Positions 1 through 64,000 of a DNA stretch of 64,000 nt are shown one piece after another. Source of the DNA: Flavobacterium fluviale (GTDB lineage: Bacteria > Bacteroidota > Bacteroidia > Flavobacteriales > Flavobacteriaceae); contig NZ_CP030261.1 in assembly GCF_003312915.1 (NCBI RefSeq), positions 1,612,001 to 1,676,000 of the forward strand, written 5' to 3'. Each line of letters begins with the position of its first letter. Position 1 is the first letter of the stretch. A program made the translations under genes and the position numbers. The notes beneath the pieces are model-generated. The model was given only the letters and a program-made list of their open reading frames with translations. It ran no database searches and was not told where the DNA came from.

Positions 1-3000
1 GTTAATTCCTCCAATTTTAATGATATTATTATACCCTGTCTGGTTTTCTAAAGCTTCATTTTTCTTCGAATAAAAGCTGATTCTTCCGTTGTCAACTGGA
101 ATTCTAATGTCTCTCGGAACAACAAAGCTAAATTCAAATTGTCCATTAGTTACAGATGCATTTCCTCTAAAAATTGTTTCTCCCAAGGTTTTGAATTGTA
201 TTGGCGGACTAAAACCATCATTGTTCAAGGTTGAAGTTGTAATCATTTTGTCAAAAATAGCAGTTGCTAACTCTCCATTATAATTGCTTAAAATAGTGTT
301 GTTTTCATCTGTGATTTCTCCTGATATTTTAATTTTTGACAGCGATTTTAAATCGGGAATTGGTTGTGAAATTACAATATCATTTACTTTTGTTAAGTTA
401 ATTCGGGGTTTTGGAATCGCCAGCATTAACGCGGGGTCACCTATATATACGACAACATTGCTGGCAGAACTTGGTCTTTCGTTTTTGGAAATTCTTAAAG
501 ATTCTGCAATACTGTTATATTGATTTGAGCTGTAAGAAAGAAGATTCTTGCTCAGGATATCGTTGAAGTCTTCTGCATTTGACTGACCGATTTCTCGAAT
601 TGTTGTCAGCATCGAAATCGCGCCCCCTTTAGGATTCCAAAAAACGTATTCTCCAGCTGTTGGTCTTGTGGGGTCATCAAATCTTGAAAATTCGCAGGTA
701 ATAGTAATAAATAAAGGATACTTATATTGATTGTTAAGATTTTGACTGTCTGATTTTTCCCAAATACGTTCACTTGCTAATCCGTCTTCACCTCCATGTC
801 CTAGATAATTGAAAACCAATGCGCCTTTCTCAAAAGCATTAAAAAAATCAGTTCGAGCTTTAGGGTATCTTGCTCCGCCGGCAGAAGCTTCCTGCGTGTA
901 AGCGTCCAGAAGTATTTTTTCAATGTTAAAAAAAGGCTTTTCTGTGGCGATTACATCTGCAAGAGAATTTTGTCGGGACTGTAGTGTTTCGTCTCCAGAT
1001 GTGTCAGAATCATCGCTGATTAAGACAACATTATTTCGCCAGTTTCCGTACGATTTTGCGTCATGATATTCTAAAACTTTATTAACCATTTCCTGAGCCT
1101 GCGCGTTATCTGATACTAACATACGTCCAACTGCTATGTCAATTCCGCTAAAGGGATAAGATACAATTCCTTCGTTGGCATCCATAAGAGCAAAAAAGTC
1201 ATCAGAAGCAAATCCAGCTTCTCCTACCGTATTACTTGTTAGCGATTGATATATAGGTACAATATTAGTATTGTTGGAAATTCGGTCTTTATAGTCGTAA
1301 GACGCGTCGCCGAATAGATTTAAATATTTTATTCTTTTTTCAGAAGATGATGCATTCTCGTAAACATATCTAACAAAATTTCTGATTGCCGCAATGTCTT
1401 GTTTTCCTGATGAAAATTCCTGATAGATATTTTCTAATGAAATTACTTTTACATTTAGGTTTGAACTGCTGCGATGAAAAACTGCCAGTCTTTCTGCCTG
1501 AGCAGCTAGAGATTTTGGCGATATAATTAAATAGTCTATATCTTGAATGCTATTTTGGTTGTTTCGAAAAATGGTGCCTTTTAAATTTTGATTGGCAATT
1601 TTTGACTGATTTTCCTTTAACGGTGTATAGTAGTCAGAAGCGTCAATTGCAATATATTTTCGCACTTCTCCGAGATTGGCTTTAAAGCTAAAGGTGCTCT
1701 GACTTGCATTTTCAATTTTTAATACATTATATAGGTCTGTTACGTCCCAAATTTGTGTTATTCCAGATGCATTTCCAATTGTGTAATTTACAACACCTGC
1801 CACACCGCCTGCATCATTATATTGAAATGAAAATTGTTTGCCTGTTCCTAAAAGTCTTCGCTTTGCAGTTAAATTGATATAGTCAAGGTAACCTTTTGAG
1901 CCTGGTACCCCATTATTGTTATAGGTGAGTTTTATTTTAACGTTGTCTGTTCCTGTGAAGGTGGTGTTGGACGGAAGACTTCCGTTGTAATATTTAGTGT
2001 CGGAGTTTGTTATTAGTGAAGGAAAGCTGATAGCGCCTACATTCTGCCCATTTGCTGCAATTGTAAAAGAGGTAGAAGTAAACGAGGCTGATGCTGCTTT
2101 TACTTCTATTTTTACAGGAGTAGAAGTGTCGAGATTTGGAAAGTTAAATGAAAATTCTTGTTCCTGATTAATATCAAATGATTCCCCGAGCCATTGACGG
2201 CCTAAATGAACAATATTGTTTTGATCGATTTCATGAAATTGATAGTCATCAAACGTGTTTAGCTCTAAAGTAGTGCTTGCTGTGGGTTGATTTAAGTTTG
2301 GAATTCTCTTTCCTTCGGAACCTGTGCTAGTTACGTAGTAATAGGAATTAGTGTCGTATAAATTGATATTGGTTTGGTTTTCTGAATTCCAGTTTTCAGT
2401 TCCTTCTGCATAAAAAAGAATATAGTCTTCATTATCGAAAATACCATCATTTTCGCCAATTATCTGAATTGCGTTTTCAGTTAAGTCATCTGGATAGTAA
2501 GTACTGTTGGATAGCGGAAGCATTCTGCCTCCGTTTCCGTAGATTTTTATTCTTCGCGGATCCACTTTTGAAGGATCAAAGCCTAAACTTTGCAAAAACG
2601 ACTTGCTTATTCTGTAAACACCTGATTTTTGGATGTAAAATCGATACCACTCTCCAGAAGCTAGAACAGAATTTGAGATTGCGGCTGTTTTTTGAAATGA
2701 AGAATTGCTGTTAATTTTTGCGGTTGAGCTATTGATAAAATAAGAAAATGATCTAATGCGTTTAAAGCTGTTTCCTTCCTTTATTATAGGATACAGAAAA
2801 AGAAAAACTTGTTTTAAATCTCTTGAATTTGTGATAAATAAAGACTCATTAGCTTTCTCTGGGATGTTTTCAACTGCAAGATCACCGAGTTCAGTTCTGG
2901 AAACCTGCTCGTAAATAATATTGCTAATCTGTACTGAGTTGCCGTTTGAAATGTTCGTCTGGGTGATATTTTGGAGAAATGTTATGCTTTTTTTTGTCAT

Positions 3001-3162
3001 ATCGAAGCGAAAACTGCTTCCTTCAAAGTACGGAATCGTGATTTTATTTTCACCGTAATTCACCTCCTTCTTGTTTTGCCAATTGATCGTTATACTCCCA
3101 TTTAACTGACAAAATGAAAGAATTGGGATCAAAAAAATAGAGATGAAAATTACCTGTTTCAT
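1..3162 (-). CDS. porU: Type IX secretion sortase PorU (partial, 3' end outside window)
   Basis: The frame is open from an ATG at 3162 to the window edge, giving 1054 residues without a stop. It begins with a signal peptide (MKQVIFISIFLIPILSFCQ). A gingipain-like C25 protease domain is visible: a His in NYLGHGGEDG (about residue 789) and the catalytic Cys in ITCEFSRFDDP (about residue 823), the usual PorU pair. PorU is the cell-surface sortase that removes C-terminal T9SS signals and attaches cargo to the envelope. It is divergent from gldJ, as in F. johnsoniae, where porV lies beyond porU. The last visible residues fall near the expected C-terminal region, so little is missing. The call rests on motifs and context together. 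Confidence 0.93.
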   Translation of the reverse strand, partial: MKQVIFISIFLIPILSFCQLNGSITINWQNKKEVNYGENKITIPYFEGSSFRFDMTKKSITFLQNITQTNISNGNSVQISNIIYEQVSRTELGDLAVENIPEKANESLFITNSRDLKQVFLFLYPIIKEGNSFKRIRSFSYFINSSTAKINSNSSFQKTAAISNSVLASGEWYRFYIQKSGVYRISKSFLQSLGFDPSKVDPRRIKIYGNGGRMLPLSNSTYYPDDLTENAIQIIGENDGIFDNEDYILFYAEGTENWNSENQTNINLYDTNSYYYVTSTGSEGKRIPNLNQPTASTTLELNTFDDYQFHEIDQNNIVHLGRQWLGESFDINQEQEFSFNFPNLDTSTPVKIEVKAASASFTSTSFTIAANGQNVGAISFPSLITNSDTKYYNGSLPSNTTFTGTDNVKIKLTYNNNGVPGSKGYLDYINLTAKRRLLGTGKQFSFQYNDAGGVAGVVNYTIGNASGITQIWDVTDLYNVLKIENASQSTFSFKANLGEVRKYIAIDASDYYTPLKENQSKIANQNLKGTIFRNNQNSIQDIDYLIISPKSLAAQAERLAVFHRSSSNLNVKVISLENIYQEFSSGKQDIAAIRNFVRYVYENASSSEKRIKYLNLFGDASYDYKDRISNNTNIVPIYQSLTSNTVGEAGFASDDFFALMDANEGIVSYPFSGIDIAVGRMLVSDNAQAQEMVNKVLEYHDAKSYGNWRNNVVLISDDSDTSGDETLQSRQNSLADVIATEKPFFNIEKILLDAYTQEASAGGARYPKARTDFFNAFEKGALVFNYLGHGGEDGLASERIWEKSDSQNLNNQYKYPLFITITCEFSRFDDPTRPTAGEYVFWNPKGGAISMLTTIREIGQSNAEDFNDILSKNLLSYSSNQYNSIAESLRISKNERPSSASNVVVYIGDPALMLAIPKPRINLTKVNDIVISQPIPDLKSLSKIKISGEITDENNTILSNYNGELATAIFDKMITTSTLNNDGFSPPIQFKTLGETIFRGNASVTNGQFEFSFVVPRDIRIPVDNGRISFYSKKNEALENQTGYNNIIKIGGIN

Positions 3163-3244
3163 TGGTTTGAAAAGCGAAATTTAATTAAAAAATAATTATT
3201 AAGTAAAAATATAGTATTTCATGTTACAGTAATAATAAAAAGTA

Positions 3245-3252
3245 TATTTTTG
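3245..3252 (+). promoter_or_regulatory. Probable -7 promoter element for gldJ
   Basis: The 8-mer TATTTTTG matches the Bacteroidota -7 consensus TAnnTTTG and lies about 115 bases before the gldJ start, in the 206-base gap between divergent porU and gldJ. No clear TTG -33 element was found at the usual spacing. Confidence 0.45.
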
Positions 3253-3368
3253 CGTTCGTAATTAAAGGTTATTTTCTGCTAAAAAACAGCAAAATAAAAT
3301 TATTAGAACAGATGTTGCTAATTAAATGTTAATTATTATATTGCAGCACCTAAATTTATCACCTAAGA

Positions 3369-5060
3369 ATGAGTATGAAAGTAAACAAAATTGTAGCCTT
3401 GCAGTTAATGATGTCAATTGTATTGATGTTGGGCACGGCTAGTTGTAGCAAAAAATCTAGTTCCACTCAAGCTTCTAGAGCAACTGGCTGGGATGTAGAT
3501 AGTCAGAATGGAACTGCTGCTAGAAATGCAGGTAAAAAACAACAGGCTGGTCCTGGTTTAGTTTTTGTTGAAGGAGGTACGTTTACTATGGGTAAAGTAC
3601 AGGATGATGTTATGCATGATTGGAATAACACGCCAACTCAACAGCACGTTCAATCATTCTATATGGATGAAACCGAAGTTACGAACGGTATGTACTTAGA
3701 ATACCTAGAATGGTTAAAGAAAGTTTTCCCGCCAACGGAAGAAAATTACAAAAATATCTACGAAGGAGCATCTCCGGATACTCTTGTGTGGAGAAATCGT
3801 TTAGGATATAACGAAACGATGACAAATAACTATTTAAGACACCCATCTTATGCTAACTACCCAGTAGTTGGTGTTAACTGGATTCAAGCTGTTGAATTTA
3901 GTAAATGGAGAACAGACCGTGTGAACGAAGCTGTTCTTGAAAAAAGCGGGTATCTTAAAAAAGGTGCTAAAACGCAAGATGTTAGTGCTGAAAGTTTATT
4001 TAATACTGAAGCTTATTTAGCTTCTCCATCTACAACTTATGGTGGAAATGAAGAATTGGTATTAAAGAAAAATCCAAATGGAAAAAGACCTAAAGCAGGT
4101 AAAGATGGTGTAGTGCCAGAAGAGAAAAACGTATATGCACAACGTTCTTCTGGAATTATTTTACCAGAATATAGACTTCCTACTGAAGCAGAATGGGAGT
4201 ATGCAGCTGCTGCTGATGTTGGACAAAGAGAATATAATATCTACAAAGGTCAAAAGAAATATCCTTGGTCTGGAGATTATACACGTTCTAACAAACGTAA
4301 AAATAGAGGTGATCAATTGGCTAACTTTAAACAAGGAAACGGTGATTACGGTGGAATTGCAGGATGGTCAGATGATGGAGCAGATATTACAAATGCTGTA
4401 AAAAGTTATGCACCAAACGATTTCGGTCTATATGATATGGCTGGAAACGTTGCAGAATGGGTTGCCGACGTTTACAGACCTATTATCGATAATGAAGCAA
4501 ATGATTTCAACTACTATAGAGGAAATCAATACGGTAAGAATAAAATTGGTAAAGATGGTAAGCTGGAAATTGTTTCAACTACATCTATTAAATATGATAC
4601 TTTAAGTAATGGTAAAGTTGTAGCAAGAAACCTTCCAGGAGAAATCGCTCAAGTACCAGTTGACGAACAAGAAACTTATTTGAGACAAAACTTCAGTACA
4701 AGTGATAATATCAACTACAGAGATGGTGATAAACAATCTTCTAGATATTTTGACTTTGGAGATTCTGAATCAGGATCTAAAGCAGATCAAGCAATGTACA
4801 ACTCTCCTAAACATAATGTAACAACAGACAGTTTAGGTAAGATGATTAGAAAATATGATAACTCTAGTAAACGTACTACTTTAATCGATGATAAAGTAAG
4901 AGTTTACAAAGGTGGATCTTGGAGAGATAGAGCGTACTGGTTAGATCCAGCTCAAAGAAGATACTTCCCTCAAGATATGGCAACTGATTATATTGGTTTC
5001 AGATGTGCAATGTCTAGAGTTGGTTCAAAATCTGAAAAGAGAAAATCTCCTAGAAACTAA
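3369..5060 (+). CDS. gldJ: Gliding motility lipoprotein GldJ
   Basis: The product has 563 residues. It has a lipoprotein signal with lipobox LGTASC (Cys about 26), then a formylglycine-generating-enzyme/sulfatase-modifying fold. Typical marks are FVEGGTFTMG near residue 63, YRLPTEAEWEYAA, DMAGNVAEWVADVY, and a C-terminal KGGSWRDRAYW ... YIGFRCAM. GldJ is an outer-membrane lipoprotein needed for gliding and for T9SS function, where it stabilises GldK. FGE-like Gld proteins are thought to be structural rather than catalytic. GldK is a paralogue, but the porU neighbour fits GldJ. A second in-frame Met lies two codons after the chosen start, so the start may be 3375. A strong terminator follows. 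Confidence 0.95.
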   Translation: MSMKVNKIVALQLMMSIVLMLGTASCSKKSSSTQASRATGWDVDSQNGTAARNAGKKQQAGPGLVFVEGGTFTMGKVQDDVMHDWNNTPTQQHVQSFYMDETEVTNGMYLEYLEWLKKVFPPTEENYKNIYEGASPDTLVWRNRLGYNETMTNNYLRHPSYANYPVVGVNWIQAVEFSKWRTDRVNEAVLEKSGYLKKGAKTQDVSAESLFNTEAYLASPSTTYGGNEELVLKKNPNGKRPKAGKDGVVPEEKNVYAQRSSGIILPEYRLPTEAEWEYAAAADVGQREYNIYKGQKKYPWSGDYTRSNKRKNRGDQLANFKQGNGDYGGIAGWSDDGADITNAVKSYAPNDFGLYDMAGNVAEWVADVYRPIIDNEANDFNYYRGNQYGKNKIGKDGKLEIVSTTSIKYDTLSNGKVVARNLPGEIAQVPVDEQETYLRQNFSTSDNINYRDGDKQSSRYFDFGDSESGSKADQAMYNSPKHNVTTDSLGKMIRKYDNSSKRTTLIDDKVRVYKGGSWRDRAYWLDPAQRRYFPQDMATDYIGFRCAMSRVGSKSEKRKSPRN

Positions 5061-5080
5061 GATTTAGAAATTCAAGTATA

Positions 5081-5132
5081 AAAAATTCCAAATTCCAAAA
5101 GCTGCATATTCAGTCTGGAATTTGGAATTTTT
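5081..5132 (+). terminator. Intrinsic terminator after gldJ
   Basis: A perfect 17-bp inverted repeat (5081-5097 with 5116-5132, arms built on AATTCCAAATTCC) is followed by a T run. The same core sequence recurs in the hairpin at 59566-59612. Confidence 0.85.
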
Positions 5133-5177
5133 TTATTGTTTTTTTTCTATTTTTATGACTTATTAAAAATCTTATAA

Positions 5178-6464
5178 ATGAATATTCAAGACATTCATAA
5201 CTTGTTTTTGCAATGCAGTTCTCTTTCTATAGATACAAGAAAGATTGAAAAGAATTCATTGTTTTTTGCAATTAAAGGAGAAAACTTTGACGCTAATACT
5301 TTTGCTAAAGAAGCTTTAGATTTAGGGGCTTTGTTTGTTGTAATTGACAATAAATCTTATTTTATTGATGAGCGCACTATTTTGGTTGAAAATAGTTTAG
5401 AAACACTTCAGGAATTAGCAAAATTTCATCGCGCTTATTTAGGGCTGCCAATTGTTGCACTAACAGGAAGTAATGGAAAGACTACGACTAAGGAGTTGAT
5501 AAAGGTAGTGCTGTCAAAAAAGTTTAGAACAAAAGCTACAATTGGAAACTTAAACAATCATATTGGTGTTCCATTAACTTTGCTTTCGTTTACCAAAGAG
5601 ACAGAGATTGGAATTGTTGAAATGGGTGCTAACCATCAAAAAGAAATCGAATTTTTATGCCAGATAGCACAGCCGGATTTTGGCTATATCACTAATTTTG
5701 GAAAAGCGCATTTGGAAGGTTTTGGCGGAGTTGAAGGTGTTATTGCGGGTAAGAGTGAGATGTACCAATATCTTGCAGCAAACCAAAAGACTGTCTTTGT
5801 AAATTTAGAAGATCCTATTCAAATCGAGAAATCCAAAGGGATTAACTCTTTTACTTTTGGAGTGAAAAAAGAAAATACAGATTTAAATATTCAAGAAATA
5901 ACAGCAGATCCGTTTGTTAATGTCACTTATGATAATTTTGTAATTGAATCACATTTAATTGGGCTTTACAATGCAAATAATATCAATGCAGCTGTTGCTA
6001 TTGCCGAATATTTTGAAGTAAAAGAAAGCGATATAAAGGCTGCGATTGAAAATTATATTCCTGCGAACAATAGGTCTCAGATGATTCAGAAAGGTTTAAA
6101 TGAGATCATTCTAGATGCATATAATGCAAATCCCAGCAGTATGGCTGTAGCAATTACTAATTTTCTTCAGTTAAATAACAGTAATAAAATTATGATTCTT
6201 GGCGATATGTTTGAATTAGGAAACGAGAGTTTATATGAACATAAAGTTATAGTAGATTCGCTGGCAGAACAAAATCAAGCATTATGCTTTTTAATTGGAA
6301 AGTCTTTTTATGCTAATCAGATTCAGAAAGAAAATTTAAGGTTTTTTGAAACTTTTGATTCACTAGCAGTATACTTAAAAGACTTTAAATTTGACTCCAA
6401 CACTATTTTAATTAAAGGTTCAAGAGGAATGGCTTTGGAGCGAACTTTAGATTATATTTCTTAA
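5178..6464 (+). CDS. murF: UDP-N-acetylmuramoyl-tripeptide--D-alanyl-D-alanine ligase
   Basis: The product has 428 residues, the normal MurF length. It ligates D-Ala-D-Ala to UDP-MurNAc-tripeptide in the cytoplasm, the last soluble step of peptidoglycan precursor synthesis. The Mur-ligase P-loop ALTGSNGKTTTKELI is at about residue 95. Further marks are GNLNNHIGVPLTLL, EMGANHQKEI, DAYNANPSSM and GDMFELG. It lies 45 bases after the gldJ hairpin and is probably transcribed separately. No odd features were seen. Confidence 0.96.
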   Translation: MNIQDIHNLFLQCSSLSIDTRKIEKNSLFFAIKGENFDANTFAKEALDLGALFVVIDNKSYFIDERTILVENSLETLQELAKFHRAYLGLPIVALTGSNGKTTTKELIKVVLSKKFRTKATIGNLNNHIGVPLTLLSFTKETEIGIVEMGANHQKEIEFLCQIAQPDFGYITNFGKAHLEGFGGVEGVIAGKSEMYQYLAANQKTVFVNLEDPIQIEKSKGINSFTFGVKKENTDLNIQEITADPFVNVTYDNFVIESHLIGLYNANNINAAVAIAEYFEVKESDIKAAIENYIPANNRSQMIQKGLNEIILDAYNANPSSMAVAITNFLQLNNSNKIMILGDMFELGNESLYEHKVIVDSLAEQNQALCFLIGKSFYANQIQKENLRFFETFDSLAVYLKDFKFDSNTILIKGSRGMALERTLDYIS

Positions 6465-6508
6465 AATGACATAAAGCCATCCCAATAACGGGTGGCTTAA
6501 TTTTTTAA

Positions 6509-9391
6509 TTAAATAGTCATTAGAAACCCAATTAGATTTTCTTTTTTATTTAAACCTAGTTTCTTTCTCAAACGGTAACGGGCAAGCTCAACTCCTCCTG
6601 TTGAAATATTCATGATTTCGGCTATTTCTTTAGTAGACATATTCATTAATAAATAGGTCGATAAATCTAACTCTCTTGGAGAAATGGTTGGGTATTGGCC
6701 TTTAAGTCGTTTCAGGAACTCAAAATGCACATTCTTAATGTGTTTTTCCAAGTCTTTCCAGCTCTTATCTGTGTTAACTTCCTTTACAATACTTTTATGC
6801 AGCTTACTGAATTCGGATTTAGTGTTGTCGTCTAATATGCTGGTATCGATGTCTTTAAGTTTATGAATAATCCCGTTTAGAACTTTATTCTTTTTTACAA
6901 CTTGTAAAGAGTTGTTTACTAGTTCTTTATCCTTGGCTAAGATTTTAATTTGAAGCTTATCATTTTTCAATTTTTCAATCTCTTTTTCAAGATCATGCTG
7001 TTCATGTCTGATCTTAGATTCTTTTTCTAAGTACAATCTTCTTTGTTCGATTGTTTCGTAATATTTGTTTTTTCTTATCTTCGATTTAATTCTAATTGAG
7101 ATTACGTAAGCTCCTAATAAAATTAAAATCAAATAAAATAAATACGCCAAGAAATGTCTGTACCATGGTGGAGAAACCGTAAATTCAACTTCAGTAATAT
7201 TAGACTCAATTCCGTAGCTGTTTCGCGCTTTTAATTTCATTACATAATTACCTTCTCTCAAATTGGTATATTCCTTTATAGAAGTCGACGACCATCCTCT
7301 CCAGTTTTCTTCAAATGGCTCCAGTTTGTAAGAGTACATTACATTTTCCTGATTTTCGTATGTTGGAGAAGCAAACGTAAATTTTACACGGTTGTATTTA
7401 TAAGGTATACTGTAAGATTCTGTTTTATTAAAAATATTCCCAGTCAAAATCGTATCTCCAGGAAAAGAAAAGCTCTCAATAAAAGCTTTTGGTTTTGTCA
7501 TAAATGTATTCGATATCGCCGAATTGTAGTGTGCTAAGCGATCTGTCAACCCTATAAAAATGTTTTGAGGATCAACAGCATTTACAGATATATAATTGTT
7601 TACTAAATTTCCAGTCAAATTTGAAAATATAGCTTGCTTCTTAGTAAAAGTTCCATTTTGATTTTTGACTACTACTCCTAGAGATTCATTAAATGCATAC
7701 CATAAATTCCCAGAAGGATCTTCAATTAATGTATTGATTGTTGGAATTCCCTTGAATAAAGCGGTGATTTTTTTATCCTCGAAGAAAGCTTCCTGTTCAA
7801 CAGAATATCTGAAAAAATGATTTTTAACTTGAAAATATACCTTATTATTGATGTTTTGTAAACTGTTTATTGGGCCTTTGTATTTTTCTGAAATATTAGT
7901 ATGTTTTTTCATGAAATCGAATCTTTTCAAATCGTCTGAAAGTTTTACTTGGTATAGAAACGGATTTTTCTTCAGCCATAGATAGTTCTCATCGATTTCT
8001 ACAGAAAAGTTGTTTGTAGTTTCATCGAATCCTTTTACTTGATGAAGATAGTCGTATCCAGTTGCGGATTTCTTGAAAACAGAAAATCCGTTGTAACTTT
8101 CTCCAATAATATAGTTTTCGTGATTCGGGATTTTTTTGAATCCAAAATATCCTTTTGTGTCTAATATTTTCGAAACTCTATTATTTTCAATAATTAAAGC
8201 ACCGCTGTTACTAGCGCAAACAAGTACATCATTTAGAACTTGAATATTCCAAACTTGAGAAATTGTCCCTTCGACTCTTGTAAATGGACTATCTTTAAAA
8301 GATTTTTCCCAAGGATGGTAAAATAAACCCTGGTTAGTAGCAACATAGAGATTTCCATTGAAAGTTGTTGAAGCATAGACGGTTCCTATATTGTAACTGT
8401 AGTCAAAATATGAGAATGGAGAATTTTCATTAATAAATGTAATACCATTGTCAAGTCCAAGCCATATATTGTTTTTATTGTCGACAAAAGAGGCAAGAAT
8501 CGTATTATTTTGAAGACCTTTCTGTCTGTTTAAATGCTGAATAATTTTTCCGTTTAAATCACAAATAATCGCGCCATCCAAGACAGAGTTAAGAACAATA
8601 AATTTGTTCTTTATAATAGAGCCACCAAGAGAAGTATTTTTTTTGATAAAATCATTTGCTTCTGTTGCCCAAGGTTTTATTATGCCATTTTCAGATATAA
8701 AAATACCTTTCTCCAAAGTTGCGTACAATAATCTATTATTAGGCAACGGGAAAAGAGACCAGATTTCCTTATCATTAAAAATTGTAGTGCCTTTAACGGC
8801 CGTTAATCTTCTGTTTCTATATTCTAGTACACCAAGAGTTTTATCCTGAAAATAAAGACGGTTGTTGACTAAAAATGAAAATTGAAATTTATGCGGCGCG
8901 TTTAAGGTGGTTATTTTTTCGTTTTTTAAGAAAAATACTTTGCTGAAAGATTGAAAAATTACCTCTCCTCTAAAAAGATGAATTCTCCAGATTAAATTGA
9001 TGTTTTCCTTGTCAATTGGACTTAATAAGTTGTATAAAGAATGGTATTTTAAAATTCCTTTTTCGTCAATTTTAAAATATCCAAATTCGTTATTTCCTCC
9101 AACAAATATTCTTCCTGAGTTATCAATTTTTAAACTTCTAATTTCTGATTTATTTGGTAATGAATATTTGTGCCAGTTCGACCCGTCAAACTGAATCAAG
9201 CCGCTGTTGTTTGCGAAATAGATATTTCCGTTTTTATCTTGGTCAATACTCCAGTTTTGAGTGCCTCCTTTATATTCAGATCTTTTATAGTTTTTAATAT
9301 CGGGGATTCCAATATTTTTTACCTGAGAAAAACTTATGTTTTGTATGAAAAATAGTAATGCAAGTATAAAAGTTCTAACTATGAATTTCAT
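6509..9391 (-). CDS. Transmembrane sensor-regulator: beta-propeller, Y_Y_Y and LuxR-type HTH
   Basis: The product has 960 residues. It has a signal peptide (MKFIVRTFILALLFFIQ), then a long periplasmic part with two-component-regulator-propeller-like repeats (for example WSIDQDKNGNIYFANNSGLI). A Y_Y_Y domain follows (about 665-740, YSYKLEPFEENW), one membrane helix (about 743-766), a coiled coil (about 775-850) and a C-terminal LuxR-type HTH (about 905-960, MSTKEIAEIMNISTGGVELARYRLRKKLGL). No kinase or receiver domain is present, so it looks like a one-protein signal route from periplasmic oligosaccharide to DNA. It is divergent from the SusCD locus and is the obvious candidate regulator; that link is inference. 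Confidence 0.88.
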   Translation of the reverse strand: MKFIVRTFILALLFFIQNISFSQVKNIGIPDIKNYKRSEYKGGTQNWSIDQDKNGNIYFANNSGLIQFDGSNWHKYSLPNKSEIRSLKIDNSGRIFVGGNNEFGYFKIDEKGILKYHSLYNLLSPIDKENINLIWRIHLFRGEVIFQSFSKVFFLKNEKITTLNAPHKFQFSFLVNNRLYFQDKTLGVLEYRNRRLTAVKGTTIFNDKEIWSLFPLPNNRLLYATLEKGIFISENGIIKPWATEANDFIKKNTSLGGSIIKNKFIVLNSVLDGAIICDLNGKIIQHLNRQKGLQNNTILASFVDNKNNIWLGLDNGITFINENSPFSYFDYSYNIGTVYASTTFNGNLYVATNQGLFYHPWEKSFKDSPFTRVEGTISQVWNIQVLNDVLVCASNSGALIIENNRVSKILDTKGYFGFKKIPNHENYIIGESYNGFSVFKKSATGYDYLHQVKGFDETTNNFSVEIDENYLWLKKNPFLYQVKLSDDLKRFDFMKKHTNISEKYKGPINSLQNINNKVYFQVKNHFFRYSVEQEAFFEDKKITALFKGIPTINTLIEDPSGNLWYAFNESLGVVVKNQNGTFTKKQAIFSNLTGNLVNNYISVNAVDPQNIFIGLTDRLAHYNSAISNTFMTKPKAFIESFSFPGDTILTGNIFNKTESYSIPYKYNRVKFTFASPTYENQENVMYSYKLEPFEENWRGWSSTSIKEYTNLREGNYVMKLKARNSYGIESNITEVEFTVSPPWYRHFLAYLFYLILILLGAYVISIRIKSKIRKNKYYETIEQRRLYLEKESKIRHEQHDLEKEIEKLKNDKLQIKILAKDKELVNNSLQVVKKNKVLNGIIHKLKDIDTSILDDNTKSEFSKLHKSIVKEVNTDKSWKDLEKHIKNVHFEFLKRLKGQYPTISPRELDLSTYLLMNMSTKEIAEIMNISTGGVELARYRLRKKLGLNKKENLIGFLMTI

Positions 9392-9735
9392 AAAATTTTA
9401 AATGTATTTTTATTAGAAATGCGTAATAATGTCGTTTGATTGTTGATTTTTCAATCTGATTAAATCTCTTTTTTTAAATTATTTTTAATTTACATCGTTA
9501 TAGTTGCTGTTAAACTAATGTAATATACGTTTTTTTTAATTAACATTTTTATAACAAAATTTTACTAAAGCTAAAATACAGTAAATTAATTAATTAAAAA
9601 AAAAATGTTGTGTTTTTGTAGTGTAATAATATTTGCTTTGAAGTGTTTTTGTAAAGAATTTTAATTCTCCTTTATTAAAATTTAACATTATAATTGCATT
9701 AAATTACTAATTAATTAACCAAAATTTTTAGAAAA
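9392..9735. other. Divergent regulatory gap between PUL regulator and susC1
   Basis: These 344 AT-rich bases hold no gene. The last 43 bases (9693-9735) match the leader of the second susC (16573-16615) at all but one position. The rest is mostly A/T runs with no symmetric operator that stood out. Confidence 0.7.
9689..9696 (+). promoter_or_regulatory. Possible -7 element for the first SusC operon
   Basis: TATAATTG matches TAnnTTTG except for one base. The second susC has TACTATTG at the equivalent distance (16569-16576), with the same single departure. Position and conservation support it; sequence alone is weak. Confidence 0.35.
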
Positions 9736-12700
9736 ATGAAATTGACAAAATTACTTATTTTTTGTATTTCGTCTTTACTGTTTTCAGTTATCGCATTTGC
9801 TCAGGATGTTACGGTAACGGGAATCGTTAATGATGAAAGCGGATTACCCGTCCCAGGGGCATCCGTTTTAGTAAAAGGAACAAATAAAGCTACGGCTTCT
9901 GATTTTGATGGGAAATTTCAGATCAGTGTTCCATCAAACGGAACTTTGATTATTAGTTTCGTAGGTTTTGAAACTGCTAATGAGGTAATAAACGGAAGGA
10001 CAAAAGTCAACGTGGTTCTTAAAGCAGTGTCTCAAAGTTTAAATGAAGTTGTTGTTATCGGTTATGGTACACAAAAGAAAGCCTTAATAACTGGTGCTTC
10101 TACCAACTTAAAAGGTGAAACTATTCAAGATTTAAATACTGGATCAGCAATGGAAGCCCTTCAAGGAATTGCTCCGGGAATTAGCGTTACTAGAAATAGT
10201 GGTGCTCCAGGTGCTGGTACAAAAGTTACCATTCGTGGTTTGGGTACAGTTGGAAATTCAGATCCTTTGTATATCGTCGATGGTGTGACTGTTGGAAATA
10301 TCGATTATTTAAGCCCTTCAGATATTGAGTCTTTGGATGTTTTAAAAGATGCGGCTTCTGCGGCAATTTACGGGTCTAGAGCTGCAAACGGTGTTGTTTT
10401 GGTTACAACCGTTAAAGGTCGTAAAGGAAGACCGGCTAGAATTAGCTATGATTCTTTTTATGGAATTCAAAATATTTATAAAAATGTAGATCCTCTTAAT
10501 GCACAAGAATACATGTACATTATGGATGAAGCGCGTGTTAATGATGGACTTGCTCCGAACGACTGGCAGGCTATATTAACAAATAATGCTTTTTTAGAAA
10601 ATAATTATCCAGGTGCGGGTGTTCAATATGGTAATGAAATCTGGCAAAACCTTCAAAATGGATGGAAAGGTACAAATTGGATTAATGAAATGTCTAAAAA
10701 AGATGCACCGGTAGTAAGTCATGCTCTTAATATCACAGGTGGAAGCGAAGATATCACTTATTCATTTGGACTTTCTTATTATGATCAAGACGGTATTATT
10801 GGAGGCAATATTGTAGATGCTGGATTTAAAAGGCTGACTGCAAGAATGAACACTCAAATGGTCTTGAAAAAGAACGACAGCCATAGTATTATTACTGTAG
10901 GCGAGAATGTAACTTTTACTAGTTCGCAAAATAGAGGTGTATCGAATGGAAATATTTATGGTAATGATTTGCATAATGCAATTACTCAAAATCCGTTACA
11001 GCCAGCTTATTGGCAGCCTTCTATCGATAGAAATATAAACGAATTTGGGTTTTCACCTTCTTTAGATGGTTTATCTACAACTCAAACAAACCCTTTGGCA
11101 GTGTTATTTTACAGAAGTAACTACAATTATCCTAAAGATTATAAAATTGCAGGAAATGCTTTTGTAGAGATCGAACCACTTTCAAATCTTAGATTTAAGT
11201 CGGTTTTTGGTATAGATTCATGGTTTGGACAAGGCAGATCAATGAACCCAACTTATCATTTAGGAGTATTGTATAATGATGCAGTTGATGGCGCTTCGCA
11301 ATATTCTTATTTTGGTGCTAATTCAACATGGACTAATACAGTTTCTTACCAAAAACAATTTGGCAATCATAATTTGAACGCTGTTGTCGGAATTGAACAG
11401 TTTAAAAATATTGTGAATAACAATTTAAATGGCTCTAGAAATGGACTTTTATATCCTGGAGATCCTAGATATGCTTATATAAATAATACTAAGCCTGCTA
11501 GTTCAATAGGTGATATTAGTAATTCTGGATTTGATTCTGCTGCTGGTGGCGGAGGTTTGATGTCGTATTTTGCTAGAGCACAATATGACTATAAGGAAAA
11601 ATATCTTCTTTCTGCTGTTATACGTCGAGATGGTTCTTCAAATTTCGGAAATGGTTACAAATACGGTAATTTCCCTTCACTATCTGCAGGTTGGGTAATT
11701 TCAAAAGAAGATTTTATGTCTAGTACGTCAAAGACCATTAACTTCTTAAAATTAAGAGGAAGCTGGGGACAAAATGGTAATCAGGCAATTCCTGCTTTTA
11801 TTTACTCTTCTACAATTGCTTATGCTTTTCCTGGATACTTTTTTGGAGATACAAAACCTGTTTCTGGACCAACAGCATATCCTGCAAGGGTTCCTAACCC
11901 AGCAGTTAGCTGGGAAACATCTGAACAGCTAGATTTTGGATTGGATGCAAGTTTATTTGATTCAAAATTAGGAATCACATTTGATTGGTATAACAAGACA
12001 ACTAGAGACTGGCTGGTTGAAGCTAAACCTCCAGGAACTTCAGGAGCAGCACCTCCTTACATTAATGGTGGAGATATTGAAAATAAAGGTTTTGAAATCT
12101 CTGTGAGCTGGAAAGACAAAATAGGCGATTTTAAATATGGTCTTACTGTGAGCGGGGCTGCAAATAAAAATAAAGTTACAAAGGTTGCAAATGCTGATGG
12201 TATAATTCATGGGCCAAGCCACGTGTTATCGCAAGGAACTTCAGAAATATCAAGAGCGCAGATTGGTTACCCAATTGGATATTTTTACGGATTTAAAACT
12301 GCTGGAATTTTGCAAAACCAACAAGAAGTTAATGAATATGTAGGTCCAAGCGGACAACCTTATTTTGCAGATCAACGCCCTGGAGACGTTCGCTTTGTAG
12401 ATTTAAACCAAGATGGGATTATCGACGAAAAAGATAAAACAATGTTAGGAGATCCAAATCCAGATTTCCAATTAGGTATTCAGTTAAATTTTGAATATAA
12501 AAATATTTATTTGAACACTACAATGGCTGGAAAATACGGCATGCAGGTTATGCAGTCTTACAGATCATTTTCTGACAGTCCAAAACAAAATTACACTTCA
12601 GATGTTTTTGATCGCTGGCATGGAGAAGGAACTTCAACAAAAATGCCTCGTTTAAGTTCGGTGTCAAATAGAAATTCAAATGAGATATCTGATATTTACA

Positions 12701-12963
12701 TGCAGAACGCAGATTACTTAAGAATCAATAATTTAACAGTTGGTTATAACTTTAATGATGTATTAAAAGATGTTAAATTCATTAGTAATCTTAAATTTTA
12801 TGTGGCAGTAAATAACTTATACACTTTCACTAAATACGATGGGATGGATCCAGATGTTCGTTGGGGAGGAGACAGTACAAACTTTCAATGGGCTTCAGGA
12901 ATTGACTTAGGATTATATCCACAGTCAAGAACAGTGATGTTTGGCTTTAGTGCAGATTTTTAA
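9736..12963 (+). CDS. SusC-like TonB-dependent outer-membrane receptor (module 1)
   Basis: The product has 1075 residues. It has a signal peptide ending near FAQDV, a CarboxypepD_reg domain (about 25-100), a TonB-box-like stretch LNEVVVIGYGTQKK (about 101-114), a plug (about 115-225 with LYIVDGV and LKDAASAAIYGSRAANGV) and a beta-barrel ending in an aromatic residue (FGFSADF). SusC proteins import oligosaccharides together with a SusD lid. It heads the operon with susD1 and a lipoprotein, 16 bases before susD1. Its signal peptide and leader are almost the same as those of the second SusC at 16616, which suggests a shared origin. Confidence 0.95.
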   Translation: MKLTKLLIFCISSLLFSVIAFAQDVTVTGIVNDESGLPVPGASVLVKGTNKATASDFDGKFQISVPSNGTLIISFVGFETANEVINGRTKVNVVLKAVSQSLNEVVVIGYGTQKKALITGASTNLKGETIQDLNTGSAMEALQGIAPGISVTRNSGAPGAGTKVTIRGLGTVGNSDPLYIVDGVTVGNIDYLSPSDIESLDVLKDAASAAIYGSRAANGVVLVTTVKGRKGRPARISYDSFYGIQNIYKNVDPLNAQEYMYIMDEARVNDGLAPNDWQAILTNNAFLENNYPGAGVQYGNEIWQNLQNGWKGTNWINEMSKKDAPVVSHALNITGGSEDITYSFGLSYYDQDGIIGGNIVDAGFKRLTARMNTQMVLKKNDSHSIITVGENVTFTSSQNRGVSNGNIYGNDLHNAITQNPLQPAYWQPSIDRNINEFGFSPSLDGLSTTQTNPLAVLFYRSNYNYPKDYKIAGNAFVEIEPLSNLRFKSVFGIDSWFGQGRSMNPTYHLGVLYNDAVDGASQYSYFGANSTWTNTVSYQKQFGNHNLNAVVGIEQFKNIVNNNLNGSRNGLLYPGDPRYAYINNTKPASSIGDISNSGFDSAAGGGGLMSYFARAQYDYKEKYLLSAVIRRDGSSNFGNGYKYGNFPSLSAGWVISKEDFMSSTSKTINFLKLRGSWGQNGNQAIPAFIYSSTIAYAFPGYFFGDTKPVSGPTAYPARVPNPAVSWETSEQLDFGLDASLFDSKLGITFDWYNKTTRDWLVEAKPPGTSGAAPPYINGGDIENKGFEISVSWKDKIGDFKYGLTVSGAANKNKVTKVANADGIIHGPSHVLSQGTSEISRAQIGYPIGYFYGFKTAGILQNQQEVNEYVGPSGQPYFADQRPGDVRFVDLNQDGIIDEKDKTMLGDPNPDFQLGIQLNFEYKNIYLNTTMAGKYGMQVMQSYRSFSDSPKQNYTSDVFDRWHGEGTSTKMPRLSSVSNRNSNEISDIYMQNADYLRINNLTVGYNFNDVLKDVKFISNLKFYVAVNNLYTFTKYDGMDPDVRWGGDSTNFQWASGIDLGLYPQSRTVMFGFSADF

Positions 12964-12979
12964 TATTAATACAATCGAA

Positions 12980-14686
12980 ATGAAAAAACTAAAATATATT
13001 ATAGCAGTTTCTGCAATTTTCATGGCAGCAAGTTGTGATGATTATCTAGATCAGGATAATCTTGGAGAAAAAGGCTTAGACACTTATTATAAGACACCAA
13101 CAGATATCGAAGAAGCAATGTCAGGTGTTTATAATGCTATTTATACAACAAATATTCATAGTGAAGAACAGATGGCTGCCAATTTGATGGATAATATGAT
13201 GTTCGGCGGCGGTGGTCCTGATGATAAAACAGCAAAATGGGTAGATAATTTTGAAGATCCAGTTGAAGATACTTATCACGATATGTGGAAACAATCTTAC
13301 AATGGTATTTCAAGAGCGAATGCTATTATTGAGTCAATCCCTGTAGCAGATTTTTCTAAGCATTTTAAAACTCCTGCTGAAGCTGAAAATTTTAAAAAGC
13401 AAGCATTGGGAGAAGCTTTATTTATGAGAGCTTTCTTTTACTTCAGATTGGCTAAATTTTTTGGAGGAGTACCACTTATTATGACGTATGACGCTGATAG
13501 ATATGTAGGCAGATCAACTTATTCAGAAACTTTTGCAGTTATAGCATCAGATTTAAAAGCGGCGATAGAGACAATGCCTGCTACACCTGTTACTAGTATT
13601 CCAACAGCAAGATACGGCCATGCAAACAAATGGGTTGCTGAGGCATATTTAGCACGTGTGTATTTGTTTTACACTGGATATATGACTAATATTGAAAAAC
13701 AAGCTACTGCAGATCTGCCTCTTGTTGATGGTGGTTCTATTACTGGAACGCAAGTTGCTTCTTATTTAAATGATTGTATCAATAATAGTGGTCATAAATT
13801 GGCTTCTGATTTTAGAAATCTTTGGGCATATTCTTATGTGAACATCAGCGCTGGAACTAATGTATTACCTTGGGCTACAACAGAAGGTTTGTCATGGGTT
13901 GGTCAAGATGGTGTCAGTCCAACTTTTGGAACAGGAAACTTCGAAACTATGTTCGTGCAAAGATTTTCTTTTGGTGACTGGGGCTGGACAAATGGTAATA
14001 TTTATACCAATAGACTTGCTTTGTTTAATTCGATGCGTGGTAACTCACAAGTGCCATTTGGTGAAGGCTGGGGATGGTGTACAATTAACCCAAAATTATA
14101 TAGCGGATGGTCAGATCTTGATCCAAGAAAAAGAGGTTCTATTATTGAAGTTGGAAGAGCAGATCAGGGAACAGCTGGTTATGCAAGAGATAAAGGAGAT
14201 CATGAAACAGGTTATTTCAATAAAAAATATACTTCATTGCAGCATGATAATGGTGCAGGATCAAATGTAGGTATGTTTGTTCAATTGTACGATTGGTCAA
14301 ATGCTGATATGCAGTTAATGCATGCACAGGATTTCATCTTCATGCGTTTTGCAGATGTGTTATTAATGCACTCAGAAATTACTCAAACGCCAGATGGAAT
14401 TAATGCAGTTCGTTTAAGAGCAAAATTAGGACCTGTTGGATATTCTTTAGATGCTATAAAAGATGAGCGTTTGCACGAATTTGCTTTTGAAGGTCTACAC
14501 TGGTTCGATTTACTACGCTGGGGAGATGTTGAAAGTGCATTTAATGATGTAATTCCAGTAAGAAATTCAGGCGTTGATGCTAATTACAGCGTTAAATATA
14601 GACCAGAAACTAAAGGTTTAGTTCCAATTCCGGAAACAGAAATGAGGGTGCTAAATGGAGTGTATACACAAAATCCAGGTTGGTAA
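12980..14686 (+). CDS. SusD-like nutrient-binding surface lipoprotein (module 1)
   Basis: The product has 568 residues from the ATG at 12980. An upstream in-frame start at 12941 overlaps susC1 and would spoil the signal peptide, so 12980 is preferred. The lipobox is FMAASC (Cys about 19). RagB/SusD hallmarks are the helical TPR core (FKKQALGEALFMRAFFYFRLAKFFGGVPL) and the C-terminal DERLHEFAFEGLHWFDLLRWGD. SusD binds glycan at the surface and closes over SusC. It is coupled to susC1 by a 16-base gap. Confidence 0.94.
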   Translation: MKKLKYIIAVSAIFMAASCDDYLDQDNLGEKGLDTYYKTPTDIEEAMSGVYNAIYTTNIHSEEQMAANLMDNMMFGGGGPDDKTAKWVDNFEDPVEDTYHDMWKQSYNGISRANAIIESIPVADFSKHFKTPAEAENFKKQALGEALFMRAFFYFRLAKFFGGVPLIMTYDADRYVGRSTYSETFAVIASDLKAAIETMPATPVTSIPTARYGHANKWVAEAYLARVYLFYTGYMTNIEKQATADLPLVDGGSITGTQVASYLNDCINNSGHKLASDFRNLWAYSYVNISAGTNVLPWATTEGLSWVGQDGVSPTFGTGNFETMFVQRFSFGDWGWTNGNIYTNRLALFNSMRGNSQVPFGEGWGWCTINPKLYSGWSDLDPRKRGSIIEVGRADQGTAGYARDKGDHETGYFNKKYTSLQHDNGAGSNVGMFVQLYDWSNADMQLMHAQDFIFMRFADVLLMHSEITQTPDGINAVRLRAKLGPVGYSLDAIKDERLHEFAFEGLHWFDLLRWGDVESAFNDVIPVRNSGVDANYSVKYRPETKGLVPIPETEMRVLNGVYTQNPGW

Positions 14687-14713
14687 TATTAATAACTACT
14701 AATAATTAGAAAG

Positions 14714-15505
14714 ATGAAAATTCATAATATAAAATATTTATTAATTGCTGCGTTTGTGCTTGTCTTTTCGGCATGTGACCCAATTGTAGACGAGCAGCAA
14801 CTGACAAATTCGACAGATGTTGCAGGGGTTAATTTAACGGTGGCTCACAGTACTCCTGGAGGAAATAAAATTACCTTAAAGATGGATACTCCGGGTGTAA
14901 CAGGTTATTGGGATTATAACCTAGGAAAGGCTTTAACAAATGAAGTAACTGTTGTATATCCAATTCCTGGAAAATCTACATTTACTTTTATTGGAACTTT
15001 AGGAGGTGAGTTTTTTAGCAAAACAATTGATGTACAGATTGATAAATTAGATACTCGTCTAGATCAAGATTGGTACGATTTAGTAAGTGAAAATACTGTT
15101 GCAGGTAAAACATGGGTTTTTGATGGAGCTGCAGGTACAGGTGCGATGTTCTGGTTTATGTCGCCTCCAGATAATCCTGATTCGGCTATGAGTGCTTGGT
15201 GGAATGCAGGAGATTGCTGTCCTCCACTTGATGTAAGCGGAAAAATGCATTTTGACTTAAATGGTGCCGCAAATTACAATCATTACGAAACTGCAGCAGC
15301 TGCAGCTGAGAAAGGAAGCTTTGTTTTGGATCCTACTAATAAAAAATTGATTATCCAAAATTCAAAAATCTTAGGTTATGAAGCTGGAAATACAGCTAAT
15401 GAATATAACATTATCACACTTACCGAAGATAAATTAGTATTATATGTGCCAAGAAGTTTAAAAGATCCTGGTACAGGCTGGACATTTGTTTATAAGCCAC
15501 AATAA
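14714..15505 (+). CDS. PUL surface lipoprotein, probable glycan-binding protein (module 1)
   Basis: The product has 263 residues with a lipoprotein signal (lipobox FSAC, Cys about 21). The N-terminal part looks like a short beta-sandwich of PKD/Ig type (GNKITLKMDTPGVTGYWDYNLGK). The C-terminal part, rich in Trp and Tyr with an unusual GDCCPPLDV, is not recognised. Its place directly after susD fits a SusE/SusF-type or SGBP surface glycan-binding protein. That role is inferred from position; the sequence gives no catalytic motif. Confidence 0.6.
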   Translation: MKIHNIKYLLIAAFVLVFSACDPIVDEQQLTNSTDVAGVNLTVAHSTPGGNKITLKMDTPGVTGYWDYNLGKALTNEVTVVYPIPGKSTFTFIGTLGGEFFSKTIDVQIDKLDTRLDQDWYDLVSENTVAGKTWVFDGAAGTGAMFWFMSPPDNPDSAMSAWWNAGDCCPPLDVSGKMHFDLNGAANYNHYETAAAAAEKGSFVLDPTNKKLIIQNSKILGYEAGNTANEYNIITLTEDKLVLYVPRSLKDPGTGWTFVYKPQ

Positions 15506-15522
15506 TTTCATGTTAGTTATTT

Positions 15523-15556
15523 TCGAAAAAGGAAGACTAAAAATTTCCTTTTTCGA
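15523..15556 (+). terminator. Terminator hairpin after module 1
   Basis: A perfect 12-bp stem (15523-15534 with 15545-15556) is followed by TTTTTC, 17 bases after the lipoprotein stop. Confidence 0.75.
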
Positions 15557-15648
15557 TTTTTCAAACATTTTATATTTCATTCAGTGTTAGAATGAAATAT
15601 TTAGAAGATTTAAACTATGGTTAGTTTAAGTTAAGTTTATTGCCTGGG

Positions 15649-15674
15649 TAGCCCATAATTTCGATTATGGGCTA
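15649..15674 (+). terminator. Second terminator after module 1
   Basis: A perfect 11-bp stem (15649-15659 with 15664-15674, core TAGCCCATAAT) has a 4-base loop and a long T run. The same core and the preceding TTAAGTTAAG-like text recur after module 2 at 22198-22226. Confidence 0.85.
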
Positions 15675-15826
15675 TTTTTTTTATACTCTACACTAATTTT
15701 TTTCCCCTTACTTATTAATAAAGTTTTTAATATCGAATTACTTTTATAAGCAGCTGATTTTTAAGATAATTTAGAATTAAATGCTGCTTAACGAATATTC
15801 TGATCTAAGAGGAAGACATTAGATGT

Positions 15827-15864
15827 AAATAAAGCCCTAAAATAAGCGTTTTAAGGCTTTATTT
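15827..15864 (-). terminator. Minus-strand terminator-like hairpin
   Basis: Arms 15827-15842 and 15849-15864 pair over 16 positions with one mismatch around AAATAAAGCC. It lies downstream, in the minus direction, of the remnant frame at 15973-16098, so it may be the old terminator of that gene. Confidence 0.5.
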
Positions 15865-15972
15865 ATTGAATTTCAGTCTGATATATGTGTCCAGCTAAAT
15901 GCTGAAGCCATTAACTCCTGAAAAAAAAAACCTTTTCTTCAATTATTCGGGCTGTAAATGGCAGTTAAATAC

Positions 15973-16098
15973 TTAAATAACTACTCCTATTCTTCTACGG
16001 TTTTCTTTCAGATCAAATGTTTTAATTGATTGATGATAAGAAGTATTTTCAATTAATTCATTTCCTCTTTTAGAATTTAAATTCTCAACTATTCGCAT
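15973..16098 (-). pseudogene. Possible C-terminal gene remnant (41 residues)
   Basis: A minus-strand frame from ATG 16098 to TAA at 15973 encodes a basic peptide that contains NLNSKRGNELIENTSYHQ and ends ENRRRIGVVI. The open frame extends upstream past the ATG for about 12 more codons (including NHFWR) to a TAG. The residue mix is protein-like, unlike the surrounding A/T-rich DNA, and a terminator-like hairpin follows. I do not recognise the family. It could be a true small gene, since GGAGA sits just before the ATG. Confidence 0.3.
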
Positions 16099-16568
16099 TC
16101 TCCAAAAATGATTTTTAACGTCAAAATTTTTCTATTTTATCTCTTATTTGAGTAAAATTTGAACGTTATTTTATTTCTAAAAGTTTAAATATAGGATTTT
16201 ACTTATTTAAAATTTTATTGTTGATAATGTAAAAAAAGTAGTGTAAAAATATGATATTCTTGGTTTGATGATTTTCTTAAATTCTGCATGTTAAGTAATT
16301 GTAAAACTTTATATAATAAGAGATTAGAATATTTTTAAGAGTACTACCTCGTTGTAGTTTAAGGGATTTTTAGAGCAGTTTTGGTCATTTTAACCATATG
16401 TAGTGTTTATTACAAATATTAACTTTTCTTTAGTACTATTTTTTATTTTATTAAATATTTAAAAATCAAATAATTATGTTTTTTTTGATGTGTTTTTATA
16501 ATATTAAAACTTTAAAAATGATGTGTTTTTGTAATGATTTTTAAATGCGAAATGTGAAAATTTAGTTT

Positions 16569-16576
16569 TACTATTG
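16569..16576 (+). promoter_or_regulatory. Possible -7 element for the second SusC operon
   Basis: TACTATTG departs from TAnnTTTG at one base, the same base as the candidate before susC1, and at the same distance (47 bases) from the ATG. The 43 bases after it match the first leader at 42 positions. Confidence 0.35.
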
Positions 16577-16615
16577 CATCAAATTACTAATTAATTAACC
16601 AAAATTTTTAGAAAA

Positions 16616-19600
16616 ATGAAATTAACAAAATTACTTGTTTTTTGTATTTCATCTTTGTTATTCTCGGTTATAGCTGTGGCGCAGGATGTCACAGTAAGTG
16701 GAATGATAAGCGATGAAAGTGGAATGCCTGTTCCAGGCGCAACAGTTTTATTAAAAGGGACTACGAAATCTACTGCGTCTGACTTTGACGGGAAGTTTCA
16801 AATACAAGTTCCATCAAACGGAACTTTGACAATTACATTTATAGGTTACACTACAGTAAATGAAGCTGTAAATGGACGAACAAAAATCTCAATTCAATTA
16901 AAACCAGAATCACAATCTTTAAATGAAGTTGTTGTTGTTGGATATGGTACTCAAAAGAAATCTGTTGTAACTGGTGCAATTTCAAGTGTCAAAGCATCTG
17001 ATTTAGAAGATTTGCCAATCACTAGGGTGGAGCAGTCTCTTCAAGGTAGAGTTTCTGGTGTTACCATTGCAGCAAATGCCGGACAGCCTGGTTCTTCTTC
17101 TACAATACGTGTGAGAGGTATTACTTCTTTTGGAAATAATGAACCGCTTTGGGTTGTTGATGGTGTAATTGTAGATTCAGGAGGTATTGGTTATTTGAAT
17201 CAATCTGATATTGCTTCTATGGAGGTTCTTAAAGATGCAGCATCTCAGGCTATTTATGGAGCTAGAGCAGCAGCAGGGGTAATTCTTATTACTACTAAAA
17301 AAGGTAGATCTGGAAAAATGAGTGTTAACTATAATGGTTATACTGGTTTTTCTGCTGCAGCAAGAAAACTGGATTTATTAAATGCTACTGAGTATGCAAC
17401 TATAATGAATGAGAGATATGCAAACGGCTATACTCCAGATCCGAACAAACCTTATACTTTGCCATATGCAAATCCATCTTCTTATGGAACAGGAACAGAC
17501 TGGCAAAAAACAATTTTTAATGACAATGCTCAAAAATTAGGGCACGAATTAAGTTTATCGGGAGGAAATGATGTTTCAACTTTCTATGTTTCTTTCGGAT
17601 TATTAGATCAAGAAGGGATCGTGGCAACTCCAATTTCAAACTATAACAGAAAAAATATTCGTTTAAATTCAACTCATAAAATTGTAAAAGGACTAATTTT
17701 TGGTCAGACTTTAGGTTATTCTCATGAAAAAAATGTTGGAATTGGAAACACGAATAACGAATATGGAGGACCACTAAGTTCTGCTATCAATTTAGATCCA
17801 ACAACGCCGGCTGTCGTAACTGATCCTGCTGTTGCAAGTGGATATCCATACAATCAAAATTATATTTTAAGAGATCCAAACGGAAATCCTTATGGTGTTT
17901 CTCAAGTAGTAACTCAAGAGATGAGTAACCCACTTGCCTATATTCAAACAAGATTAGGAAATTATGGATGGTCTGATAATTTTGTTGGAAATGCTTACTT
18001 AGAATTAGAAGCGATTAAAGGCTTAAAAATTAGAAGTACTTTAGGAGGTAAATTAGCATATTGGGGTTCAGAAAGCTTTACACCGGTATTTTACTTTAAC
18101 TCTTCTACTATTAACCCAAATAATAGTTTAACACGAAATACAAATAGAGGTTTTGGATGGAACATCGAAAATACGGTTTCATATACAAAACAAATTGACG
18201 ATCATAACTTTACTGTATTAGTTGGTCAAGGAGCTTATATCGATAATATTACTTCGGGATCTACAGTTACTTACAAGAATTTGCCAGCAACTAATTTTGA
18301 TGAAGCTACTTTTAATTCAGGTGCTGTAACAGATGATATTACTGCTTCTGCTTCTGACGGTTATGAGCATAAAGTGACGTCATTATTTGCAAGATTGAAT
18401 TATGATTACAAAGAAAAATATCTTGTTACAGGTATTGTTCGTCGCGACGGTTCTTCTCGTTTTGGTCAAAATAACAAATACGGAACTTTTCCATCATTCT
18501 CTTTAGGATGGGTGCCTACAAAAGAAAATTTCTGGCCGGAAAATAAAGTAGTTACACAATTAAAGTTTAGAGGTGGATACGGAATTACAGGTAGTGATGC
18601 TATTGGAGATTTCAAATTCTTACCAACAATTGGATCAGGTAGAAATTATACAATTGGAAATCAAGGTTCTGTTGTAATTGGTAATAGTCCAAATGCGCCT
18701 TCTAATCCAGATTTGAAATGGGAGGAAACAAGTCAAGCCAACGTTGCTTTTGACATTACCTTCTTTAATGATTTGTCTTTAACAACTGATTTTTATATTA
18801 AAAAATCTACTGGTATTTTACAAGACATCGATTTACCAGGTCACGTTGGAAGTCCAGGAAGACCATCTGCAAACATTGCAGACATGAACAATAAAGGTAT
18901 TGATTTAGAATTATCTTACCGTAAAAAAGTGGGACAGGTCAACATAGGTTTAAGTGGAAATATTTCATACTTAGAAAACGAAGTTACGAACTTAGGAAGA
19001 GGTATTCAATTTATCTCCGGAGATGCTTCGTTCCAGAATATGGGACCAGTTACAAGAACGCAGGTAGGACAGTCATATAACTCTTTCTACGGATTTAAAA
19101 CGCAGGGTATTTTTCAAAATCAAGCAGAAATTAACGCTTATACGAATGCTTCGGGCGGTTTAATTCAGCCAGGTGCAAGACCAGGAGATTTTAGATGGCA
19201 GGATCTTAATGGAGATGGATCAATTACAGACGATGATAAAACTTTCATCGGAAGTCCGCTTCCAAAATACACATATGGTTTTACAATAAATTTAGATTAC
19301 AAAAACTTCGATTTATTAATTTTTACTCAAGGAGCAATAGGAAACAAAATTTTCCAAGGTCTTCGTCGTCTGGATATTACTGATGCTAACTATCAAACAT
19401 CTGCATTAGGACGTTGGACAGGTGAAGGATCTACTAATTCTTATCCAATTTTATCTTCAGTTGATAATAATAAAAACTTTTCAAACCCATCAGATTTTTA
19501 TTTAGAAGATGGAGATTACTGGAGAATAAAAACAATTCAAGTTGGATATACTTTGCCAAGTGATGTAGTATCAAAAGCAGGTCTTTCAAAAACTAGACTT

Positions 19601-19741
19601 TATTTGACAGGTGAAAATTTATTGACATTTACAAGATACTCTGGTTATGATCCAGAAATTGGAGGAGGAGTTTTAGGTATTGATAAAGGATATTATCCGC
19701 AAGCTAGAACTGTAATGTTAGGGGTTAATTTACAATTTTAA
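16616..19741 (+). CDS. SusC-like TonB-dependent outer-membrane receptor (module 2)
   Basis: The product has 1041 residues with the same layout as the first SusC: a signal peptide ending VAQDV, a CarboxypepD_reg domain, TonB-box region SLNEVVVVGYGTQKK (about 100-114), a plug with LWVVDGV and LKDAASQAIYGARAAAGV, and a barrel ending GVNLQF. The first 30 residues are nearly identical to the paralogue at 9736, while the barrels differ strongly, so the two transporters probably take different oligomers. It is 11 bases from susD2. Confidence 0.95.
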   Translation: MKLTKLLVFCISSLLFSVIAVAQDVTVSGMISDESGMPVPGATVLLKGTTKSTASDFDGKFQIQVPSNGTLTITFIGYTTVNEAVNGRTKISIQLKPESQSLNEVVVVGYGTQKKSVVTGAISSVKASDLEDLPITRVEQSLQGRVSGVTIAANAGQPGSSSTIRVRGITSFGNNEPLWVVDGVIVDSGGIGYLNQSDIASMEVLKDAASQAIYGARAAAGVILITTKKGRSGKMSVNYNGYTGFSAAARKLDLLNATEYATIMNERYANGYTPDPNKPYTLPYANPSSYGTGTDWQKTIFNDNAQKLGHELSLSGGNDVSTFYVSFGLLDQEGIVATPISNYNRKNIRLNSTHKIVKGLIFGQTLGYSHEKNVGIGNTNNEYGGPLSSAINLDPTTPAVVTDPAVASGYPYNQNYILRDPNGNPYGVSQVVTQEMSNPLAYIQTRLGNYGWSDNFVGNAYLELEAIKGLKIRSTLGGKLAYWGSESFTPVFYFNSSTINPNNSLTRNTNRGFGWNIENTVSYTKQIDDHNFTVLVGQGAYIDNITSGSTVTYKNLPATNFDEATFNSGAVTDDITASASDGYEHKVTSLFARLNYDYKEKYLVTGIVRRDGSSRFGQNNKYGTFPSFSLGWVPTKENFWPENKVVTQLKFRGGYGITGSDAIGDFKFLPTIGSGRNYTIGNQGSVVIGNSPNAPSNPDLKWEETSQANVAFDITFFNDLSLTTDFYIKKSTGILQDIDLPGHVGSPGRPSANIADMNNKGIDLELSYRKKVGQVNIGLSGNISYLENEVTNLGRGIQFISGDASFQNMGPVTRTQVGQSYNSFYGFKTQGIFQNQAEINAYTNASGGLIQPGARPGDFRWQDLNGDGSITDDDKTFIGSPLPKYTYGFTINLDYKNFDLLIFTQGAIGNKIFQGLRRLDITDANYQTSALGRWTGEGSTNSYPILSSVDNNKNFSNPSDFYLEDGDYWRIKTIQVGYTLPSDVVSKAGLSKTRLYLTGENLLTFTRYSGYDPEIGGGVLGIDKGYYPQARTVMLGVNLQF

Positions 19742-19752
19742 AATTTAGAATC

Positions 19753-21261
19753 ATGAAAATTAAAAATATAAGATATTCATTCATCGCAGTTGGTTTACTG
19801 CTTCTCAGCTCTTCTTGCGGCGAGGATTTTTTAACAGTAGATCCAAAGGGACTGCCATTAGTAGATAACTATTATAAAGATGAGACAGAAGCCTATTCAG
19901 CATTAATTGCTGCTTATGATATAATGGGAAAACAATCCAAAGGTTTTGAAAATATGGTCTGTATGCTAAATGCAGGTTCAGATGATTTTTATGCTGGAGG
20001 TGGAGGACCTGGAGACGGAGCAGGGATTCATGGTTTTGATAATTATAAATTAGATAAAATCAATATGCCGAGAAGTTTCTGGGGAGACTTTTTTCAAGGT
20101 ATTGCAAGAGCAAATATTCTATTGGATAAGCTGCCAAATGTAAAAATGGATGAAGCTAAAAAAGTGCGCTTTGCAGCAGAAGCAAAAGCATTGAGAGGAT
20201 ATTACTATTTTGAATTAGTAAGAACTTTTAGAAACCTGCCATTAATTACGGCGCCGCTTTCACCAGCAGAGACTTACACGATTACGCAGTCTACGCCAGA
20301 AGAAGTATATGCACAAATTGAAAAAGATTTACTTGAAGCTAAGGCTGTTTTGCCAAATACGGTAAATGTCGCTACAGAAGCGGGACGTTTTTCTAAAGGA
20401 TCTATACAAGCTTTGTTAGGTAAAGTTTATTTGTATGAAGGAAAAAACTCTTTAGCAGCTGCTGAATTTGCAGATGTAAACGGTACGCCAGGCGGAACAA
20501 GCATGTACGGTTACAAACTACTTGACAATTATTCAGATTTATGGGTTATTAGTAATAAACTTAACTCAGAGTCTATTATCGAAATTATGCATACAGATAA
20601 AAGTAATGCAGACTGGGGATTCTGGGGTGGAGGAAATGACGAAGGTAACTCGGTTAATATTATGGTTGGTCCAAGAGGTTATGGAAGAAATGATATGACA
20701 TTACCAGATTATATCTCAGGCTGGAGTTTTAATCCAGTAACTCAAAGTTTATACGATGCTTTAAAAGGAGATCCGCGTTTTAATGCGACAATTTTTGATC
20801 TTCGTGCTCTAAAGGCATCTGGCGCAGCTAATTATGCACCTGGCGATCAAGACACAGGATATTTCTTAAAGAAATTTATGCCTTTGAACTCTGATACTTC
20901 TCAAGGTGGAGGAGCACAAGCTTTAAATTATAAACAAGATACTTATGCAATTCGTTTAGCAGATACTTATTTAATGGAAGCAGAAGCTTTAGGCGGAACT
21001 GGAGCTAGAGCACAGGCGTTACTAGATGCAGTGAGAGCTAGAGTTGGATTAGGTTCTGTGCCAGTTTCATTAGATGCAATTGCTAACGAAAGAAGATTAG
21101 AATTAGCAGGAGAAGGACACCGTTGGTTCGATTTAGTAAGAACTGGAAAAGCAGCTTCTGTTCTTGGTGCTGAAGGATTTGTTGCTGGAAAAAATGAAGT
21201 TTGGCCAATTCCGCAAAAAGACTTAGAAAATACTAAACTAGTTCAAAATCCTCAATACTAA
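19753..21261 (+). CDS. SusD-like nutrient-binding surface lipoprotein (module 2)
   Basis: The product has 502 residues with lipobox LLSSSC (Cys about 22). RagB/SusD features include RFAAEAKALRGYYYFELVRTFRNLPLI and the closing NERRLELAGEGHRWFDLVRTGK followed by VWPIPQKDLE. It is the partner of the SusC at 16616. It is 66 residues shorter than the module 1 SusD and diverged from it, which supports distinct ligands. Confidence 0.94.
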   Translation: MKIKNIRYSFIAVGLLLLSSSCGEDFLTVDPKGLPLVDNYYKDETEAYSALIAAYDIMGKQSKGFENMVCMLNAGSDDFYAGGGGPGDGAGIHGFDNYKLDKINMPRSFWGDFFQGIARANILLDKLPNVKMDEAKKVRFAAEAKALRGYYYFELVRTFRNLPLITAPLSPAETYTITQSTPEEVYAQIEKDLLEAKAVLPNTVNVATEAGRFSKGSIQALLGKVYLYEGKNSLAAAEFADVNGTPGGTSMYGYKLLDNYSDLWVISNKLNSESIIEIMHTDKSNADWGFWGGGNDEGNSVNIMVGPRGYGRNDMTLPDYISGWSFNPVTQSLYDALKGDPRFNATIFDLRALKASGAANYAPGDQDTGYFLKKFMPLNSDTSQGGGAQALNYKQDTYAIRLADTYLMEAEALGGTGARAQALLDAVRARVGLGSVPVSLDAIANERRLELAGEGHRWFDLVRTGKAASVLGAEGFVAGKNEVWPIPQKDLENTKLVQNPQY

Positions 21262-21280
21262 TAAGCTAATACAATATCAT

Positions 21281-22165
21281 ATGAAAATAAATTTAATGAA
21301 AAAACAAGGGTTTTTAGCATTGTTTTTTATGACAGCCGTATTAAGTTTTACAAGTTGTCAGCCAGATGATTCCATTGTTGATAATGGACTAACAGATACA
21401 AATGTGGATGCTTCTTTTACGATTACTCCTGTAGAAGGTAAAGTTAATACCTACAAACTAAGTGCTCAGACAAACGGAGTTCTAAAATCTTTATGGGACA
21501 CAGGTGCTGGAGAATATGCAGGTAAAATGGAAGAAGAAATATCACTGCCAGATGCAGGAACTTATGCGATCAAACATACTGCAATTGGTAAAGGAGGAGG
21601 AACAGCAACAGCTTCAAAAGATGTGGTAGTTACAACTTCAGATCCGTTGAAAGGAAATTTAGTGCAAGGTGGTTCTTTCGCTACAGCAGAAGATCAGGCA
21701 AAATGGAGCATTTTAAATCTTAGTGCTACTGGTGCTGCTTTTTGGTCATTTGCAAATAGTAGCGCTACAATTCACTCTCCGGGAGGTTGGGCGCAAGAAG
21801 GAATTTATCAGGCAATTGATGTTGTGAAAGATAAAGAATATACCATAAATATGCGTGTTTCAAGTCCGAGCGGCTCTGATGAAACTTGGTTTGAAGTATA
21901 TGCAGGTAAATCTGCGCCACAGTCTGGTGTTGAGTACAAAGACAACAAAGTAATGGGACTAAGCACTTGGGATGGTTGTGCAAAAGCAGGTTTCTCTGGA
22001 ATGCTGTCTACTGTAGGATGTGTAAAAAACGATCAGACAGGAACGGTTTCAAATGTGGTAAAATTTGCTGAAACAGGAAAAATCTATTTATTAATCCGTT
22101 CTGGTGGAAATACTTTCACCAAAGACGGAATTACAGTTTCAAAAATCGAATTACGAGGAAAATAA
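21281..22165 (+). CDS. PKD-like surface lipoprotein, probable glycan-binding protein (module 2)
   Basis: The product has 294 residues; a second Met six codons in (MKKQGFL) could be the start. The lipobox is FTSC. A PKD-like beta-sandwich spans about 45-115 (FTITPVEGKVNTYKLSAQT, then SLPDAGTYAIKHTAIGKGG). A C-terminal jelly-roll-like domain resembles carbohydrate-binding modules (QGGSFATAEDQAKWSI ... EWYF-rich strands). The position after susD2 matches the lipoprotein of module 1, so a surface glycan-binding role is likely. No enzymatic motif was seen. Confidence 0.65.
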   Translation: MKINLMKKQGFLALFFMTAVLSFTSCQPDDSIVDNGLTDTNVDASFTITPVEGKVNTYKLSAQTNGVLKSLWDTGAGEYAGKMEEEISLPDAGTYAIKHTAIGKGGGTATASKDVVVTTSDPLKGNLVQGGSFATAEDQAKWSILNLSATGAAFWSFANSSATIHSPGGWAQEGIYQAIDVVKDKEYTINMRVSSPSGSDETWFEVYAGKSAPQSGVEYKDNKVMGLSTWDGCAKAGFSGMLSTVGCVKNDQTGTVSNVVKFAETGKIYLLIRSGGNTFTKDGITVSKIELRGK

Positions 22166-22197
22166 AGAGTTAAGTTAAGTTTAAGTTTGGTTGTAAA

Positions 22198-22226
22198 TAG
22201 CCCATAATCATTATGAGTATGGGCTA
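22198..22226 (+). terminator. Terminator after module 2
   Basis: A 9-bp stem (22198-22206 with 22218-22226, TAGCCCATA/TATGGGCTA) is followed by T6. It is related to the hairpin at 15649-15674. It separates the SusCD module from the enzyme genes, probably with partial read-through. Confidence 0.8.
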
Positions 22227-22310
22227 TTTTTTAAATTCTTTAAAAGAGATTAAAAATCTGTTTTAGATTTCTCCAAAACTTCAATTAAAAACAATAATAA
22301 TTGGGAGCGA

Positions 22311-23765
22311 ATGAAAAAAAATAGTCTAAATATTTTATGCCTTTTGTTAACTGTTGCAGCTATTGCACAACAGCCAAAAACAAAAAAAGAATTTACAACC
22401 AATGGCAAAAAAATAACCGTTTACACTACCGCAGAGAACTCAAAGTTACGATTAACTTCAACAGATAATTTGACTTTTTCTGCAGCAAAACAACCTCTTG
22501 AAACAGAGTTTTCGGTTTTTATAGAGCCAGCAAAAAAGTTTCAGACTTTTATGGGAATCGGCGGTGCAATTACAGACGCAAGTGCCGAAATATTTGCTAA
22601 ACTTTCAAAAGAAAAACAAGCAGAATTCTTAAACGCTTATTACGATCAGCAAAAAGGTATTGGCTATTCTTTGCTAAGAACAACTATTCAAAGTTCCGAT
22701 TTTAGCAGTGGAAGCTATTCCTATATCGAAGAAGGCGACAAAGATTTGAAAACTTTTTCTATTGATCATGATAAGCAATATCGTATTCCTTTAATAAAAC
22801 AAGCTATTCAAAAAGCAGGCGGAAAGCTGCCAACTTATGCAGCGCCTTGGTCGCCAAATGCTTTTATGAAAAGTAATAAAAATGTACTAAAAGGCGGCAC
22901 ACTGCTTCCAGAATACTATCAGACATGGGCAAATTTCTATGCAAAATTTATAAAAGCATACGAAAAAGAAGGCATCCCGATTTGGGGAACTTCTACGCAA
23001 AATGAACCTATGGCAGTTCAAACTTGGGAATCTTGTATTTATACCGCAGAAGCTGAAAGAGATTTTATTAAAAATTATCTTGGACCTACGTTGAAAAAAG
23101 AGAATCTGGGTAATAAAAAAATCATTGTTTGGGATCATAACCGCGATTTAATGAATTACCGTGCCAATGTAATTTACTCTGATCCAGAAGCTGCGAAATA
23201 TGTTTGGGGAATGGGATTTCACTGGTATGAAACGTGGTCTGGCGGCGCGCCGATGTTTGATAATGTTGCTAAAGTAAATGAAGCATATCCAGACAAAAAA
23301 TTAATGTTTACAGAAGGATGCGTAGAAAAATTTGATGCATCAAAATATCAATTCTGGGGTAATGCAGAACGTTACGGAATCAATATGATTAACGATTTCA
23401 ATAACGGAACGGTAGCTTGGACAGATTGGAATATTTTATTAGATCAAAATGGAGGACCTAATCACGTTGGCAATTTCTGCTTTGCACCAATACATGCCGA
23501 TACAACCACTGGAGAATTAATTTATACTCCTTCTTTTTATTACATTGGGCACTTTTCTAAATTCATACGTCCAAATGCGGTAAGAGTAAGTACTGCGGTC
23601 AGCAGAAGCGCACTGTTAAGCACATCATTTTTAAATACTGATGGAACTATGGCAACAGTTGTTATGAACCAGTCAGAAAATGAGCTTACTTATAATTTGA
23701 TTATTGGAGCGGCAAAAGCGGTAGTTAAAATTCCGCCTAGAGCTATACAAACGCTTGTTTATTAA
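22311..23765 (+). CDS. Glycoside hydrolase family 30 (A1)
   Basis: The product has 484 residues with a cleavable signal peptide (LLLTVAAIAQQ) and no lipobox, so probably periplasmic. GH30 clan-A TIM barrel plus side beta-domain. The acid/base Glu is in TQNEPMA (about 232) and the nucleophile Glu in MFTEGCVEKF (about 335). GGAITDAS and PWSPNAFMK are typical of the glucosylceramidase/beta-1,6-glucanase type. Known Bacteroides GH30 enzymes in PULs cut beta-1,6-glucan. It is paralogous to the next gene, from which it differs in lipidation. Confidence 0.9.
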   Translation: MKKNSLNILCLLLTVAAIAQQPKTKKEFTTNGKKITVYTTAENSKLRLTSTDNLTFSAAKQPLETEFSVFIEPAKKFQTFMGIGGAITDASAEIFAKLSKEKQAEFLNAYYDQQKGIGYSLLRTTIQSSDFSSGSYSYIEEGDKDLKTFSIDHDKQYRIPLIKQAIQKAGGKLPTYAAPWSPNAFMKSNKNVLKGGTLLPEYYQTWANFYAKFIKAYEKEGIPIWGTSTQNEPMAVQTWESCIYTAEAERDFIKNYLGPTLKKENLGNKKIIVWDHNRDLMNYRANVIYSDPEAAKYVWGMGFHWYETWSGGAPMFDNVAKVNEAYPDKKLMFTEGCVEKFDASKYQFWGNAERYGINMINDFNNGTVAWTDWNILLDQNGGPNHVGNFCFAPIHADTTTGELIYTPSFYYIGHFSKFIRPNAVRVSTAVSRSALLSTSFLNTDGTMATVVMNQSENELTYNLIIGAAKAVVKIPPRAIQTLVY

Positions 23766-23844
23766 TATTTTGTAGTAAAGTAAAGCAGAGGGCCAATTTG
23801 AATCATCCTTATTGGTCTTCTCTTACTTTTAATTTAAAAACAAT

Positions 23845-25317
23845 ATGAAAGCCACAACTCAAATAGTGCTGTCAGCCTTTATACTAATACAATTAAGCTG
23901 TTTTTCCTCAAAACTTACAGCTCATAAAAACAATGCTTCATCGCAGAAAAACAACAAAATAAAGGTTTATACAACTGCCGAAAACACCAATTGGAAATTG
24001 TCATTATCTAATGATTTAATTTCGAATAACAACAGTACACAACAAAAAACTTCAACAGTATCCATTATTGTAAATACTGAAAAAACAGATCAGACTTTCC
24101 TCGGAATTGGCGGTGCAATTACAGACGCAACTGCAGAAGTTTTCGCCAGATTATCTCCTAAAAAACAAAAGGAATTTTTAAATGCCTACTACGACAAAAA
24201 AAATGGTATTGGCTATACTTTAGCGAGAACCAATATTCACAGCTGTGATTTTAGCAGCGAAAGCTATACTTATATTGCTGAAGGAGATAAGGATTTGAGA
24301 ACCTTCACTATTGATCACGATCGAAAATATAGAATTCCATTAATTAAAAAAGCAATTGAAACAGCCGGCGGAAAACTAACATTATTTGTAAGCCCATGGA
24401 GTCCCCCAGCTTTTATGAAAGACAATAATGATATTTTGCACGGCGGCGTTTTGCTGCCTGAATTTGCACCATCTTGGGCATTGTATTATGCAAAATTTAT
24501 AAAAGCCTACGAAAAAGAAGGGATTCCAATTTGGGGTTTAACAGTTCAAAATGAACCAATGGCCAGACAAAGCTGGGAATCTTGCATTTATACTCCAGAA
24601 GCAGAAAGGGATTTTCTTAAAAATCATCTTGGTCCAACTTTAGAAAAAGAAGGATTAGGTTCTAAAAATGTCATTATTTGGGATCACAACAGAGGAGATA
24701 TGCTGGAGAAACGTGCTAATCTTGTTTTTTCAGATCCTGAGGTTTCTAAATACGCGTGGGGAATTGGATTTCATTGGTATGAAACCTGGAACGGAGGCCC
24801 GCCTCAATTTGAATCTGTAGCAAAGGTTCATGAAGCATTTCCAAACAAAAATTTAATATTTACAGAAGGCTGTATTGAAAAATTTGATGCAAAAAAATAT
24901 CAGTTTTGGGGAAATGCAGAACGTTACGGAATCAATATGATTAATGATTTTAACAACGGAACAGCTGCGTGGACAGATTGGAATATTCTTTTAGACCAAA
25001 ATGGAGGACCGAATCATGTGGGTAATTTTTGCTTTGCGCCCATTCATGCCGACACTACAGAAGATGAATTAATTATCACTCCAATGTACTATTATATTGG
25101 GCATTTCTCCAAATTTATTAGGCCAAATGCCAAAAGAGTATTGGAAACAATAAGTGATAAATCTTTATTGAGTACTTCTTTTAAAAATTCTGACGGACAA
25201 TTGATTACTATCGTAATGAATCAATCTGAAAAAGAGATTGTTTATTCTTTAGAAAATCAAAACATAAAAAATACAATTACAATTCCGGCGCATGCTATAC
25301 AGACAATTGTATATTAA
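23845..25317 (+). CDS. Glycoside hydrolase family 30 lipoprotein (A2)
   Basis: The product has 490 residues and a lipobox IQLSC (Cys about 19), so membrane-anchored, perhaps at the surface. It is closely similar to the preceding gene over its whole length, with acid/base Glu in VQNEPMA (about 237) and nucleophile Glu in IFTEGCIEKF (about 341). A tandem duplication followed by a change of signal peptide would explain the pair: one anchored enzyme and one soluble one. Confidence 0.9.
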   Translation: MKATTQIVLSAFILIQLSCFSSKLTAHKNNASSQKNNKIKVYTTAENTNWKLSLSNDLISNNNSTQQKTSTVSIIVNTEKTDQTFLGIGGAITDATAEVFARLSPKKQKEFLNAYYDKKNGIGYTLARTNIHSCDFSSESYTYIAEGDKDLRTFTIDHDRKYRIPLIKKAIETAGGKLTLFVSPWSPPAFMKDNNDILHGGVLLPEFAPSWALYYAKFIKAYEKEGIPIWGLTVQNEPMARQSWESCIYTPEAERDFLKNHLGPTLEKEGLGSKNVIIWDHNRGDMLEKRANLVFSDPEVSKYAWGIGFHWYETWNGGPPQFESVAKVHEAFPNKNLIFTEGCIEKFDAKKYQFWGNAERYGINMINDFNNGTAAWTDWNILLDQNGGPNHVGNFCFAPIHADTTEDELIITPMYYYIGHFSKFIRPNAKRVLETISDKSLLSTSFKNSDGQLITIVMNQSEKEIVYSLENQNIKNTITIPAHAIQTIVY

Positions 25318-25346
25318 TTGTGCAAGCTAACTAAATAACCAAGAAA

Positions 25347-26819
25347 ATGAAATTGAATATCAGTAATACAATAAAAGCATTTTTCTTTATGACAGCCGTA
25401 ATGGCTCAGGTAAAATGCTCGTCTTCCAATGATGCTGTCGAGAATCCACCGGTAAATCCGCCAGTTGTAAACCCTCCTGTGGTTGTTACAAACGATGTTG
25501 ATTTTTGGCTGACAAAAGGAGATCAAAGCGTTTTATTAGCAAAGCAGGCTGGTACATTAGGATTTGGTACATTACCAAACACGTATACCAATATTGAAGT
25601 TAAAGAATCTCAGAAATATCAAACGGTTGATGGTTTTGGATATACACTAACGGGTGGAAGTGTAGATGTTATAAATCAATTAAATGCGGCAAGAAGAACT
25701 GCCCTTATGCAGGAGTTATTTGGAACAGGAGAAAATTCAATTGGAGTAAGTTATATCAGGATCAGTATTGGCGCATCAGATTTAAATGCAGAACCTTTTA
25801 CTTATAATGATCTTGCAACGGGAGAAACAGATTTGAGTCTGGCTAAATTTAGTTTAGAAAAAGATAAAAACCTGATTGCAATGCTGAAAGAAATTCTGGC
25901 CATTAATCCTAAAATCTTAATTTTAGCAACACCTTGGTCTGCACCACTTTGGATGAAAGACATAAACAGTTTTAAAGGCGGTAAATTGAAAGCAGAATAT
26001 TATGATGTTTACGCAAAATATTTTGTAAAATACATCCAGCAGATGAAAGCAGAGGGAATTACGATCGATGCGGTAACGCCTCAAAACGAACCTCTTCACG
26101 ACGGAAATAATCCAAGTATGTATATGTCTGCAATAGACCAGACGAACTTTATTAAAAATAATTTAGGGCCGGCATTCAAAACGGCAAATCTAAAGGTAAA
26201 AATTATCGCTTACGACCACAATTGCGATAATCCTAATTATCCTAAAGCTGTTTTGGCAGATGCCGATGCGTTTCCTTTTGTAGACGGTTCAGCATTTCAC
26301 CTTTATGCGGGAGATATTAGTGCTTTAACCAATGTTTATAATTCGTATCCCACTAAAAATGTATATTTCACAGAACAATGGACATCGTCTGAAGGACAGT
26401 TTGCGGGCGACTTAAAATGGCATCTTCGAAATGTAATTATAGGTTCAATGAGAAATTACAGTAAAAATGCTTTGGAATGGAATGTAGCTAATAATGCCAA
26501 TTTTGGTCCGCATACAGATGGAGGCTGTACCATGTGTAAAGGCGCTATTACAATTACATCTTCAGATAGTTATCAGCGAAATGTAGCGTATTATATTATT
26601 GCGCATGCTTCTAAATTTGTTCCAATGGGTTCTATTAGAATTGAAAGTAATTCAGGAGGAAATTTACAAAACGCCGCATTTATTACACCTTCTGGATCTA
26701 AAGTTTTGATTGTTGAAAATGATGGATCGGCAACAGAAACCTTCAATATTAAATTTAACGGAAAGTGGGTTGCAACTTCTCTAGAAGCAGGATCAGTTGG
26801 AACTTATACTTGGAAATAA
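25347..26819 (+). CDS. Glycoside hydrolase family 30 lipoprotein (B1)
   Basis: The product has 490 residues. The signal peptide ends in a Cys followed by Ser (AQVKCSSS, Cys about 24); the Lys at -1 is unusual for a lipobox. A proline linker with NPPVNPPVVNPP repeats follows. The GH30 barrel has acid/base Glu in TPQNEPLHDG (about 248) and nucleophile Glu in YFTEQWTS (about 343). It belongs to a second GH30 subgroup shared with the gene at 28922 and distinct from the two preceding enzymes. Confidence 0.88.
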   Translation: MKLNISNTIKAFFFMTAVMAQVKCSSSNDAVENPPVNPPVVNPPVVVTNDVDFWLTKGDQSVLLAKQAGTLGFGTLPNTYTNIEVKESQKYQTVDGFGYTLTGGSVDVINQLNAARRTALMQELFGTGENSIGVSYIRISIGASDLNAEPFTYNDLATGETDLSLAKFSLEKDKNLIAMLKEILAINPKILILATPWSAPLWMKDINSFKGGKLKAEYYDVYAKYFVKYIQQMKAEGITIDAVTPQNEPLHDGNNPSMYMSAIDQTNFIKNNLGPAFKTANLKVKIIAYDHNCDNPNYPKAVLADADAFPFVDGSAFHLYAGDISALTNVYNSYPTKNVYFTEQWTSSEGQFAGDLKWHLRNVIIGSMRNYSKNALEWNVANNANFGPHTDGGCTMCKGAITITSSDSYQRNVAYYIIAHASKFVPMGSIRIESNSGGNLQNAAFITPSGSKVLIVENDGSATETFNIKFNGKWVATSLEAGSVGTYTWK

Positions 26820-26929
26820 AAAGGTTTAAATTAATCTATTTTGACTTTAATAATAATAAAAGCAAAAAATAGACAAATTATATCTATATTGATATTCAAT
26901 TTATTAACTATAACCAACTTAAATAAACT

Positions 26930-28009
26930 ATGAAAATGATCAACCTTGTAAATAGGGCTGGTGTGTTTACACTAATCTTATTATTTGTATTTCAATCTTG
27001 CAGCAGTAATAACGATGGCGGAGGAGACGACGCTCCGGTTTCGGCAGCGCCGACAAATCTTTCTGTTCAGGTTGAAGTTGTTGGAAAAACAGCAGAAAAT
27101 CCTAATGGGGACGGAAGCGGAAAAATTCAATTGACGATGAATGCTGCAAATGCAACATCTTATAAAGTTTCAATCAATAATGAACTGAAAGAAGTTACAA
27201 CGGGCAGTTTAACCTACGAATTTACAGGTTCTGGAACACAAACTTTTCCAATTATTGTTTCGGCTTATAATGGTGGGAAATTTATTAGCAGTTCAACTTC
27301 TGTCACTATTTATATAGCAAGAAAAGTAATCTGGTCAGACGAATTTAATGTTGACGGTGCGCCAGATTCTTCAAAATGGGGTTACAATACAGGAACTGGT
27401 AACGGCTGGGGAAATAATGAATTACAATATTACACCAACCGATCTGAAAATGTAAAAATTGAAGGAGGAGTTCTTAAAATAACGGCAATCAAAGAAAATT
27501 ACTTAGGCAGTCAATATACTTCTACAAGAATGCTCACGAAAGGTAAATTTTCATTCAAATACGGAAGAGCAGAAGTTCGAGCAAAATTACCAGCTGGTGG
27601 TGGAACCTGGCCTGCATTCTGGCTGCTTGGAGATAATATTGATACCGCTGGATGGCCTGCCTGCGGCGAAATTGATATTTTAGAATCAGTTGGAAACAAC
27701 CCGAATGTAATTCATTCCTCTCTTCATTCTCCAGGGCGTTCTGGAAATACTCCTGACACAAAAACTACAACTGCTCCAAACTCAACTACAGAATTTCATA
27801 TTTATGCGGCAGAATGGAGTGCTGAGAATATTAAATTTTATGTAGATGATAATTTATTCTATACTTACAAAAATTCAAGTACAACTCCGTTTAACCAAAA
27901 ATTCTTTATCATTCTAAATTTTGCAATGGGAGGAAACTTTGGAGGAGCTGTAGATCCAAATTTTACAAATGCAACCTACGAAGTTGATTATGTAAGGGTG
28001 TATAATTAA
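26930..28009 (+). CDS. GH16 endo-beta-1,3-glucanase-like lipoprotein
   Basis: The product has 359 residues with lipobox VFQSC (Cys about 24) and a Gly/Asp-rich linker. An Ig-like N-terminal domain spans about 40-135. The GH16 domain (about 138-359) has catalytic signature GEIDILES: nucleophile Glu about 247, Asp about 249, acid/base Glu about 252. NNELQYYTNR and WPAFWLLG are usual in laminarinases. The predicted action is endo-cleavage of beta-1,3-glucan at the cell surface. It is the only clear endo-1,3 enzyme in the locus and points to a laminarin-like or fungal-wall glucan. Confidence 0.9.
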   Translation: MKMINLVNRAGVFTLILLFVFQSCSSNNDGGGDDAPVSAAPTNLSVQVEVVGKTAENPNGDGSGKIQLTMNAANATSYKVSINNELKEVTTGSLTYEFTGSGTQTFPIIVSAYNGGKFISSSTSVTIYIARKVIWSDEFNVDGAPDSSKWGYNTGTGNGWGNNELQYYTNRSENVKIEGGVLKITAIKENYLGSQYTSTRMLTKGKFSFKYGRAEVRAKLPAGGGTWPAFWLLGDNIDTAGWPACGEIDILESVGNNPNVIHSSLHSPGRSGNTPDTKTTTAPNSTTEFHIYAAEWSAENIKFYVDDNLFYTYKNSSTTPFNQKFFIILNFAMGGNFGGAVDPNFTNATYEVDYVRVYN

Positions 28010-28081
28010 CATAACTTTTAAATAGATTTTTTTCTGTAAAGCTTGGGAAAAACTAGCTTTACAGATCAAAATTTTTTTAAC

Positions 28082-28921
28082 ATGAAAAAGATAAACAAAC
28101 TTGTTTTCGCAGTAATGCTGCTTTTAGCTGTAAACTCATTTTATGGTCAGAATTTAAAAATCATGACCTACAATATCCGCTTAGATGTTGCTTCAGATGG
28201 AGAAAACGCCTGGCCAAAGCGAAAAGATTATTTTACTTCTCAAATTCGTTTTTACAGCCCGGATATTTTTGGAGTGCAGGAAGCAACACCCAATCAAGTT
28301 ATTGATATAGCATCGGCTCTGCCAAATTATAACAAATTTGGAATCGGCAGAGAAGAAGGAGGTTTGGGAGAAGCTTCTTCGATTTACTATAAAAAAGATC
28401 GTTTTAAAGTAGAGCAATCCAATACTTTTTGGTTGTCAGAAACGCCAAATGTGGTTTCAAGAGGATGGGATGCAGCTTGTAACAGAGTTTGTACTTACGG
28501 TCTTTTTAAAGATTTAAAAACCAAGAAAACGTTTTGGGTTTTTAATCTTCATTTAGATCATATGGGAGAAGTTGCCCGAGTAAAAGGTGTCGAACTTGTT
28601 CTTTCTAAAATAAAAGAAATAAATACTAAAAACTATCCCGCTTTTTTAATGGGAGATTTTAACTCAGAACCTGAGACTAAACAAATTGTCGAGATCAAAA
28701 AAGTAATGGATGATACCAAAGATGTTTCAAAAGAAAAACCTTTTGGACCTTCAGGAACTTTCAACGACTTTAAGCATAATGAACCCGTAACATTATTATT
28801 AGATTACATCTTTATATCAAAAAATAGCGGACTTAATATTCAGAAACATGCAGTTCTAAGTGATTCTAAAGATTTAAAATATCCGTCGGATCATTTACCT
28901 GTTTTAATAGAAATAGATTAA
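28082..28921 (+). CDS. Secreted endonuclease/exonuclease/phosphatase (EEP) family protein
   Basis: The product has 279 residues from ATG 28082; an in-frame ATG at 28043 would add 13 residues before the signal peptide and is unlikely. The signal peptide ends near NSFYGQ. The metal-site set of the family is complete: MTYNIRLD, GVQEA, NLHLDHMG, MGDFNSEP and SDHLPV. The protein is predicted to be a periplasmic phosphodiesterase or phosphatase. The next GH30 ATG follows its stop codon directly. Its job in a glucan locus is unknown; removal of a phosphorylated decoration is one idea. Confidence 0.85.
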   Translation: MKKINKLVFAVMLLLAVNSFYGQNLKIMTYNIRLDVASDGENAWPKRKDYFTSQIRFYSPDIFGVQEATPNQVIDIASALPNYNKFGIGREEGGLGEASSIYYKKDRFKVEQSNTFWLSETPNVVSRGWDAACNRVCTYGLFKDLKTKKTFWVFNLHLDHMGEVARVKGVELVLSKIKEINTKNYPAFLMGDFNSEPETKQIVEIKKVMDDTKDVSKEKPFGPSGTFNDFKHNEPVTLLLDYIFISKNSGLNIQKHAVLSDSKDLKYPSDHLPVLIEID

Positions 28922-30346
28922 ATGAAAAACATCAGTAAAAAACTTCAAATCCTAGTTTTACTGCCTGTAATAGCCATGCAGTTCAATTGCGGATCTTCAA
29001 AAAATGTTACAGCTAATTCGGGAAAAGTTGAATCTTGGATGACTACTTCAGACGAGACTTCAAAACTCAAAAAACAGCCTGATTTAGTTTTTAGTTCAGA
29101 GGCAAATTCAAATCAGACAATTGAGGTAAATCCTGCGGAGAAATTTCAAATCATAGAAGGTTTCGGGTTTTCATTAACCGGCGGAAGTGCTCAGGCAATT
29201 ATAAAACTAGACAAACCAAAGAGAGAAGCTTTGCTTCAGGAATTGTTTTCTAGAAAAAATGATGCTATTGGTTTGAGTTATCTGCGAGTTAGTATTGGAG
29301 CATCAGATTTGAATGAGAAAGTTTTTTCGTATGATGATATGCCGGAAGGCCAGACCGATTTAAAATTGGAAAAATTTAATTTAGGACCAGATTTAGAAGA
29401 TGTAATTCCAGTTTTAAAAGAAATTTTAGCCATAAATCCTAAGATTAAAATAATGGGTTCTCCGTGGTCGCCTCCAGTTTGGATGAAAGATAACGGAAGC
29501 TCAAAAGGCGGTAGTTTACAGCCCAAGTATTATCAGGTATATGCCGAATATTTTGTAAAATATATTCAGGCAATGAAATCGCATGGAATTGTTATTGATG
29601 CCATTACACCTCAAAACGAGCCTTTGCATCCAGGAAACAATCCAAGTTTATTGATGCTGGCAGAACAGCAGGCAGATTTTATAGGCAATCATTTAGGTCC
29701 CGCTTTTGCGAAAGCCAAAATCAAAACCAAAATTATTGTTTACGATCATAATTGCAACAAACCCGAATATCCTTTGACGATTTTAAAAGATCCAAAAGCA
29801 AATCCTTTTGTTGCTGGTTCAGCTTTTCATTTATACGAAGGAGATATTAGTGCTCTAACAACAGTTCATAATGCTTTTCCAGATAAAGATTTGTATTTTA
29901 CCGAACAATATACAGGAACAGGAACAAATTTTGAAACTGACTTGAAATGGAGTGTCAAAAATGTAGTAATTGGTTCTATGCGTAACTGGAGTAAAAATGC
30001 ACTTTCGTGGGGATTAGCCAATGATGAATTTTACAAACCTTTTACACCAGGAGGATGTTCGACTTGTAAAGGAGCGTTGATGATCGATCAAAACCAAAAT
30101 ATAAAAAGAGAAGTGGGATATTATATTATAGGACATGCTTCTAAATTTGTACCAGAAGGTTCAGTAAGAATAGCTAGTAATATAGTAGGAAATTTACACA
30201 ATGTTTCTTTTAAAACTCCGTTAGGACAAATCGTTCTGATTGTAGAAAATGATGGAGCTTCGGCAGAAACTTTTAATATCAAATACAACCAAAAACAAAC
30301 TTCAACCACACTAAACGCGGGTGCAGTAGCTACCTACGTTTGGTAA
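28922..30346 (+). CDS. Glycoside hydrolase family 30 lipoprotein (B2)
   Basis: The product has 474 residues; a lipoprotein signal is likely (MQFNCGSS, Cys about 23, with a non-standard Asn before it). GH30 with acid/base Glu in TPQNEPLHPG (about 233) and nucleophile Glu in YFTEQYTG (about 328). It is the paralogue of the enzyme at 25347, sharing GFGFSLTGGSA and the CSTCKGA motif. The ATG abuts the EEP stop codon, so the two are translationally linked. Confidence 0.9.
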   Translation: MKNISKKLQILVLLPVIAMQFNCGSSKNVTANSGKVESWMTTSDETSKLKKQPDLVFSSEANSNQTIEVNPAEKFQIIEGFGFSLTGGSAQAIIKLDKPKREALLQELFSRKNDAIGLSYLRVSIGASDLNEKVFSYDDMPEGQTDLKLEKFNLGPDLEDVIPVLKEILAINPKIKIMGSPWSPPVWMKDNGSSKGGSLQPKYYQVYAEYFVKYIQAMKSHGIVIDAITPQNEPLHPGNNPSLLMLAEQQADFIGNHLGPAFAKAKIKTKIIVYDHNCNKPEYPLTILKDPKANPFVAGSAFHLYEGDISALTTVHNAFPDKDLYFTEQYTGTGTNFETDLKWSVKNVVIGSMRNWSKNALSWGLANDEFYKPFTPGGCSTCKGALMIDQNQNIKREVGYYIIGHASKFVPEGSVRIASNIVGNLHNVSFKTPLGQIVLIVENDGASAETFNIKYNQKQTSTTLNAGAVATYVW

Positions 30347-30359
30347 ACAACTTAAACTT

Positions 30360-32591
30360 ATGAAGAAAGTAACCACAATTACACTGTTGCTGTTTTCGCT
30401 TTTTGCGTCGGCACAACAGCAGACAATAGATCAGAAAGTCAACGATCTATTGAAGAAAATGACAATTGAAGAAAAAATTGGACAGTTAAATCAGTACACA
30501 GGAGATAATCAGGCAACTGGACCAATAACTATTAATCCAAACAAACAGTCCGAAATTAAACAAGGTTTAATAGGCTCAATGTTAAATGTTGTTGGAACAA
30601 AATATACCAGACAATATCAAGAATTGGCTATGCAGTCAAGACTTAAAATTCCGTTGTTATTTGGTCAGGATGTTATTCACGGTTATAAAACTACATTTCC
30701 AATTCCGCTTGCAGAAGCAGCAAGCTGGGATTTAGAAGCAATCGAATTAGCGGCAAGAGTTGCAGCGACAGAAGCAGCGGCGAGCGGTATTCACTGGACA
30801 TTTGCACCAATGGTCGACATTGGGCGTGATCCGCGCTGGGGCCGTGTTATGGAAGGTGCAGGAGAAGATACTTATCTAGGTTCTAAAATTGCTTATGCTA
30901 GAGTTAAAGGTTTTCAAGGAAATAAACTGGGCGATTTAAACTCCGTTATGGCTTGCGTAAAACACTTTGCAGCTTACGGCGCAGGTGTTGGCGGAAGAGA
31001 TTATAACTCTGTAGACATGAGCGAAAGAATGTTGTTTGAAACTTATTTGCCGCCTTTTAAAGCTGCGTTAGATGCAGGTGCAGCAACTTTTATGAATTCA
31101 TTTAATGATATTAATGGAATTCCAGCAACAGGAAATGCTCATTTACAAAGAGATATTTTAAAAGGAAAATGGAATTTCCAAGGTTTTGTGGTTTCAGACT
31201 GGGGATCAATTGGCGAAATGGTAGCGCATGGTTATTCTAAAGATCTTAAAGAAGCCGCTTATGCTGCCATTACTGCCGGAAGCGATATGGATATGGAAAG
31301 TAATGCATATCGTCAGAATCTAGCTCAATTAATAAAAGAAGGCAGAGTTTCTATTGATTTAGTGGATGATGCCGTAAAACGTATTCTTCGCAAAAAATTT
31401 GAATTAGGATTATTTGATGATCCTTACAGATATTCGGATGAAAAGCGTGCTGAAAAAGCCTTGTCAGATCCAGCAAACAGAAAAGCAGCACTTGAAGTGG
31501 CGCAGAAAAGTATTGTTTTATTAAAGAATGAAAACCAGACTTTACCAATTTCAAAAAATGTAAAAACTATTGCTTTCATCGGACCAATGGTAAAAGAATA
31601 CAAAGAAAATATGGGATTCTGGTCTGTAGAACTTCCAGAGGTTGATTATAATAAATGGATTGTTTCACAATGGGATGGTCTTCAAAATAAAGTGGGTAAA
31701 AATACAAAGCTGCTTTACGCTAAAGGATGTGAAATTGAGGGAACTAACAAAGACGGTTTTGCAGAAGCTGTTGCAGCTGCAAAACAAGCCGACGTTGTGA
31801 TTTTGAGTATTGGTGAAAGACGCGACATGAGCGGTGAAGCAAAAAGTAGAAGTGACCTTCATTTGCCAGGCGTTCAGGAAGATTTGGTAAAAGTAATTCA
31901 AGCAACAGGAAAACCAGTTGTCGTTTTAATTAATGCAGGAAGACCTCTTGTCTTCAATTGGACAGCAGACAATGTTCCTGCAATCGTTTATACTTGGTGG
32001 CTGGGTACAGAAGCTGGAAATGCAATTGCAAATGTTTTATTTGGAGATTACAATCCGTCTGGAAAACTGCCAATGACTTTCCCGAGAGAAGTAGGGCAGG
32101 TGCCAATTTATTACAATCATTTTAGTACAGGAAGACCAGCCAAAACAGAAAGCGAAACCAATTATGTTTCGGCTTATATTGACTTAAAAAACTCTCCTAA
32201 ATACCCTTTTGGATACGGATTAAGTTATACAAAATTTGATTATTCTGGTTTGAAATTATCGGCATCAAAAATAAAAAGTAACGAAACGATTAAAGTTTCT
32301 TTCCAATTATCAAATGTTGGAAAAGCCGCTGGAGAAGAAGTAGTTCAGTTGTATTTGAAAGATAAATTTGGATCTGTTGTGAGACCAGTTTTAGAGTTGA
32401 AAGATTTCAAAAAAGTGAAATTAAATGCAGGAGAATCTAAAACAATGGAGTTTACAATTGATAAAGAAAAACTTTCTTTCTACAATGATAAATTGGAATG
32501 GACAGCTGAGCCAGGAGATTTTGAAGTAATGATTGGAGCTTCGTCTGCAGATATTAAATTAAAATCTGATTTTGAATTACTGGCTAAGTAG
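30360..32591 (+). CDS. GH3 beta-glucosidase
   Basis: The product has 743 residues with a signal peptide (LFSLFASAQQ), predicted periplasmic. A GH3 N-terminal barrel, alpha/beta sandwich and C-terminal fibronectin-like domain are all present. The nucleophile Asp lies in FVVSDWGS (about 280); KHFAAYGAGVGGRDYNSVDMSE and FAPMVDIGRDPRWGRVMEG are BglX-type motifs. It would split imported gluco-oligomers to glucose. It is the last gene of the PUL, 13 bases after the GH30 stop and followed by a strong terminator. Confidence 0.93.
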   Translation: MKKVTTITLLLFSLFASAQQQTIDQKVNDLLKKMTIEEKIGQLNQYTGDNQATGPITINPNKQSEIKQGLIGSMLNVVGTKYTRQYQELAMQSRLKIPLLFGQDVIHGYKTTFPIPLAEAASWDLEAIELAARVAATEAAASGIHWTFAPMVDIGRDPRWGRVMEGAGEDTYLGSKIAYARVKGFQGNKLGDLNSVMACVKHFAAYGAGVGGRDYNSVDMSERMLFETYLPPFKAALDAGAATFMNSFNDINGIPATGNAHLQRDILKGKWNFQGFVVSDWGSIGEMVAHGYSKDLKEAAYAAITAGSDMDMESNAYRQNLAQLIKEGRVSIDLVDDAVKRILRKKFELGLFDDPYRYSDEKRAEKALSDPANRKAALEVAQKSIVLLKNENQTLPISKNVKTIAFIGPMVKEYKENMGFWSVELPEVDYNKWIVSQWDGLQNKVGKNTKLLYAKGCEIEGTNKDGFAEAVAAAKQADVVILSIGERRDMSGEAKSRSDLHLPGVQEDLVKVIQATGKPVVVLINAGRPLVFNWTADNVPAIVYTWWLGTEAGNAIANVLFGDYNPSGKLPMTFPREVGQVPIYYNHFSTGRPAKTESETNYVSAYIDLKNSPKYPFGYGLSYTKFDYSGLKLSASKIKSNETIKVSFQLSNVGKAAGEEVVQLYLKDKFGSVVRPVLELKDFKKVKLNAGESKTMEFTIDKEKLSFYNDKLEWTAEPGDFEVMIGASSADIKLKSDFELLAK

Positions 32592-32610
32592 TAATTTACT
32601 TTTATAAATA

Positions 32611-32636
32611 AAAATGGGGCCTTTAAGCCCCATTTT
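32611..32636. terminator. Bidirectional terminator between PUL and convergent gene
   Basis: A perfect 10-bp stem (32611-32620 with 32627-32636, AAAATGGGGC) has a 6-base loop and T/A runs on both sides, between two convergent genes. Confidence 0.88.
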
Positions 32637-32645
32637 TTATACGAA

Positions 32646-34667
32646 TTATTTAAGACGTTTTTTAAAATTGAATTTTATAAGATTAAGTAAACCTTGCTCT
32701 ATAATATCAATTCCTATTCCAAAATTGCTGTCGGCAATCGTGTGATGATCTGTTCTGAACTTTTCAAAATCAGCTGCAGGAATTTCTAAATTAACCAGCG
32801 GTTTAAAATCTACAAAAATAGAAGCACTGTTTTTAGTTACTTTTTTACGGCTCGTATAATCAAAATAAGGATTATTTATGGCGCTTTCCTGGCGCGTAAA
32901 TTTCTCTTCGGTATCTATTTTTTGATCTGTATGAAGATTGATTTCATATTTTTCGTTGTCAAAATTATGCCAAAACGGAACATCGGTATGCATAAAATCG
33001 CGGGCATTATTCTTCACCACATTTCGATCAAAATACATCAAAAAACGATTCTTTTGATCATCTGTAAAATAAGGATTTTCAATAGATGAATTGTATTGAA
33101 TTGTAAATTCATTCAACGTTTTATCATCGCTTACAATTTCAATTGACGCATCTTTAAATACTGTTCTAAGATCAGTTCCATTTCGGTCACTAGAATAATT
33201 TAAAGTATAAAATAAGAAATTGTTCCAGCTGTCGATTATTTCCCTTTTATTCGTATTCTTAAAGTATTTACGCATGTAATTGGCACGGTTTCCTTTGTAT
33301 GTAGTAGTCAATTTTAGATGCCCCTCATTATTTTGTGCATTAAAATCTACTTTTTCATTAATTCCATAATAAGAAAATCTGTGCGGCTGTCTAATTTGTA
33401 ACTGCTGGTTTGGTTTTACTTCCAAATAATGCATAAAGTAAATATAGCAACGGTATTCAATTAGTCCAAATTCATCTCTGGCTGTAGCATCAATAAAATA
33501 AGTTTCATCCTTATAATTGATTTTTACAATCACATGATTAAAAGTAAGAAGCGAAGGCAGATAATGTTTGATATAATGATCTGAATTGAAGTTAACCAAA
33601 ACAACAGAAGAATCAATATTGATATAGTCTAAAACCACTTTCAGTAAAACAGATTTAGCCTTGCAGTCTCCTTGTTTATTTTCGTAAGTTATAGCTGGCT
33701 CTTGCGGCTTATGCCCATTCATTTCATCAGCATTAAAAATATAATTTACGTGGTTTTGTACATATTCAACAGCAAATCGAAGCTGCTCATCTTTATCAGA
33801 AATCGCATCTAGTTTTTCTACCAGCTTGGGAGCAAATTCTTTTAAAGAAGCGTTACTATAAATTTCGTCGTATAAGGGTGAAATATAATTGGATAAATCT
33901 GTCCAGTTGCTGTCTGTTGCAAAATCAATATAAGGAGCAATTTCCCTGTTTATATCAAAAGAATTGATGTAATTTTCTTTTTCAATTACAAATCTTTCTC
34001 CTTTTTTTAGATAATTAATTTCCGGCTCCAAAACATTTCCAGCTTCATCTCTGTAGAATGTTTTCTTGTACGCAATTGTCGCTTTTCGGTCATTAATAAA
34101 AGTAAATTTGTAATTTCCATAAGCCCAGTAAGTACTTGGAGTTACATAAACATATTTTAAATATTCTTTTCTAAGGAAATCACGATCGGTAAAAACTTTT
34201 ACTCTTGAATCTTCAGCAATTAAAATATCATAAAGACGTAAATCCTTAATCGTTATATTTATTTTTTTGGTACTGCTCAAGACACCGCCTTCACTTTGAT
34301 TTTCATTATCCAAAACTTTAATCTTTGTGTCTGGGATTTTATCAATTAAAACACCGTCTCTCAGAACACTGATTCTGTGTATAATGAAAGTTTCATTTTC
34401 TTCAACAATAACATCTTTTACAGAAGCACTTTCTAGATTTGAAGGTTCATTAAGCGTATAAGCTACACAGGCATATTCGCTGTTTTCTGTATCACTTGTA
34501 TAATAAATTTTATCTAAGAAGTAACAGAAATCGCGCCCTTCGTCAACCTGTTTATTTGAAAAATCAGATTCTTTTATATATTCGATCAGCTGATTGTCAT
34601 CAATTTTTGAAGCCCAGTGTTCGGGTTTTTGAATTTTGTAATTTTCTGATTCTATGATGTTTTCCAT
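32646..34667 (-). CDS. DUF3857/transglutaminase-like protein
   Basis: The product has 673 residues from ATG 34667; a start at 34703 would add 12. The N-terminal half resembles DUF3857 (KGERFVIEKENYINSFDINREIAPYIDF). A transglutaminase-like core has its Cys in ENKQGDCKAKSVLL (about residue 335), His in FNHVIVKINY and Asp in YFIDATARDEFG. Such proteins usually carry a signal peptide, but none is visible with either start. The role is unknown: a cysteine peptidase-like or amide-processing function is possible. It stands alone, convergent with the PUL. Confidence 0.75.
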   Translation of the reverse strand: MENIIESENYKIQKPEHWASKIDDNQLIEYIKESDFSNKQVDEGRDFCYFLDKIYYTSDTENSEYACVAYTLNEPSNLESASVKDVIVEENETFIIHRISVLRDGVLIDKIPDTKIKVLDNENQSEGGVLSSTKKINITIKDLRLYDILIAEDSRVKVFTDRDFLRKEYLKYVYVTPSTYWAYGNYKFTFINDRKATIAYKKTFYRDEAGNVLEPEINYLKKGERFVIEKENYINSFDINREIAPYIDFATDSNWTDLSNYISPLYDEIYSNASLKEFAPKLVEKLDAISDKDEQLRFAVEYVQNHVNYIFNADEMNGHKPQEPAITYENKQGDCKAKSVLLKVVLDYINIDSSVVLVNFNSDHYIKHYLPSLLTFNHVIVKINYKDETYFIDATARDEFGLIEYRCYIYFMHYLEVKPNQQLQIRQPHRFSYYGINEKVDFNAQNNEGHLKLTTTYKGNRANYMRKYFKNTNKREIIDSWNNFLFYTLNYSSDRNGTDLRTVFKDASIEIVSDDKTLNEFTIQYNSSIENPYFTDDQKNRFLMYFDRNVVKNNARDFMHTDVPFWHNFDNEKYEINLHTDQKIDTEEKFTRQESAINNPYFDYTSRKKVTKNSASIFVDFKPLVNLEIPAADFEKFRTDHHTIADSNFGIGIDIIEQGLLNLIKFNFKKRLK

Positions 34668-34771
34668 ATTTATAATTTTACAGGAGTATATTCTTACTTT
34701 CAAAAGAGCTAAAGTAAGTAATAATGCCCGATTTTACTCGATATAATTGTAAAATATATGTCAAAAAAAAA

Positions 34772-34792
34772 CCTCACTGAAAGGAAGTGAGG
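34772..34792 (-). terminator. Terminator of the small minus-strand gene
   Basis: A 7-bp stem (34772-34778 with 34786-34792, CCTCACT) is followed on the minus strand by nine T bases. Confidence 0.8.
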
Positions 34793-34823
34793 CTGCATTA
34801 TAAATTATAAAAATGTGTAAAGG

Positions 34824-35081
34824 TTATTTTAATACTGTATTTATGAAATCCATTGCACCAATTCCTTTGTATGAAGCATATAAAGCTTTTTCATAAGCTT
34901 CTTGTTTTGCTTTTTTATTTTTTACATCAGTTTCGACAATCATTTCATTAAAAATTCTTTCCTGCTCTTCACTATATTTTAAAGAAGCTTCCAGAAGATA
35001 TGTTTTCGAAACAAAACCGAATGAACTCCAGATTTTGGTTCTAATTTTTTGATTAATATTTTTTAACGGATTGTCAATCAT
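34824..35081 (-). CDS. Small hypothetical protein
   Basis: The product has 85 residues, no signal peptide or membrane segment, and is charged and probably helical (KYSEEQERIFNEMIVETDV). I do not recognise the family. The start ATG at 35081 and a strong terminator 32 bases past the stop support a real gene. The 289 bases upstream contain no other gene. Confidence 0.6.
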   Translation of the reverse strand: MIDNPLKNINQKIRTKIWSSFGFVSKTYLLEASLKYSEEQERIFNEMIVETDVKNKKAKQEAYEKALYASYKGIGAMDFINTVLK

Positions 35082-35320
35082 AACTTCTGATTTTAACTTT
35101 TCACTGCTTGCTTTCTACAATAGAACAAGCTGATTTGTAATGCTTTTCTTGGAAATAACTTTGAATTTAGCAATTTAAATCTTTAATGTGTTATTATGAC
35201 GCAATGTAATTATTTTTTTTAAATTTGAAATTAAAATTTTCGTTAAATTGTGATTTACACCTTCTCTAACCATTAAAAATTAAAACACAATTTCGTAAAT
35301 GTAAATTAGTTTTATAAAAT

Positions 35321-35336
35321 GCAGTAAATTGCAGTA
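35321..35336. promoter_or_regulatory. Direct repeat GCAGTA, possible operator
   Basis: GCAGTA occurs twice with a 10-base period (35321 and 35331), 35-50 bases before the ATG of the Nudix-type regulator. One helical turn of spacing would suit autoregulation; the evidence is only the repeat and its place. Confidence 0.2.
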
Positions 35337-35370
35337 TTATTGAAAGAAAGATTTACCCTTAAATATTCGA

Positions 35371-36126
35371 ATGCTAAAAGACATTATAGATAATAATGAG
35401 AATTACCAGCCTGGACTTTCTATCGATTGTGTAATTTTTGGTTTTCACGACAATCAGCTTAAAGTTTTATTGATAAAAGTAGAACGTGCAGCTAAATGGT
35501 CTCTTCCCGGCGGATTTATTCCGGTAGATCAGGATATTGATACTGCAGCAAATACGGTACTAAATGGTCGAACTGGTGTAGAAGGTGTTTTCTTGAGACA
35601 ATTTGCGACTTTTGGAAAAGTAAAAAGAAATGAACAGCATTTCGATAAAAAGATTTTAGAGTACCTGCAAATAGAAGAAGAAAAAGGAAAATGGCTTACG
35701 CGCCGTTTTGTTACAATTGGATATTATGCTTTGGTTGATTTTTCTAAAATTCTTCCAAATCCGATGAACAGATATGAAGTTGTAGAATGGATTGACCATA
35801 AAGAAGTTCCAGAACTTATTTTAGATCACCGTGAGATTCTCGATAAAGCGCTGGATACTTTAAGAGTGGAATTGAATTTAATGCCAATTGGTTATAATTT
35901 ACTGCCAGAAAAATTTACGATTCCAGAACTGCAAAAACTGTATGAAACTATTTTGGACAAAAAGCTGGACCGCAGGAATTTTTTACGCAAAATTACTAAT
36001 ATCGGAATTCTAACGAAACTTGACGAAAAGAAAAGCAATGTCGCGCACAAAGCACCAAACTTGTATTCTTTTGATAAAGAAAAATACGATGAGGTTTTAA
36101 AAAATGGACTGAATCAAGGATGGTAA
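35371..36126 (+). CDS. NrtR-type regulator with degenerate Nudix domain
   Basis: The product has 251 residues. A Nudix fold occupies about 15-145 with GGFIPVDQD near residue 47. The Nudix box has lost its acidic residues: Gln replaces the first Glu, and the RE and EE pairs are absent, so hydrolysis is unlikely. The C-terminal part (about 155-251, FTIPELQKLYETILDKKLDRRNF) is the winged helix-turn-helix of the NrtR/AraR group. Members of this group in Bacteroidota bind sugar or NAD-linked ligands. No sugar operon is adjacent, so the target is unknown. Confidence 0.8.
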   Translation: MLKDIIDNNENYQPGLSIDCVIFGFHDNQLKVLLIKVERAAKWSLPGGFIPVDQDIDTAANTVLNGRTGVEGVFLRQFATFGKVKRNEQHFDKKILEYLQIEEEKGKWLTRRFVTIGYYALVDFSKILPNPMNRYEVVEWIDHKEVPELILDHREILDKALDTLRVELNLMPIGYNLLPEKFTIPELQKLYETILDKKLDRRNFLRKITNIGILTKLDEKKSNVAHKAPNLYSFDKEKYDEVLKNGLNQGW

Positions 36127-36187
36127 AATTTGTTTAACCGAGATCTAACAGACTTTATATGTTAGTTCTGATAAATAATTTACGATT

Positions 36188-36505
36188 ATGATCTCAATTG
36201 AAACATTTAGAAAATTAGCTCTATCATTTCCAGATGCATCTGAAGAACCTCATTTTGAGAAAACCTCTTTTCGTGTCAAGAAGAAAATATTCGCCACTTT
36301 TGATGAAAAGAATAATCGTGCGGTTTTAAAATTAAACGAAATCGATCAATCGGTTTTTTGTGCTTCCAGCGAAATGATTTTTTATCCCGTTCTAAATAAA
36401 TGGGGAAAACAAGGCTGGACCATTGTGGAACTTTCAAAAGTACGACCAGAAATGTTCGAAGATGCGTTAATACGTTCGTACCAAAATGTTCTAGGTAAAA
36501 AGTAA
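36188..36505 (+). CDS. MmcQ/YjbR family protein
   Basis: The product has 105 residues. Family marks are LALSFPDASEEPHFEKTSFRVKKKIFATF near the N-terminus and KWGKQGWTIVELSKV. The YjbR fold is a double-wing DNA-binding-like domain whose cellular role is not established. It is on the same strand as the Nudix regulator, 61 bases after it, and convergent with alkB. Confidence 0.8.
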   Translation: MISIETFRKLALSFPDASEEPHFEKTSFRVKKKIFATFDEKNNRAVLKLNEIDQSVFCASSEMIFYPVLNKWGKQGWTIVELSKVRPEMFEDALIRSYQNVLGKK

Positions 36506-36519
36506 TACTATTCCAAATA

Positions 36520-37128
36520 CTATTTGACAATTGTTCTAAAAGTCAAATTTACCCTTGGTTTTTGAGTGGTTTTAGTTGGCGGTAATCGATGCAGCCAATG
36601 GCTTTGGGTTTCATCTTTCATAACCAATAAACTTCCATGCTCTAAAATCATTGAAACGGTTTCTTTAGATTCTTTATGTTTGAAGGCAAATTTCCGTTCG
36701 GCACCAAAACTTACAGATCCGATTGCGCCATTTTTCTTTAAATCTTTTTCAGCATCGCTGTGCCACGCCATTCCTTCTTCGCCAGAATGATATAAATTAA
36801 GCAGACAGGAATTAAAAGTTTCCCCTGTTTTTTCTTCAATGATTTTCTTTAACCTTAAAAGCTCAGGAGTCCAAGGCAGCGCTTTTTTGGTCGTATTCGA
36901 ATACGTATATTCAAATTCCCGATCGCCATACCACGCTACTTTTCGTTTCGTTAAAATTAGTTTTCCAAAGATAATGGCTTCGTCATTTTTCCATTCAATT
37001 GTATTGAGCAGAATATCGCGATAGAAATCAGCTTCTTCTCTTGAAAACAATTTTCCGTAATAATTTACAGTTCCATCTTTAGGAAGCAAATTTGTAGTTT
37101 CGTCTATTTGGGGATTAAATAAGTCCAT
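36520..37128 (-). CDS. AlkB-like 2OG-Fe(II) DNA-repair dioxygenase
   Basis: The product has 202 residues. It is predicted to remove alkyl groups from DNA or RNA bases by oxidative demethylation. The iron ligands are visible as HSD in GMAWHSDAEKDL (His about 123, Asp about 125) and a later His in SHWLHRLPPTKTTQKPRVNLTFR, which also holds the 2OG-binding Arg. Its ATG overlaps the end of the Ada zinc-domain gene by 14 bases, giving translational coupling in an alkylation-response cluster. Confidence 0.9.
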   Translation of the reverse strand: MDLFNPQIDETTNLLPKDGTVNYYGKLFSREEADFYRDILLNTIEWKNDEAIIFGKLILTKRKVAWYGDREFEYTYSNTTKKALPWTPELLRLKKIIEEKTGETFNSCLLNLYHSGEEGMAWHSDAEKDLKKNGAIGSVSFGAERKFAFKHKESKETVSMILEHGSLLVMKDETQSHWLHRLPPTKTTQKPRVNLTFRTIVK

Positions 37129-37360
37129 TTTTCCATTTTAAATATTTGGGTTTCATGCAATGACCGCAAGGCCTGAAACCATTTTCTTTGGCTTCATTTT
37201 CAGACAAAAAGAAAACACGATTTTCGCGTTTCATTCTTTTTCCCGAAGCACATTGCAGCGTTCCGTAGATTTTTAGTTTCTGGTTGCCGCCAAAGCAAAT
37301 TTCCGCATTTTTAATTTTATTTCGAAGATCTGAATCTGAAATTTTATTGTGTTGAAGCAT
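37115..37360 (-). CDS. Stand-alone Ada metal-binding domain protein
   Basis: The product is about 81 residues from ATG 37360. The frame opens upstream to 37465, but that extension is encoded by a palindromic repeat and is rejected. The match to the Ada N-terminal zinc domain is clear in GKRMKRENRVFF, EAKENGFRPCGHC. Cysteines are at 22, 37, 65 and 68. The last three fit Ada zinc ligands, while the position of the alkyl-accepting Cys appears to be Gly. It lies between a 2OG oxygenase and alkB, so it belongs to the repair cluster although its catalytic ability is doubtful. Confidence 0.75.
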   Translation of the reverse strand: MLQHNKISDSDLRNKIKNAEICFGGNQKLKIYGTLQCASGKRMKRENRVFFLSENEAKENGFRPCGHCMKPKYLKWKNGLI

Positions 37361-37386
37361 TCCTGATAATTTACGATTTTTTATTC

Positions 37387-37482
37387 TGTAGAGACGCACC
37401 ACAGTGGGTCTAAGGTCACGTATTTCCGCAAAGAATCTCTGTCGATAATCTCTGTGTACACGCAATGCGGTGCGTCTCTACA
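37387..37482. repeat. Palindromic repeat, long-loop copy
   Basis: The arms TGTAGAGACGCACC at 37387-37400 and the exact inverse at 37469-37482 enclose 68 bases. A short form of the same element lies at 38261-38294 in the next gap of the same cluster. Confidence 0.85.
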
Positions 37483-37503
37483 GACACTATTTACCTTTGT
37501 ACC

Positions 37504-38217
37504 TTAATTTAACGCATCATGAAAAATAATCCCAAGGGTAAAACGTTCACCAGAATGAACTTCACTGACACCATGTTTCATGTTGACACGGTGATATCCT
37601 TTTGTTCCTATTACAGGTCTGAAGTTAGTAGTAAAAACTAGAATATCCCTTTTTTTTGGTTTTAAAACAATTGCTTTCGATTGTGCTCTTGGCGTTTGCT
37701 GCGTTAATACAAATTCTCCACCAGTAAAATCTTCGTCAGGTTCTGAAAGAAAAAGTACAATTTGAATAGGAAAATAAACATCACCATACAAATCCTGATG
37801 CAAAGTATTAAAACCACATTTCCCATATTTTAAAATCAAAACCGTCGCTTTCAATTGATTATTATCGTGACATTGTTTTAACAATTCTTCATGTTTTTCA
37901 GGAAAAATAGTGTTGATATTAAGAGCTTTCATCCAAGCATTTGCAATGTGTGCCAATTTCGGATAAATAGAAGTTCGAATATTCTGAATCAAATCGGGCA
38001 GAGGATAATTGAAATATTTATATTCACCTAAACCAAATCGATAACGCTCCATTACCACAGTTTTTCGATATGAATTTGGATTGTCATAGTCGAATTTTAA
38101 ATCTTCACATTCTTCGTTTGTGAGAAGATTTGGAATAATAGAGAAACCATTTTGGTGCATAGTTTCGGTGATGCTTTCCCAGTTTTGAGAAGCAATTCTA
38201 GATTGTATAGTTTGCAT
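37504..38217 (-). CDS. 2OG-Fe(II) oxygenase
   Basis: The product has 237 residues from ATG 38217; an upstream in-frame ATG at 38259 would add 14. It looks like the small oxygenase family often placed beside ada genes. An iron-ligand pair is seen in LHQDLYGDVYFP, and a later conserved stretch FRPVIGTKGYHRVNMKHGVSEV contributes a His and probably the 2OG contact. The substrate is unknown. Its place between the Ada methyltransferase and the Ada zinc-domain gene suggests a role in alkylation repair. Confidence 0.82.
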   Translation of the reverse strand: MQTIQSRIASQNWESITETMHQNGFSIIPNLLTNEECEDLKFDYDNPNSYRKTVVMERYRFGLGEYKYFNYPLPDLIQNIRTSIYPKLAHIANAWMKALNINTIFPEKHEELLKQCHDNNQLKATVLILKYGKCGFNTLHQDLYGDVYFPIQIVLFLSEPDEDFTGGEFVLTQQTPRAQSKAIVLKPKKRDILVFTTNFRPVIGTKGYHRVNMKHGVSEVHSGERFTLGIIFHDALN

Positions 38218-38260
38218 AATAATTTTAGTTTGATTAATGAAGAATATTTGCATACACACA

Positions 38261-38294
38261 TCTGTAGAGACGCACCGCAGTGCGTCTGTACAGA
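38261..38294. repeat. Palindromic repeat, short-loop copy
   Basis: The 15-base arms at 38261-38275 and 38280-38294 pair with one mismatch around GTGCGTCT. The element shares TGTAGAGACGCACC with the copy at 37387. Confidence 0.85.
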
Positions 38295-38323
38295 TATGTT
38301 TTTGTGTTGAGAATTTTTTATAA

Positions 38324-39172
38324 TTATTGATTTACCTGCGCACCTTCCCAGCCAATTATGGCCGTTTTTCGGGTATTTCCCCACATATAACCGCCAAAGA
38401 TTCCAGAAGATTGAATTACGCGGTGACACGGAATTAAAAACGCAACAGGATTACTGCCAATTGCAGTTCCGACTGCTCGTGATGCATTTGGTTTTTCAAT
38501 TTGCTGTGCAATCGAACCATAAGTAGAAAGCTGTCCCATTGGAATCTTTAATAAAGTTTCCCATACTTTCAATTGAAAATCGGTTCCTTTTAAATGCAGT
38601 TTGATTTCAGATAATTTTCTCCAGTCGTTTTGAAAAATAAATAGCGCATTTTGTTGTGCTAAATCTAATTTTCTTGTGAAAGACGCATTTGGGAATTTGT
38701 TTTTTAAATCCACAAATCCGATTGTTTCATCTTCGGCGAAAGCCATAAAACAAACACCTTTTTGAGTTGACGCAACAATAATATTCCCAAACGGACTTTC
38801 GGCAAAACTGTAATTAATTTCGAGATTTTTGCCGCCGTTTTTATATTCAGCAGGTGTCATTCCTTCGATATTTACAAACAAATCGTGAAGTCGGCTTGTG
38901 CCGGACAAACCAGTTTCATAAGCTGTTTCTGAAACCGTTGCCCGATTTTCTTTGAGTAGTTTTTTAGCATGTTCAATACTTGTGTACTGCAAAAACTTCT
39001 TCGGACTTGTTCCTGCCCATTCGCTAAAAAGTCTTTGAAAGTGAAACGGACTCAAATGCACTTTCTCCGCAACCTCATCGAGATTGGGCTGCTCTTTAAA
39101 ATTAGCTTTGATATAATCTATAGCTTCGGCGATACGATTATAATTGATGGTTTCCTGTGTGTTCATCTTCAT
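38324..39172 (-). CDS. ada: Ada-like AraC regulator / O6-methylguanine-DNA methyltransferase
   Basis: The product has 282 residues. An AraC-type HTH (about 10-105, LSPFHFQRLFSEWAGTSPKKFLQY) is joined to a methyltransferase domain with acceptor Cys in FLIPCHRVIQSSG (about 249). The N-terminal phosphotriester/zinc domain of E. coli Ada is absent, but a stand-alone version sits two genes away. The protein would both repair O6-alkylguanine and activate transcription; how the activation signal passes without the fused zinc domain is open. It is the first gene of the minus-strand repair cluster. Confidence 0.92.
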   Translation of the reverse strand: MKMNTQETINYNRIAEAIDYIKANFKEQPNLDEVAEKVHLSPFHFQRLFSEWAGTSPKKFLQYTSIEHAKKLLKENRATVSETAYETGLSGTSRLHDLFVNIEGMTPAEYKNGGKNLEINYSFAESPFGNIIVASTQKGVCFMAFAEDETIGFVDLKNKFPNASFTRKLDLAQQNALFIFQNDWRKLSEIKLHLKGTDFQLKVWETLLKIPMGQLSTYGSIAQQIEKPNASRAVGTAIGSNPVAFLIPCHRVIQSSGIFGGYMWGNTRKTAIIGWEGAQVNQ

Positions 39173-39236
39173 TCAATTTTATAATACAAATATCGATTGG
39201 TTTTAGAAGGTATAAAATCCGAAACTTGCTTAGTTT

Positions 39237-39297
39237 TTTGTTTCAAGTTTCAGGTTTCACGTTCCGGCATAACCTGAAACCTGAAACTTGAAACAAA
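39237..39297. repeat. Perfect 21-bp inverted repeat
   Basis: The arms 39237-39257 and 39277-39297 (core GTTTCAAGTTTCAGGTTT) are exact inverses. It lies between the SMR gene and ada, both on the minus strand. The text AACCTGAAACCTGAAAC recurs at 62015-62031, so it may be a dispersed repeat that also works as a terminator for upstream minus-strand transcription. Confidence 0.75.
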
Positions 39298-39314
39298 TTT
39301 TAAATCGAATGTCT

Positions 39315-39647
39315 TTAATGCGCTGTAGTTTTCGAAAAAACATTAATTACAACAACACCAATTACAATTAAACTCAACCCAATTATTGCGGGTAAATCTG
39401 GGATTTCTTTGAAGAAAATTGCACCAATGATGGTAATTAGTACAATTCCGACTCCAGACCAAATGGCATAAGCGAAACCAACAGGAATCGTTCTAATTGC
39501 AAAACTTAAAAAATAAAATGCGCCGCAATACCCGATAACAGTAATTATGCTTGGAATTAATTTGGTGAATTCTTCAGACTTTTTTAATGCTGAGGTAGCA
39601 ATGATTTCGAAAACAATGGCAATAAATAGGAATAAAAAATTCTTCAT
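39315..39647 (-). CDS. SMR family small multidrug transporter
   Basis: The product has 110 residues and four membrane helices. The membrane-embedded Glu of the family is at about residue 14 (IVFEIIATSALKKSEEF). AIWSGVGIVLITIIG is typical of EmrE/QacE-like members. It is predicted to be a proton-coupled exporter of cationic compounds or guanidinium in the inner membrane. The stop of the WG-repeat gene upstream lies four bases before its start. Confidence 0.9.
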   Translation of the reverse strand: MKNFLFLFIAIVFEIIATSALKKSEEFTKLIPSIITVIGYCGAFYFLSFAIRTIPVGFAYAIWSGVGIVLITIIGAIFFKEIPDLPAIIGLSLIVIGVVVINVFSKTTAH

Positions 39648-39650
39648 GTT

Positions 39651-40733
39651 TTATTTAAGATTATGTTGTCTTGTTGAGACACTTATTAATTTATAACCAT
39701 TTTCTGTTCTTAAAAACTCAAAATGATCTTGTCCTAGATCTGTTTTGTTTTTTGGATTGATGACAATATCCATAGTGGGATACAACCAATCTTTTGCTTC
39801 ATTGCAATTATTGAAATAGATTTCGTACTCACTTGATTCAAAAATAAATTGATTTAGTCCGTCAGAACTAATAAAATAATCGGTTTTTAGATTTTGTAAT
39901 TCCTGAAGTTTTAATTTTAAATAGGTATAATTTTGATTGATGAATTTAGCTTTCGCCGAATTTATCCAGCCGTCTGGTTCTTTCCAGTAAGTAATTTTAT
40001 CAAAAGAATGTTTTTCTAAATTGGCTTTGGATAAATCTTTAAGTAAAGTGTTCTCTAACCAAAATTTAAATTCCTTTTCAAAATTTATGAAAGAGTAATA
40101 TTGTCCGTCAACTCCTTTGAAATTTTCTCTTATTGGATCTTTACTAGGTTCTTTTGATTTTTCTAAAGAATAAAAATTTAAATCACGGATGTAAACGAAA
40201 TTGTCAATTAAAACTTTGTTAGTAATGTCTATTAAGAGTTCTTTTCCGCCAGACCAGAAAAAATGTTCATCGCCTTGTTCTCTTTCTTTTTTCGCATCTA
40301 TAAGAGCGGTAAGCATTCCGTTTTTAACATTCGATAAAGCACTATAATCGGCTGGAATGACTATTGTTCCTTTGCTGTTGAAGAGCCCCATTTTATCAGT
40401 TTTCGGATCTCGAAATCTTATAAAACCCTCACTTTCGCAATCTGTACTATTATCAAAAGTATACAAACTGTCACGCCCAATTATTTTTCCTTCCTTAGTT
40501 AAGTAATAGCTTTTCCACTTGTTATTTTCCTCTTCTGTAACAGCAATAATATTTTCAAATTTACGTGCAATCGTAAAACCCGTAAATTTAGGCTCAATTT
40601 TAATTACACCATTTTTATCTTGAAAACCAATTTTTGTAGTGTCTTTGTTCCAAAAAGCAGTCCATGTATCGCTGGTTTGTGCAAATAAAGTACAGCTAAC
40701 AAGAAAAGTATAAAGAAGGACAATCTTTTTCAT
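39651..40733 (-). CDS. WG-repeat-containing secreted protein
   Basis: The product has 360 residues with a signal peptide (VLLYTFLVSCTLFAQ). Two or three WG-type beta repeats fall in about 30-140 (IGFQDKNGVIKIEPKFTGF, MGLFNSKGTIVIPADYSAL). The C-terminal half is not recognised. Periplasmic or surface location is predicted; function is unknown. Confidence 0.7.
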   Translation of the reverse strand: MKKIVLLYTFLVSCTLFAQTSDTWTAFWNKDTTKIGFQDKNGVIKIEPKFTGFTIARKFENIIAVTEEENNKWKSYYLTKEGKIIGRDSLYTFDNSTDCESEGFIRFRDPKTDKMGLFNSKGTIVIPADYSALSNVKNGMLTALIDAKKEREQGDEHFFWSGGKELLIDITNKVLIDNFVYIRDLNFYSLEKSKEPSKDPIRENFKGVDGQYYSFINFEKEFKFWLENTLLKDLSKANLEKHSFDKITYWKEPDGWINSAKAKFINQNYTYLKLKLQELQNLKTDYFISSDGLNQFIFESSEYEIYFNNCNEAKDWLYPTMDIVINPKNKTDLGQDHFEFLRTENGYKLISVSTRQHNLK

Positions 40734-40743
40734 GGAAATTTAT

Positions 40744-41028
40744 TTATCGCAGATGAACTTCTGTTTCGTTATTTTTTGCTTCATCAAAGCAATCGGCGCA
40801 TAGCATTTTAAAATCGGCTTTGGCTTGAAAAACTTCAGTCCATTCCTCGCCATTATCCAGCAGCCATTGTTCGCATTCATCGCACCAAGCAATTTGCGGA
40901 AGATCTTCTTCGGCTTCGGAATAGAAAAAGCCGACTTTATCTTTCGTGTCTATTGCCATTGCAATATGAATACAGCCAAAAGTCATTTCTTTTGAGCCAT
41001 GTACTTCACATAAAACTTTTTCAATCAT
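40744..41028 (-). CDS. Small Cys-rich, probable zinc-binding protein
   Basis: The product has 94 residues and is cytoplasmic. Cysteines occur as CEVHG, FGCIH, WCDECEQW and LCADC, a layout that could hold one or two zinc ions. The family is not recognised. It is 10 bases upstream of the WG-repeat gene in the same direction. Confidence 0.65.
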   Translation of the reverse strand: MIEKVLCEVHGSKEMTFGCIHIAMAIDTKDKVGFFYSEAEEDLPQIAWCDECEQWLLDNGEEWTEVFQAKADFKMLCADCFDEAKNNETEVHLR

Positions 41029-41091
41029 AATTATATTTTGGCGGGTTCTTTAATTTCAAATTTAAACTTAAAATTTCGAATTTAAAACAGA

Positions 41092-41125
41092 AAACCCGAC
41101 AGGTTTTTAAAAACCTGTCGGGTTT
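41092..41125 (-). terminator. Terminator after ahcY
   Basis: A perfect 34-base palindrome (arms 41092-41108 and 41109-41125, AAACCCGACAGGTTTTT) lies 51 bases past the ahcY stop, with T-rich sequence after it on the minus strand. Confidence 0.8.
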
Positions 41126-41176
41126 GAATATGTATTTAGATAATCTAAAATCTAAACTCAGAAATCTAAAATCAAT

Positions 41177-42493
41177 TTAGTATCTGTAGTATTCTGGTTT
41201 GAATGGACCTTCAACTGGAACACCAATATAAGCAGCCTGATCGTCACGTAAAGTTTCTAACTCAACGCCTAATTTAGCTAAGTGTAAAGCAGCAACTTTT
41301 TCATCTAAATGTTTTGGTAACATATAAACTTCGTTTTTGTAAGCTGCGCTGTTATTCCATAATTCGATTTGAGCCAAAGTCTGGTTTGTAAATGAGTTAC
41401 TCATTACAAAACTTGGGTGACCAGTAGCACAACCAAGGTTTACTAAACGACCTTCAGCCAAGATGATGATATCTTTTCCGTTGATGTTGTATTTGTCAAC
41501 CTGAGGTTTGATTTCGATTTTAGACGCACCGTGGTTTTTGTTTAACCAAGCCATGTCGATTTCGTTATCGAAGTGACCGATGTTACAAACAACCGTTTTA
41601 TCTTTCATTTGTTCGAAGTGCTCTCCAAGAACAATATCTTTATTTCCTGTAGTTGTAATGATGATATCAGCATTAGCAATTACAGTATTTAATTTTTTAA
41701 CTTCATAACCGTCCATTGCAGCTTGTAAAGCACAAATTGGATCGATTTCAGTAACTGTTACAATAGATCCAGCACCTCTAAAAGAAGCAGCAGTTCCTTT
41801 TCCAACATCACCGTATCCACAAACGATTACTCTTTTTCCAGCCAACATTAAGTCAGTTGCACGACGAACAGCATCAACTGCAGATTCTTTACAACCGTAT
41901 TTGTTATCAAATTTAGATTTAGTAACAGAGTCGTTAATGTTGATAGCAGGCATTGGTAAAGTTCCAGCTTTTACTCTTTCGTAAAGTCTGTGAACACCAG
42001 TTGTAGTTTCTTCAGAAAGACCTTTAATTCCAGGAACCAATTCTGGGTAACGATCAATAACCATGTTAGTTAAATCTCCACCATCATCCAAAATCATGTT
42101 CAATGGTTTTCTGTCCTCACCAAAGAATAAAGTCTGCTCAATACACCAGTCAAATGATTCTTCGTCAAGACCTTTCCAAGCATAAACTTGAATTCCAGCA
42201 GCAGCAATAGCAGCAGCAGCCTGATCTTGAGTAGAGAAAATGTTACAAGAAGACCAAGTAACCTCAGCACCAAGAGCGATTAAAGTTTCGATTAAAACAG
42301 CAGTTTGAATCGTCATGTGTAAACATCCAGCGATACGAGCACCTTTAAGAGGCTGTTCGTCTTTATATTCAGCACGAAGCGCCATTAAACCTGGCATTTC
42401 AGCTTCAGCTAATTCAATTTCTTTTCTTCCCCAAGCCGCTAGAGAAATGTCTTTTACTTTGAAAGCCACATAAGGCGTAGTTGTAGTACTCAT
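41177..42493 (-). CDS. ahcY: Adenosylhomocysteinase
   Basis: The product has 438 residues and full family length. It hydrolyses S-adenosylhomocysteine to adenosine and homocysteine in the methyl cycle. Visible marks are [23 protein letters not shown], the NAD-binding [28 protein letters not shown] and the C-terminal KPEYYRY. It is monocistronic, with its own -7 element upstream and a strong terminator downstream. Confidence 0.97.
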
Positions 42494-42527
42494 TTATAGT
42501 GTATATTTGTATATTGTAAAATTTTTG

Positions 42528-42535
42528 CAAATTTA
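42528..42535 (-). promoter_or_regulatory. Probable -7 element for ahcY
   Basis: On the minus strand TAAATTTG matches TAnnTTTG and lies about 35 bases before the ahcY ATG. Confidence 0.5.
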
Positions 42536-42674
42536 CATAATACCTTTTGAATTTTACTACTTTCTATCAGATTTGTGAAATCTTTAATTTCTTAATCTCT
42601 AGAATATTAGTTTATAAATCGTTTTAAACCATATAACTGATATAAGTTCATTTTAAAAAAGATTGTTAAACTAT

Positions 42675-42682
42675 TACCTTTG
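42675..42682 (+). promoter_or_regulatory. Probable -7 element for the phosphopantetheinyl transferase gene
   Basis: TACCTTTG matches the consensus exactly, about 108 bases before the ATG, implying a leader of about 100 bases. Confidence 0.45.
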
Positions 42683-42790
42683 CAGTGAATTGCTTATATT
42701 TACTAATACATTTTTGAGCCAGCAGTTATATTTTCTGATATTACTTATATGGTTTAAAATTAACCATTCATAATTTACAATTAAAAAGAA

Positions 42791-43441
42791 ATGCCTTTAT
42801 TTCAGACCATACAATTCAATGAAACTACTAAAATTTTAATTTGGGAAATAACCGAATCTTTTGATGAATTGTATAGTAAAGTAACACTAAAAGAAAAAAC
42901 ACAGCGAAGACTTGACGGAATGAAATCGCAGATGCATCAGCGTGCTTTTTTAAGTGTTCGAATGCTGATTCAGGAAATGGGTTTTACCGATAAAGACTTG
43001 CATTATGACGAATTTGGCAAACCGTATTTTGATTGTCATAATTATATCTCAATTACACATTCATATCATTTTGCTGCGATAATTATAAGCGATGAAACGG
43101 TAGGAATTGATATGGAATTGCAGCGCGAAAAAATTCAGAAAATTGCAGATAAATTTACGGATTATGAATGCAATTATTTAGAACCAAAATTTTCAGAAGA
43201 ATATATTAAAAAGCTTACGGTTATTTGGGGTGCTAAAGAGGCAATCTTTAAAATTAGAAATGAAAAAGGAATCAGCTTTAAAGACCATATTAGGGTAGAA
43301 GATTTTTCTTTAGATAAAAAACAAACTCAATCCAGCCTTCATTTCGATGATCTGATAAAAGATTTTGATGTTCATTATGAAGAAATCAAATCAGATAATT
43401 TTGAAGGAACTTTTACTTTGGTTTATGCTTTTGAGAAGTAG
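42791..43441 (+). CDS. 4'-phosphopantetheinyl transferase family protein
   Basis: The product has 216 residues. It transfers the phosphopantetheine arm of CoA to carrier proteins. The family motifs are VGIDMELQR (about residue 113, with metal-binding Asp and Glu) and WGAKEAIFKIRNEKGISF (about 150). It resembles the Sfp-like group rather than AcpS. No PKS or NRPS gene lies nearby, so its target is unknown. Confidence 0.88.
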   Translation: MPLFQTIQFNETTKILIWEITESFDELYSKVTLKEKTQRRLDGMKSQMHQRAFLSVRMLIQEMGFTDKDLHYDEFGKPYFDCHNYISITHSYHFAAIIISDETVGIDMELQREKIQKIADKFTDYECNYLEPKFSEEYIKKLTVIWGAKEAIFKIRNEKGISFKDHIRVEDFSLDKKQTQSSLHFDDLIKDFDVHYEEIKSDNFEGTFTLVYAFEK

Positions 43442-43514
43442 TTTTTAGTCGCAGTTTTCAGTGACAGTTTTCAGTCTAGTCATTGCTTCGTTTCTCGCAA
43501 TGGCAGAATAATGA

Positions 43515-43913
43515 TTAAATTTCGCTTTCTTTTTGTCTATGCTTAAACATACTCACATAAAGGAAAGTGCTCATTTTTCGAGCGCGTCTTTTTAAGGTTT
43601 CGACATTTTCGCCTTCAAAATGTTCATCTAATGTCTGCGCCCAGTGATTCAGCCAGATTCCGAATTCGTTTGCTGTAATACTTTCGTTAAAATGAGCGTC
43701 AACTTCATTATGAACCGCATGCGGATTTCCTTTGTATTTGCGTACGGCAAATAAGTTCGTTTCCCAAAAATCAGTCAGTTTTTCAAGATGCGCATCCCAA
43801 TCTGTAATTATTTCATTAAAATAAGAGCCAATTTCTTGATCGGCTCTTATCTTATCATAGAATTGATTTACCAAAAACGTGAGATCATCCCTATTTTCTA
43901 TTTGCTTTTTCAC
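43515..43913 (-). CDS. Group III truncated haemoglobin
   Basis: The product has 132 residues. Group III globin signs are LVNQFYDKIRADQEIGSYF, FWETNLFAVRKYKGNPHAVH and FGIWLNHWAQTLDEHFEG. It would bind oxygen or NO in the cytoplasm. Its ATG overlaps the stop of the membrane-protein gene by four bases (ATGA type), so the two are translated together. The promoter upstream carries an FNR-like box. Confidence 0.9.
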   Translation of the reverse strand: MKKQIENRDDLTFLVNQFYDKIRADQEIGSYFNEIITDWDAHLEKLTDFWETNLFAVRKYKGNPHAVHNEVDAHFNESITANEFGIWLNHWAQTLDEHFEGENVETLKRRARKMSTFLYVSMFKHRQKESEI

Positions 43914-44197
43914 AGAATGAGAGTGTTTAACAGAATAAATACCACGCTTAAAATTGAACTAAGAATTAAAAGATTGAAAACTACTTTATGTTTCATTTGT
44001 GCCAAAATTGAAGTATTTACAAAAATACAAGCTAAAACAATGATAGCTAATTGAATCATTTGAAAAACAGAAGTTCCGTTAGATAAAACGTACATTGCAG
44101 CAGCGCCTCCTAAACAGCTTTGACCAATTACAGCCATTGCAGCAGAACCCATATAACTTTTGTTGAAATTTTCGAATGTTGTTTGATATAGTGTCAT
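43910..44197 (-). CDS. Small membrane protein coupled to truncated haemoglobin
   Basis: The product has 95 residues from ATG 44197; a longer frame to 44263 would run through the promoter and operator and is rejected. Three hydrophobic segments are visible (around YMGSAAMAVIGQ, IQLAIIVLACIFV and FNLLILSSILSVVFILL). The family is not recognised. Coupling to the globin and the FNR-like promoter suggest a job in the response to oxygen limitation or NO. Confidence 0.7.
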   Translation of the reverse strand: MTLYQTTFENFNKSYMGSAAMAVIGQSCLGGAAAMYVLSNGTSVFQMIQLAIIVLACIFVNTSILAQMKHKVVFNLLILSSILSVVFILLNTLIL

Positions 44198-44218
44198 GAT
44201 ATTGAGATTTTTATACCA

Positions 44219-44226
44219 CAAAGGTA
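44219..44226 (-). promoter_or_regulatory. -7 element of the haemoglobin operon
   Basis: On the minus strand TACCTTTG is an exact match to TAnnTTTG, 22 bases before the ATG at 44197. No TTG -33 element is present at the usual spacing; an FNR-like box sits there instead. Confidence 0.6.
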
Positions 44227-44245
44227 CGTTCACAATACCGCTGCA

Positions 44246-44267
44246 TTTTATGATTAAAATCATAAAA
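44246..44267. promoter_or_regulatory. FNR/CRP-type operator before the haemoglobin operon
   Basis: The 10-base arms TTTTATGATT and AATCATAAAA are perfect inverses around two bases. The core TGAT-N4-ATCA matches the FNR half-sites. Its centre is about 34 bases from the centre of the -7 element, that is near -41, the class II activator position. It lies between the regulator gene and its likely target. Confidence 0.7.
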
Positions 44268-44278
44268 CGAGAACTTTT

Positions 44279-44875
44279 TTATCTGTATACTTTCCTGTTT
44301 ATAATCTTCAATTCGCCTTTTTTTTCTAAAGCTTTTATAGCCCGAATAACTGTTTCTACACGTAAACCAGTTAAATCTCCAATTTGCTGTCTCGTAAAAT
44401 TAATCAGATAACCATTTTTATCTTTTTGAAAATTAAAGTAAGCAATTCCGTGATCGATTAATTTTAAAACCCGATGTTCTGGTTCATGTGTCGATATTTC
44501 CGCGGCCATAACCGATTTATAATACAATCGCTGCGCAAGGTTTTCGATGATTTTAATACTTATTGCAGGATTTTCTTCAAGCAGTTTCATGAAATTAGAT
44601 TTTGGAAGAAGCAAAATCTGGCTGTCTTCTACAGCAATTGAATTGGCAGGATATTTTTGGTTTAAAAATAATGGAGGTTCTCCAAAAGACTGCTCTTTAT
44701 AAAATATTCCCTGAATAAATTCTCGTCCGTCGTCGTTGTAATTAGACATTTTGATTTCGCCAGAAACTATCTGATAATAATACGCGGGCAGATTTCCTTC
44801 TTCAAAGATAATTTCACCTTTTTCAAAGGACTTTTTTACCGCACCATATTTCTCTAATAATTCTGCTTCGATCAT
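44279..44875 (-). CDS. Crp/Fnr family transcription regulator without cysteines
   Basis: The product has 198 residues: a cyclic-nucleotide-binding-type beta-roll (about 10-110), a dimer helix, and a winged HTH (FTRQQIGDLTGLRVETVIRAIKALEKKG). The recognition helix keeps the VET-x-x-R pattern of FNR. There is no Cys at all, so it cannot carry the FNR iron-sulphur cluster; haem, a nucleotide or another ligand would be needed. It lies just upstream of the FNR-like operator. Confidence 0.88.
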   Translation of the reverse strand: MIEAELLEKYGAVKKSFEKGEIIFEEGNLPAYYYQIVSGEIKMSNYNDDGREFIQGIFYKEQSFGEPPLFLNQKYPANSIAVEDSQILLLPKSNFMKLLEENPAISIKIIENLAQRLYYKSVMAAEISTHEPEHRVLKLIDHGIAYFNFQKDKNGYLINFTRQQIGDLTGLRVETVIRAIKALEKKGELKIINRKVYR

Positions 44876-44908
44876 AAATTGATTCTTTGGTTCTTAACAA
44901 AGACATTA

Positions 44909-44916
44909 CAAATATA
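44909..44916 (-). promoter_or_regulatory. Probable -7 element for the Crp/Fnr gene
   Basis: On the minus strand TATATTTG matches TAnnTTTG, 34 bases before the ATG at 44875. No FNR-like box was found beside it. Confidence 0.45.
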
Positions 44917-44969
44917 ATTCATTCATAATAGTTCTTCTACGTTAAAAACTTTTTACTTTTACAGCCATT

Positions 44970-45701
44970 ATGGAGCAAAAAACACTTACTACGATCCATC
45001 AGCAGATTTTGGCAGCTAAGAAAAGCGGCCAGAAATTATTGGCTATACTTTTGGATCCTGATAAAATTGTCTGGGAAAATTTAGAACATTTATTAGATAA
45101 AATAAATCAATCACCTGCAACCCATATTTTTGTTGGAGGAAGTATTGTTCAAAGCACTATTTTAGAAGATTTAATTGCACAGCTAAAACAAAAAACAAAT
45201 TTACCAGTTGTAATATTTCCTGGAGATCCGTCGCAGATTTCCCCACAGGCAGATGCTATTTTGTTCCTGTCTTTATTATCTGGAAGAAATCCTGATTATT
45301 TAATAGAATATCAAGTTCAGGCAGCGCCAATATTAAAAAAAACAAATCTTGAAGTACTATCAACAGGATACATTTTAATTGAAAGCGGTAATGAAACGGC
45401 TGTTGCCCGAGTTAGTAAAACTGAGCCGCTTAACCGCGAAAACTTTGATCTCGCTCTTGCAACTGCACAAGCAGGCGAAATGCTCGGCAACAAATTGATT
45501 TATCTAGAAGCGGGAAGCGGGGCAGAGAAGCCGGTTCCTTTAGAAATGATTTCACTGATTGCTCAAAACATCGAAATTCCTATAATTGTTGGAGGAGGAA
45601 TTGTAGATTTGCATGGAATTAAAAAAGCTTATAATGCTGGTGCAGATTTAGTGGTTATAGGAACTGCTTTTGAAAATGACAGTCATTTTTTCGATTCATA
45701 A
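44970..45701 (+). CDS. Geranylgeranylglyceryl/heptaprenylglyceryl phosphate synthase (PcrB/GGGPS family)
   Basis: The product has 243 residues, a TIM barrel. It joins glycerol-1-phosphate to a polyprenyl diphosphate by an ether bond. Family marks are LLDPDK, FVGGSIVQST, FPGDPSQIS, EAGSGAEKPVP and VGGGIVD. Flavobacteria are known to have group II enzymes of this type, yet bacterial use of the product is unclear. It starts a plus-strand run with pnuC 28 bases on. Confidence 0.9.
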   Translation: MEQKTLTTIHQQILAAKKSGQKLLAILLDPDKIVWENLEHLLDKINQSPATHIFVGGSIVQSTILEDLIAQLKQKTNLPVVIFPGDPSQISPQADAILFLSLLSGRNPDYLIEYQVQAAPILKKTNLEVLSTGYILIESGNETAVARVSKTEPLNRENFDLALATAQAGEMLGNKLIYLEAGSGAEKPVPLEMISLIAQNIEIPIIVGGGIVDLHGIKKAYNAGADLVVIGTAFENDSHFFDS

Positions 45702-45729
45702 AAATTAACCGCCTTTAAATACCACAAAA

Positions 45730-46350
45730 ATGATTGACTTTTTTCTTGATAGTTATAAAAATGCGCCGTTGTGGCATATTGCTCTTGAGTTTTTAGTATT
45801 TGTTTTTGGTATTTTAAGTGTATGGTTTGCAAAAAAAGAAAATATTTGGGTTTACCCAACAGGATTAATTGCAACGGTAATTTCAGTTTACCTGCTATAT
45901 GTAGCAGGTTATATTGGAGACATGATTATCAATGCCTATTTTTCAATAATGAGTATTTACGGGTGGTATGTTTGGGCAAAAGGAGGAACAGTTGAAGAAA
46001 ATCTGCCGATTACTCGTACAACTTTTAATGAAAAAATAATTGGAATCTTACTGTTTATTGTTACCGTTTTTGTAGTTTTCGGAATTTATAAATATTTTGG
46101 CTATGAAATTAAAGCAGACAATTATGTCGATATGATTTCGTCTGGAATATTTTTTGCGGGAATGTGGTACATGGCCAGGAAGAAAATAGAAAACTGGACA
46201 CTTTGGATTATTGGTGATATTATTGTTGTACCTCTTTATGCCTATCGCGGCTTAGGGATGCTGTCACTTCAGTATATAATTTTTACAATTTTGGCTATTG
46301 CAGCTTATTTAGAATGGAGAAAGATCTTAGACAGCAAAAAACAACTATAA
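45730..46350 (+). CDS. pnuC: PnuC/PnuT family vitamin transporter
   Basis: The product has 206 residues and about seven membrane helices. The Pnu signature MSIYGWYVWAKGG is at about residue 78, and WTLWIIGDIIVVPLYAYRGL lies near the C-terminus. Pnu proteins move nicotinamide riboside (PnuC), thiamine (PnuT) or riboflavin (PnuX) by facilitated diffusion, with trapping by phosphorylation. A NadR-type kinase overlaps its 3' end, favouring nicotinamide riboside. A TPP riboswitch and receptor about 2.6 kb downstream favour thiamine. The substrate cannot be settled from sequence alone. Confidence 0.88.
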   Translation: MIDFFLDSYKNAPLWHIALEFLVFVFGILSVWFAKKENIWVYPTGLIATVISVYLLYVAGYIGDMIINAYFSIMSIYGWYVWAKGGTVEENLPITRTTFNEKIIGILLFIVTVFVVFGIYKYFGYEIKADNYVDMISSGIFFAGMWYMARKKIENWTLWIIGDIIVVPLYAYRGLGMLSLQYIIFTILAIAAYLEWRKILDSKKQL

Positions 46351-48428
46351 TAAAAATTGCTTTATTTGGACCTGAAAGTACAGGTAAGACCACATTGGCA
46401 AAACAGCTTGCAGAATATTACGAAACAGAATGGGTTCCAGAATTTGCACGCGATTATTTACAGGAAAAATGGGAAGAAAATCAGCACATCTGTGTTGCAG
46501 ATGATATGATGCCAATTGCCTATGGTCAGACTGCACTGGAAAACCAAAAACTGGCTTCGGCAAATAAATACCTGTTTTGTGATACCAATTTGATGGTAAC
46601 AAAAGTTTTTTCTGAAATGTATTATGGTTTCTGTGATCCGCTTTTACATGAAGCGGCATTGACGCACGAATACGATTTATTCTTTTTAACAGATATTGAT
46701 GTTCCTTGGGAGAAAGATGATATTCGAGATACCCCAGAAGGAAGAGAAACTGTGTTTTCTGTTTTCAAACAAACATTAATTGATACCAAAAAGCCCTTTA
46801 TTACATTGTCTGGAGATAAAGAAAGCCGTTTAGCAAAAGCGATTTCAATCATTGATAATTTAACCATAGCCAAAGAAAGTGGTTTCTCATCTGATGACTT
46901 TGTACAGATATATAATAGAGGAATTTCTTTTGATGTTATTTTAAAACAATTAGATGTTTTTAAAAAAGGAATTGCAAAAAGCACTTTACTTAGACCAGCA
47001 ACAATTAATGATGGAATTTTAAGTTTGTCAGAGAATGACTTTAAAGAAAAAGCACTTTTCTTCGATAAATATAAAGATGATTTTAAAATTAAAAAGTTTG
47101 TACCTGCTTCTGGTGCGGCAACAAGAATGTATAAGTTTTTGATTGCTTTTTTAAATGATTTTTATATTCAAAAAGAAACCATTAATGCTTACATCAACAG
47201 AAAAAATGATAAGGAACTTGCCATTTTTATTGTTGGAATGGAGAAGTTTCCTTTTTTTGCAGCGGTAGATAAAAAACTTAGAGAGATTTATCCCGATTTT
47301 GATGTCTTAGAAAGAGATTATAAAAATTACTATTTTATAAAATTATTGCTTTCTCCAGATCATTTTAATTCTGCCAACAAGCCAAAAGCAGTTTTACCTT
47401 TCCATTTATATAAGACACATATTGCAAATCCAATTGAAGAACATTTAAATGAATGCGTTCATTATGCGTCATCAAGAAATGTATCTAATTTACATTTTAC
47501 AGTTTCAGAAATTCATCAGGATTTGTTTGAAAAAGCAGTTTTAGAAGTAAAGGGAAATATTGAAAAGCTTTCAGGAATTGAAATTAATATTGGCTATTCG
47601 TACCAAAATAAAAGTACGGATTCTATAACTATTGATACAAGAAACAAAGTTGTTAAGGATACAAACGGGAAGTTAATCTTTAGACCAGGAGGACACGGCG
47701 CTTTAATTGAAAACCTGAATAATCTTGATTCGGACATTATTTTTATTAAAAACATAGATAATGTCATTCAAAATCATATAGAACAAATTACATTATACAA
47801 AAAAGCTTTGGCAGGTGTTTTAATTGAAATGCAGCAGAAGAGTTTTGAATATCTCAGGCTTATAGAAGCAGGAGAGATTGCAGAAGAAAATATTGCTGCT
47901 ATTCTGCGGTTTCTACAAAAAGAGTTTAACGTTGAAATGACACCAGATTTCAATAAATTTACTTTTGAAAATAAAATAACGAAACTTAGAGATCTATTGG
48001 ATAGACCAATTCGTGTTTGCGGAATGGTTAAAAATGAAGGAGAACCAGGTGGAGGACCTTTTTGGACGATCAATAAAAAAGGTATAAAATCTCTACAAAT
48101 AGTAGAGACTTCTCAAGTTGATTTGGAAGATAAAAAGCAAGAGAGAATTTTAGCAGAAGCAACTCATTTTAACCCAGTAGATTTGGTTTGCGGAATTAAA
48201 AATTATAAAAATCAAAAGTTTGATTTAGCACAATATGTCGATCAAAATACTGGTTTTATTGTAGAGAAAAGTATTGAAGGTCGATCTGTTAAAAATTACG
48301 AACTTCCAGGCTTATGGAACGGTTCAATGGCAAATTGGTTAACTATTTTTGTTGCAGTTCCTTTGATTACTTTTAATCCGGTAAAAACAGTAAATGATTT
48401 ATTGAAAGCAGCACATCAGCCACAATAA
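46314..48428 (+). CDS. NadR-type kinase fused to DUF4301
   Basis: The product has 704 residues. About 1-185 is a NadR-like ribosylnicotinamide-kinase P-loop domain: FGPESTGKTTLAKQLAEYY, WVPEFARDYL, FCDTNLMVTKVFSEMYYG. About 190-704 matches DUF4301, with FVPASGAATRMYKF (about 262) and FRPGGHGALIENLN (about 460), which recall nucleotidyltransferase loops. It overlaps pnuC by 37 bases, so import and trapping by phosphorylation are probably linked. The DUF4301 role is unknown. arfB starts one base after its stop codon. Confidence 0.82.
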   Translation: MEKDLRQQKTTIIKIALFGPESTGKTTLAKQLAEYYETEWVPEFARDYLQEKWEENQHICVADDMMPIAYGQTALENQKLASANKYLFCDTNLMVTKVFSEMYYGFCDPLLHEAALTHEYDLFFLTDIDVPWEKDDIRDTPEGRETVFSVFKQTLIDTKKPFITLSGDKESRLAKAISIIDNLTIAKESGFSSDDFVQIYNRGISFDVILKQLDVFKKGIAKSTLLRPATINDGILSLSENDFKEKALFFDKYKDDFKIKKFVPASGAATRMYKFLIAFLNDFYIQKETINAYINRKNDKELAIFIVGMEKFPFFAAVDKKLREIYPDFDVLERDYKNYYFIKLLLSPDHFNSANKPKAVLPFHLYKTHIANPIEEHLNECVHYASSRNVSNLHFTVSEIHQDLFEKAVLEVKGNIEKLSGIEINIGYSYQNKSTDSITIDTRNKVVKDTNGKLIFRPGGHGALIENLNNLDSDIIFIKNIDNVIQNHIEQITLYKKALAGVLIEMQQKSFEYLRLIEAGEIAEENIAAILRFLQKEFNVEMTPDFNKFTFENKITKLRDLLDRPIRVCGMVKNEGEPGGGPFWTINKKGIKSLQIVETSQVDLEDKKQERILAEATHFNPVDLVCGIKNYKNQKFDLAQYVDQNTGFIVEKSIEGRSVKNYELPGLWNGSMANWLTIFVAVPLITFNPVKTVNDLLKAAHQPQ

Positions 48429-48429
48429 A

Positions 48430-48831
48430 ATGGATACAGAAAAAATCATATCAGAGTTGGGCTTTAAAGCCGTTCGGAGCAGCGGTGCCGGCGGACAAAA
48501 CGTAAATAAAGTTTCGTCAAAAGTAGTCTTGAGTTTTAATCTGAATGCTTCTCAGGCTTTATCAGAAGATGAAAAAACACTTTTAAAAGACAATTTATCT
48601 GCTCGTTTAACTACTGAAAATATCCTGATTTTAAATTGTGATGAAGATAGAAGTCAGCTAAAAAACAAAGAAATTGTTATAAAGAGATTTCTTGATTTAA
48701 TAAAAAAGGGGCTTTATGTTCCTAAGGTTAGAAAAGCAACAAAAGTTCCAAAATCGGTAATTAAGAAAAGAATTAAAGATAAAAAAAACGTTTCGGATCT
48801 TAAACAGTCAAGAAGAAAACCTGATTTTTAG
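48430..48831 (+). CDS. arfB: Alternative ribosome-rescue factor ArfB-like (peptidyl-tRNA hydrolase)
   Basis: The product has 133 residues. The GGQ motif is in SSGAGGQNVNKVSSKV (21-23), and a basic tail (KKRIKDKKNVSDLKQSRRK) would enter the mRNA channel. It lacks the codon-recognition domains of RF1/RF2. It releases nascent chains from stalled ribosomes. It begins one base after the kinase-DUF4301 stop, so it is probably co-transcribed. Confidence 0.9.
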   Translation: MDTEKIISELGFKAVRSSGAGGQNVNKVSSKVVLSFNLNASQALSEDEKTLLKDNLSARLTTENILILNCDEDRSQLKNKEIVIKRFLDLIKKGLYVPKVRKATKVPKSVIKKRIKDKKNVSDLKQSRRKPDF

Positions 48832-48913
48832 TATTAAGATTGGAGAATTAAGTACTAAGAAAGAGATCTAAAACTAAATCTTGATACTATGTATATTTAT
48901 CTTAATACTTTTC

Positions 48914-48921
48914 TATATTTG
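48914..48921 (+). promoter_or_regulatory. -7 element for the TPP-controlled receptor
   Basis: TATATTTG is an exact TAnnTTTG match. It lies about 13 bases before the conserved start of the TPP aptamer, the right distance for a transcript that begins just before it. Confidence 0.6.
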
Positions 48922-48929
48922 CACTGTCT

Positions 48930-49003
48930 CAAAGGGGTGCTCCAAATAACGAGCTGAGATCATACCCAAAGAACCTGAGCGAGTAATGTTGCTAAGGGAA
49001 AAA
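48930..49003 (+). ncRNA. TPP riboswitch (THI element)
   Basis: Conserved aptamer blocks appear in order: GGGGTGC (48934), GCTGAGAT (48953), ACCC (48964), GAACCTGA (48971) and AAGGGA (48994). This is the thiamine pyrophosphate aptamer. The gene it controls is the TonB-dependent receptor at 49160. No clear T-run terminator follows; the hairpin at 49005-49038 may be part of the expression platform. Confidence 0.93.
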
Positions 49004-49159
49004 ACGACAATTTTAAGCGTGCACACTTTATATTGTCGGAAACACATTTATTAATTTAACAAAAGAATAATTCCCCCTTTTATTTGTAATTTTTTACAGA
49101 TGAAAACTATCTTTAAAGGTACTGAGGTACTAAGTTGCAAAGGTTCTAAGGTTCAAAAA

Positions 49160-51262
49160 ATGAGCAGAACCAAATCTATTTTATTTCTTCTATTCTCTTT
49201 TTTCTATTCTCTTTTTTCTTTTGCGCAACAGCAAGATTCTACCAAAGTAAACTCTCTTGATGAGGTTTTAGTTTCTGCAGTTCGTGTTACTTCAAAAACG
49301 CCTGTTACTTTTAGTAACATGGATAAAAAAGAAATTAAAACGCGAAACCTTGGACAGGATATTCCAGTTTTAATGAATTATCTGCCATCTGTTGTAACAA
49401 CTTCTGATGCGGGAGGCGGAATTGGTTATACGGGAATCAGAGTCCGCGGAAGCGATGCTACAAGGGTAAACGTTACTATTAACGGAATTCCATACAACGA
49501 TTCTGAAAGTCAGGGGACTTTTTGGGTTAATATGCCCGATTTTGCTTCTTCTGTAGAAAGTTTGCAATTGCAACGCGGTGTTGGAACTTCTACAAATGGT
49601 TCTGGAGCTTTTGGTGCTAGTTTAAATATGCTTACAGACAATTATGCAGCAAAGGCAACTGGCGAAATTTCGAGTTCTTATGGAAGTTTCAATTCCAATA
49701 AAAACACCGTAAAATTCAGTACAGGATTATTAAATGAACATTTTGAATTGGCAGGACGTTTATCCACTATTAAATCAGATGGTTATGTTGATCGTGCAAG
49801 TTCTGATCTGAAATCCTATTTTCTGCAAGGAACTTATGTTGGAAAAACAACTTTAATTAAAGCTTTGGCTTTTGGAGGAACTCAAAAAACTTATCAATCA
49901 TGGAACGGAATCGATGCTGAAACTTTAAATGAGAATCGCAGATACAATTCGGCTGGAGAATATACCGATGAATTTGGAAATACGCGTTACTATGATAATG
50001 AAACTGACAACTATAACCAAGATCATTATCAGTTACACTGGAGTGAATCAATTTCTGATAGATGGAGTACAAATCTAGCCTTACACTACACAAAAGGGAA
50101 AGGTTATTTTGAAAATTATAAGGAAGATGCACTAATGTCTGAGTATAATTTGGCACCTGCAGATGATGTTTCAGAGACAGATCTAATTCGTCAAAAATGG
50201 TTAGATAATGATTTTTACGGAACTACTTTTTCGGCAAAATATAAAGATGAAAAACTGGATGTTATTGTAGGCGGAGGCTGGAATAAATATGAAGGCGATC
50301 ATTACGGAAAAGTAATTTGGGCGAGAAATGCTGCAGACTCAGAATTGGGAGATCATTATTATGATGATTTTTCTACAAAGACTGATGGAAATATTTTTGC
50401 TAAAGCAAATTATCAATTTACAGAAGAATTGAGTTTCTACGGAGATTTACAATACAGAAATGTGAAGTACAAAGCTAATAGCGCAGAAACAGGTCTGGTT
50501 GATGATAATTTTAATTTCTTTAATCCTAAAGCAGGTTTGAATTACGCTTTTAATCAAAATAATACATTGTATTTTTCTTATGCAAGAGCTAACCGTGAGC
50601 CAAACAGAACCGATTATGAAGGCGGAAACGTAAAGCCGGAAAAATTAAATGACTTTGAGTTAGGATGGAGATTTAATTCGGAAAAATTTCAATTGAATTC
50701 TAACCTGTATTATATGGGATATAAAGATCAATTGATTTTAACGGGAAGACTCGACGATGTCGGTGCGCCAATTCGTGCCAATTCGGAAAAAAGTTACCGC
50801 TTAGGTTTTGAGTTTGATGCTACAATTGCACTTTCGGATAAGTTTACATTGAGACCGAACTTTACTTTAAGCAGTAACAAAAATGTAGACTTAGCAGTAG
50901 ACGGTGAATATTACGGAACAACCAAAATTGCCTATTCGCCAGAAGTAATTGCAGGAAATATTATTGTTTATAAACCAATTGAGAATTTGTACGTTTCGCT
51001 ATTGCAGAAATATGTTGGAGAACAGTATATGAATAACATTGAACTGCCTGCAGCTAAGTTGGCAGATTATTTTGTAAATGACTTGAATGTTTCTTATGAA
51101 ATAAAACCAAATACTATTTTTAAATCAATTACGATCACAGGATTGGTGAATAACATTTTCGATAAAAAATATGTTTCAAATGGAGCAATGTGGGACATTT
51201 ACCCATACTATTATCCACAAGCAGGAATTAATTTTTTAGCTGGATTGACATTGAAATTTTAA
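49160..51262 (+). CDS. TonB-dependent receptor under TPP control (probable thiamine uptake)
   Basis: The product has 700 residues from ATG 49160; an upstream in-frame ATG at 49100 would put 20 odd residues before the signal peptide. A signal peptide (MSRTKSILFLLFSFFYSLFSFAQQ), a TonB-box region (SLDEVLVSAVRV), a plug (YTGIRVRGSDATRVNVTINGIPYND) and a barrel ending in F are present. There is no CarboxypepD domain, unlike SusC. The TPP riboswitch in its leader makes thiamine or a precursor the likely ligand. Confidence 0.92.
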   Translation: MSRTKSILFLLFSFFYSLFSFAQQQDSTKVNSLDEVLVSAVRVTSKTPVTFSNMDKKEIKTRNLGQDIPVLMNYLPSVVTTSDAGGGIGYTGIRVRGSDATRVNVTINGIPYNDSESQGTFWVNMPDFASSVESLQLQRGVGTSTNGSGAFGASLNMLTDNYAAKATGEISSSYGSFNSNKNTVKFSTGLLNEHFELAGRLSTIKSDGYVDRASSDLKSYFLQGTYVGKTTLIKALAFGGTQKTYQSWNGIDAETLNENRRYNSAGEYTDEFGNTRYYDNETDNYNQDHYQLHWSESISDRWSTNLALHYTKGKGYFENYKEDALMSEYNLAPADDVSETDLIRQKWLDNDFYGTTFSAKYKDEKLDVIVGGGWNKYEGDHYGKVIWARNAADSELGDHYYDDFSTKTDGNIFAKANYQFTEELSFYGDLQYRNVKYKANSAETGLVDDNFNFFNPKAGLNYAFNQNNTLYFSYARANREPNRTDYEGGNVKPEKLNDFELGWRFNSEKFQLNSNLYYMGYKDQLILTGRLDDVGAPIRANSEKSYRLGFEFDATIALSDKFTLRPNFTLSSNKNVDLAVDGEYYGTTKIAYSPEVIAGNIIVYKPIENLYVSLLQKYVGEQYMNNIELPAAKLADYFVNDLNVSYEIKPNTIFKSITITGLVNNIFDKKYVSNGAMWDIYPYYYPQAGINFLAGLTLKF

Positions 51263-51278
51263 GATTTAAACTAAAACG

Positions 51279-51328
51279 CAAAAAAGCCCATAAGCCTCAA
51301 TTTCATTTGAGATTTATGGGCTTTTTTG
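51279..51328 (+). terminator. Terminator after the thiamine receptor
   Basis: A perfect 15-bp outer stem (51279-51293 with 51314-51328, built on AAAAAAGCCCATAA) holds an inner 5-bp stem and T6. Confidence 0.9.
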
Positions 51329-51437
51329 TGTTAACTCGTTAAGGTTATATCGATTTTTTTGTTTTTTTTAACGTTTTTTTTCGTACGTTTATAACGTTAA
51401 CCAAAAGCAAAACATTAACAAATTAAAACCTTATTCA

Positions 51438-51675
51438 ATGAAAAAACATTATTTAGCAGTTGTTGCGTTTTAGTGCATTGTCAATGGTGAATAATCAATT
51501 TCAGATGAAGCAAATTCCATTAGATTCAGAGAATATTGGAATATTTTTTACTGACTGTGAAAATTGGGCTATGGATCAAATGCTTATCATTGATCCTAAA
51601 AACCAGATGCCACCTGATGAAGCTCACGATGAATACAGACATCTTGTTGAACTTTGTGATTCACATGGTGGATAA
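51438..51675 (+). pseudogene. Small secreted protein with a frameshift
   Basis: The ATG at 51438 gives MKKHYLAVVAF and then a TAG. Removing one T from the TTTT run at 51468-51471 joins it to an open frame (SALSMVNNQF ... VELCDSHGG) up to 51675, giving about 78 residues with a convincing signal peptide. The mature part is acidic with two Cys (TDCENW, ELCDS). The family is not recognised. It is either a real frameshift, a variable homopolymer or a sequence error. It precedes a GLPGLI gene. Confidence 0.5.
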
Positions 51676-51738
51676 ATATATAATGATAGCAGGTGTAAAT
51701 CTAATTCTGATTTCGCCTGCTATAATCAAAATCAAAAA

Positions 51739-52461
51739 ATGATAAAGAAATGTTTTTTTTTAGTTTTGGCTTTAGCAGTATTTGCTAATAGTTATTCACA
51801 GGGTACCGTTATTTATAAAGTAATGTTTGCTCAGGAGTATGATTCTGATTATAAGCCAACGGATCCATTAGGAAAGAAAGTTAAGGAAGGAAAATCAGCG
51901 AGTCTTGCTAAACAGGTATTTTTATTAGAATTTGATAATTCTAAATCTAAATTTACTCGTAATAATATTTTATCTCTTGATGTTAGTAAGGAAGAACAGC
52001 GATTTGATAAAATGGCTAATAGTTATTCCAGTACTTATGATTATTATTTAGACAACATTTTAAAATTAGGAATGTTTCGTTATGTAAATAATGGAATGCT
52101 TGTCAAACAAAATATTAAAAATAAAGAATGGAATATTACAACAGAAAGTAAAAAAATAGGGGATTATTTGTGTTATAAAGCGATATATCTTAAAAGTTAC
52201 ATGAATTGGAAAGGAGACAATATTACAGTTCCTGTTACAGCATGGTTTGCTCCTAGTCTGCCTTATAGATATGGCCCTAAAGAATACTTTGGCTTACCTG
52301 GACTAATCTTAGAATTGCAGGAATCATATGGCGTATTTCTCGCGACTGAGATAAAAATTGATAAAAACAAAGAGATGAAGTTTGAATTTCCAAAAGGAAA
52401 GGCTATTACTCAGGAAGAGTATGATAAATACCTTTCTTCATTTATAAATAATAAAAGTTAA
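51739..52461 (+). CDS. GLPGLI family secreted protein
   Basis: The product has 240 residues with a signal peptide (LALAVFANSYSQ). The family signature is in KEYFGLPGLILELQE (about residue 187). GLPGLI proteins are abundant in Bacteroidota and of unknown function; they are often encoded next to an outer-membrane barrel, as here. Confidence 0.88.
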   Translation: MIKKCFFLVLALAVFANSYSQGTVIYKVMFAQEYDSDYKPTDPLGKKVKEGKSASLAKQVFLLEFDNSKSKFTRNNILSLDVSKEEQRFDKMANSYSSTYDYYLDNILKLGMFRYVNNGMLVKQNIKNKEWNITTESKKIGDYLCYKAIYLKSYMNWKGDNITVPVTAWFAPSLPYRYGPKEYFGLPGLILELQESYGVFLATEIKIDKNKEMKFEFPKGKAITQEEYDKYLSSFINNKS

Positions 52462-52469
52462 AGATCTCT

Positions 52470-52604
52470 AAATATACTTAATTATTGTTTTTCTTCTAAT
52501 AACACAAAGTGCTCAAAAAGAAAGATTTAGATATAAAAATACTAGCGGATTGGTCTAATTTTAAAAAGAATAAGAAAGATTGTAATAAAGCCACAGTCAA
52601 TTAA
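52470..52604 (+). pseudogene. Possible fragment of a small secreted protein
   Basis: One frame reads like a signal peptide without a start codon (IYLIIVFLLITQSAQKERFRYKN) and soon stops. A neighbouring frame continues DLDIKILADWSNFKKNKKDC and ends at 52604. This looks like a gene that lost its start and gained a frameshift. It lies between the GLPGLI gene and the barrel gene. Confidence 0.25.
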
Positions 52605-52667
52605 AGAGAAGGGTTGCATTTTTTAATGATTTTATACTTTCTTAATGTTAATAGAATAAATTATAAA

Positions 52668-55340
52668 ATGATTAGATTATTTGCGATTTTATTGTTTTTA
52701 AATTCTTTAGTTGCCTTTTCTCAGGGGTATGTCTTTACCGGTGTAGTTTCCGACGATGCATCTAAACCTTTAGAATCTGCAAACGTAATTGCCAAACCGA
52801 TACAGGAAAAAGCAAGTTTAAAATTTGCTGTTGCAGACAATAAAGGGCGCTACAAATTAGAACTTGAAAAAAATGTAGCATATGAAATTACGGTATCTTA
52901 TATTGGTTATATCGAAGAAGTTTTTATTCTAGAATCCTCATCAGACATAATTGCACATGATTTTCATCTTAAAGAAACTGGAGAAAACCTCAAAGAAATT
53001 GTTATCAAACATGAGTTCAAGCCTATAATCGTAAAAAAAGATACTTTAGTGTTTGATGTCAACAGTTTTGCAAATGGCAACGAACGTAAGATGAAGGAAA
53101 TCTTAGAGAAATTACCAGGCGTTGAGGTCGACAAAAAAGGGATAGTTACAGTGCAAGGTAAAAAAGTAACTAAAATGCTCGTCGAAGGAAAATCTTTTTT
53201 TGGTGGCGGATCTAGATTAGCAGTAGAAAATATCCCTGCAGATGCTTTAGATAAAATCGAGGTTATAGATCATTTTAATGAGGTAGGTTTTATGAAGCAG
53301 GTTTCAGATAGTGATGACCTAGCCATGAATGTAAAACTAAAGGAAGATAAAAAGAAATTTGTTTTTGGAGACGTAGAAGCTGGTGCAGAGGTTGGAGCAG
53401 GCGATAATGGTTTTTATCTGGCACATATTGCTTTGTTTTATTATAGTCCAAAAACAAATGTGAGTTTTATAGGTGATGCCAATACTATTGGTAAAAGTAC
53501 ATTTACATTTGATGATTTAATGCGGTTTGGCGGTGGCGTAAGTAGTTTTCTTTCAGGGAGAAAATCATTGTCTAATTTGTCTTCTTTTTCTAATGACAAT
53601 ACCGATGTTTTAAAAAATAAATCACAATTTGGTGCATTTAATTTTAGTCACGATCTTTCTGCAAAACTTTCTGTTTCAGGTTTTGGAATATTTTCTAAAG
53701 CTTTAATGACTTCCAGAATTGAAAATAATATTGAATATTTAAGTAATACTGCAATTGCATTTGAAGATAAAGACAGAAATGCAAAGAATAGAGCTGTACT
53801 TGGTGTTGGTAATGTAAAGCTGGATTATTCGCCATCTAATAAAGAAAAATGGTATTACAACGGACAATATCAATCAAGTACAAATGATTTGGAAAGTGTT
53901 TTAAATTCAACAACAAATTTAGGCATTTCTACTTTTGAGACTATTAATAAAGCAGATAATATTTCGGTGAAACAGTACGTCGAATGGCATAAAAGTTATA
54001 ATAACAGTAATACGACAACATTTGTAATTAATCAGGCTTATAATAAAATTACCCCAATAAATAATTGGTTTACAAATGAGCCTTTTTTGCAAGGACTAAT
54101 ACCTATGGAGAAAGACGATAATTATACTTTAAATCAGATAAAGAAAACAGAAGCCAATAGCATTGATATGCTTTTTAAGCATTACTGGATTATTAATAAT
54201 GCCAATCATTTATATACTGTTGTAGCGAATAATCATGAATATTCAGCTTTTCAGACTTCTGAAAAGCAAATTTTAACCGACGGCTCTATTAATGACTTTT
54301 CAGATAAAGGTTTTGGCAATAATATTAAATACAAATTAAATGACGCCTACATTGGTTTAGAATATAAATTCAGGGTAGGAAAATGGGTCAATAAACCAGG
54401 ATTGTATTTTCATGGCTATCACTTAAATGCCATTCAAAATGATAATGATCATACTGTTACAAAAACACTTTTTCAACCACAATGGAATAGTGATTATGAG
54501 TTTAATAAGTCTGAAACCTTGAGTTTTACTTATAAATTGGAAAATAGATTTCCAGAAGTTAATCAGTTAGCAGACAAATATACTCTAGAGTTTTATAATA
54601 CTGTTTTTAAAGGTAATGCATTATTAGAAAATGAAAAATATCACACAGCCAATTTACGTTACTCAAAAATGAATTCTTACAGAGGAATTATTTGGAATGC
54701 AATGCTTAATTACTCTAAAAAAACAAAAGTCATTCGCAATGAAGTAGAATTAGATGGCATAAATCAATTCAATACTCCTGTAATGACTGATAATCCTGAA
54801 ACAAACATTGGTTTTAATGGCTCATTTTCTAAGCGAATTTATAGATTCAACTTAAAGTTAAATACAAGATTATCTTGGTTTGAATATTCACAAAAATTAA
54901 ACAATATTACAACAATTAATAAAAGAGATAGTCAGGATATTGGTTTAGTTTTTAAAACAGCATATAAAAAATGGCCAGATATTAGCGTTGGCTACACTAA
55001 AGGTTTTAGCAGTTTTTCGGGTTTGACCAAGTCACATTTTCAAACAGATGCTATTACATCAGCGTTTGAAATTACAATTCTTAAGTTTTGGATTTATAAA
55101 ATCAATTATGATTATTTAAAAAACACATATAGTAAAAATCAATCCAACTTTTATGATATGTTAGATACGTCAATATTTTATCAGAAAAAAAATAATCCTT
55201 TTGGTTTTCAGCTGAGCGTAAATAACCTTTTCGATGTTAAAAAGAAATATAGTAACAAGTTTTCAGATTATATGATCAGCGAGCAGTCAGTTTATATTTT
55301 GCCAAGAGCTATTATGTTCACAGTCTCTTATAAATTATAG
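52668..55340 (+). CDS. Outer-membrane beta-barrel protein with CarboxypepD-like domain
   Basis: The product has 890 residues from ATG 52668; an in-frame ATG at 52614 would add 18 before the signal peptide. A signal peptide ends near VAFSQG. A carboxypeptidase-regulatory-like domain (about 25-105, FTGVVSDDASKPLESANV) and a plug-like part (ILEKLPGVEVDKKGIVTVQGKKV, MLVEGKSFFGG) come before a long barrel. It is the TonB-receptor-like partner often found beside GLPGLI proteins. The substrate is unknown. Confidence 0.85.
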   Translation: MIRLFAILLFLNSLVAFSQGYVFTGVVSDDASKPLESANVIAKPIQEKASLKFAVADNKGRYKLELEKNVAYEITVSYIGYIEEVFILESSSDIIAHDFHLKETGENLKEIVIKHEFKPIIVKKDTLVFDVNSFANGNERKMKEILEKLPGVEVDKKGIVTVQGKKVTKMLVEGKSFFGGGSRLAVENIPADALDKIEVIDHFNEVGFMKQVSDSDDLAMNVKLKEDKKKFVFGDVEAGAEVGAGDNGFYLAHIALFYYSPKTNVSFIGDANTIGKSTFTFDDLMRFGGGVSSFLSGRKSLSNLSSFSNDNTDVLKNKSQFGAFNFSHDLSAKLSVSGFGIFSKALMTSRIENNIEYLSNTAIAFEDKDRNAKNRAVLGVGNVKLDYSPSNKEKWYYNGQYQSSTNDLESVLNSTTNLGISTFETINKADNISVKQYVEWHKSYNNSNTTTFVINQAYNKITPINNWFTNEPFLQGLIPMEKDDNYTLNQIKKTEANSIDMLFKHYWIINNANHLYTVVANNHEYSAFQTSEKQILTDGSINDFSDKGFGNNIKYKLNDAYIGLEYKFRVGKWVNKPGLYFHGYHLNAIQNDNDHTVTKTLFQPQWNSDYEFNKSETLSFTYKLENRFPEVNQLADKYTLEFYNTVFKGNALLENEKYHTANLRYSKMNSYRGIIWNAMLNYSKKTKVIRNEVELDGINQFNTPVMTDNPETNIGFNGSFSKRIYRFNLKLNTRLSWFEYSQKLNNITTINKRDSQDIGLVFKTAYKKWPDISVGYTKGFSSFSGLTKSHFQTDAITSAFEITILKFWIYKINYDYLKNTYSKNQSNFYDMLDTSIFYQKKNNPFGFQLSVNNLFDVKKKYSNKFSDYMISEQSVYILPRAIMFTVSYKL

Positions 55341-55344
55341 ATTT

Positions 55345-55761
55345 TTAATTATATACATGCACAACACTTCCAGAAGATTCTACACGATATTGTTTCATCG
55401 GGTATTCTTTTCCGCCAAGTCCTGTAAACAAATTATATTGAGTTTTATCGCAAGAACAAACAGCATAAATTCCGTCAATAGTCATGGCGGTGCATGATGT
55501 GAGTGCTTGGTTTGGACATGCCGCATCAAAAGCGGTGTAAGTTCCTTCACCCGTTTTCATTACCATAATTCCTTTTGCCCCATAGTTAGCCACATAAACA
55601 GGATTGCTCGGAAAGATCAATTTATTGTAAGTTGGAAGATTGGTATCCAAATAAGCATTTATAGAATAATTAGGAATATACGGATTGTTATTGCTTCTGT
55701 TGTTGTCGCTGCATGAAAATAAAACAGCTGTAAACGCGATAAAGAACCAGATTTTTTTCAT
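55345..55761 (-). CDS. Rieske-like lipoprotein lacking ligand histidines
   Basis: The product has 138 residues with lipobox VLFSC (Cys about 17). It has the Rieske-like layout, with TAFDAACPNQ (Cys about 82) and YAVCSCDKTQYNLFTG (Cys about 102 and 104). In true Rieske proteins these loops are CxH and CxxH; here both His are replaced, by Asn 84 and Asp 105. A [2Fe-2S] cluster of the usual type is therefore unlikely. Its function is unknown. It ends four bases after the convergent barrel gene. Confidence 0.72.
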   Translation of the reverse strand: MKKIWFFIAFTAVLFSCSDNNRSNNNPYIPNYSINAYLDTNLPTYNKLIFPSNPVYVANYGAKGIMVMKTGEGTYTAFDAACPNQALTSCTAMTIDGIYAVCSCDKTQYNLFTGLGGKEYPMKQYRVESSGSVVHVYN

Positions 55762-55853
55762 TATTTTAATAAGAATTAGTGAAACAAAAATAATTTATTT
55801 AGATTTGAAATCTATATGATTAACATATAATTATGTACTATTAAAAATTATAG

Positions 55854-55861
55854 TATATTTG
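55854..55861 (+). promoter_or_regulatory. -7 element for greA
   Basis: TATATTTG is an exact TAnnTTTG match, with a predicted transcript start a few bases downstream, just before the leader hairpin. Confidence 0.55.
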
Positions 55862-55868
55862 TGGTAAG

Positions 55869-55892
55869 AAAATCCCGTCGCGATGGGATTTT
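55869..55892 (+). promoter_or_regulatory. Terminator-like hairpin in the greA leader
   Basis: The arms AAAATCCC (55869-55876) and GGGATTTT (55885-55892) extend inward through GTCG/CGAT with one G-T pair and are followed by T bases. It lies at the extreme 5' end of the predicted transcript, 26 bases before the greA ATG. Confidence 0.6.
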
Positions 55893-55917
55893 TTGTATTT
55901 ATATAAACGATGAAGTT

Positions 55918-56394
55918 ATGAGTAATGTATCTTATTATACAGCAGAAGGTCTAAAGAAATTAAAAGATGAATTGGAGCACTTAAAAAGTGTAATGCGTCC
56001 AAAGGCATCTCAAGATATTGCAGAAGCGAGAGATAAAGGGGATTTGTCTGAAAACGCAGAATATGATGCTGCGAAAGAAGCACAAGGTTTATTAGAAATG
56101 AGAATTGCTAAGCTGGAAGAAGTATATTCAAATGCAAGATTAATTGATGAGTCTCAATTAGACGTTTCGAAGGTTTTGGTTTTATCGAATGTAAAAATCA
56201 AAAATCAAAGTAACGGTATGGAGATGAAATATACTCTTGTTGCAGAAAGTGAGGCAGATCTTAAAACAGGTAAAATCTCTGTAACTTCTCCTATTGGAAA
56301 AGGTTTACTAGGAAAATCTGTTGGAGAAGTTGCTGAAATCACTGTTCCTAACGGAGTTTTGAAATTTGAAATTCTTGAAATCTCAAGAGACTAA
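55918..56394 (+). CDS. greA: Transcription elongation factor GreA
   Basis: The product has 158 residues from ATG 55918; a frame opening at GTG 55861 would run through the promoter and hairpin. The N-terminal coiled coil (YYTAEGLKKLKDELEHLKSV ... DKGDLSENAEYDAAKEAQG) carries the acidic tip DLSENAEY. The C-terminal domain ends SPIGKGLLGKSVGEVAEI. It rescues backtracked RNA polymerase by stimulating transcript cleavage. The HIT gene follows 55 bases later. Confidence 0.96.
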   Translation: MSNVSYYTAEGLKKLKDELEHLKSVMRPKASQDIAEARDKGDLSENAEYDAAKEAQGLLEMRIAKLEEVYSNARLIDESQLDVSKVLVLSNVKIKNQSNGMEMKYTLVAESEADLKTGKISVTSPIGKGLLGKSVGEVAEITVPNGVLKFEILEISRD

Positions 56395-56399
56395 TTTTA

Positions 56400-56423
56400 G
56401 TTTAACCGTTTAATCGGTTAAAC
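56400..56423. repeat. Inverted repeat between greA and the HIT gene
   Basis: The arms GTTTAACCG (56400-56408) and CGGTTAAAC (56415-56423) are exact inverses; a related stretch GTTAAACGATTAAC follows. No T run, so a terminator is not clear. Confidence 0.5.
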
Positions 56424-56449
56424 AGTTAAACGATTAACCCAAAAAAACC

Positions 56450-56839
56450 ATGAGTTCAATATTCACTAAGATAGTAAACGGAGAAATTCCCGCATACAAA
56501 ATTGCTGAAGACGATAAATATTTGGCTTTTTTAGATGTAAATCCAAATGCTAAAGGGCATACGCTTTGCATTCCAAAACAAGAAATCGATAAGATTTTTG
56601 ATATGGAAGAAGAAGATTATTTAGGCTTAATGAAGTTTTCTAAAAAAGTAGCAGCAGCCTTAGAAAAAACGGTTCCGTGTAAAAGAATCGGAATTGCCGT
56701 TGTTGGACTTGAAGTTCCTCATGCCCACGTACATTTAATTCCGTTAAATGAAATGGATGAAATGCGTTTTCAAAATAAAGTTTCTCTTTCTAAAGAAGAA
56801 TTTGAAGCTTTAGCAAAAGATATTCAGGCGAATTTATAA
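56450..56839 (+). CDS. HIT family nucleotide hydrolase
   Basis: The product has 129 residues. Family marks are SIFTKIVNGEIPAYKI, NAKGHTLCIPK, and the triad motif PHAHVHLIPL (about residue 89). It would hydrolyse AMP derivatives such as adenosine 5'-monophosphoramidate. It is probably co-transcribed with greA. Confidence 0.94.
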   Translation: MSSIFTKIVNGEIPAYKIAEDDKYLAFLDVNPNAKGHTLCIPKQEIDKIFDMEEEDYLGLMKFSKKVAAALEKTVPCKRIGIAVVGLEVPHAHVHLIPLNEMDEMRFQNKVSLSKEEFEALAKDIQANL

Positions 56840-56927
56840 TGTTTTCACGAAATTTCAGACGAATTATAAGTTCGTTTTAAAGATTCGAAAAGAACTTCAA
56901 TTTCGCTCAATCTTACAAATAGATAAT

Positions 56928-56959
56928 AAAAGTGCAGTAAATAATTTTACTGCACTTTT
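56928..56959. terminator. Bidirectional terminator
   Basis: A perfect 14-bp stem (56928-56941 with 56946-56959, AAAAGTGCAGTAAA) has a 4-base loop between the convergent HIT and histidine-kinase genes. Confidence 0.88.
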
Positions 56960-58098
56960 TTATTTAATAAGATTTGAAAAGTAGTTCCTTTTCCTATTTC
57001 AGACTGTAATACTTTTATATTTCCATTATGGTATTCTTCAACAATTCTCTTCGTTAAAGAAAGACCAAGTCCCCAGCCGCGCTTTTTGGTAGTAAATCCT
57101 GGTTCAAAAATGGTTTTAAATTGTTTTTTAGAAATTCCTGTTCCAGAATCTTTCACATTAATTTTCACATTAAAAGCATCTTGCTCAATTTTAAGGTCTA
57201 AAGTTCCTTTTCCTTTCATAGCATCAATAGCATTTTTAACCAAGTTTTCAATAGTCCAGCTGTGCAAAGTTGGATTTATCATTGCAAAAATTGGTTCCTG
57301 CGGTGCCTGAAATGAAAACACGACTTGTTTTGAAAAACGCGACTGAAGATATTCGTAAGCATTTTTTGTCTCTTCTACAATATTATGAGACTCTAAAACT
57401 GGAACCGAACCAATTTTAGAAAAACGGTCCGTAATAGTCTGCAGACGTTCAATATCTTTTTCAATTTCAATACTGATCGAGGGATCAATTTCTTCTGTTT
57501 TTAATATTTCGACCCATCCTATAAGAGACGACAGCGGTGTTCCAATTTGATGTGCTGTCTCTTTTGCCATTCCTGCCCAAAGCTTATTTTGAGTCGCCAT
57601 TTTGGTGCTTTTATAAAAATTATAAATTAAAGCAACACATAAAACGATAATTAGAAGTAATGCAATCGGATAATATTTGAGTTTATTTAGTAATCCTGAA
57701 TTTCCATAGTATAGTGTTTGGTATTTTCCAGGTGCATATTCAAAAGTTATCGGCTCATTTTCATTTCTTAATTTTTTTAAATAACCTGCTCTTTTTTTCT
57801 TATTGTTTAGAATTTCGTCTGGAACATTTGTAGCGCTCACAACTTTGTCATACAATATTACTAAAGCAGGAATAGAGGTATTATTATTGATAATTTGAAG
57901 CGGCAGTTCGACATCGGTATTTTCGTTTGCATTTACAATTGTAATTTGTGCATTTACAAAAAGTTTCATCTTCAAACGTTCTTCATTTTTAAAGATTTGG
58001 AAAAAAGTATAAGTGTTCCAAAGAATTAGAGAAATGATAATAAAGCAAACGGAAATGATGATCCAACGGGTTGTATTTGTTCTTTCTGAAAAAGACAT
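56947..58098 (-). CDS. Membrane sensor histidine kinase
   Basis: The product has 383 residues from ATG 58098; an in-frame ATG at 58137 adds 13. Two membrane helices (about 12-36 and 145-165) enclose a small periplasmic sensor. The phospho-acceptor His is in KETAHQIGTPLSSLIGW. ATP-binding boxes follow: NLVKNAIDAM, DSGTGISKK and GWGLGLSLTKRIVEEYHNG. No response regulator is adjacent, so it is an orphan kinase here. The stop codon lies inside the bidirectional hairpin. Confidence 0.92.
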   Translation of the reverse strand: MSFSERTNTTRWIIISVCFIIISLILWNTYTFFQIFKNEERLKMKLFVNAQITIVNANENTDVELPLQIINNNTSIPALVILYDKVVSATNVPDEILNNKKKRAGYLKKLRNENEPITFEYAPGKYQTLYYGNSGLLNKLKYYPIALLLIIVLCVALIYNFYKSTKMATQNKLWAGMAKETAHQIGTPLSSLIGWVEILKTEEIDPSISIEIEKDIERLQTITDRFSKIGSVPVLESHNIVEETKNAYEYLQSRFSKQVVFSFQAPQEPIFAMINPTLHSWTIENLVKNAIDAMKGKGTLDLKIEQDAFNVKINVKDSGTGISKKQFKTIFEPGFTTKKRGWGLGLSLTKRIVEEYHNGNIKVLQSEIGKGTTFQILLNKKVQ

Positions 58099-58212
58099 AT
58101 CAATTATTTTGTGGTATAAATATAACGAAATATACACATTTTATATTTTGCGAATGCCGAAAGTTTTTTTGTTTTATCTGTAAAACAATTTCTCATAATT
58201 AAACCATTTCAA

Positions 58213-58220
58213 TACTTTTG
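58213..58220 (+). promoter_or_regulatory. -7 element for the flavin reductase gene
   Basis: TACTTTTG matches TAnnTTTG. The implied transcript start (about 58227) leaves almost no leader for ATG 58232 and a normal one for 58259, so it helps to choose the start. Confidence 0.55.
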
Positions 58221-58258
58221 CAGGTACCAAAATGAGATTTGGTTTTAAATTAAAAAGT

Positions 58259-59134
58259 ATGATAAGTATTAATCCAAAAGAGATTCCAACAGCGCAATTG
58301 CAAGGCTATCTGCAAAGTGCGGTGGGACCGAGACCAATTGCTTTTGCAAGTACAATCAGCGAAAAGGGAATTCCGAACCTGTCACCGTTCAGTTTCTTTA
58401 ACGTTTTTAGTGCTAATCCTCCAATATTGGTTTTTTCACCGTCACGCCGCGTTCGTGATAATACAATCAAACATACTTTAATTAATGCCGAAGCAACTCG
58501 AGAAGTTGTTATAAATGTTGTAAATTACAACTTAGTACAACAGACGTCTTTAGCAAGTACAGAATATGGAGACGGAGTAAACGAATTCATAAAAGCCGGC
58601 CTAACGCAGATTCCTTCAGATTTAGTAAAACCCTATCGTGTAAAAGAGTCTCCCGTTCAGTTTGAATGTAAGATTACGCAGATTATTCCGTTAGGAGAAG
58701 AAGGCGGTGCAGGAAATTTAATTTTATGTGAAGTTGTAAAAATTCATATTCACGAATCTATTTTAGATGAAAATGGATTAATTGATCAGCATAAAATTGA
58801 TTTGGTTTCGAGACTTGGAAATAACTGGTATTCAAGATCCAACCAAGGACTTTTTGAAGTTGCAAAACCATTGACAACACTGGGAGTAGGCGTAGATGCT
58901 GTGCCCGATTTCGTAAAAGAAAGTGATGTTTTTGATGGAAATGATTTAGGTAAATTAGGCAACATTGAAGCCTTGCCTACAAAAGAAGAAGTTAGTATAT
59001 TTGTGAAAGAAAATTTTTCTGTCAAAGGAGTTTTAAGTTCAGATGACCAGAAAAAAGTACACTTAGAAGCCAAAAAATATCTTGACAACGGCGATGTTGA
59101 ATCGGCTTGGAAAGTGCTTTTAGCCAAAAAATAA
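58259..59134 (+). CDS. Flavin reductase-like FMN-binding protein
   Basis: The product has 291 residues from ATG 58259. The split-barrel flavin-binding domain (about 20-195) has VGPRPIAFASTISEKGIPNLSPFSFFNVFSANPP, the usual signature. A C-terminal helical extension (about 200-291) is common in Bacteroidota members. It is predicted to be an NAD(P)H:flavin oxidoreductase or a related FMN protein; the electron partner is unknown. The DUF3127 gene follows 33 bases later. Confidence 0.88.
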   Translation: MISINPKEIPTAQLQGYLQSAVGPRPIAFASTISEKGIPNLSPFSFFNVFSANPPILVFSPSRRVRDNTIKHTLINAEATREVVINVVNYNLVQQTSLASTEYGDGVNEFIKAGLTQIPSDLVKPYRVKESPVQFECKITQIIPLGEEGGAGNLILCEVVKIHIHESILDENGLIDQHKIDLVSRLGNNWYSRSNQGLFEVAKPLTTLGVGVDAVPDFVKESDVFDGNDLGKLGNIEALPTKEEVSIFVKENFSVKGVLSSDDQKKVHLEAKKYLDNGDVESAWKVLLAKK

Positions 59135-59167
59135 AAGAAATAGAAACAATAATTAATATAGACGAAG

Positions 59168-59539
59168 ATGGAAGTTACAGGAAAAGTAAAAGTGGTTAAC
59201 CCAGAGCAGCAAGTTAGTGCCTCATTCAAAAAAAGAGAGTTAGTTGTTACTACTGAGGAGCAGTATCCACAACATATTTTAATCGAATTTACACAAGATA
59301 AATGCGATTTGTTGAGTAGCTATAAACAAGGAGAGGCAGTAAAAGTTTCTATCAATTTAAGAGGAAGAGAATGGGTTAATCCACAAGGAGAAACTAGATA
59401 TTTCAATAGTATTCAAGGTTGGAGAATCGAAAGATTAGCAGATGCTGCTCCTACACAAGCACCGCCAATGCCAACAGCAGAAACTTTTGCTCCAGCAACA
59501 AACGTTAACGAAGACGAACCAGACGATTTACCGTTCTAA
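59168..59539 (+). CDS. DUF3127 protein with SSB-like acidic tail
   Basis: The product has 123 residues. The N-terminal about 90 residues form a beta-rich OB-like domain (MEVTGKVKVVNPEQQVSASF, VSINLRGREWVNPQGETRYF) of the DUF3127 type. A Pro/Ala linker and a final EDEPDDLPF follow. That end is the same as the protein-docking tip of bacterial SSB. A single-strand nucleic-acid-binding role is inferred, not shown. Confidence 0.82.
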   Translation: MEVTGKVKVVNPEQQVSASFKKRELVVTTEEQYPQHILIEFTQDKCDLLSSYKQGEAVKVSINLRGREWVNPQGETRYFNSIQGWRIERLADAAPTQAPPMPTAETFAPATNVNEDEPDDLPF

Positions 59540-59565
59540 ACGTAAACTTTAAATTCCAAAAAGAT

Positions 59566-59612
59566 AAATTCCAAATTCCAAAGCATGAAGTTGTATTTGG
59601 AGTTTGGAATTT
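59566..59612 (+). terminator. Terminator after the DUF3127 gene
   Basis: 17-base arms 59566-59582 and 59596-59612 pair with one mismatch and are followed by TTTG and more T. The arms share AAATTCCAAATTCCAAA with the gldJ terminator. Confidence 0.7.
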
Positions 59613-59661
59613 TGTTTTTGAATTCATTTTTCGATTCACACGCAGAGAGTTTACAGCGGGT

Positions 59662-59770
59662 TTTGTCATTTCGACCGAAGGGAGAAATCTTCGGTAGTAA
59701 CTCTACAAAGATCTGTCAGTTCTGTGAGGAGTTTCTCGTGAAGATTTCTCCCTTCGGTCGAAATGACAAA
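59662..59770. repeat. Perfect 30-bp inverted repeat, dispersed-element type
   Basis: The arms 59662-59691 and 59741-59770 (core CATTTCGACCGAAGGGAGAA) are exact inverses around a 49-base loop. It contains the short false frame at 59585-59785. It resembles a MITE-like palindromic repeat. Confidence 0.88.
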
Positions 59771-59807
59771 TCAGATGTATTTTGAATTTTAAAATTGATT
59801 ATAAAAA

Positions 59808-60446
59808 ATGCATTACATATTCAAAGACTTATTTTTTCCGCCAGTCACAGAAGCAGATGAAGAAGGTGTTTTGGCTATTGGAGGCGATCTCAGTCCAGAA
59901 CGTTTACAACTAGCTTATAAAAGCGGCATTTTTCCGTGGTTCAATGAAGGCGAGCCTATTCTTTGGTGGGCGCCAGATCCCAGAATGGTATTGTTTTTTG
60001 ATGAATTGATAATATCCAAAAGCATGCGGAATGTCTTAAATAGGAAAATGTTTAAAGTTACTTTCAATAAAAATTTCAAAGAAGTAATCTTAAATTGCCA
60101 GCAGATAAAACGTGACGGTCAGAACGGAACTTGGATTTCTAACGAAATGATTGATGCTTATTGTAAATTAAATGAAGACGGAATTGCTAAATCTGTTGAG
60201 GTTTGGCAGGATGAAACTTTGGTTGGAGGTTTGTACGGAATTGATCTCGGAAATGTTTTTTGTGGAGAAAGTATGTTTTCTAAAGTTTCAAATGCCTCAA
60301 AAACAGCTTTTATTGCTTTAGCATTATATTTGCAAAAAGAAAACTATAAATTATTAGATTGTCAGGTTTATAATCCACATCTAGAAAGTTTAGGATGCCG
60401 TGAAATTGACCGCGAAGAATTTATGTCTATTTTAAAAAATAAATAA
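59808..60446 (+). CDS. aat: Leucyl/phenylalanyl-tRNA--protein transferase
   Basis: The product has 212 residues. It adds Leu or Phe to proteins with N-terminal Arg or Lys, marking them for ClpS/ClpAP. Marks are GGDLSPERLQLAYKSGIFPWF, WWAPDPRMVLF, GTWISNEMIDAY, GESMFSKVSNASKTAF and DCQVYNPHLESLGCREIDREEF. The MOSC gene follows two bases after its stop. Confidence 0.95.
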   Translation: MHYIFKDLFFPPVTEADEEGVLAIGGDLSPERLQLAYKSGIFPWFNEGEPILWWAPDPRMVLFFDELIISKSMRNVLNRKMFKVTFNKNFKEVILNCQQIKRDGQNGTWISNEMIDAYCKLNEDGIAKSVEVWQDETLVGGLYGIDLGNVFCGESMFSKVSNASKTAFIALALYLQKENYKLLDCQVYNPHLESLGCREIDREEFMSILKNK

Positions 60447-60448
60447 AA

Positions 60449-61243
60449 ATGAGTGCAGTATACAGTGTAAAAGAAATTTACATTTATCCAATAAAAAGTC
60501 TGGCAGGAATAAGCTGTAAAGATGCTGTTGCCCAAGAAATGGGATTTGAAAATGACCGCAGATGGATGTTAATTGATGCAGATAATCAAATGATCACGCA
60601 GAGAGAACATCCAATCATGAGTCAGTTTTATCCACAAATTGCTGATGGAAAACTTAGTTTAGTTTTTGAAGAACAACAACATGAATTTTCTATTGATGAA
60701 TATATAAATGCTAAAATTGAAACAACTGTTTGGGATGATAAAACAGAAGTTTTTGAGGTTAGTAAAAACACTTCAAAATGGTTTAGCGATTGTTTGGGTT
60801 TTGAATGTAAACTAGTTAAAATAAATAATCTTGGAGACCGCAGGCATGAAAGTTCCAAACTCAAAGAAACTTTTAATGTTAGTCTAGCCGATGGATACCC
60901 ATATTTATTGGTTGGAACAGAAAGTATGGATGTCTTAAATGATAAATTAGAACAAAAAATTACTGTAAAAAGATTTCGTCCTAACATTGTTATTAATACT
61001 GAAAACGCTCACGAAGAAGACAATTTTACTACTTTTAAAATTGGAGAAGTGGAGTTTAAAAACATTAAAATCTGCGAAAGATGTATTATGGTCAACAATG
61101 ATCCAGAGAAAGGAATTGTAAAAAAAGAACCACTAAAAACACTCAGCAAATACAGAAGGGTAGGTAATGCGGTTTTTTTTGGAACTAACATTGTCAGTTT
61201 AAATTCGGGAATTATAAGTGTTGGGGATGAGGTTGTATTTTAA
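60449..61243 (+). CDS. MOSC domain protein (YcbX-like, molybdenum cofactor)
   Basis: The product has 264 residues. An N-terminal MOSC_N beta-barrel (about 5-115, IYIYPIKSLAGISCKDAV) is joined to a MOSC domain with the cofactor-type Cys in KICERCIMVNNDPEKG (about residue 209). It lacks the ferredoxin domain of E. coli YcbX. Detoxification of N-hydroxylated compounds is the likely role by family. Its 3' end overlaps thiF by four bases. Confidence 0.88.
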   Translation: MSAVYSVKEIYIYPIKSLAGISCKDAVAQEMGFENDRRWMLIDADNQMITQREHPIMSQFYPQIADGKLSLVFEEQQHEFSIDEYINAKIETTVWDDKTEVFEVSKNTSKWFSDCLGFECKLVKINNLGDRRHESSKLKETFNVSLADGYPYLLVGTESMDVLNDKLEQKITVKRFRPNIVINTENAHEEDNFTTFKIGEVEFKNIKICERCIMVNNDPEKGIVKKEPLKTLSKYRRVGNAVFFGTNIVSLNSGIISVGDEVVF

Positions 61244-61950
61244 AAATTCAGCTTTGTAAAGTTCCAGTTTAAAGTATTAAAAATTACAAGCTCGTTTTTT
61301 AAAGTTGGTAATTCCAAAATTAATTTTAAGGTTTCGTGTGCCATCATATTGCCAATAATTCCGGGAAGTGTTCCTAAAACTCCATTCAAATTACAATTCG
61401 GAACATCTTTTGGATCTGGCATTTCTGGAAATAAATCACGCAGATTTTTACTTCCGTTATGATTAAAAACCGCAATTTGTCCTTCAAACTTTAAAATGCT
61501 TCCGTAAACTAATGGTTTTTTAAGCTGAACACAAGTATCATTGACCAAATAACGAGTCGAAAAATTATCAGAACCATCTACAATAATGTCAAATTGTTCT
61601 ATAATTTTTGAAGCATTTTCTGAAGTTAATTTTTCATTAATCTCAACAGTTTCAATCAGCGGATTTAATTTAGAAATAACATCTTTTGCCACAACTGCTT
61701 TGTGCTGGCCAATTTCGTTTTCGGTATATAAGATCTGTCTGTGCAGATTATGAATTTCAATCGTATCAAAATCCATAATTCCGATAAAACCAACTCCGGC
61801 CGTTGCAATATATTGTAAAATAGGGCAGCCCAAACCACCAGCTCCAATTACTAAAACACGTGCTTTTTTTAATTTTTCCTGACCTTCATCACCAATTTCA
61901 GGGAGAATAGTTTGTCTGTTGTAACGAAGGAATTCTTTGATAATGCTCAT
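61240..61950 (-). CDS. thiF: ThiF/MoeB-type adenylyltransferase
   Basis: The product has 236 residues. It would adenylate the C-terminal Gly of ThiS for sulphur transfer. Marks are RYNRQTILPEIGDEGQEKL, the nucleotide loop VIGAGGLGCP, DFDTIEIHNLHRQIL and GSDNFSTRYLVND. The CxxC zinc pairs of MoeB/ThiF are not visible. Close neighbours thiH and thiG on the same strand support ThiF over MoeB. An AT-rich repeat-like gap of 84 bases separates it from thiH. Confidence 0.88.
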   Translation of the reverse strand: MSIIKEFLRYNRQTILPEIGDEGQEKLKKARVLVIGAGGLGCPILQYIATAGVGFIGIMDFDTIEIHNLHRQILYTENEIGQHKAVVAKDVISKLNPLIETVEINEKLTSENASKIIEQFDIIVDGSDNFSTRYLVNDTCVQLKKPLVYGSILKFEGQIAVFNHNGSKNLRDLFPEMPDPKDVPNCNLNGVLGTLPGIIGNMMAHETLKLILELPTLKNELVIFNTLNWNFTKLNF

Positions 61951-62034
61951 TTTTTTAATTGTGAATTGTGAGTTGTGAATTGTAAAATTTTAAGTCCACA
62001 AACCTTAAACCTTAAACCTGAAACCTGAAACGTT
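61951..62034. repeat. Simple repeats between thiF and thiH
   Basis: Tandem copies of TTGTGAATTGTGA-like text (61968-61984) and of AAACCTTAAACC/AAACCTGAAACC text (62000-62031) fill the gap. The latter shares AACCTGAAACCTGAAAC with the inverted repeat at 39237-39297. Confidence 0.6.
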
Positions 62035-63147
62035 TCAACTATAAACTTTATCCCAATCTTTCCAAACAGGTTCGTAGCCGGCTTTTTTAATAATTTTTGA
62101 AATTTCAGCTACAGATCGTTCGTCGCTTATTTCAAATTGTTCTAATGATTGCGGATCAACAACATAACCACCTGGATTTGTTTTAGAACCAGCGCTCATA
62201 CTTGTAACTCCGATTGGAATAATATTGTTTCTAAATTTCTCGTTTTCACGAGTTGAAATCGAAATTTCTAAATCTTCATTCCATAAACGATATGCGCAGA
62301 TTAACTGTGTCAAATCTTTATCATCCATAATAAAATTGGGTTCAATAATACCTTCGGCAGGGCGGAGGCGCGGAAAAGAAACCGAATATTTCGTCTGCCA
62401 ATATTTTTTTTGAAGATAATCTAAATGCAAAGCATTGAAAAAACTGTCTGTTCGCCAATCTTCCAGACCTAATAAAACACCTAAACCAATCTTATGAATT
62501 CCGGCAGTTCCTATTCTATCTGGAGTTTCTAATCTATAGTCGAAATTTGATTTTTTTCCTTTCGTATGATATTTTTTGTAAACTTCCTGATGATAAGTTT
62601 CCTGATAAACCAAAACCGAATAAACTCCAGCTTCATGCAGACGTTCATAATCTTCTGTAGAAAGCGGCTGGACTTCAACCGAAATAATCGAAAAATCTTT
62701 TCGAATTAAGTCAATTGCATTTAGAAAATAGTTAATATTTACGGTGTAATTGGCTTCGCCCGTGACCAGTAAAACATGATCGAAGCCATTGTTTTTTAAG
62801 GCTTCAACTTCAAGTTTTATCTCAGCATCAGAAAGTGTTTTTCTTTTAATTTTATTGTCTAAACTAAATCCGCAATACGTACAAATGTTCTGGCATTCGT
62901 TGCTTAAATACAAAGGTGCATACATTTGAATCGTTTTCCCGAAGCGTTTTTTCGTAATTTCATGGCATTTCTGTGCCATTTGTTCTAAATAATTTTGTGC
63001 AATTGGAGAAATCAAGACTAGAAAATCATCGAGATTTAGTTTAGTTTTTGCCAAAGTCTGCTCGACATCTTTTGACGTGGTTTTGTATATTTTGGATTGA
63101 ATAGAATCCCAATTATATTGCTCAAAAATAGATTTGAATGTGTTCAT
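62035..63147 (-). CDS. thiH: 2-iminoacetate synthase ThiH
   Basis: The product has 370 residues from ATG 63147; the longer frame to 63192 would run into a palindromic repeat. The radical-SAM cluster motif is in NECQNICTYCGFS (CxxxCxxC, about residue 85). Further marks are HVLLVTGEANYTV, YQETYHQEVYKKYH and the C-terminal EISDERSVAEI. It splits tyrosine to dehydroglycine for thiazole formation. It lies between thiG and thiF. Confidence 0.95.
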   Translation of the reverse strand: MNTFKSIFEQYNWDSIQSKIYKTTSKDVEQTLAKTKLNLDDFLVLISPIAQNYLEQMAQKCHEITKKRFGKTIQMYAPLYLSNECQNICTYCGFSLDNKIKRKTLSDAEIKLEVEALKNNGFDHVLLVTGEANYTVNINYFLNAIDLIRKDFSIISVEVQPLSTEDYERLHEAGVYSVLVYQETYHQEVYKKYHTKGKKSNFDYRLETPDRIGTAGIHKIGLGVLLGLEDWRTDSFFNALHLDYLQKKYWQTKYSVSFPRLRPAEGIIEPNFIMDDKDLTQLICAYRLWNEDLEISISTRENEKFRNNIIPIGVTSMSAGSKTNPGGYVVDPQSLEQFEISDERSVAEISKIIKKAGYEPVWKDWDKVYS

Positions 63148-63151
63148 AGTT

Positions 63152-63237
63152 TTTAACCGCAAAGCACGCGGAGATTTACGCAAGGTTCGCAAAGCTTTGC
63201 GTTCTTAGCGCTTTTCTTTGCGAACTTTGCGGTTAAA
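63152..63237. repeat. Nested palindromic repeat between thiG and thiH
   Basis: The outer 13-bp arms 63152-63164 and 63225-63237 (TTTAACCGCAAAG) are exact inverses; inner arms with TTCGCAAAG and CTTTGCGAA pair as well. It almost fills the gap and could change thiH expression relative to thiG. Confidence 0.8.
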
Positions 63238-63240
63238 TTT

Positions 63241-64000
63241 TTACTCATATAAAAATGAAGTCAAGGGACTAGAAGCAGCAGCATAATTTTGCTTATTTGC
63301 AATTCTAGCTTCAAATGCTTTTCGACCTGCAATTACAGCTGCTGCAAAAGCCTCGGCCATTAACACAGGATTTCCGGCAACGGCAATTGCAGTATTGACC
63401 AGAACAGCATCAGCACCAATTTCCATTGCTTTTGCAGCGTCAGATGGAGCGCCAATTCCAGCATCGACAATAACCGGAACATTACTTTGTTCGATTATAA
63501 TTTCTAAAAAATCAATTGTTTTTAAACCTTTATTACTGCCAATTGGTGAACCTAAAGGCATTACAGCTGTCGTTCCTGCATTCTCTAAATGTTTGCATAA
63601 AACAGGATCAGCATGAATGTAAGGAAGAACAAAAAAACCAAGTTTTGCCAATTCTTCTGTTGCTTTCAAAGTTTCTATAGGATCAGGCATTAAGTATTTA
63701 GGGTCAGGATGAATTTCGAGTTTTACCCAATTGGTTTCCAAAGCTTCACGAGCTAACTGCGCTGCAAAAACAGCTTCTTTAGCATTTCTTGCTCCAGATG
63801 TATTCGGTAATAAATTAATATTCGGATGTTTCAAATGCGACAAAATAGCATCTGTATCCGTTTCTAAATCAATGCGTTTAAGGGCGACAGTAACCAATTC
63901 ACTCTCTGAAGCCAAAATAGCCTGCTCCATTTCTTCATTTGAGCCAAATTTTCCAGTTCCTAAAAACAAACGAGATTTGAAGCTTTTGTCTCCAATATTA
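63241..64000 (-). CDS. thiG: Thiazole synthase ThiG (partial, 5' end outside window)
   Basis: The frame runs from the stop at 63241 to the window edge without its start; the visible N-terminus is [20 protein letters not shown], a few residues short of the usual start. ThiG marks are [30 protein letters not shown] with the Schiff-base Lys, and [28 protein letters not shown]. It forms the thiazole phosphate of thiamine from DXP, dehydroglycine and ThiS thiocarboxylate. thiH and thiF follow. Confidence 0.95.

Follow-up and report, generated by a model that had tools for sequence, protein, structure and literature searches.

Thiamine salvage in Bacteroides thetaiotaomicron is encoded by the operon OMthi-pnuT-tnr3 (PMC5613172), and in Bacteroides PnuT is usually paired with thiamine pyrophosphokinase (TPK). 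In NadR, which is found with the related transporter PnuC, the NMN adenylyltransferase (NMNAT) domain has a Rossmann-like fold (PMC7221760). The OMthi-pnuT-tnr3 operon is the closest known system to the locus described here, which lies in a 64-kb window (the whole stretch of DNA that was analyzed) of the Flavobacterium fluviale genome and encodes a Pnu transporter, a kinase fused to DUF4301, and a TonB-dependent receptor. The features, with coordinates in the window, are as follows.

44970..45701, + strand: PcrB-family gene, conserved upstream neighbor (PF01884)
45730..46350, + strand: PnuC/PnuT-family vitamin transporter, predicted thiamine importer (PnuT-like) (PF04973, 164.6 bits; WxxWxxxD at residues 156-163; thiamine context of the block)
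46314..48428, + strand: NadR-type kinase + DUF4301 fusion, 704 aa (AAA_28, DUF4301, and TIGR01526 matches)
46314..46868, + strand: NadR-type P-loop kinase domain, predicted thiamine kinase (AAA_28, 137.5 bits; AF2 model)
46890..48419, + strand: DUF4301 domain, predicted UDPGP-type (UDP-glucose/UDP-GlcNAc pyrophosphorylase) fold (PF14134, 654 bits; model, fold searches, profile match)
48430..48831, + strand: RF-1-domain (ArfB-like) gene, conserved neighbor (PF00472; synteny)
48923..49016, + strand: TPP riboswitch, 5' of the receptor gene (RF00059, 36.2 bits, E 0.002, under the Rfam gathering score of 54.3)
49100..51262, + strand: TonB-dependent receptor, predicted outer-membrane thiamine receptor (OMthi-like) (PF00593, PF07715; TPP riboswitch 5')
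61240..63192, - strand: 3' end of a thiamine biosynthesis operon (thiF-like, thiH), the rest lying beyond the window

Organization of the locus and its relatives

The Pnu open reading frame (206 aa) overlaps the frame of the 704-residue protein by 37 nucleotides. This arrangement, already given in the preliminary description, is confirmed by the ORF calls and by Pfam: the Pnu protein matches NMN_transporter (PF04973) far above the cutoff of 27.3 bits, and the longer protein matches AAA_28 (PF13521) at residues 14 to 172 and DUF4301 (PF14134) at residues 193 to 702. Apart from the window, 33 of 105 related loci have the same fused frame, including those of named Flavobacterium species and Croceivirga, and the fusion is therefore neither a chance event nor an assembly artifact. 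In the survey of neighbors and fusions across Bacteroidota that the preliminary description suggested, neither the fusion nor the Pnu linkage proved unique to the F. fluviale genome.

The block in Flavobacteriaceae runs in the order SAHH (opposite strand), PPTase, PcrB, an 86-aa protein, Pnu, kinase, DUF4301, RF-1-domain protein, and TonB receptor, with individual members missing from some genomes. The RF-1-domain gene is probably unrelated in function to the rest. The window also carries, upstream of the block and on the opposite strand, a Crp/Fnr-type regulator (cNMP_binding, HTH_Crp; 44279-44875) that few relatives have. One related locus (L106) has the fusion on a contig titled as a Klebsiella pneumoniae MAG and groups inside Flavobacterium; the contig is evidently mislabeled or contaminated.

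The conserved unit, judged by sequence, consists of a TonB receptor bearing a TPP riboswitch, a Pnu transporter, and a NadR-type kinase. The receptor and the transporter co-occur in the block in the window and its relatives, and the receptor is conserved beside Pnu-kinase in several families. In the window, the TPP element precedes the receptor gene, not Pnu. A covariance model of our own, made from ten receptor-side elements, found a TPP element in 34 of the 96 sources searched (the window and 33 related loci), many of them outside the training set, and in 0 of 30 DUF4301 loci that have neither Pnu nor the kinase. None was found in five distant Pnu-kinase loci scanned. The 86-aa protein of relatives resembles Thiamine_BP (PF01910; cluster c11), with a score of 23.0 bits that falls just short of the cutoff of 24.9; its gene lies immediately 5' of Pnu in most unfused loci and is absent from the window. 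A second TPP riboswitch, the only other one in the genome, lies before a thiamine biosynthesis operon (thiC, tenI-like, thiD, thiE, a gene in the thiG position, thiH, and thiF-like) whose end falls inside the window.

A NadR-type kinase predicted to act on thiamine

The preliminary description had called the N-terminal part NadR-like, which holds for the kinase domain and not for the adenylyltransferase half of NadR. The NadR model of NCBIfam (TIGR01526) matches the kinase part only (model positions 164 to 322, 99.9 bits against a cutoff of 341), and TIGR01526, Pfam, and structure searches find no NMNAT domain in the window protein, the remainder being DUF4301 with a predicted UDPGP fold. The best Foldseek matches to an AlphaFold (AF2) model of the kinase domain (pLDDT 89.5) are NadR kinase domains, with a TM score of 0.84 to 8x7f, and thymidylate kinases are next closest. 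Kinase motifs include a Walker A sequence, GPESTGKT, at residues 19 to 26, Asp90, and the group Trp132, Asp135, Asp136, and Arg138. The Pfam model for thiamine pyrophosphokinase (PF04263) does not match the window kinase, and the TPK of this genome is located elsewhere.

Across 395 Bacteroidota genomes, the kinase is present in many families of Bacteroidia at a length of ~160 to 220 residues, usually encoded right after Pnu and without DUF4301. The core kinase clade is separate from NadR (SH-aLRT 85), and PnuC-NadR pairs exist at other loci too, including in two genomes of the window's genus. We rejected Pnu residues as a guide to specificity because WxxWxxxD occurs alike in Pnu proteins linked to this kinase and in those linked to NadR; in the Pnu tree the two groups are not cleanly split, and a single clade is not rejected (p-AU 0.42). 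A defense role was also set aside, its sole support being a P-loop-level match to LeoA. Three short NadR-like kinases (L235, L238, and L239; family f38) lie outside the core clade, have no adjacent Pnu, and come from genomes without a TPK match. The window's genome contains a second AAA_28 protein of 186 aa (G000:C1:129089-129580), which the kinase query missed. In the open literature searched, which takes in few subscription papers, we found no report of a NadR-like thiamine kinase.

To compare the kinase with TPK, both were sought in the same 395 Bacteroidota genomes, and the kinase was scored as absent where its matches had only a NadR-length frame or a very weak score. Among Bacteroidia outside the window's genus, 58 genomes have the kinase only, 15 have TPK (PF04263) only, 1 has both, and 1 has neither. 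This near-exclusion has a Fisher p of about 1e-13, a value that overstates independence since the genomes are related. In G367, the genome that has both, the kinase is not beside Pnu and lies outside the core clade. ThiL, which converts thiamine monophosphate (TMP) to TPP, is encoded in 127 of 129 genomes of class Bacteroidia. Because the kinase and TPK are nearly exclusive and ThiL is nearly universal, a thiamine kinase followed by ThiL would be the simplest path to fit the data. In Flavobacterium, TPK is present in 23 of 23 sampled genomes, including the window's, and all losses of the kinase with retention of Pnu fall within the Flavobacterium clade. These distributions lead us to predict that the kinase stands in for TPK; in Flavobacterium the two coexist. 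Since the window's genome has TPK, the kinase may be redundant there and could act on another substrate.

DUF4301 resembles UDP-sugar pyrophosphorylases

The preliminary description also noted that loops of DUF4301 recall nucleotidyltransferases and proposed a structural comparison. Modeled fold and motifs agree with this suggestion. The AF2 model of DUF4301 (pLDDT 90.7, pTM 0.89) has 37 Foldseek matches with an E value of 0.001 or below, all of them UDPGP-family enzymes (best, 1.3e-10), and VIA aligns 333 residues to Leishmania UGP (Z 23.3, rmsd 3.7 Å), with UAPs at a Z of about 20. Compared with PDB sequences in HMMER, a DUF4301 profile matches the UDP-GlcNAc pyrophosphorylase 3oc9 (E 0.0025), the alignment falling at GHG..DN, and weakly matches the UDP-glucose pyrophosphorylase 7ppr (E 0.45) at PVKT..DLL. 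The PF01704 (UDPGP) profile matches the DUF4301 gene of one genome (G009) with an E value of 5.5e-4, below the cutoff, and has no match in the window protein or its genome. On the evidence of the model, DUF4301 has a nucleotidyltransferase fold of the UDPGP type and is either a member of that family or its sister.

An alignment of 27 diverse DUF4301 sequences has ~65 invariant columns, stretches of which cover parts of FVPASGAA(S/T)RM, PK, GHGAL, KNIDN, GEPGGGPF, PGLWNG, and PVK. In the window protein, FVPASGAATRM lies at residues 262 to 272, PK at 357 and 358, GGHG at 459 to 462, KNIDN at 479 to 483, and FNPVK at 687 to 691. In AfUAP1, residues T140, R141, K148, and K437 hold the phosphates (PMC8386105). 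Their counterparts in DUF4301 are T270, R271, K358, and K691, with the loop and PK matched by motif, not by residue-level superposition, and these positions are conserved or invariant. Set against GGxGTRM, the glycine loop SGAA(S/T)RM retains the second Gly, the Thr/Ser, and the Arg, and the other Gly is changed. About 85 residues, mostly helical, separate the loop from PK. By these motifs and the modeled fold, DUF4301 probably catalyzes nucleotidyl transfer to a sugar 1-phosphate, with an NTP, most likely UTP, as the donor, and UTP:sugar-1-phosphate nucleotidyltransferase is the likeliest class for it.

The open literature searched holds a single passing mention of DUF4301. We considered DUF4301 as the missing UDP-glucose pyrophosphorylase, for which presence and absence are uninformative: genomes without DUF4301 are also without GalU and PF01704. 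GalU scores above its cutoff in 5 of 395 Bacteroidota genomes and PF01704 in 3 of 80, and the UDP-glucose pyrophosphorylase of most Bacteroidota escapes both models. Three genomes (G383, G166, and G033) have UDPGP-matching stretches in frames of 1116 to 1156 aa, ~3 kb from partial GalU-like matches; the protein is unusual and large.

Distribution of DUF4301 and origin of the fusion

DUF4301 is present in 66 of 395 Bacteroidota genomes. In genera other than the window's, it almost always occupies a frame of ~500 to 580 residues; most genomes of the window's genus, and two further genera of Flavobacteriaceae, have the long fused frame. Among the 105 related loci, the kinase and DUF4301 are separate in 54, fused in 33 (the window not counted), and without the kinase in 18. 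On the DUF4301 tree, the fused proteins are those of Flavobacterium, of Croceivirga together with G300, and of G194 beside Algibacter, suggesting that the fusion arose about three times. Where the kinase and DUF4301 are separate genes, an overlap of a few bases is usual, which would make fusion easy; in our proposal, two adjacent, often overlapping genes would have become one.

The kinase has been lost in several Flavobacterium lineages, where the DUF4301 ORF often keeps a kinase-like start (MEE or MEK) and then passes directly into DUF4301. At one locus (L055:5578-6100), an N-terminal stretch looks like a decayed kinase with its P-loop replaced, and DUF4301 is intact. The retention of DUF4301 where the kinase is deleted or decayed indicates that DUF4301 is independent of the kinase. 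Sampled genomes from outside Flavobacteriaceae show no association of DUF4301 with Pnu or the kinase, and its neighbors there vary by lineage, with no pathway emerging. In many Bacteroidota DUF4301 is found by itself, without thiamine genes; it has been joined to the kinase on about three occasions, and it outlasts the kinase. For these reasons it is probably a passenger with a role separate from thiamine. The recurrence of the fusion could nonetheless be a sign of functional coupling between kinase and DUF4301. In one Flavobacterium-type genome, DUF4301 is interrupted by one stop and gives split matches (L081:5983-7502; G285:C54:1491357-1492843), representing a pseudogene or an assembly error.

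A probable thiamine salvage module and its alternatives

We consider it likely that the locus is a Flavobacteriaceae thiamine salvage module in which the NadR-type kinase makes TMP and DUF4301 is a UDPGP-type protein, probably with a separate role. The TonB receptor would bring thiamine into the periplasm, the Pnu protein would pass it through the inner membrane, and the kinase would convert it to TMP, trapping the vitamin inside. ThiL, encoded elsewhere, would then produce TPP, with the kinase standing in for TPK. Import followed by phosphorylation, as the preliminary description had it, is the best reading of Pnu and the kinase.

The same description made DUF4301 the last step of NAD synthesis: Pnu would import nicotinamide riboside, the kinase would yield NMN, and DUF4301 would adenylylate NMN to NAD. 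The kinship of Pnu and the kinase with PnuC and NadR fits such a route, as does a nucleotidyltransferase fold in DUF4301, but the fold is of the UDPGP sugar type and not that of the Rossmann-like NMNAT domain, DUF4301 outlives the kinase, and it was absent from the Pnu-kinase loci sampled beyond Flavobacteriaceae. The TPP riboswitch, the Thiamine_BP-like gene, the near-exclusion with TPK, and the existence of separate PnuC-NadR pairs, in the same genus included, all point to thiamine, very probably the vitamin handled here, rather than NAD, and no NAD riboswitch was found among five loci scanned. We therefore regard the NAD route as very improbable; most likely, the locus traps vitamin B1 and does not complete NAD synthesis. 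A kinase that acts as a thiamine pyrophosphokinase and makes TPP directly would explain how it takes the place of TPK in most Bacteroidia genomes sampled. This is improbable given its NadR/thymidylate-kinase fold, which is that of enzymes moving one phosphoryl group, and the almost constant presence of ThiL to complete the path.

Two further explanations concern DUF4301. A two-step thiamine enzyme, in which the kinase would make TMP and DUF4301 would nucleotidylate a thiamine phosphate, for example to adenosine thiamine di- or triphosphate or a uridine analogue, would account for the adjacency, frequent few-base overlap, and repeated fusion of the two genes, and E. coli has a known ThDP adenylyltransferase activity (PMC1976097). 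DUF4301 is nevertheless widespread without nearby thiamine genes, stays when the kinase is deleted, and has the motifs of UTP:sugar-1-phosphate enzymes, which leaves us with very little credence in this scheme. We know of no gene assigned to the E. coli activity. It is also conceivable, though doubtful, that the thiamine kinase reading holds and DUF4301 is a degenerate, noncatalytic UDPGP-like domain with a regulatory or structural role. The altered glycine-rich loop (SGAATRM) and the large helical insertion before PK are what such a domain might show, but the many invariant columns that fall in expected active-site motifs favor retained catalysis.

If the thiamine salvage reading is true, NadR-type thiamine kinases explain how many Bacteroidia that lack TPK use external vitamin B1. 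In Bacteroidota, genes annotated as PnuC plus a NadR-like kinase (nicotinamide riboside transporter and kinase) probably often belong to thiamine. New here are a predicted family of NadR-type thiamine kinases and a predicted fold class for DUF4301, which places a domain of unknown function in a defined enzyme superfamily with candidate active-site residues.

Comparison with known systems

Like OMthi-pnuT-tnr3 of B. thetaiotaomicron, the F. fluviale locus combines a TonB receptor linked to a TPP riboswitch, a Pnu inner-membrane transporter, and a downstream vitamin-phosphorylating enzyme, the last predicted here. It differs in having a NadR-type P-loop kinase where B. thetaiotaomicron has Tnr3, a thiamine pyrophosphokinase (PF04263), and in the fusion of the Flavobacterium kinase to DUF4301. 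With the kinase domain of NadR (PDB 1lw7, 8x7f, and 6gyf) it shares the fold, the Walker A motif, acidic residues, and a Pnu neighbor; unlike NadR, the window protein has no NMNAT or DNA-binding domain, falls in a separate core clade, and sits in a thiamine context. DUF4301, in turn, shares with the UDPGP family (UGP, UAP, and USP; PF01704) the predicted fold over most of its length, GHG, DN, the Arg of the nucleotide loop, PK, and the C-terminal Lys motif, and departs from it in its low identity (~15%), changed glycine loop, and long helical insertion between loop and PK. FKP is a fusion of a kinase and a nucleotidyltransferase. Both NadR and FKP have, like the protein described here, a kinase and a nucleotidyltransferase on one chain (both predicted in our case), whereas the genome context of the F. 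fluviale fusion argues for different pathways for its two domains.
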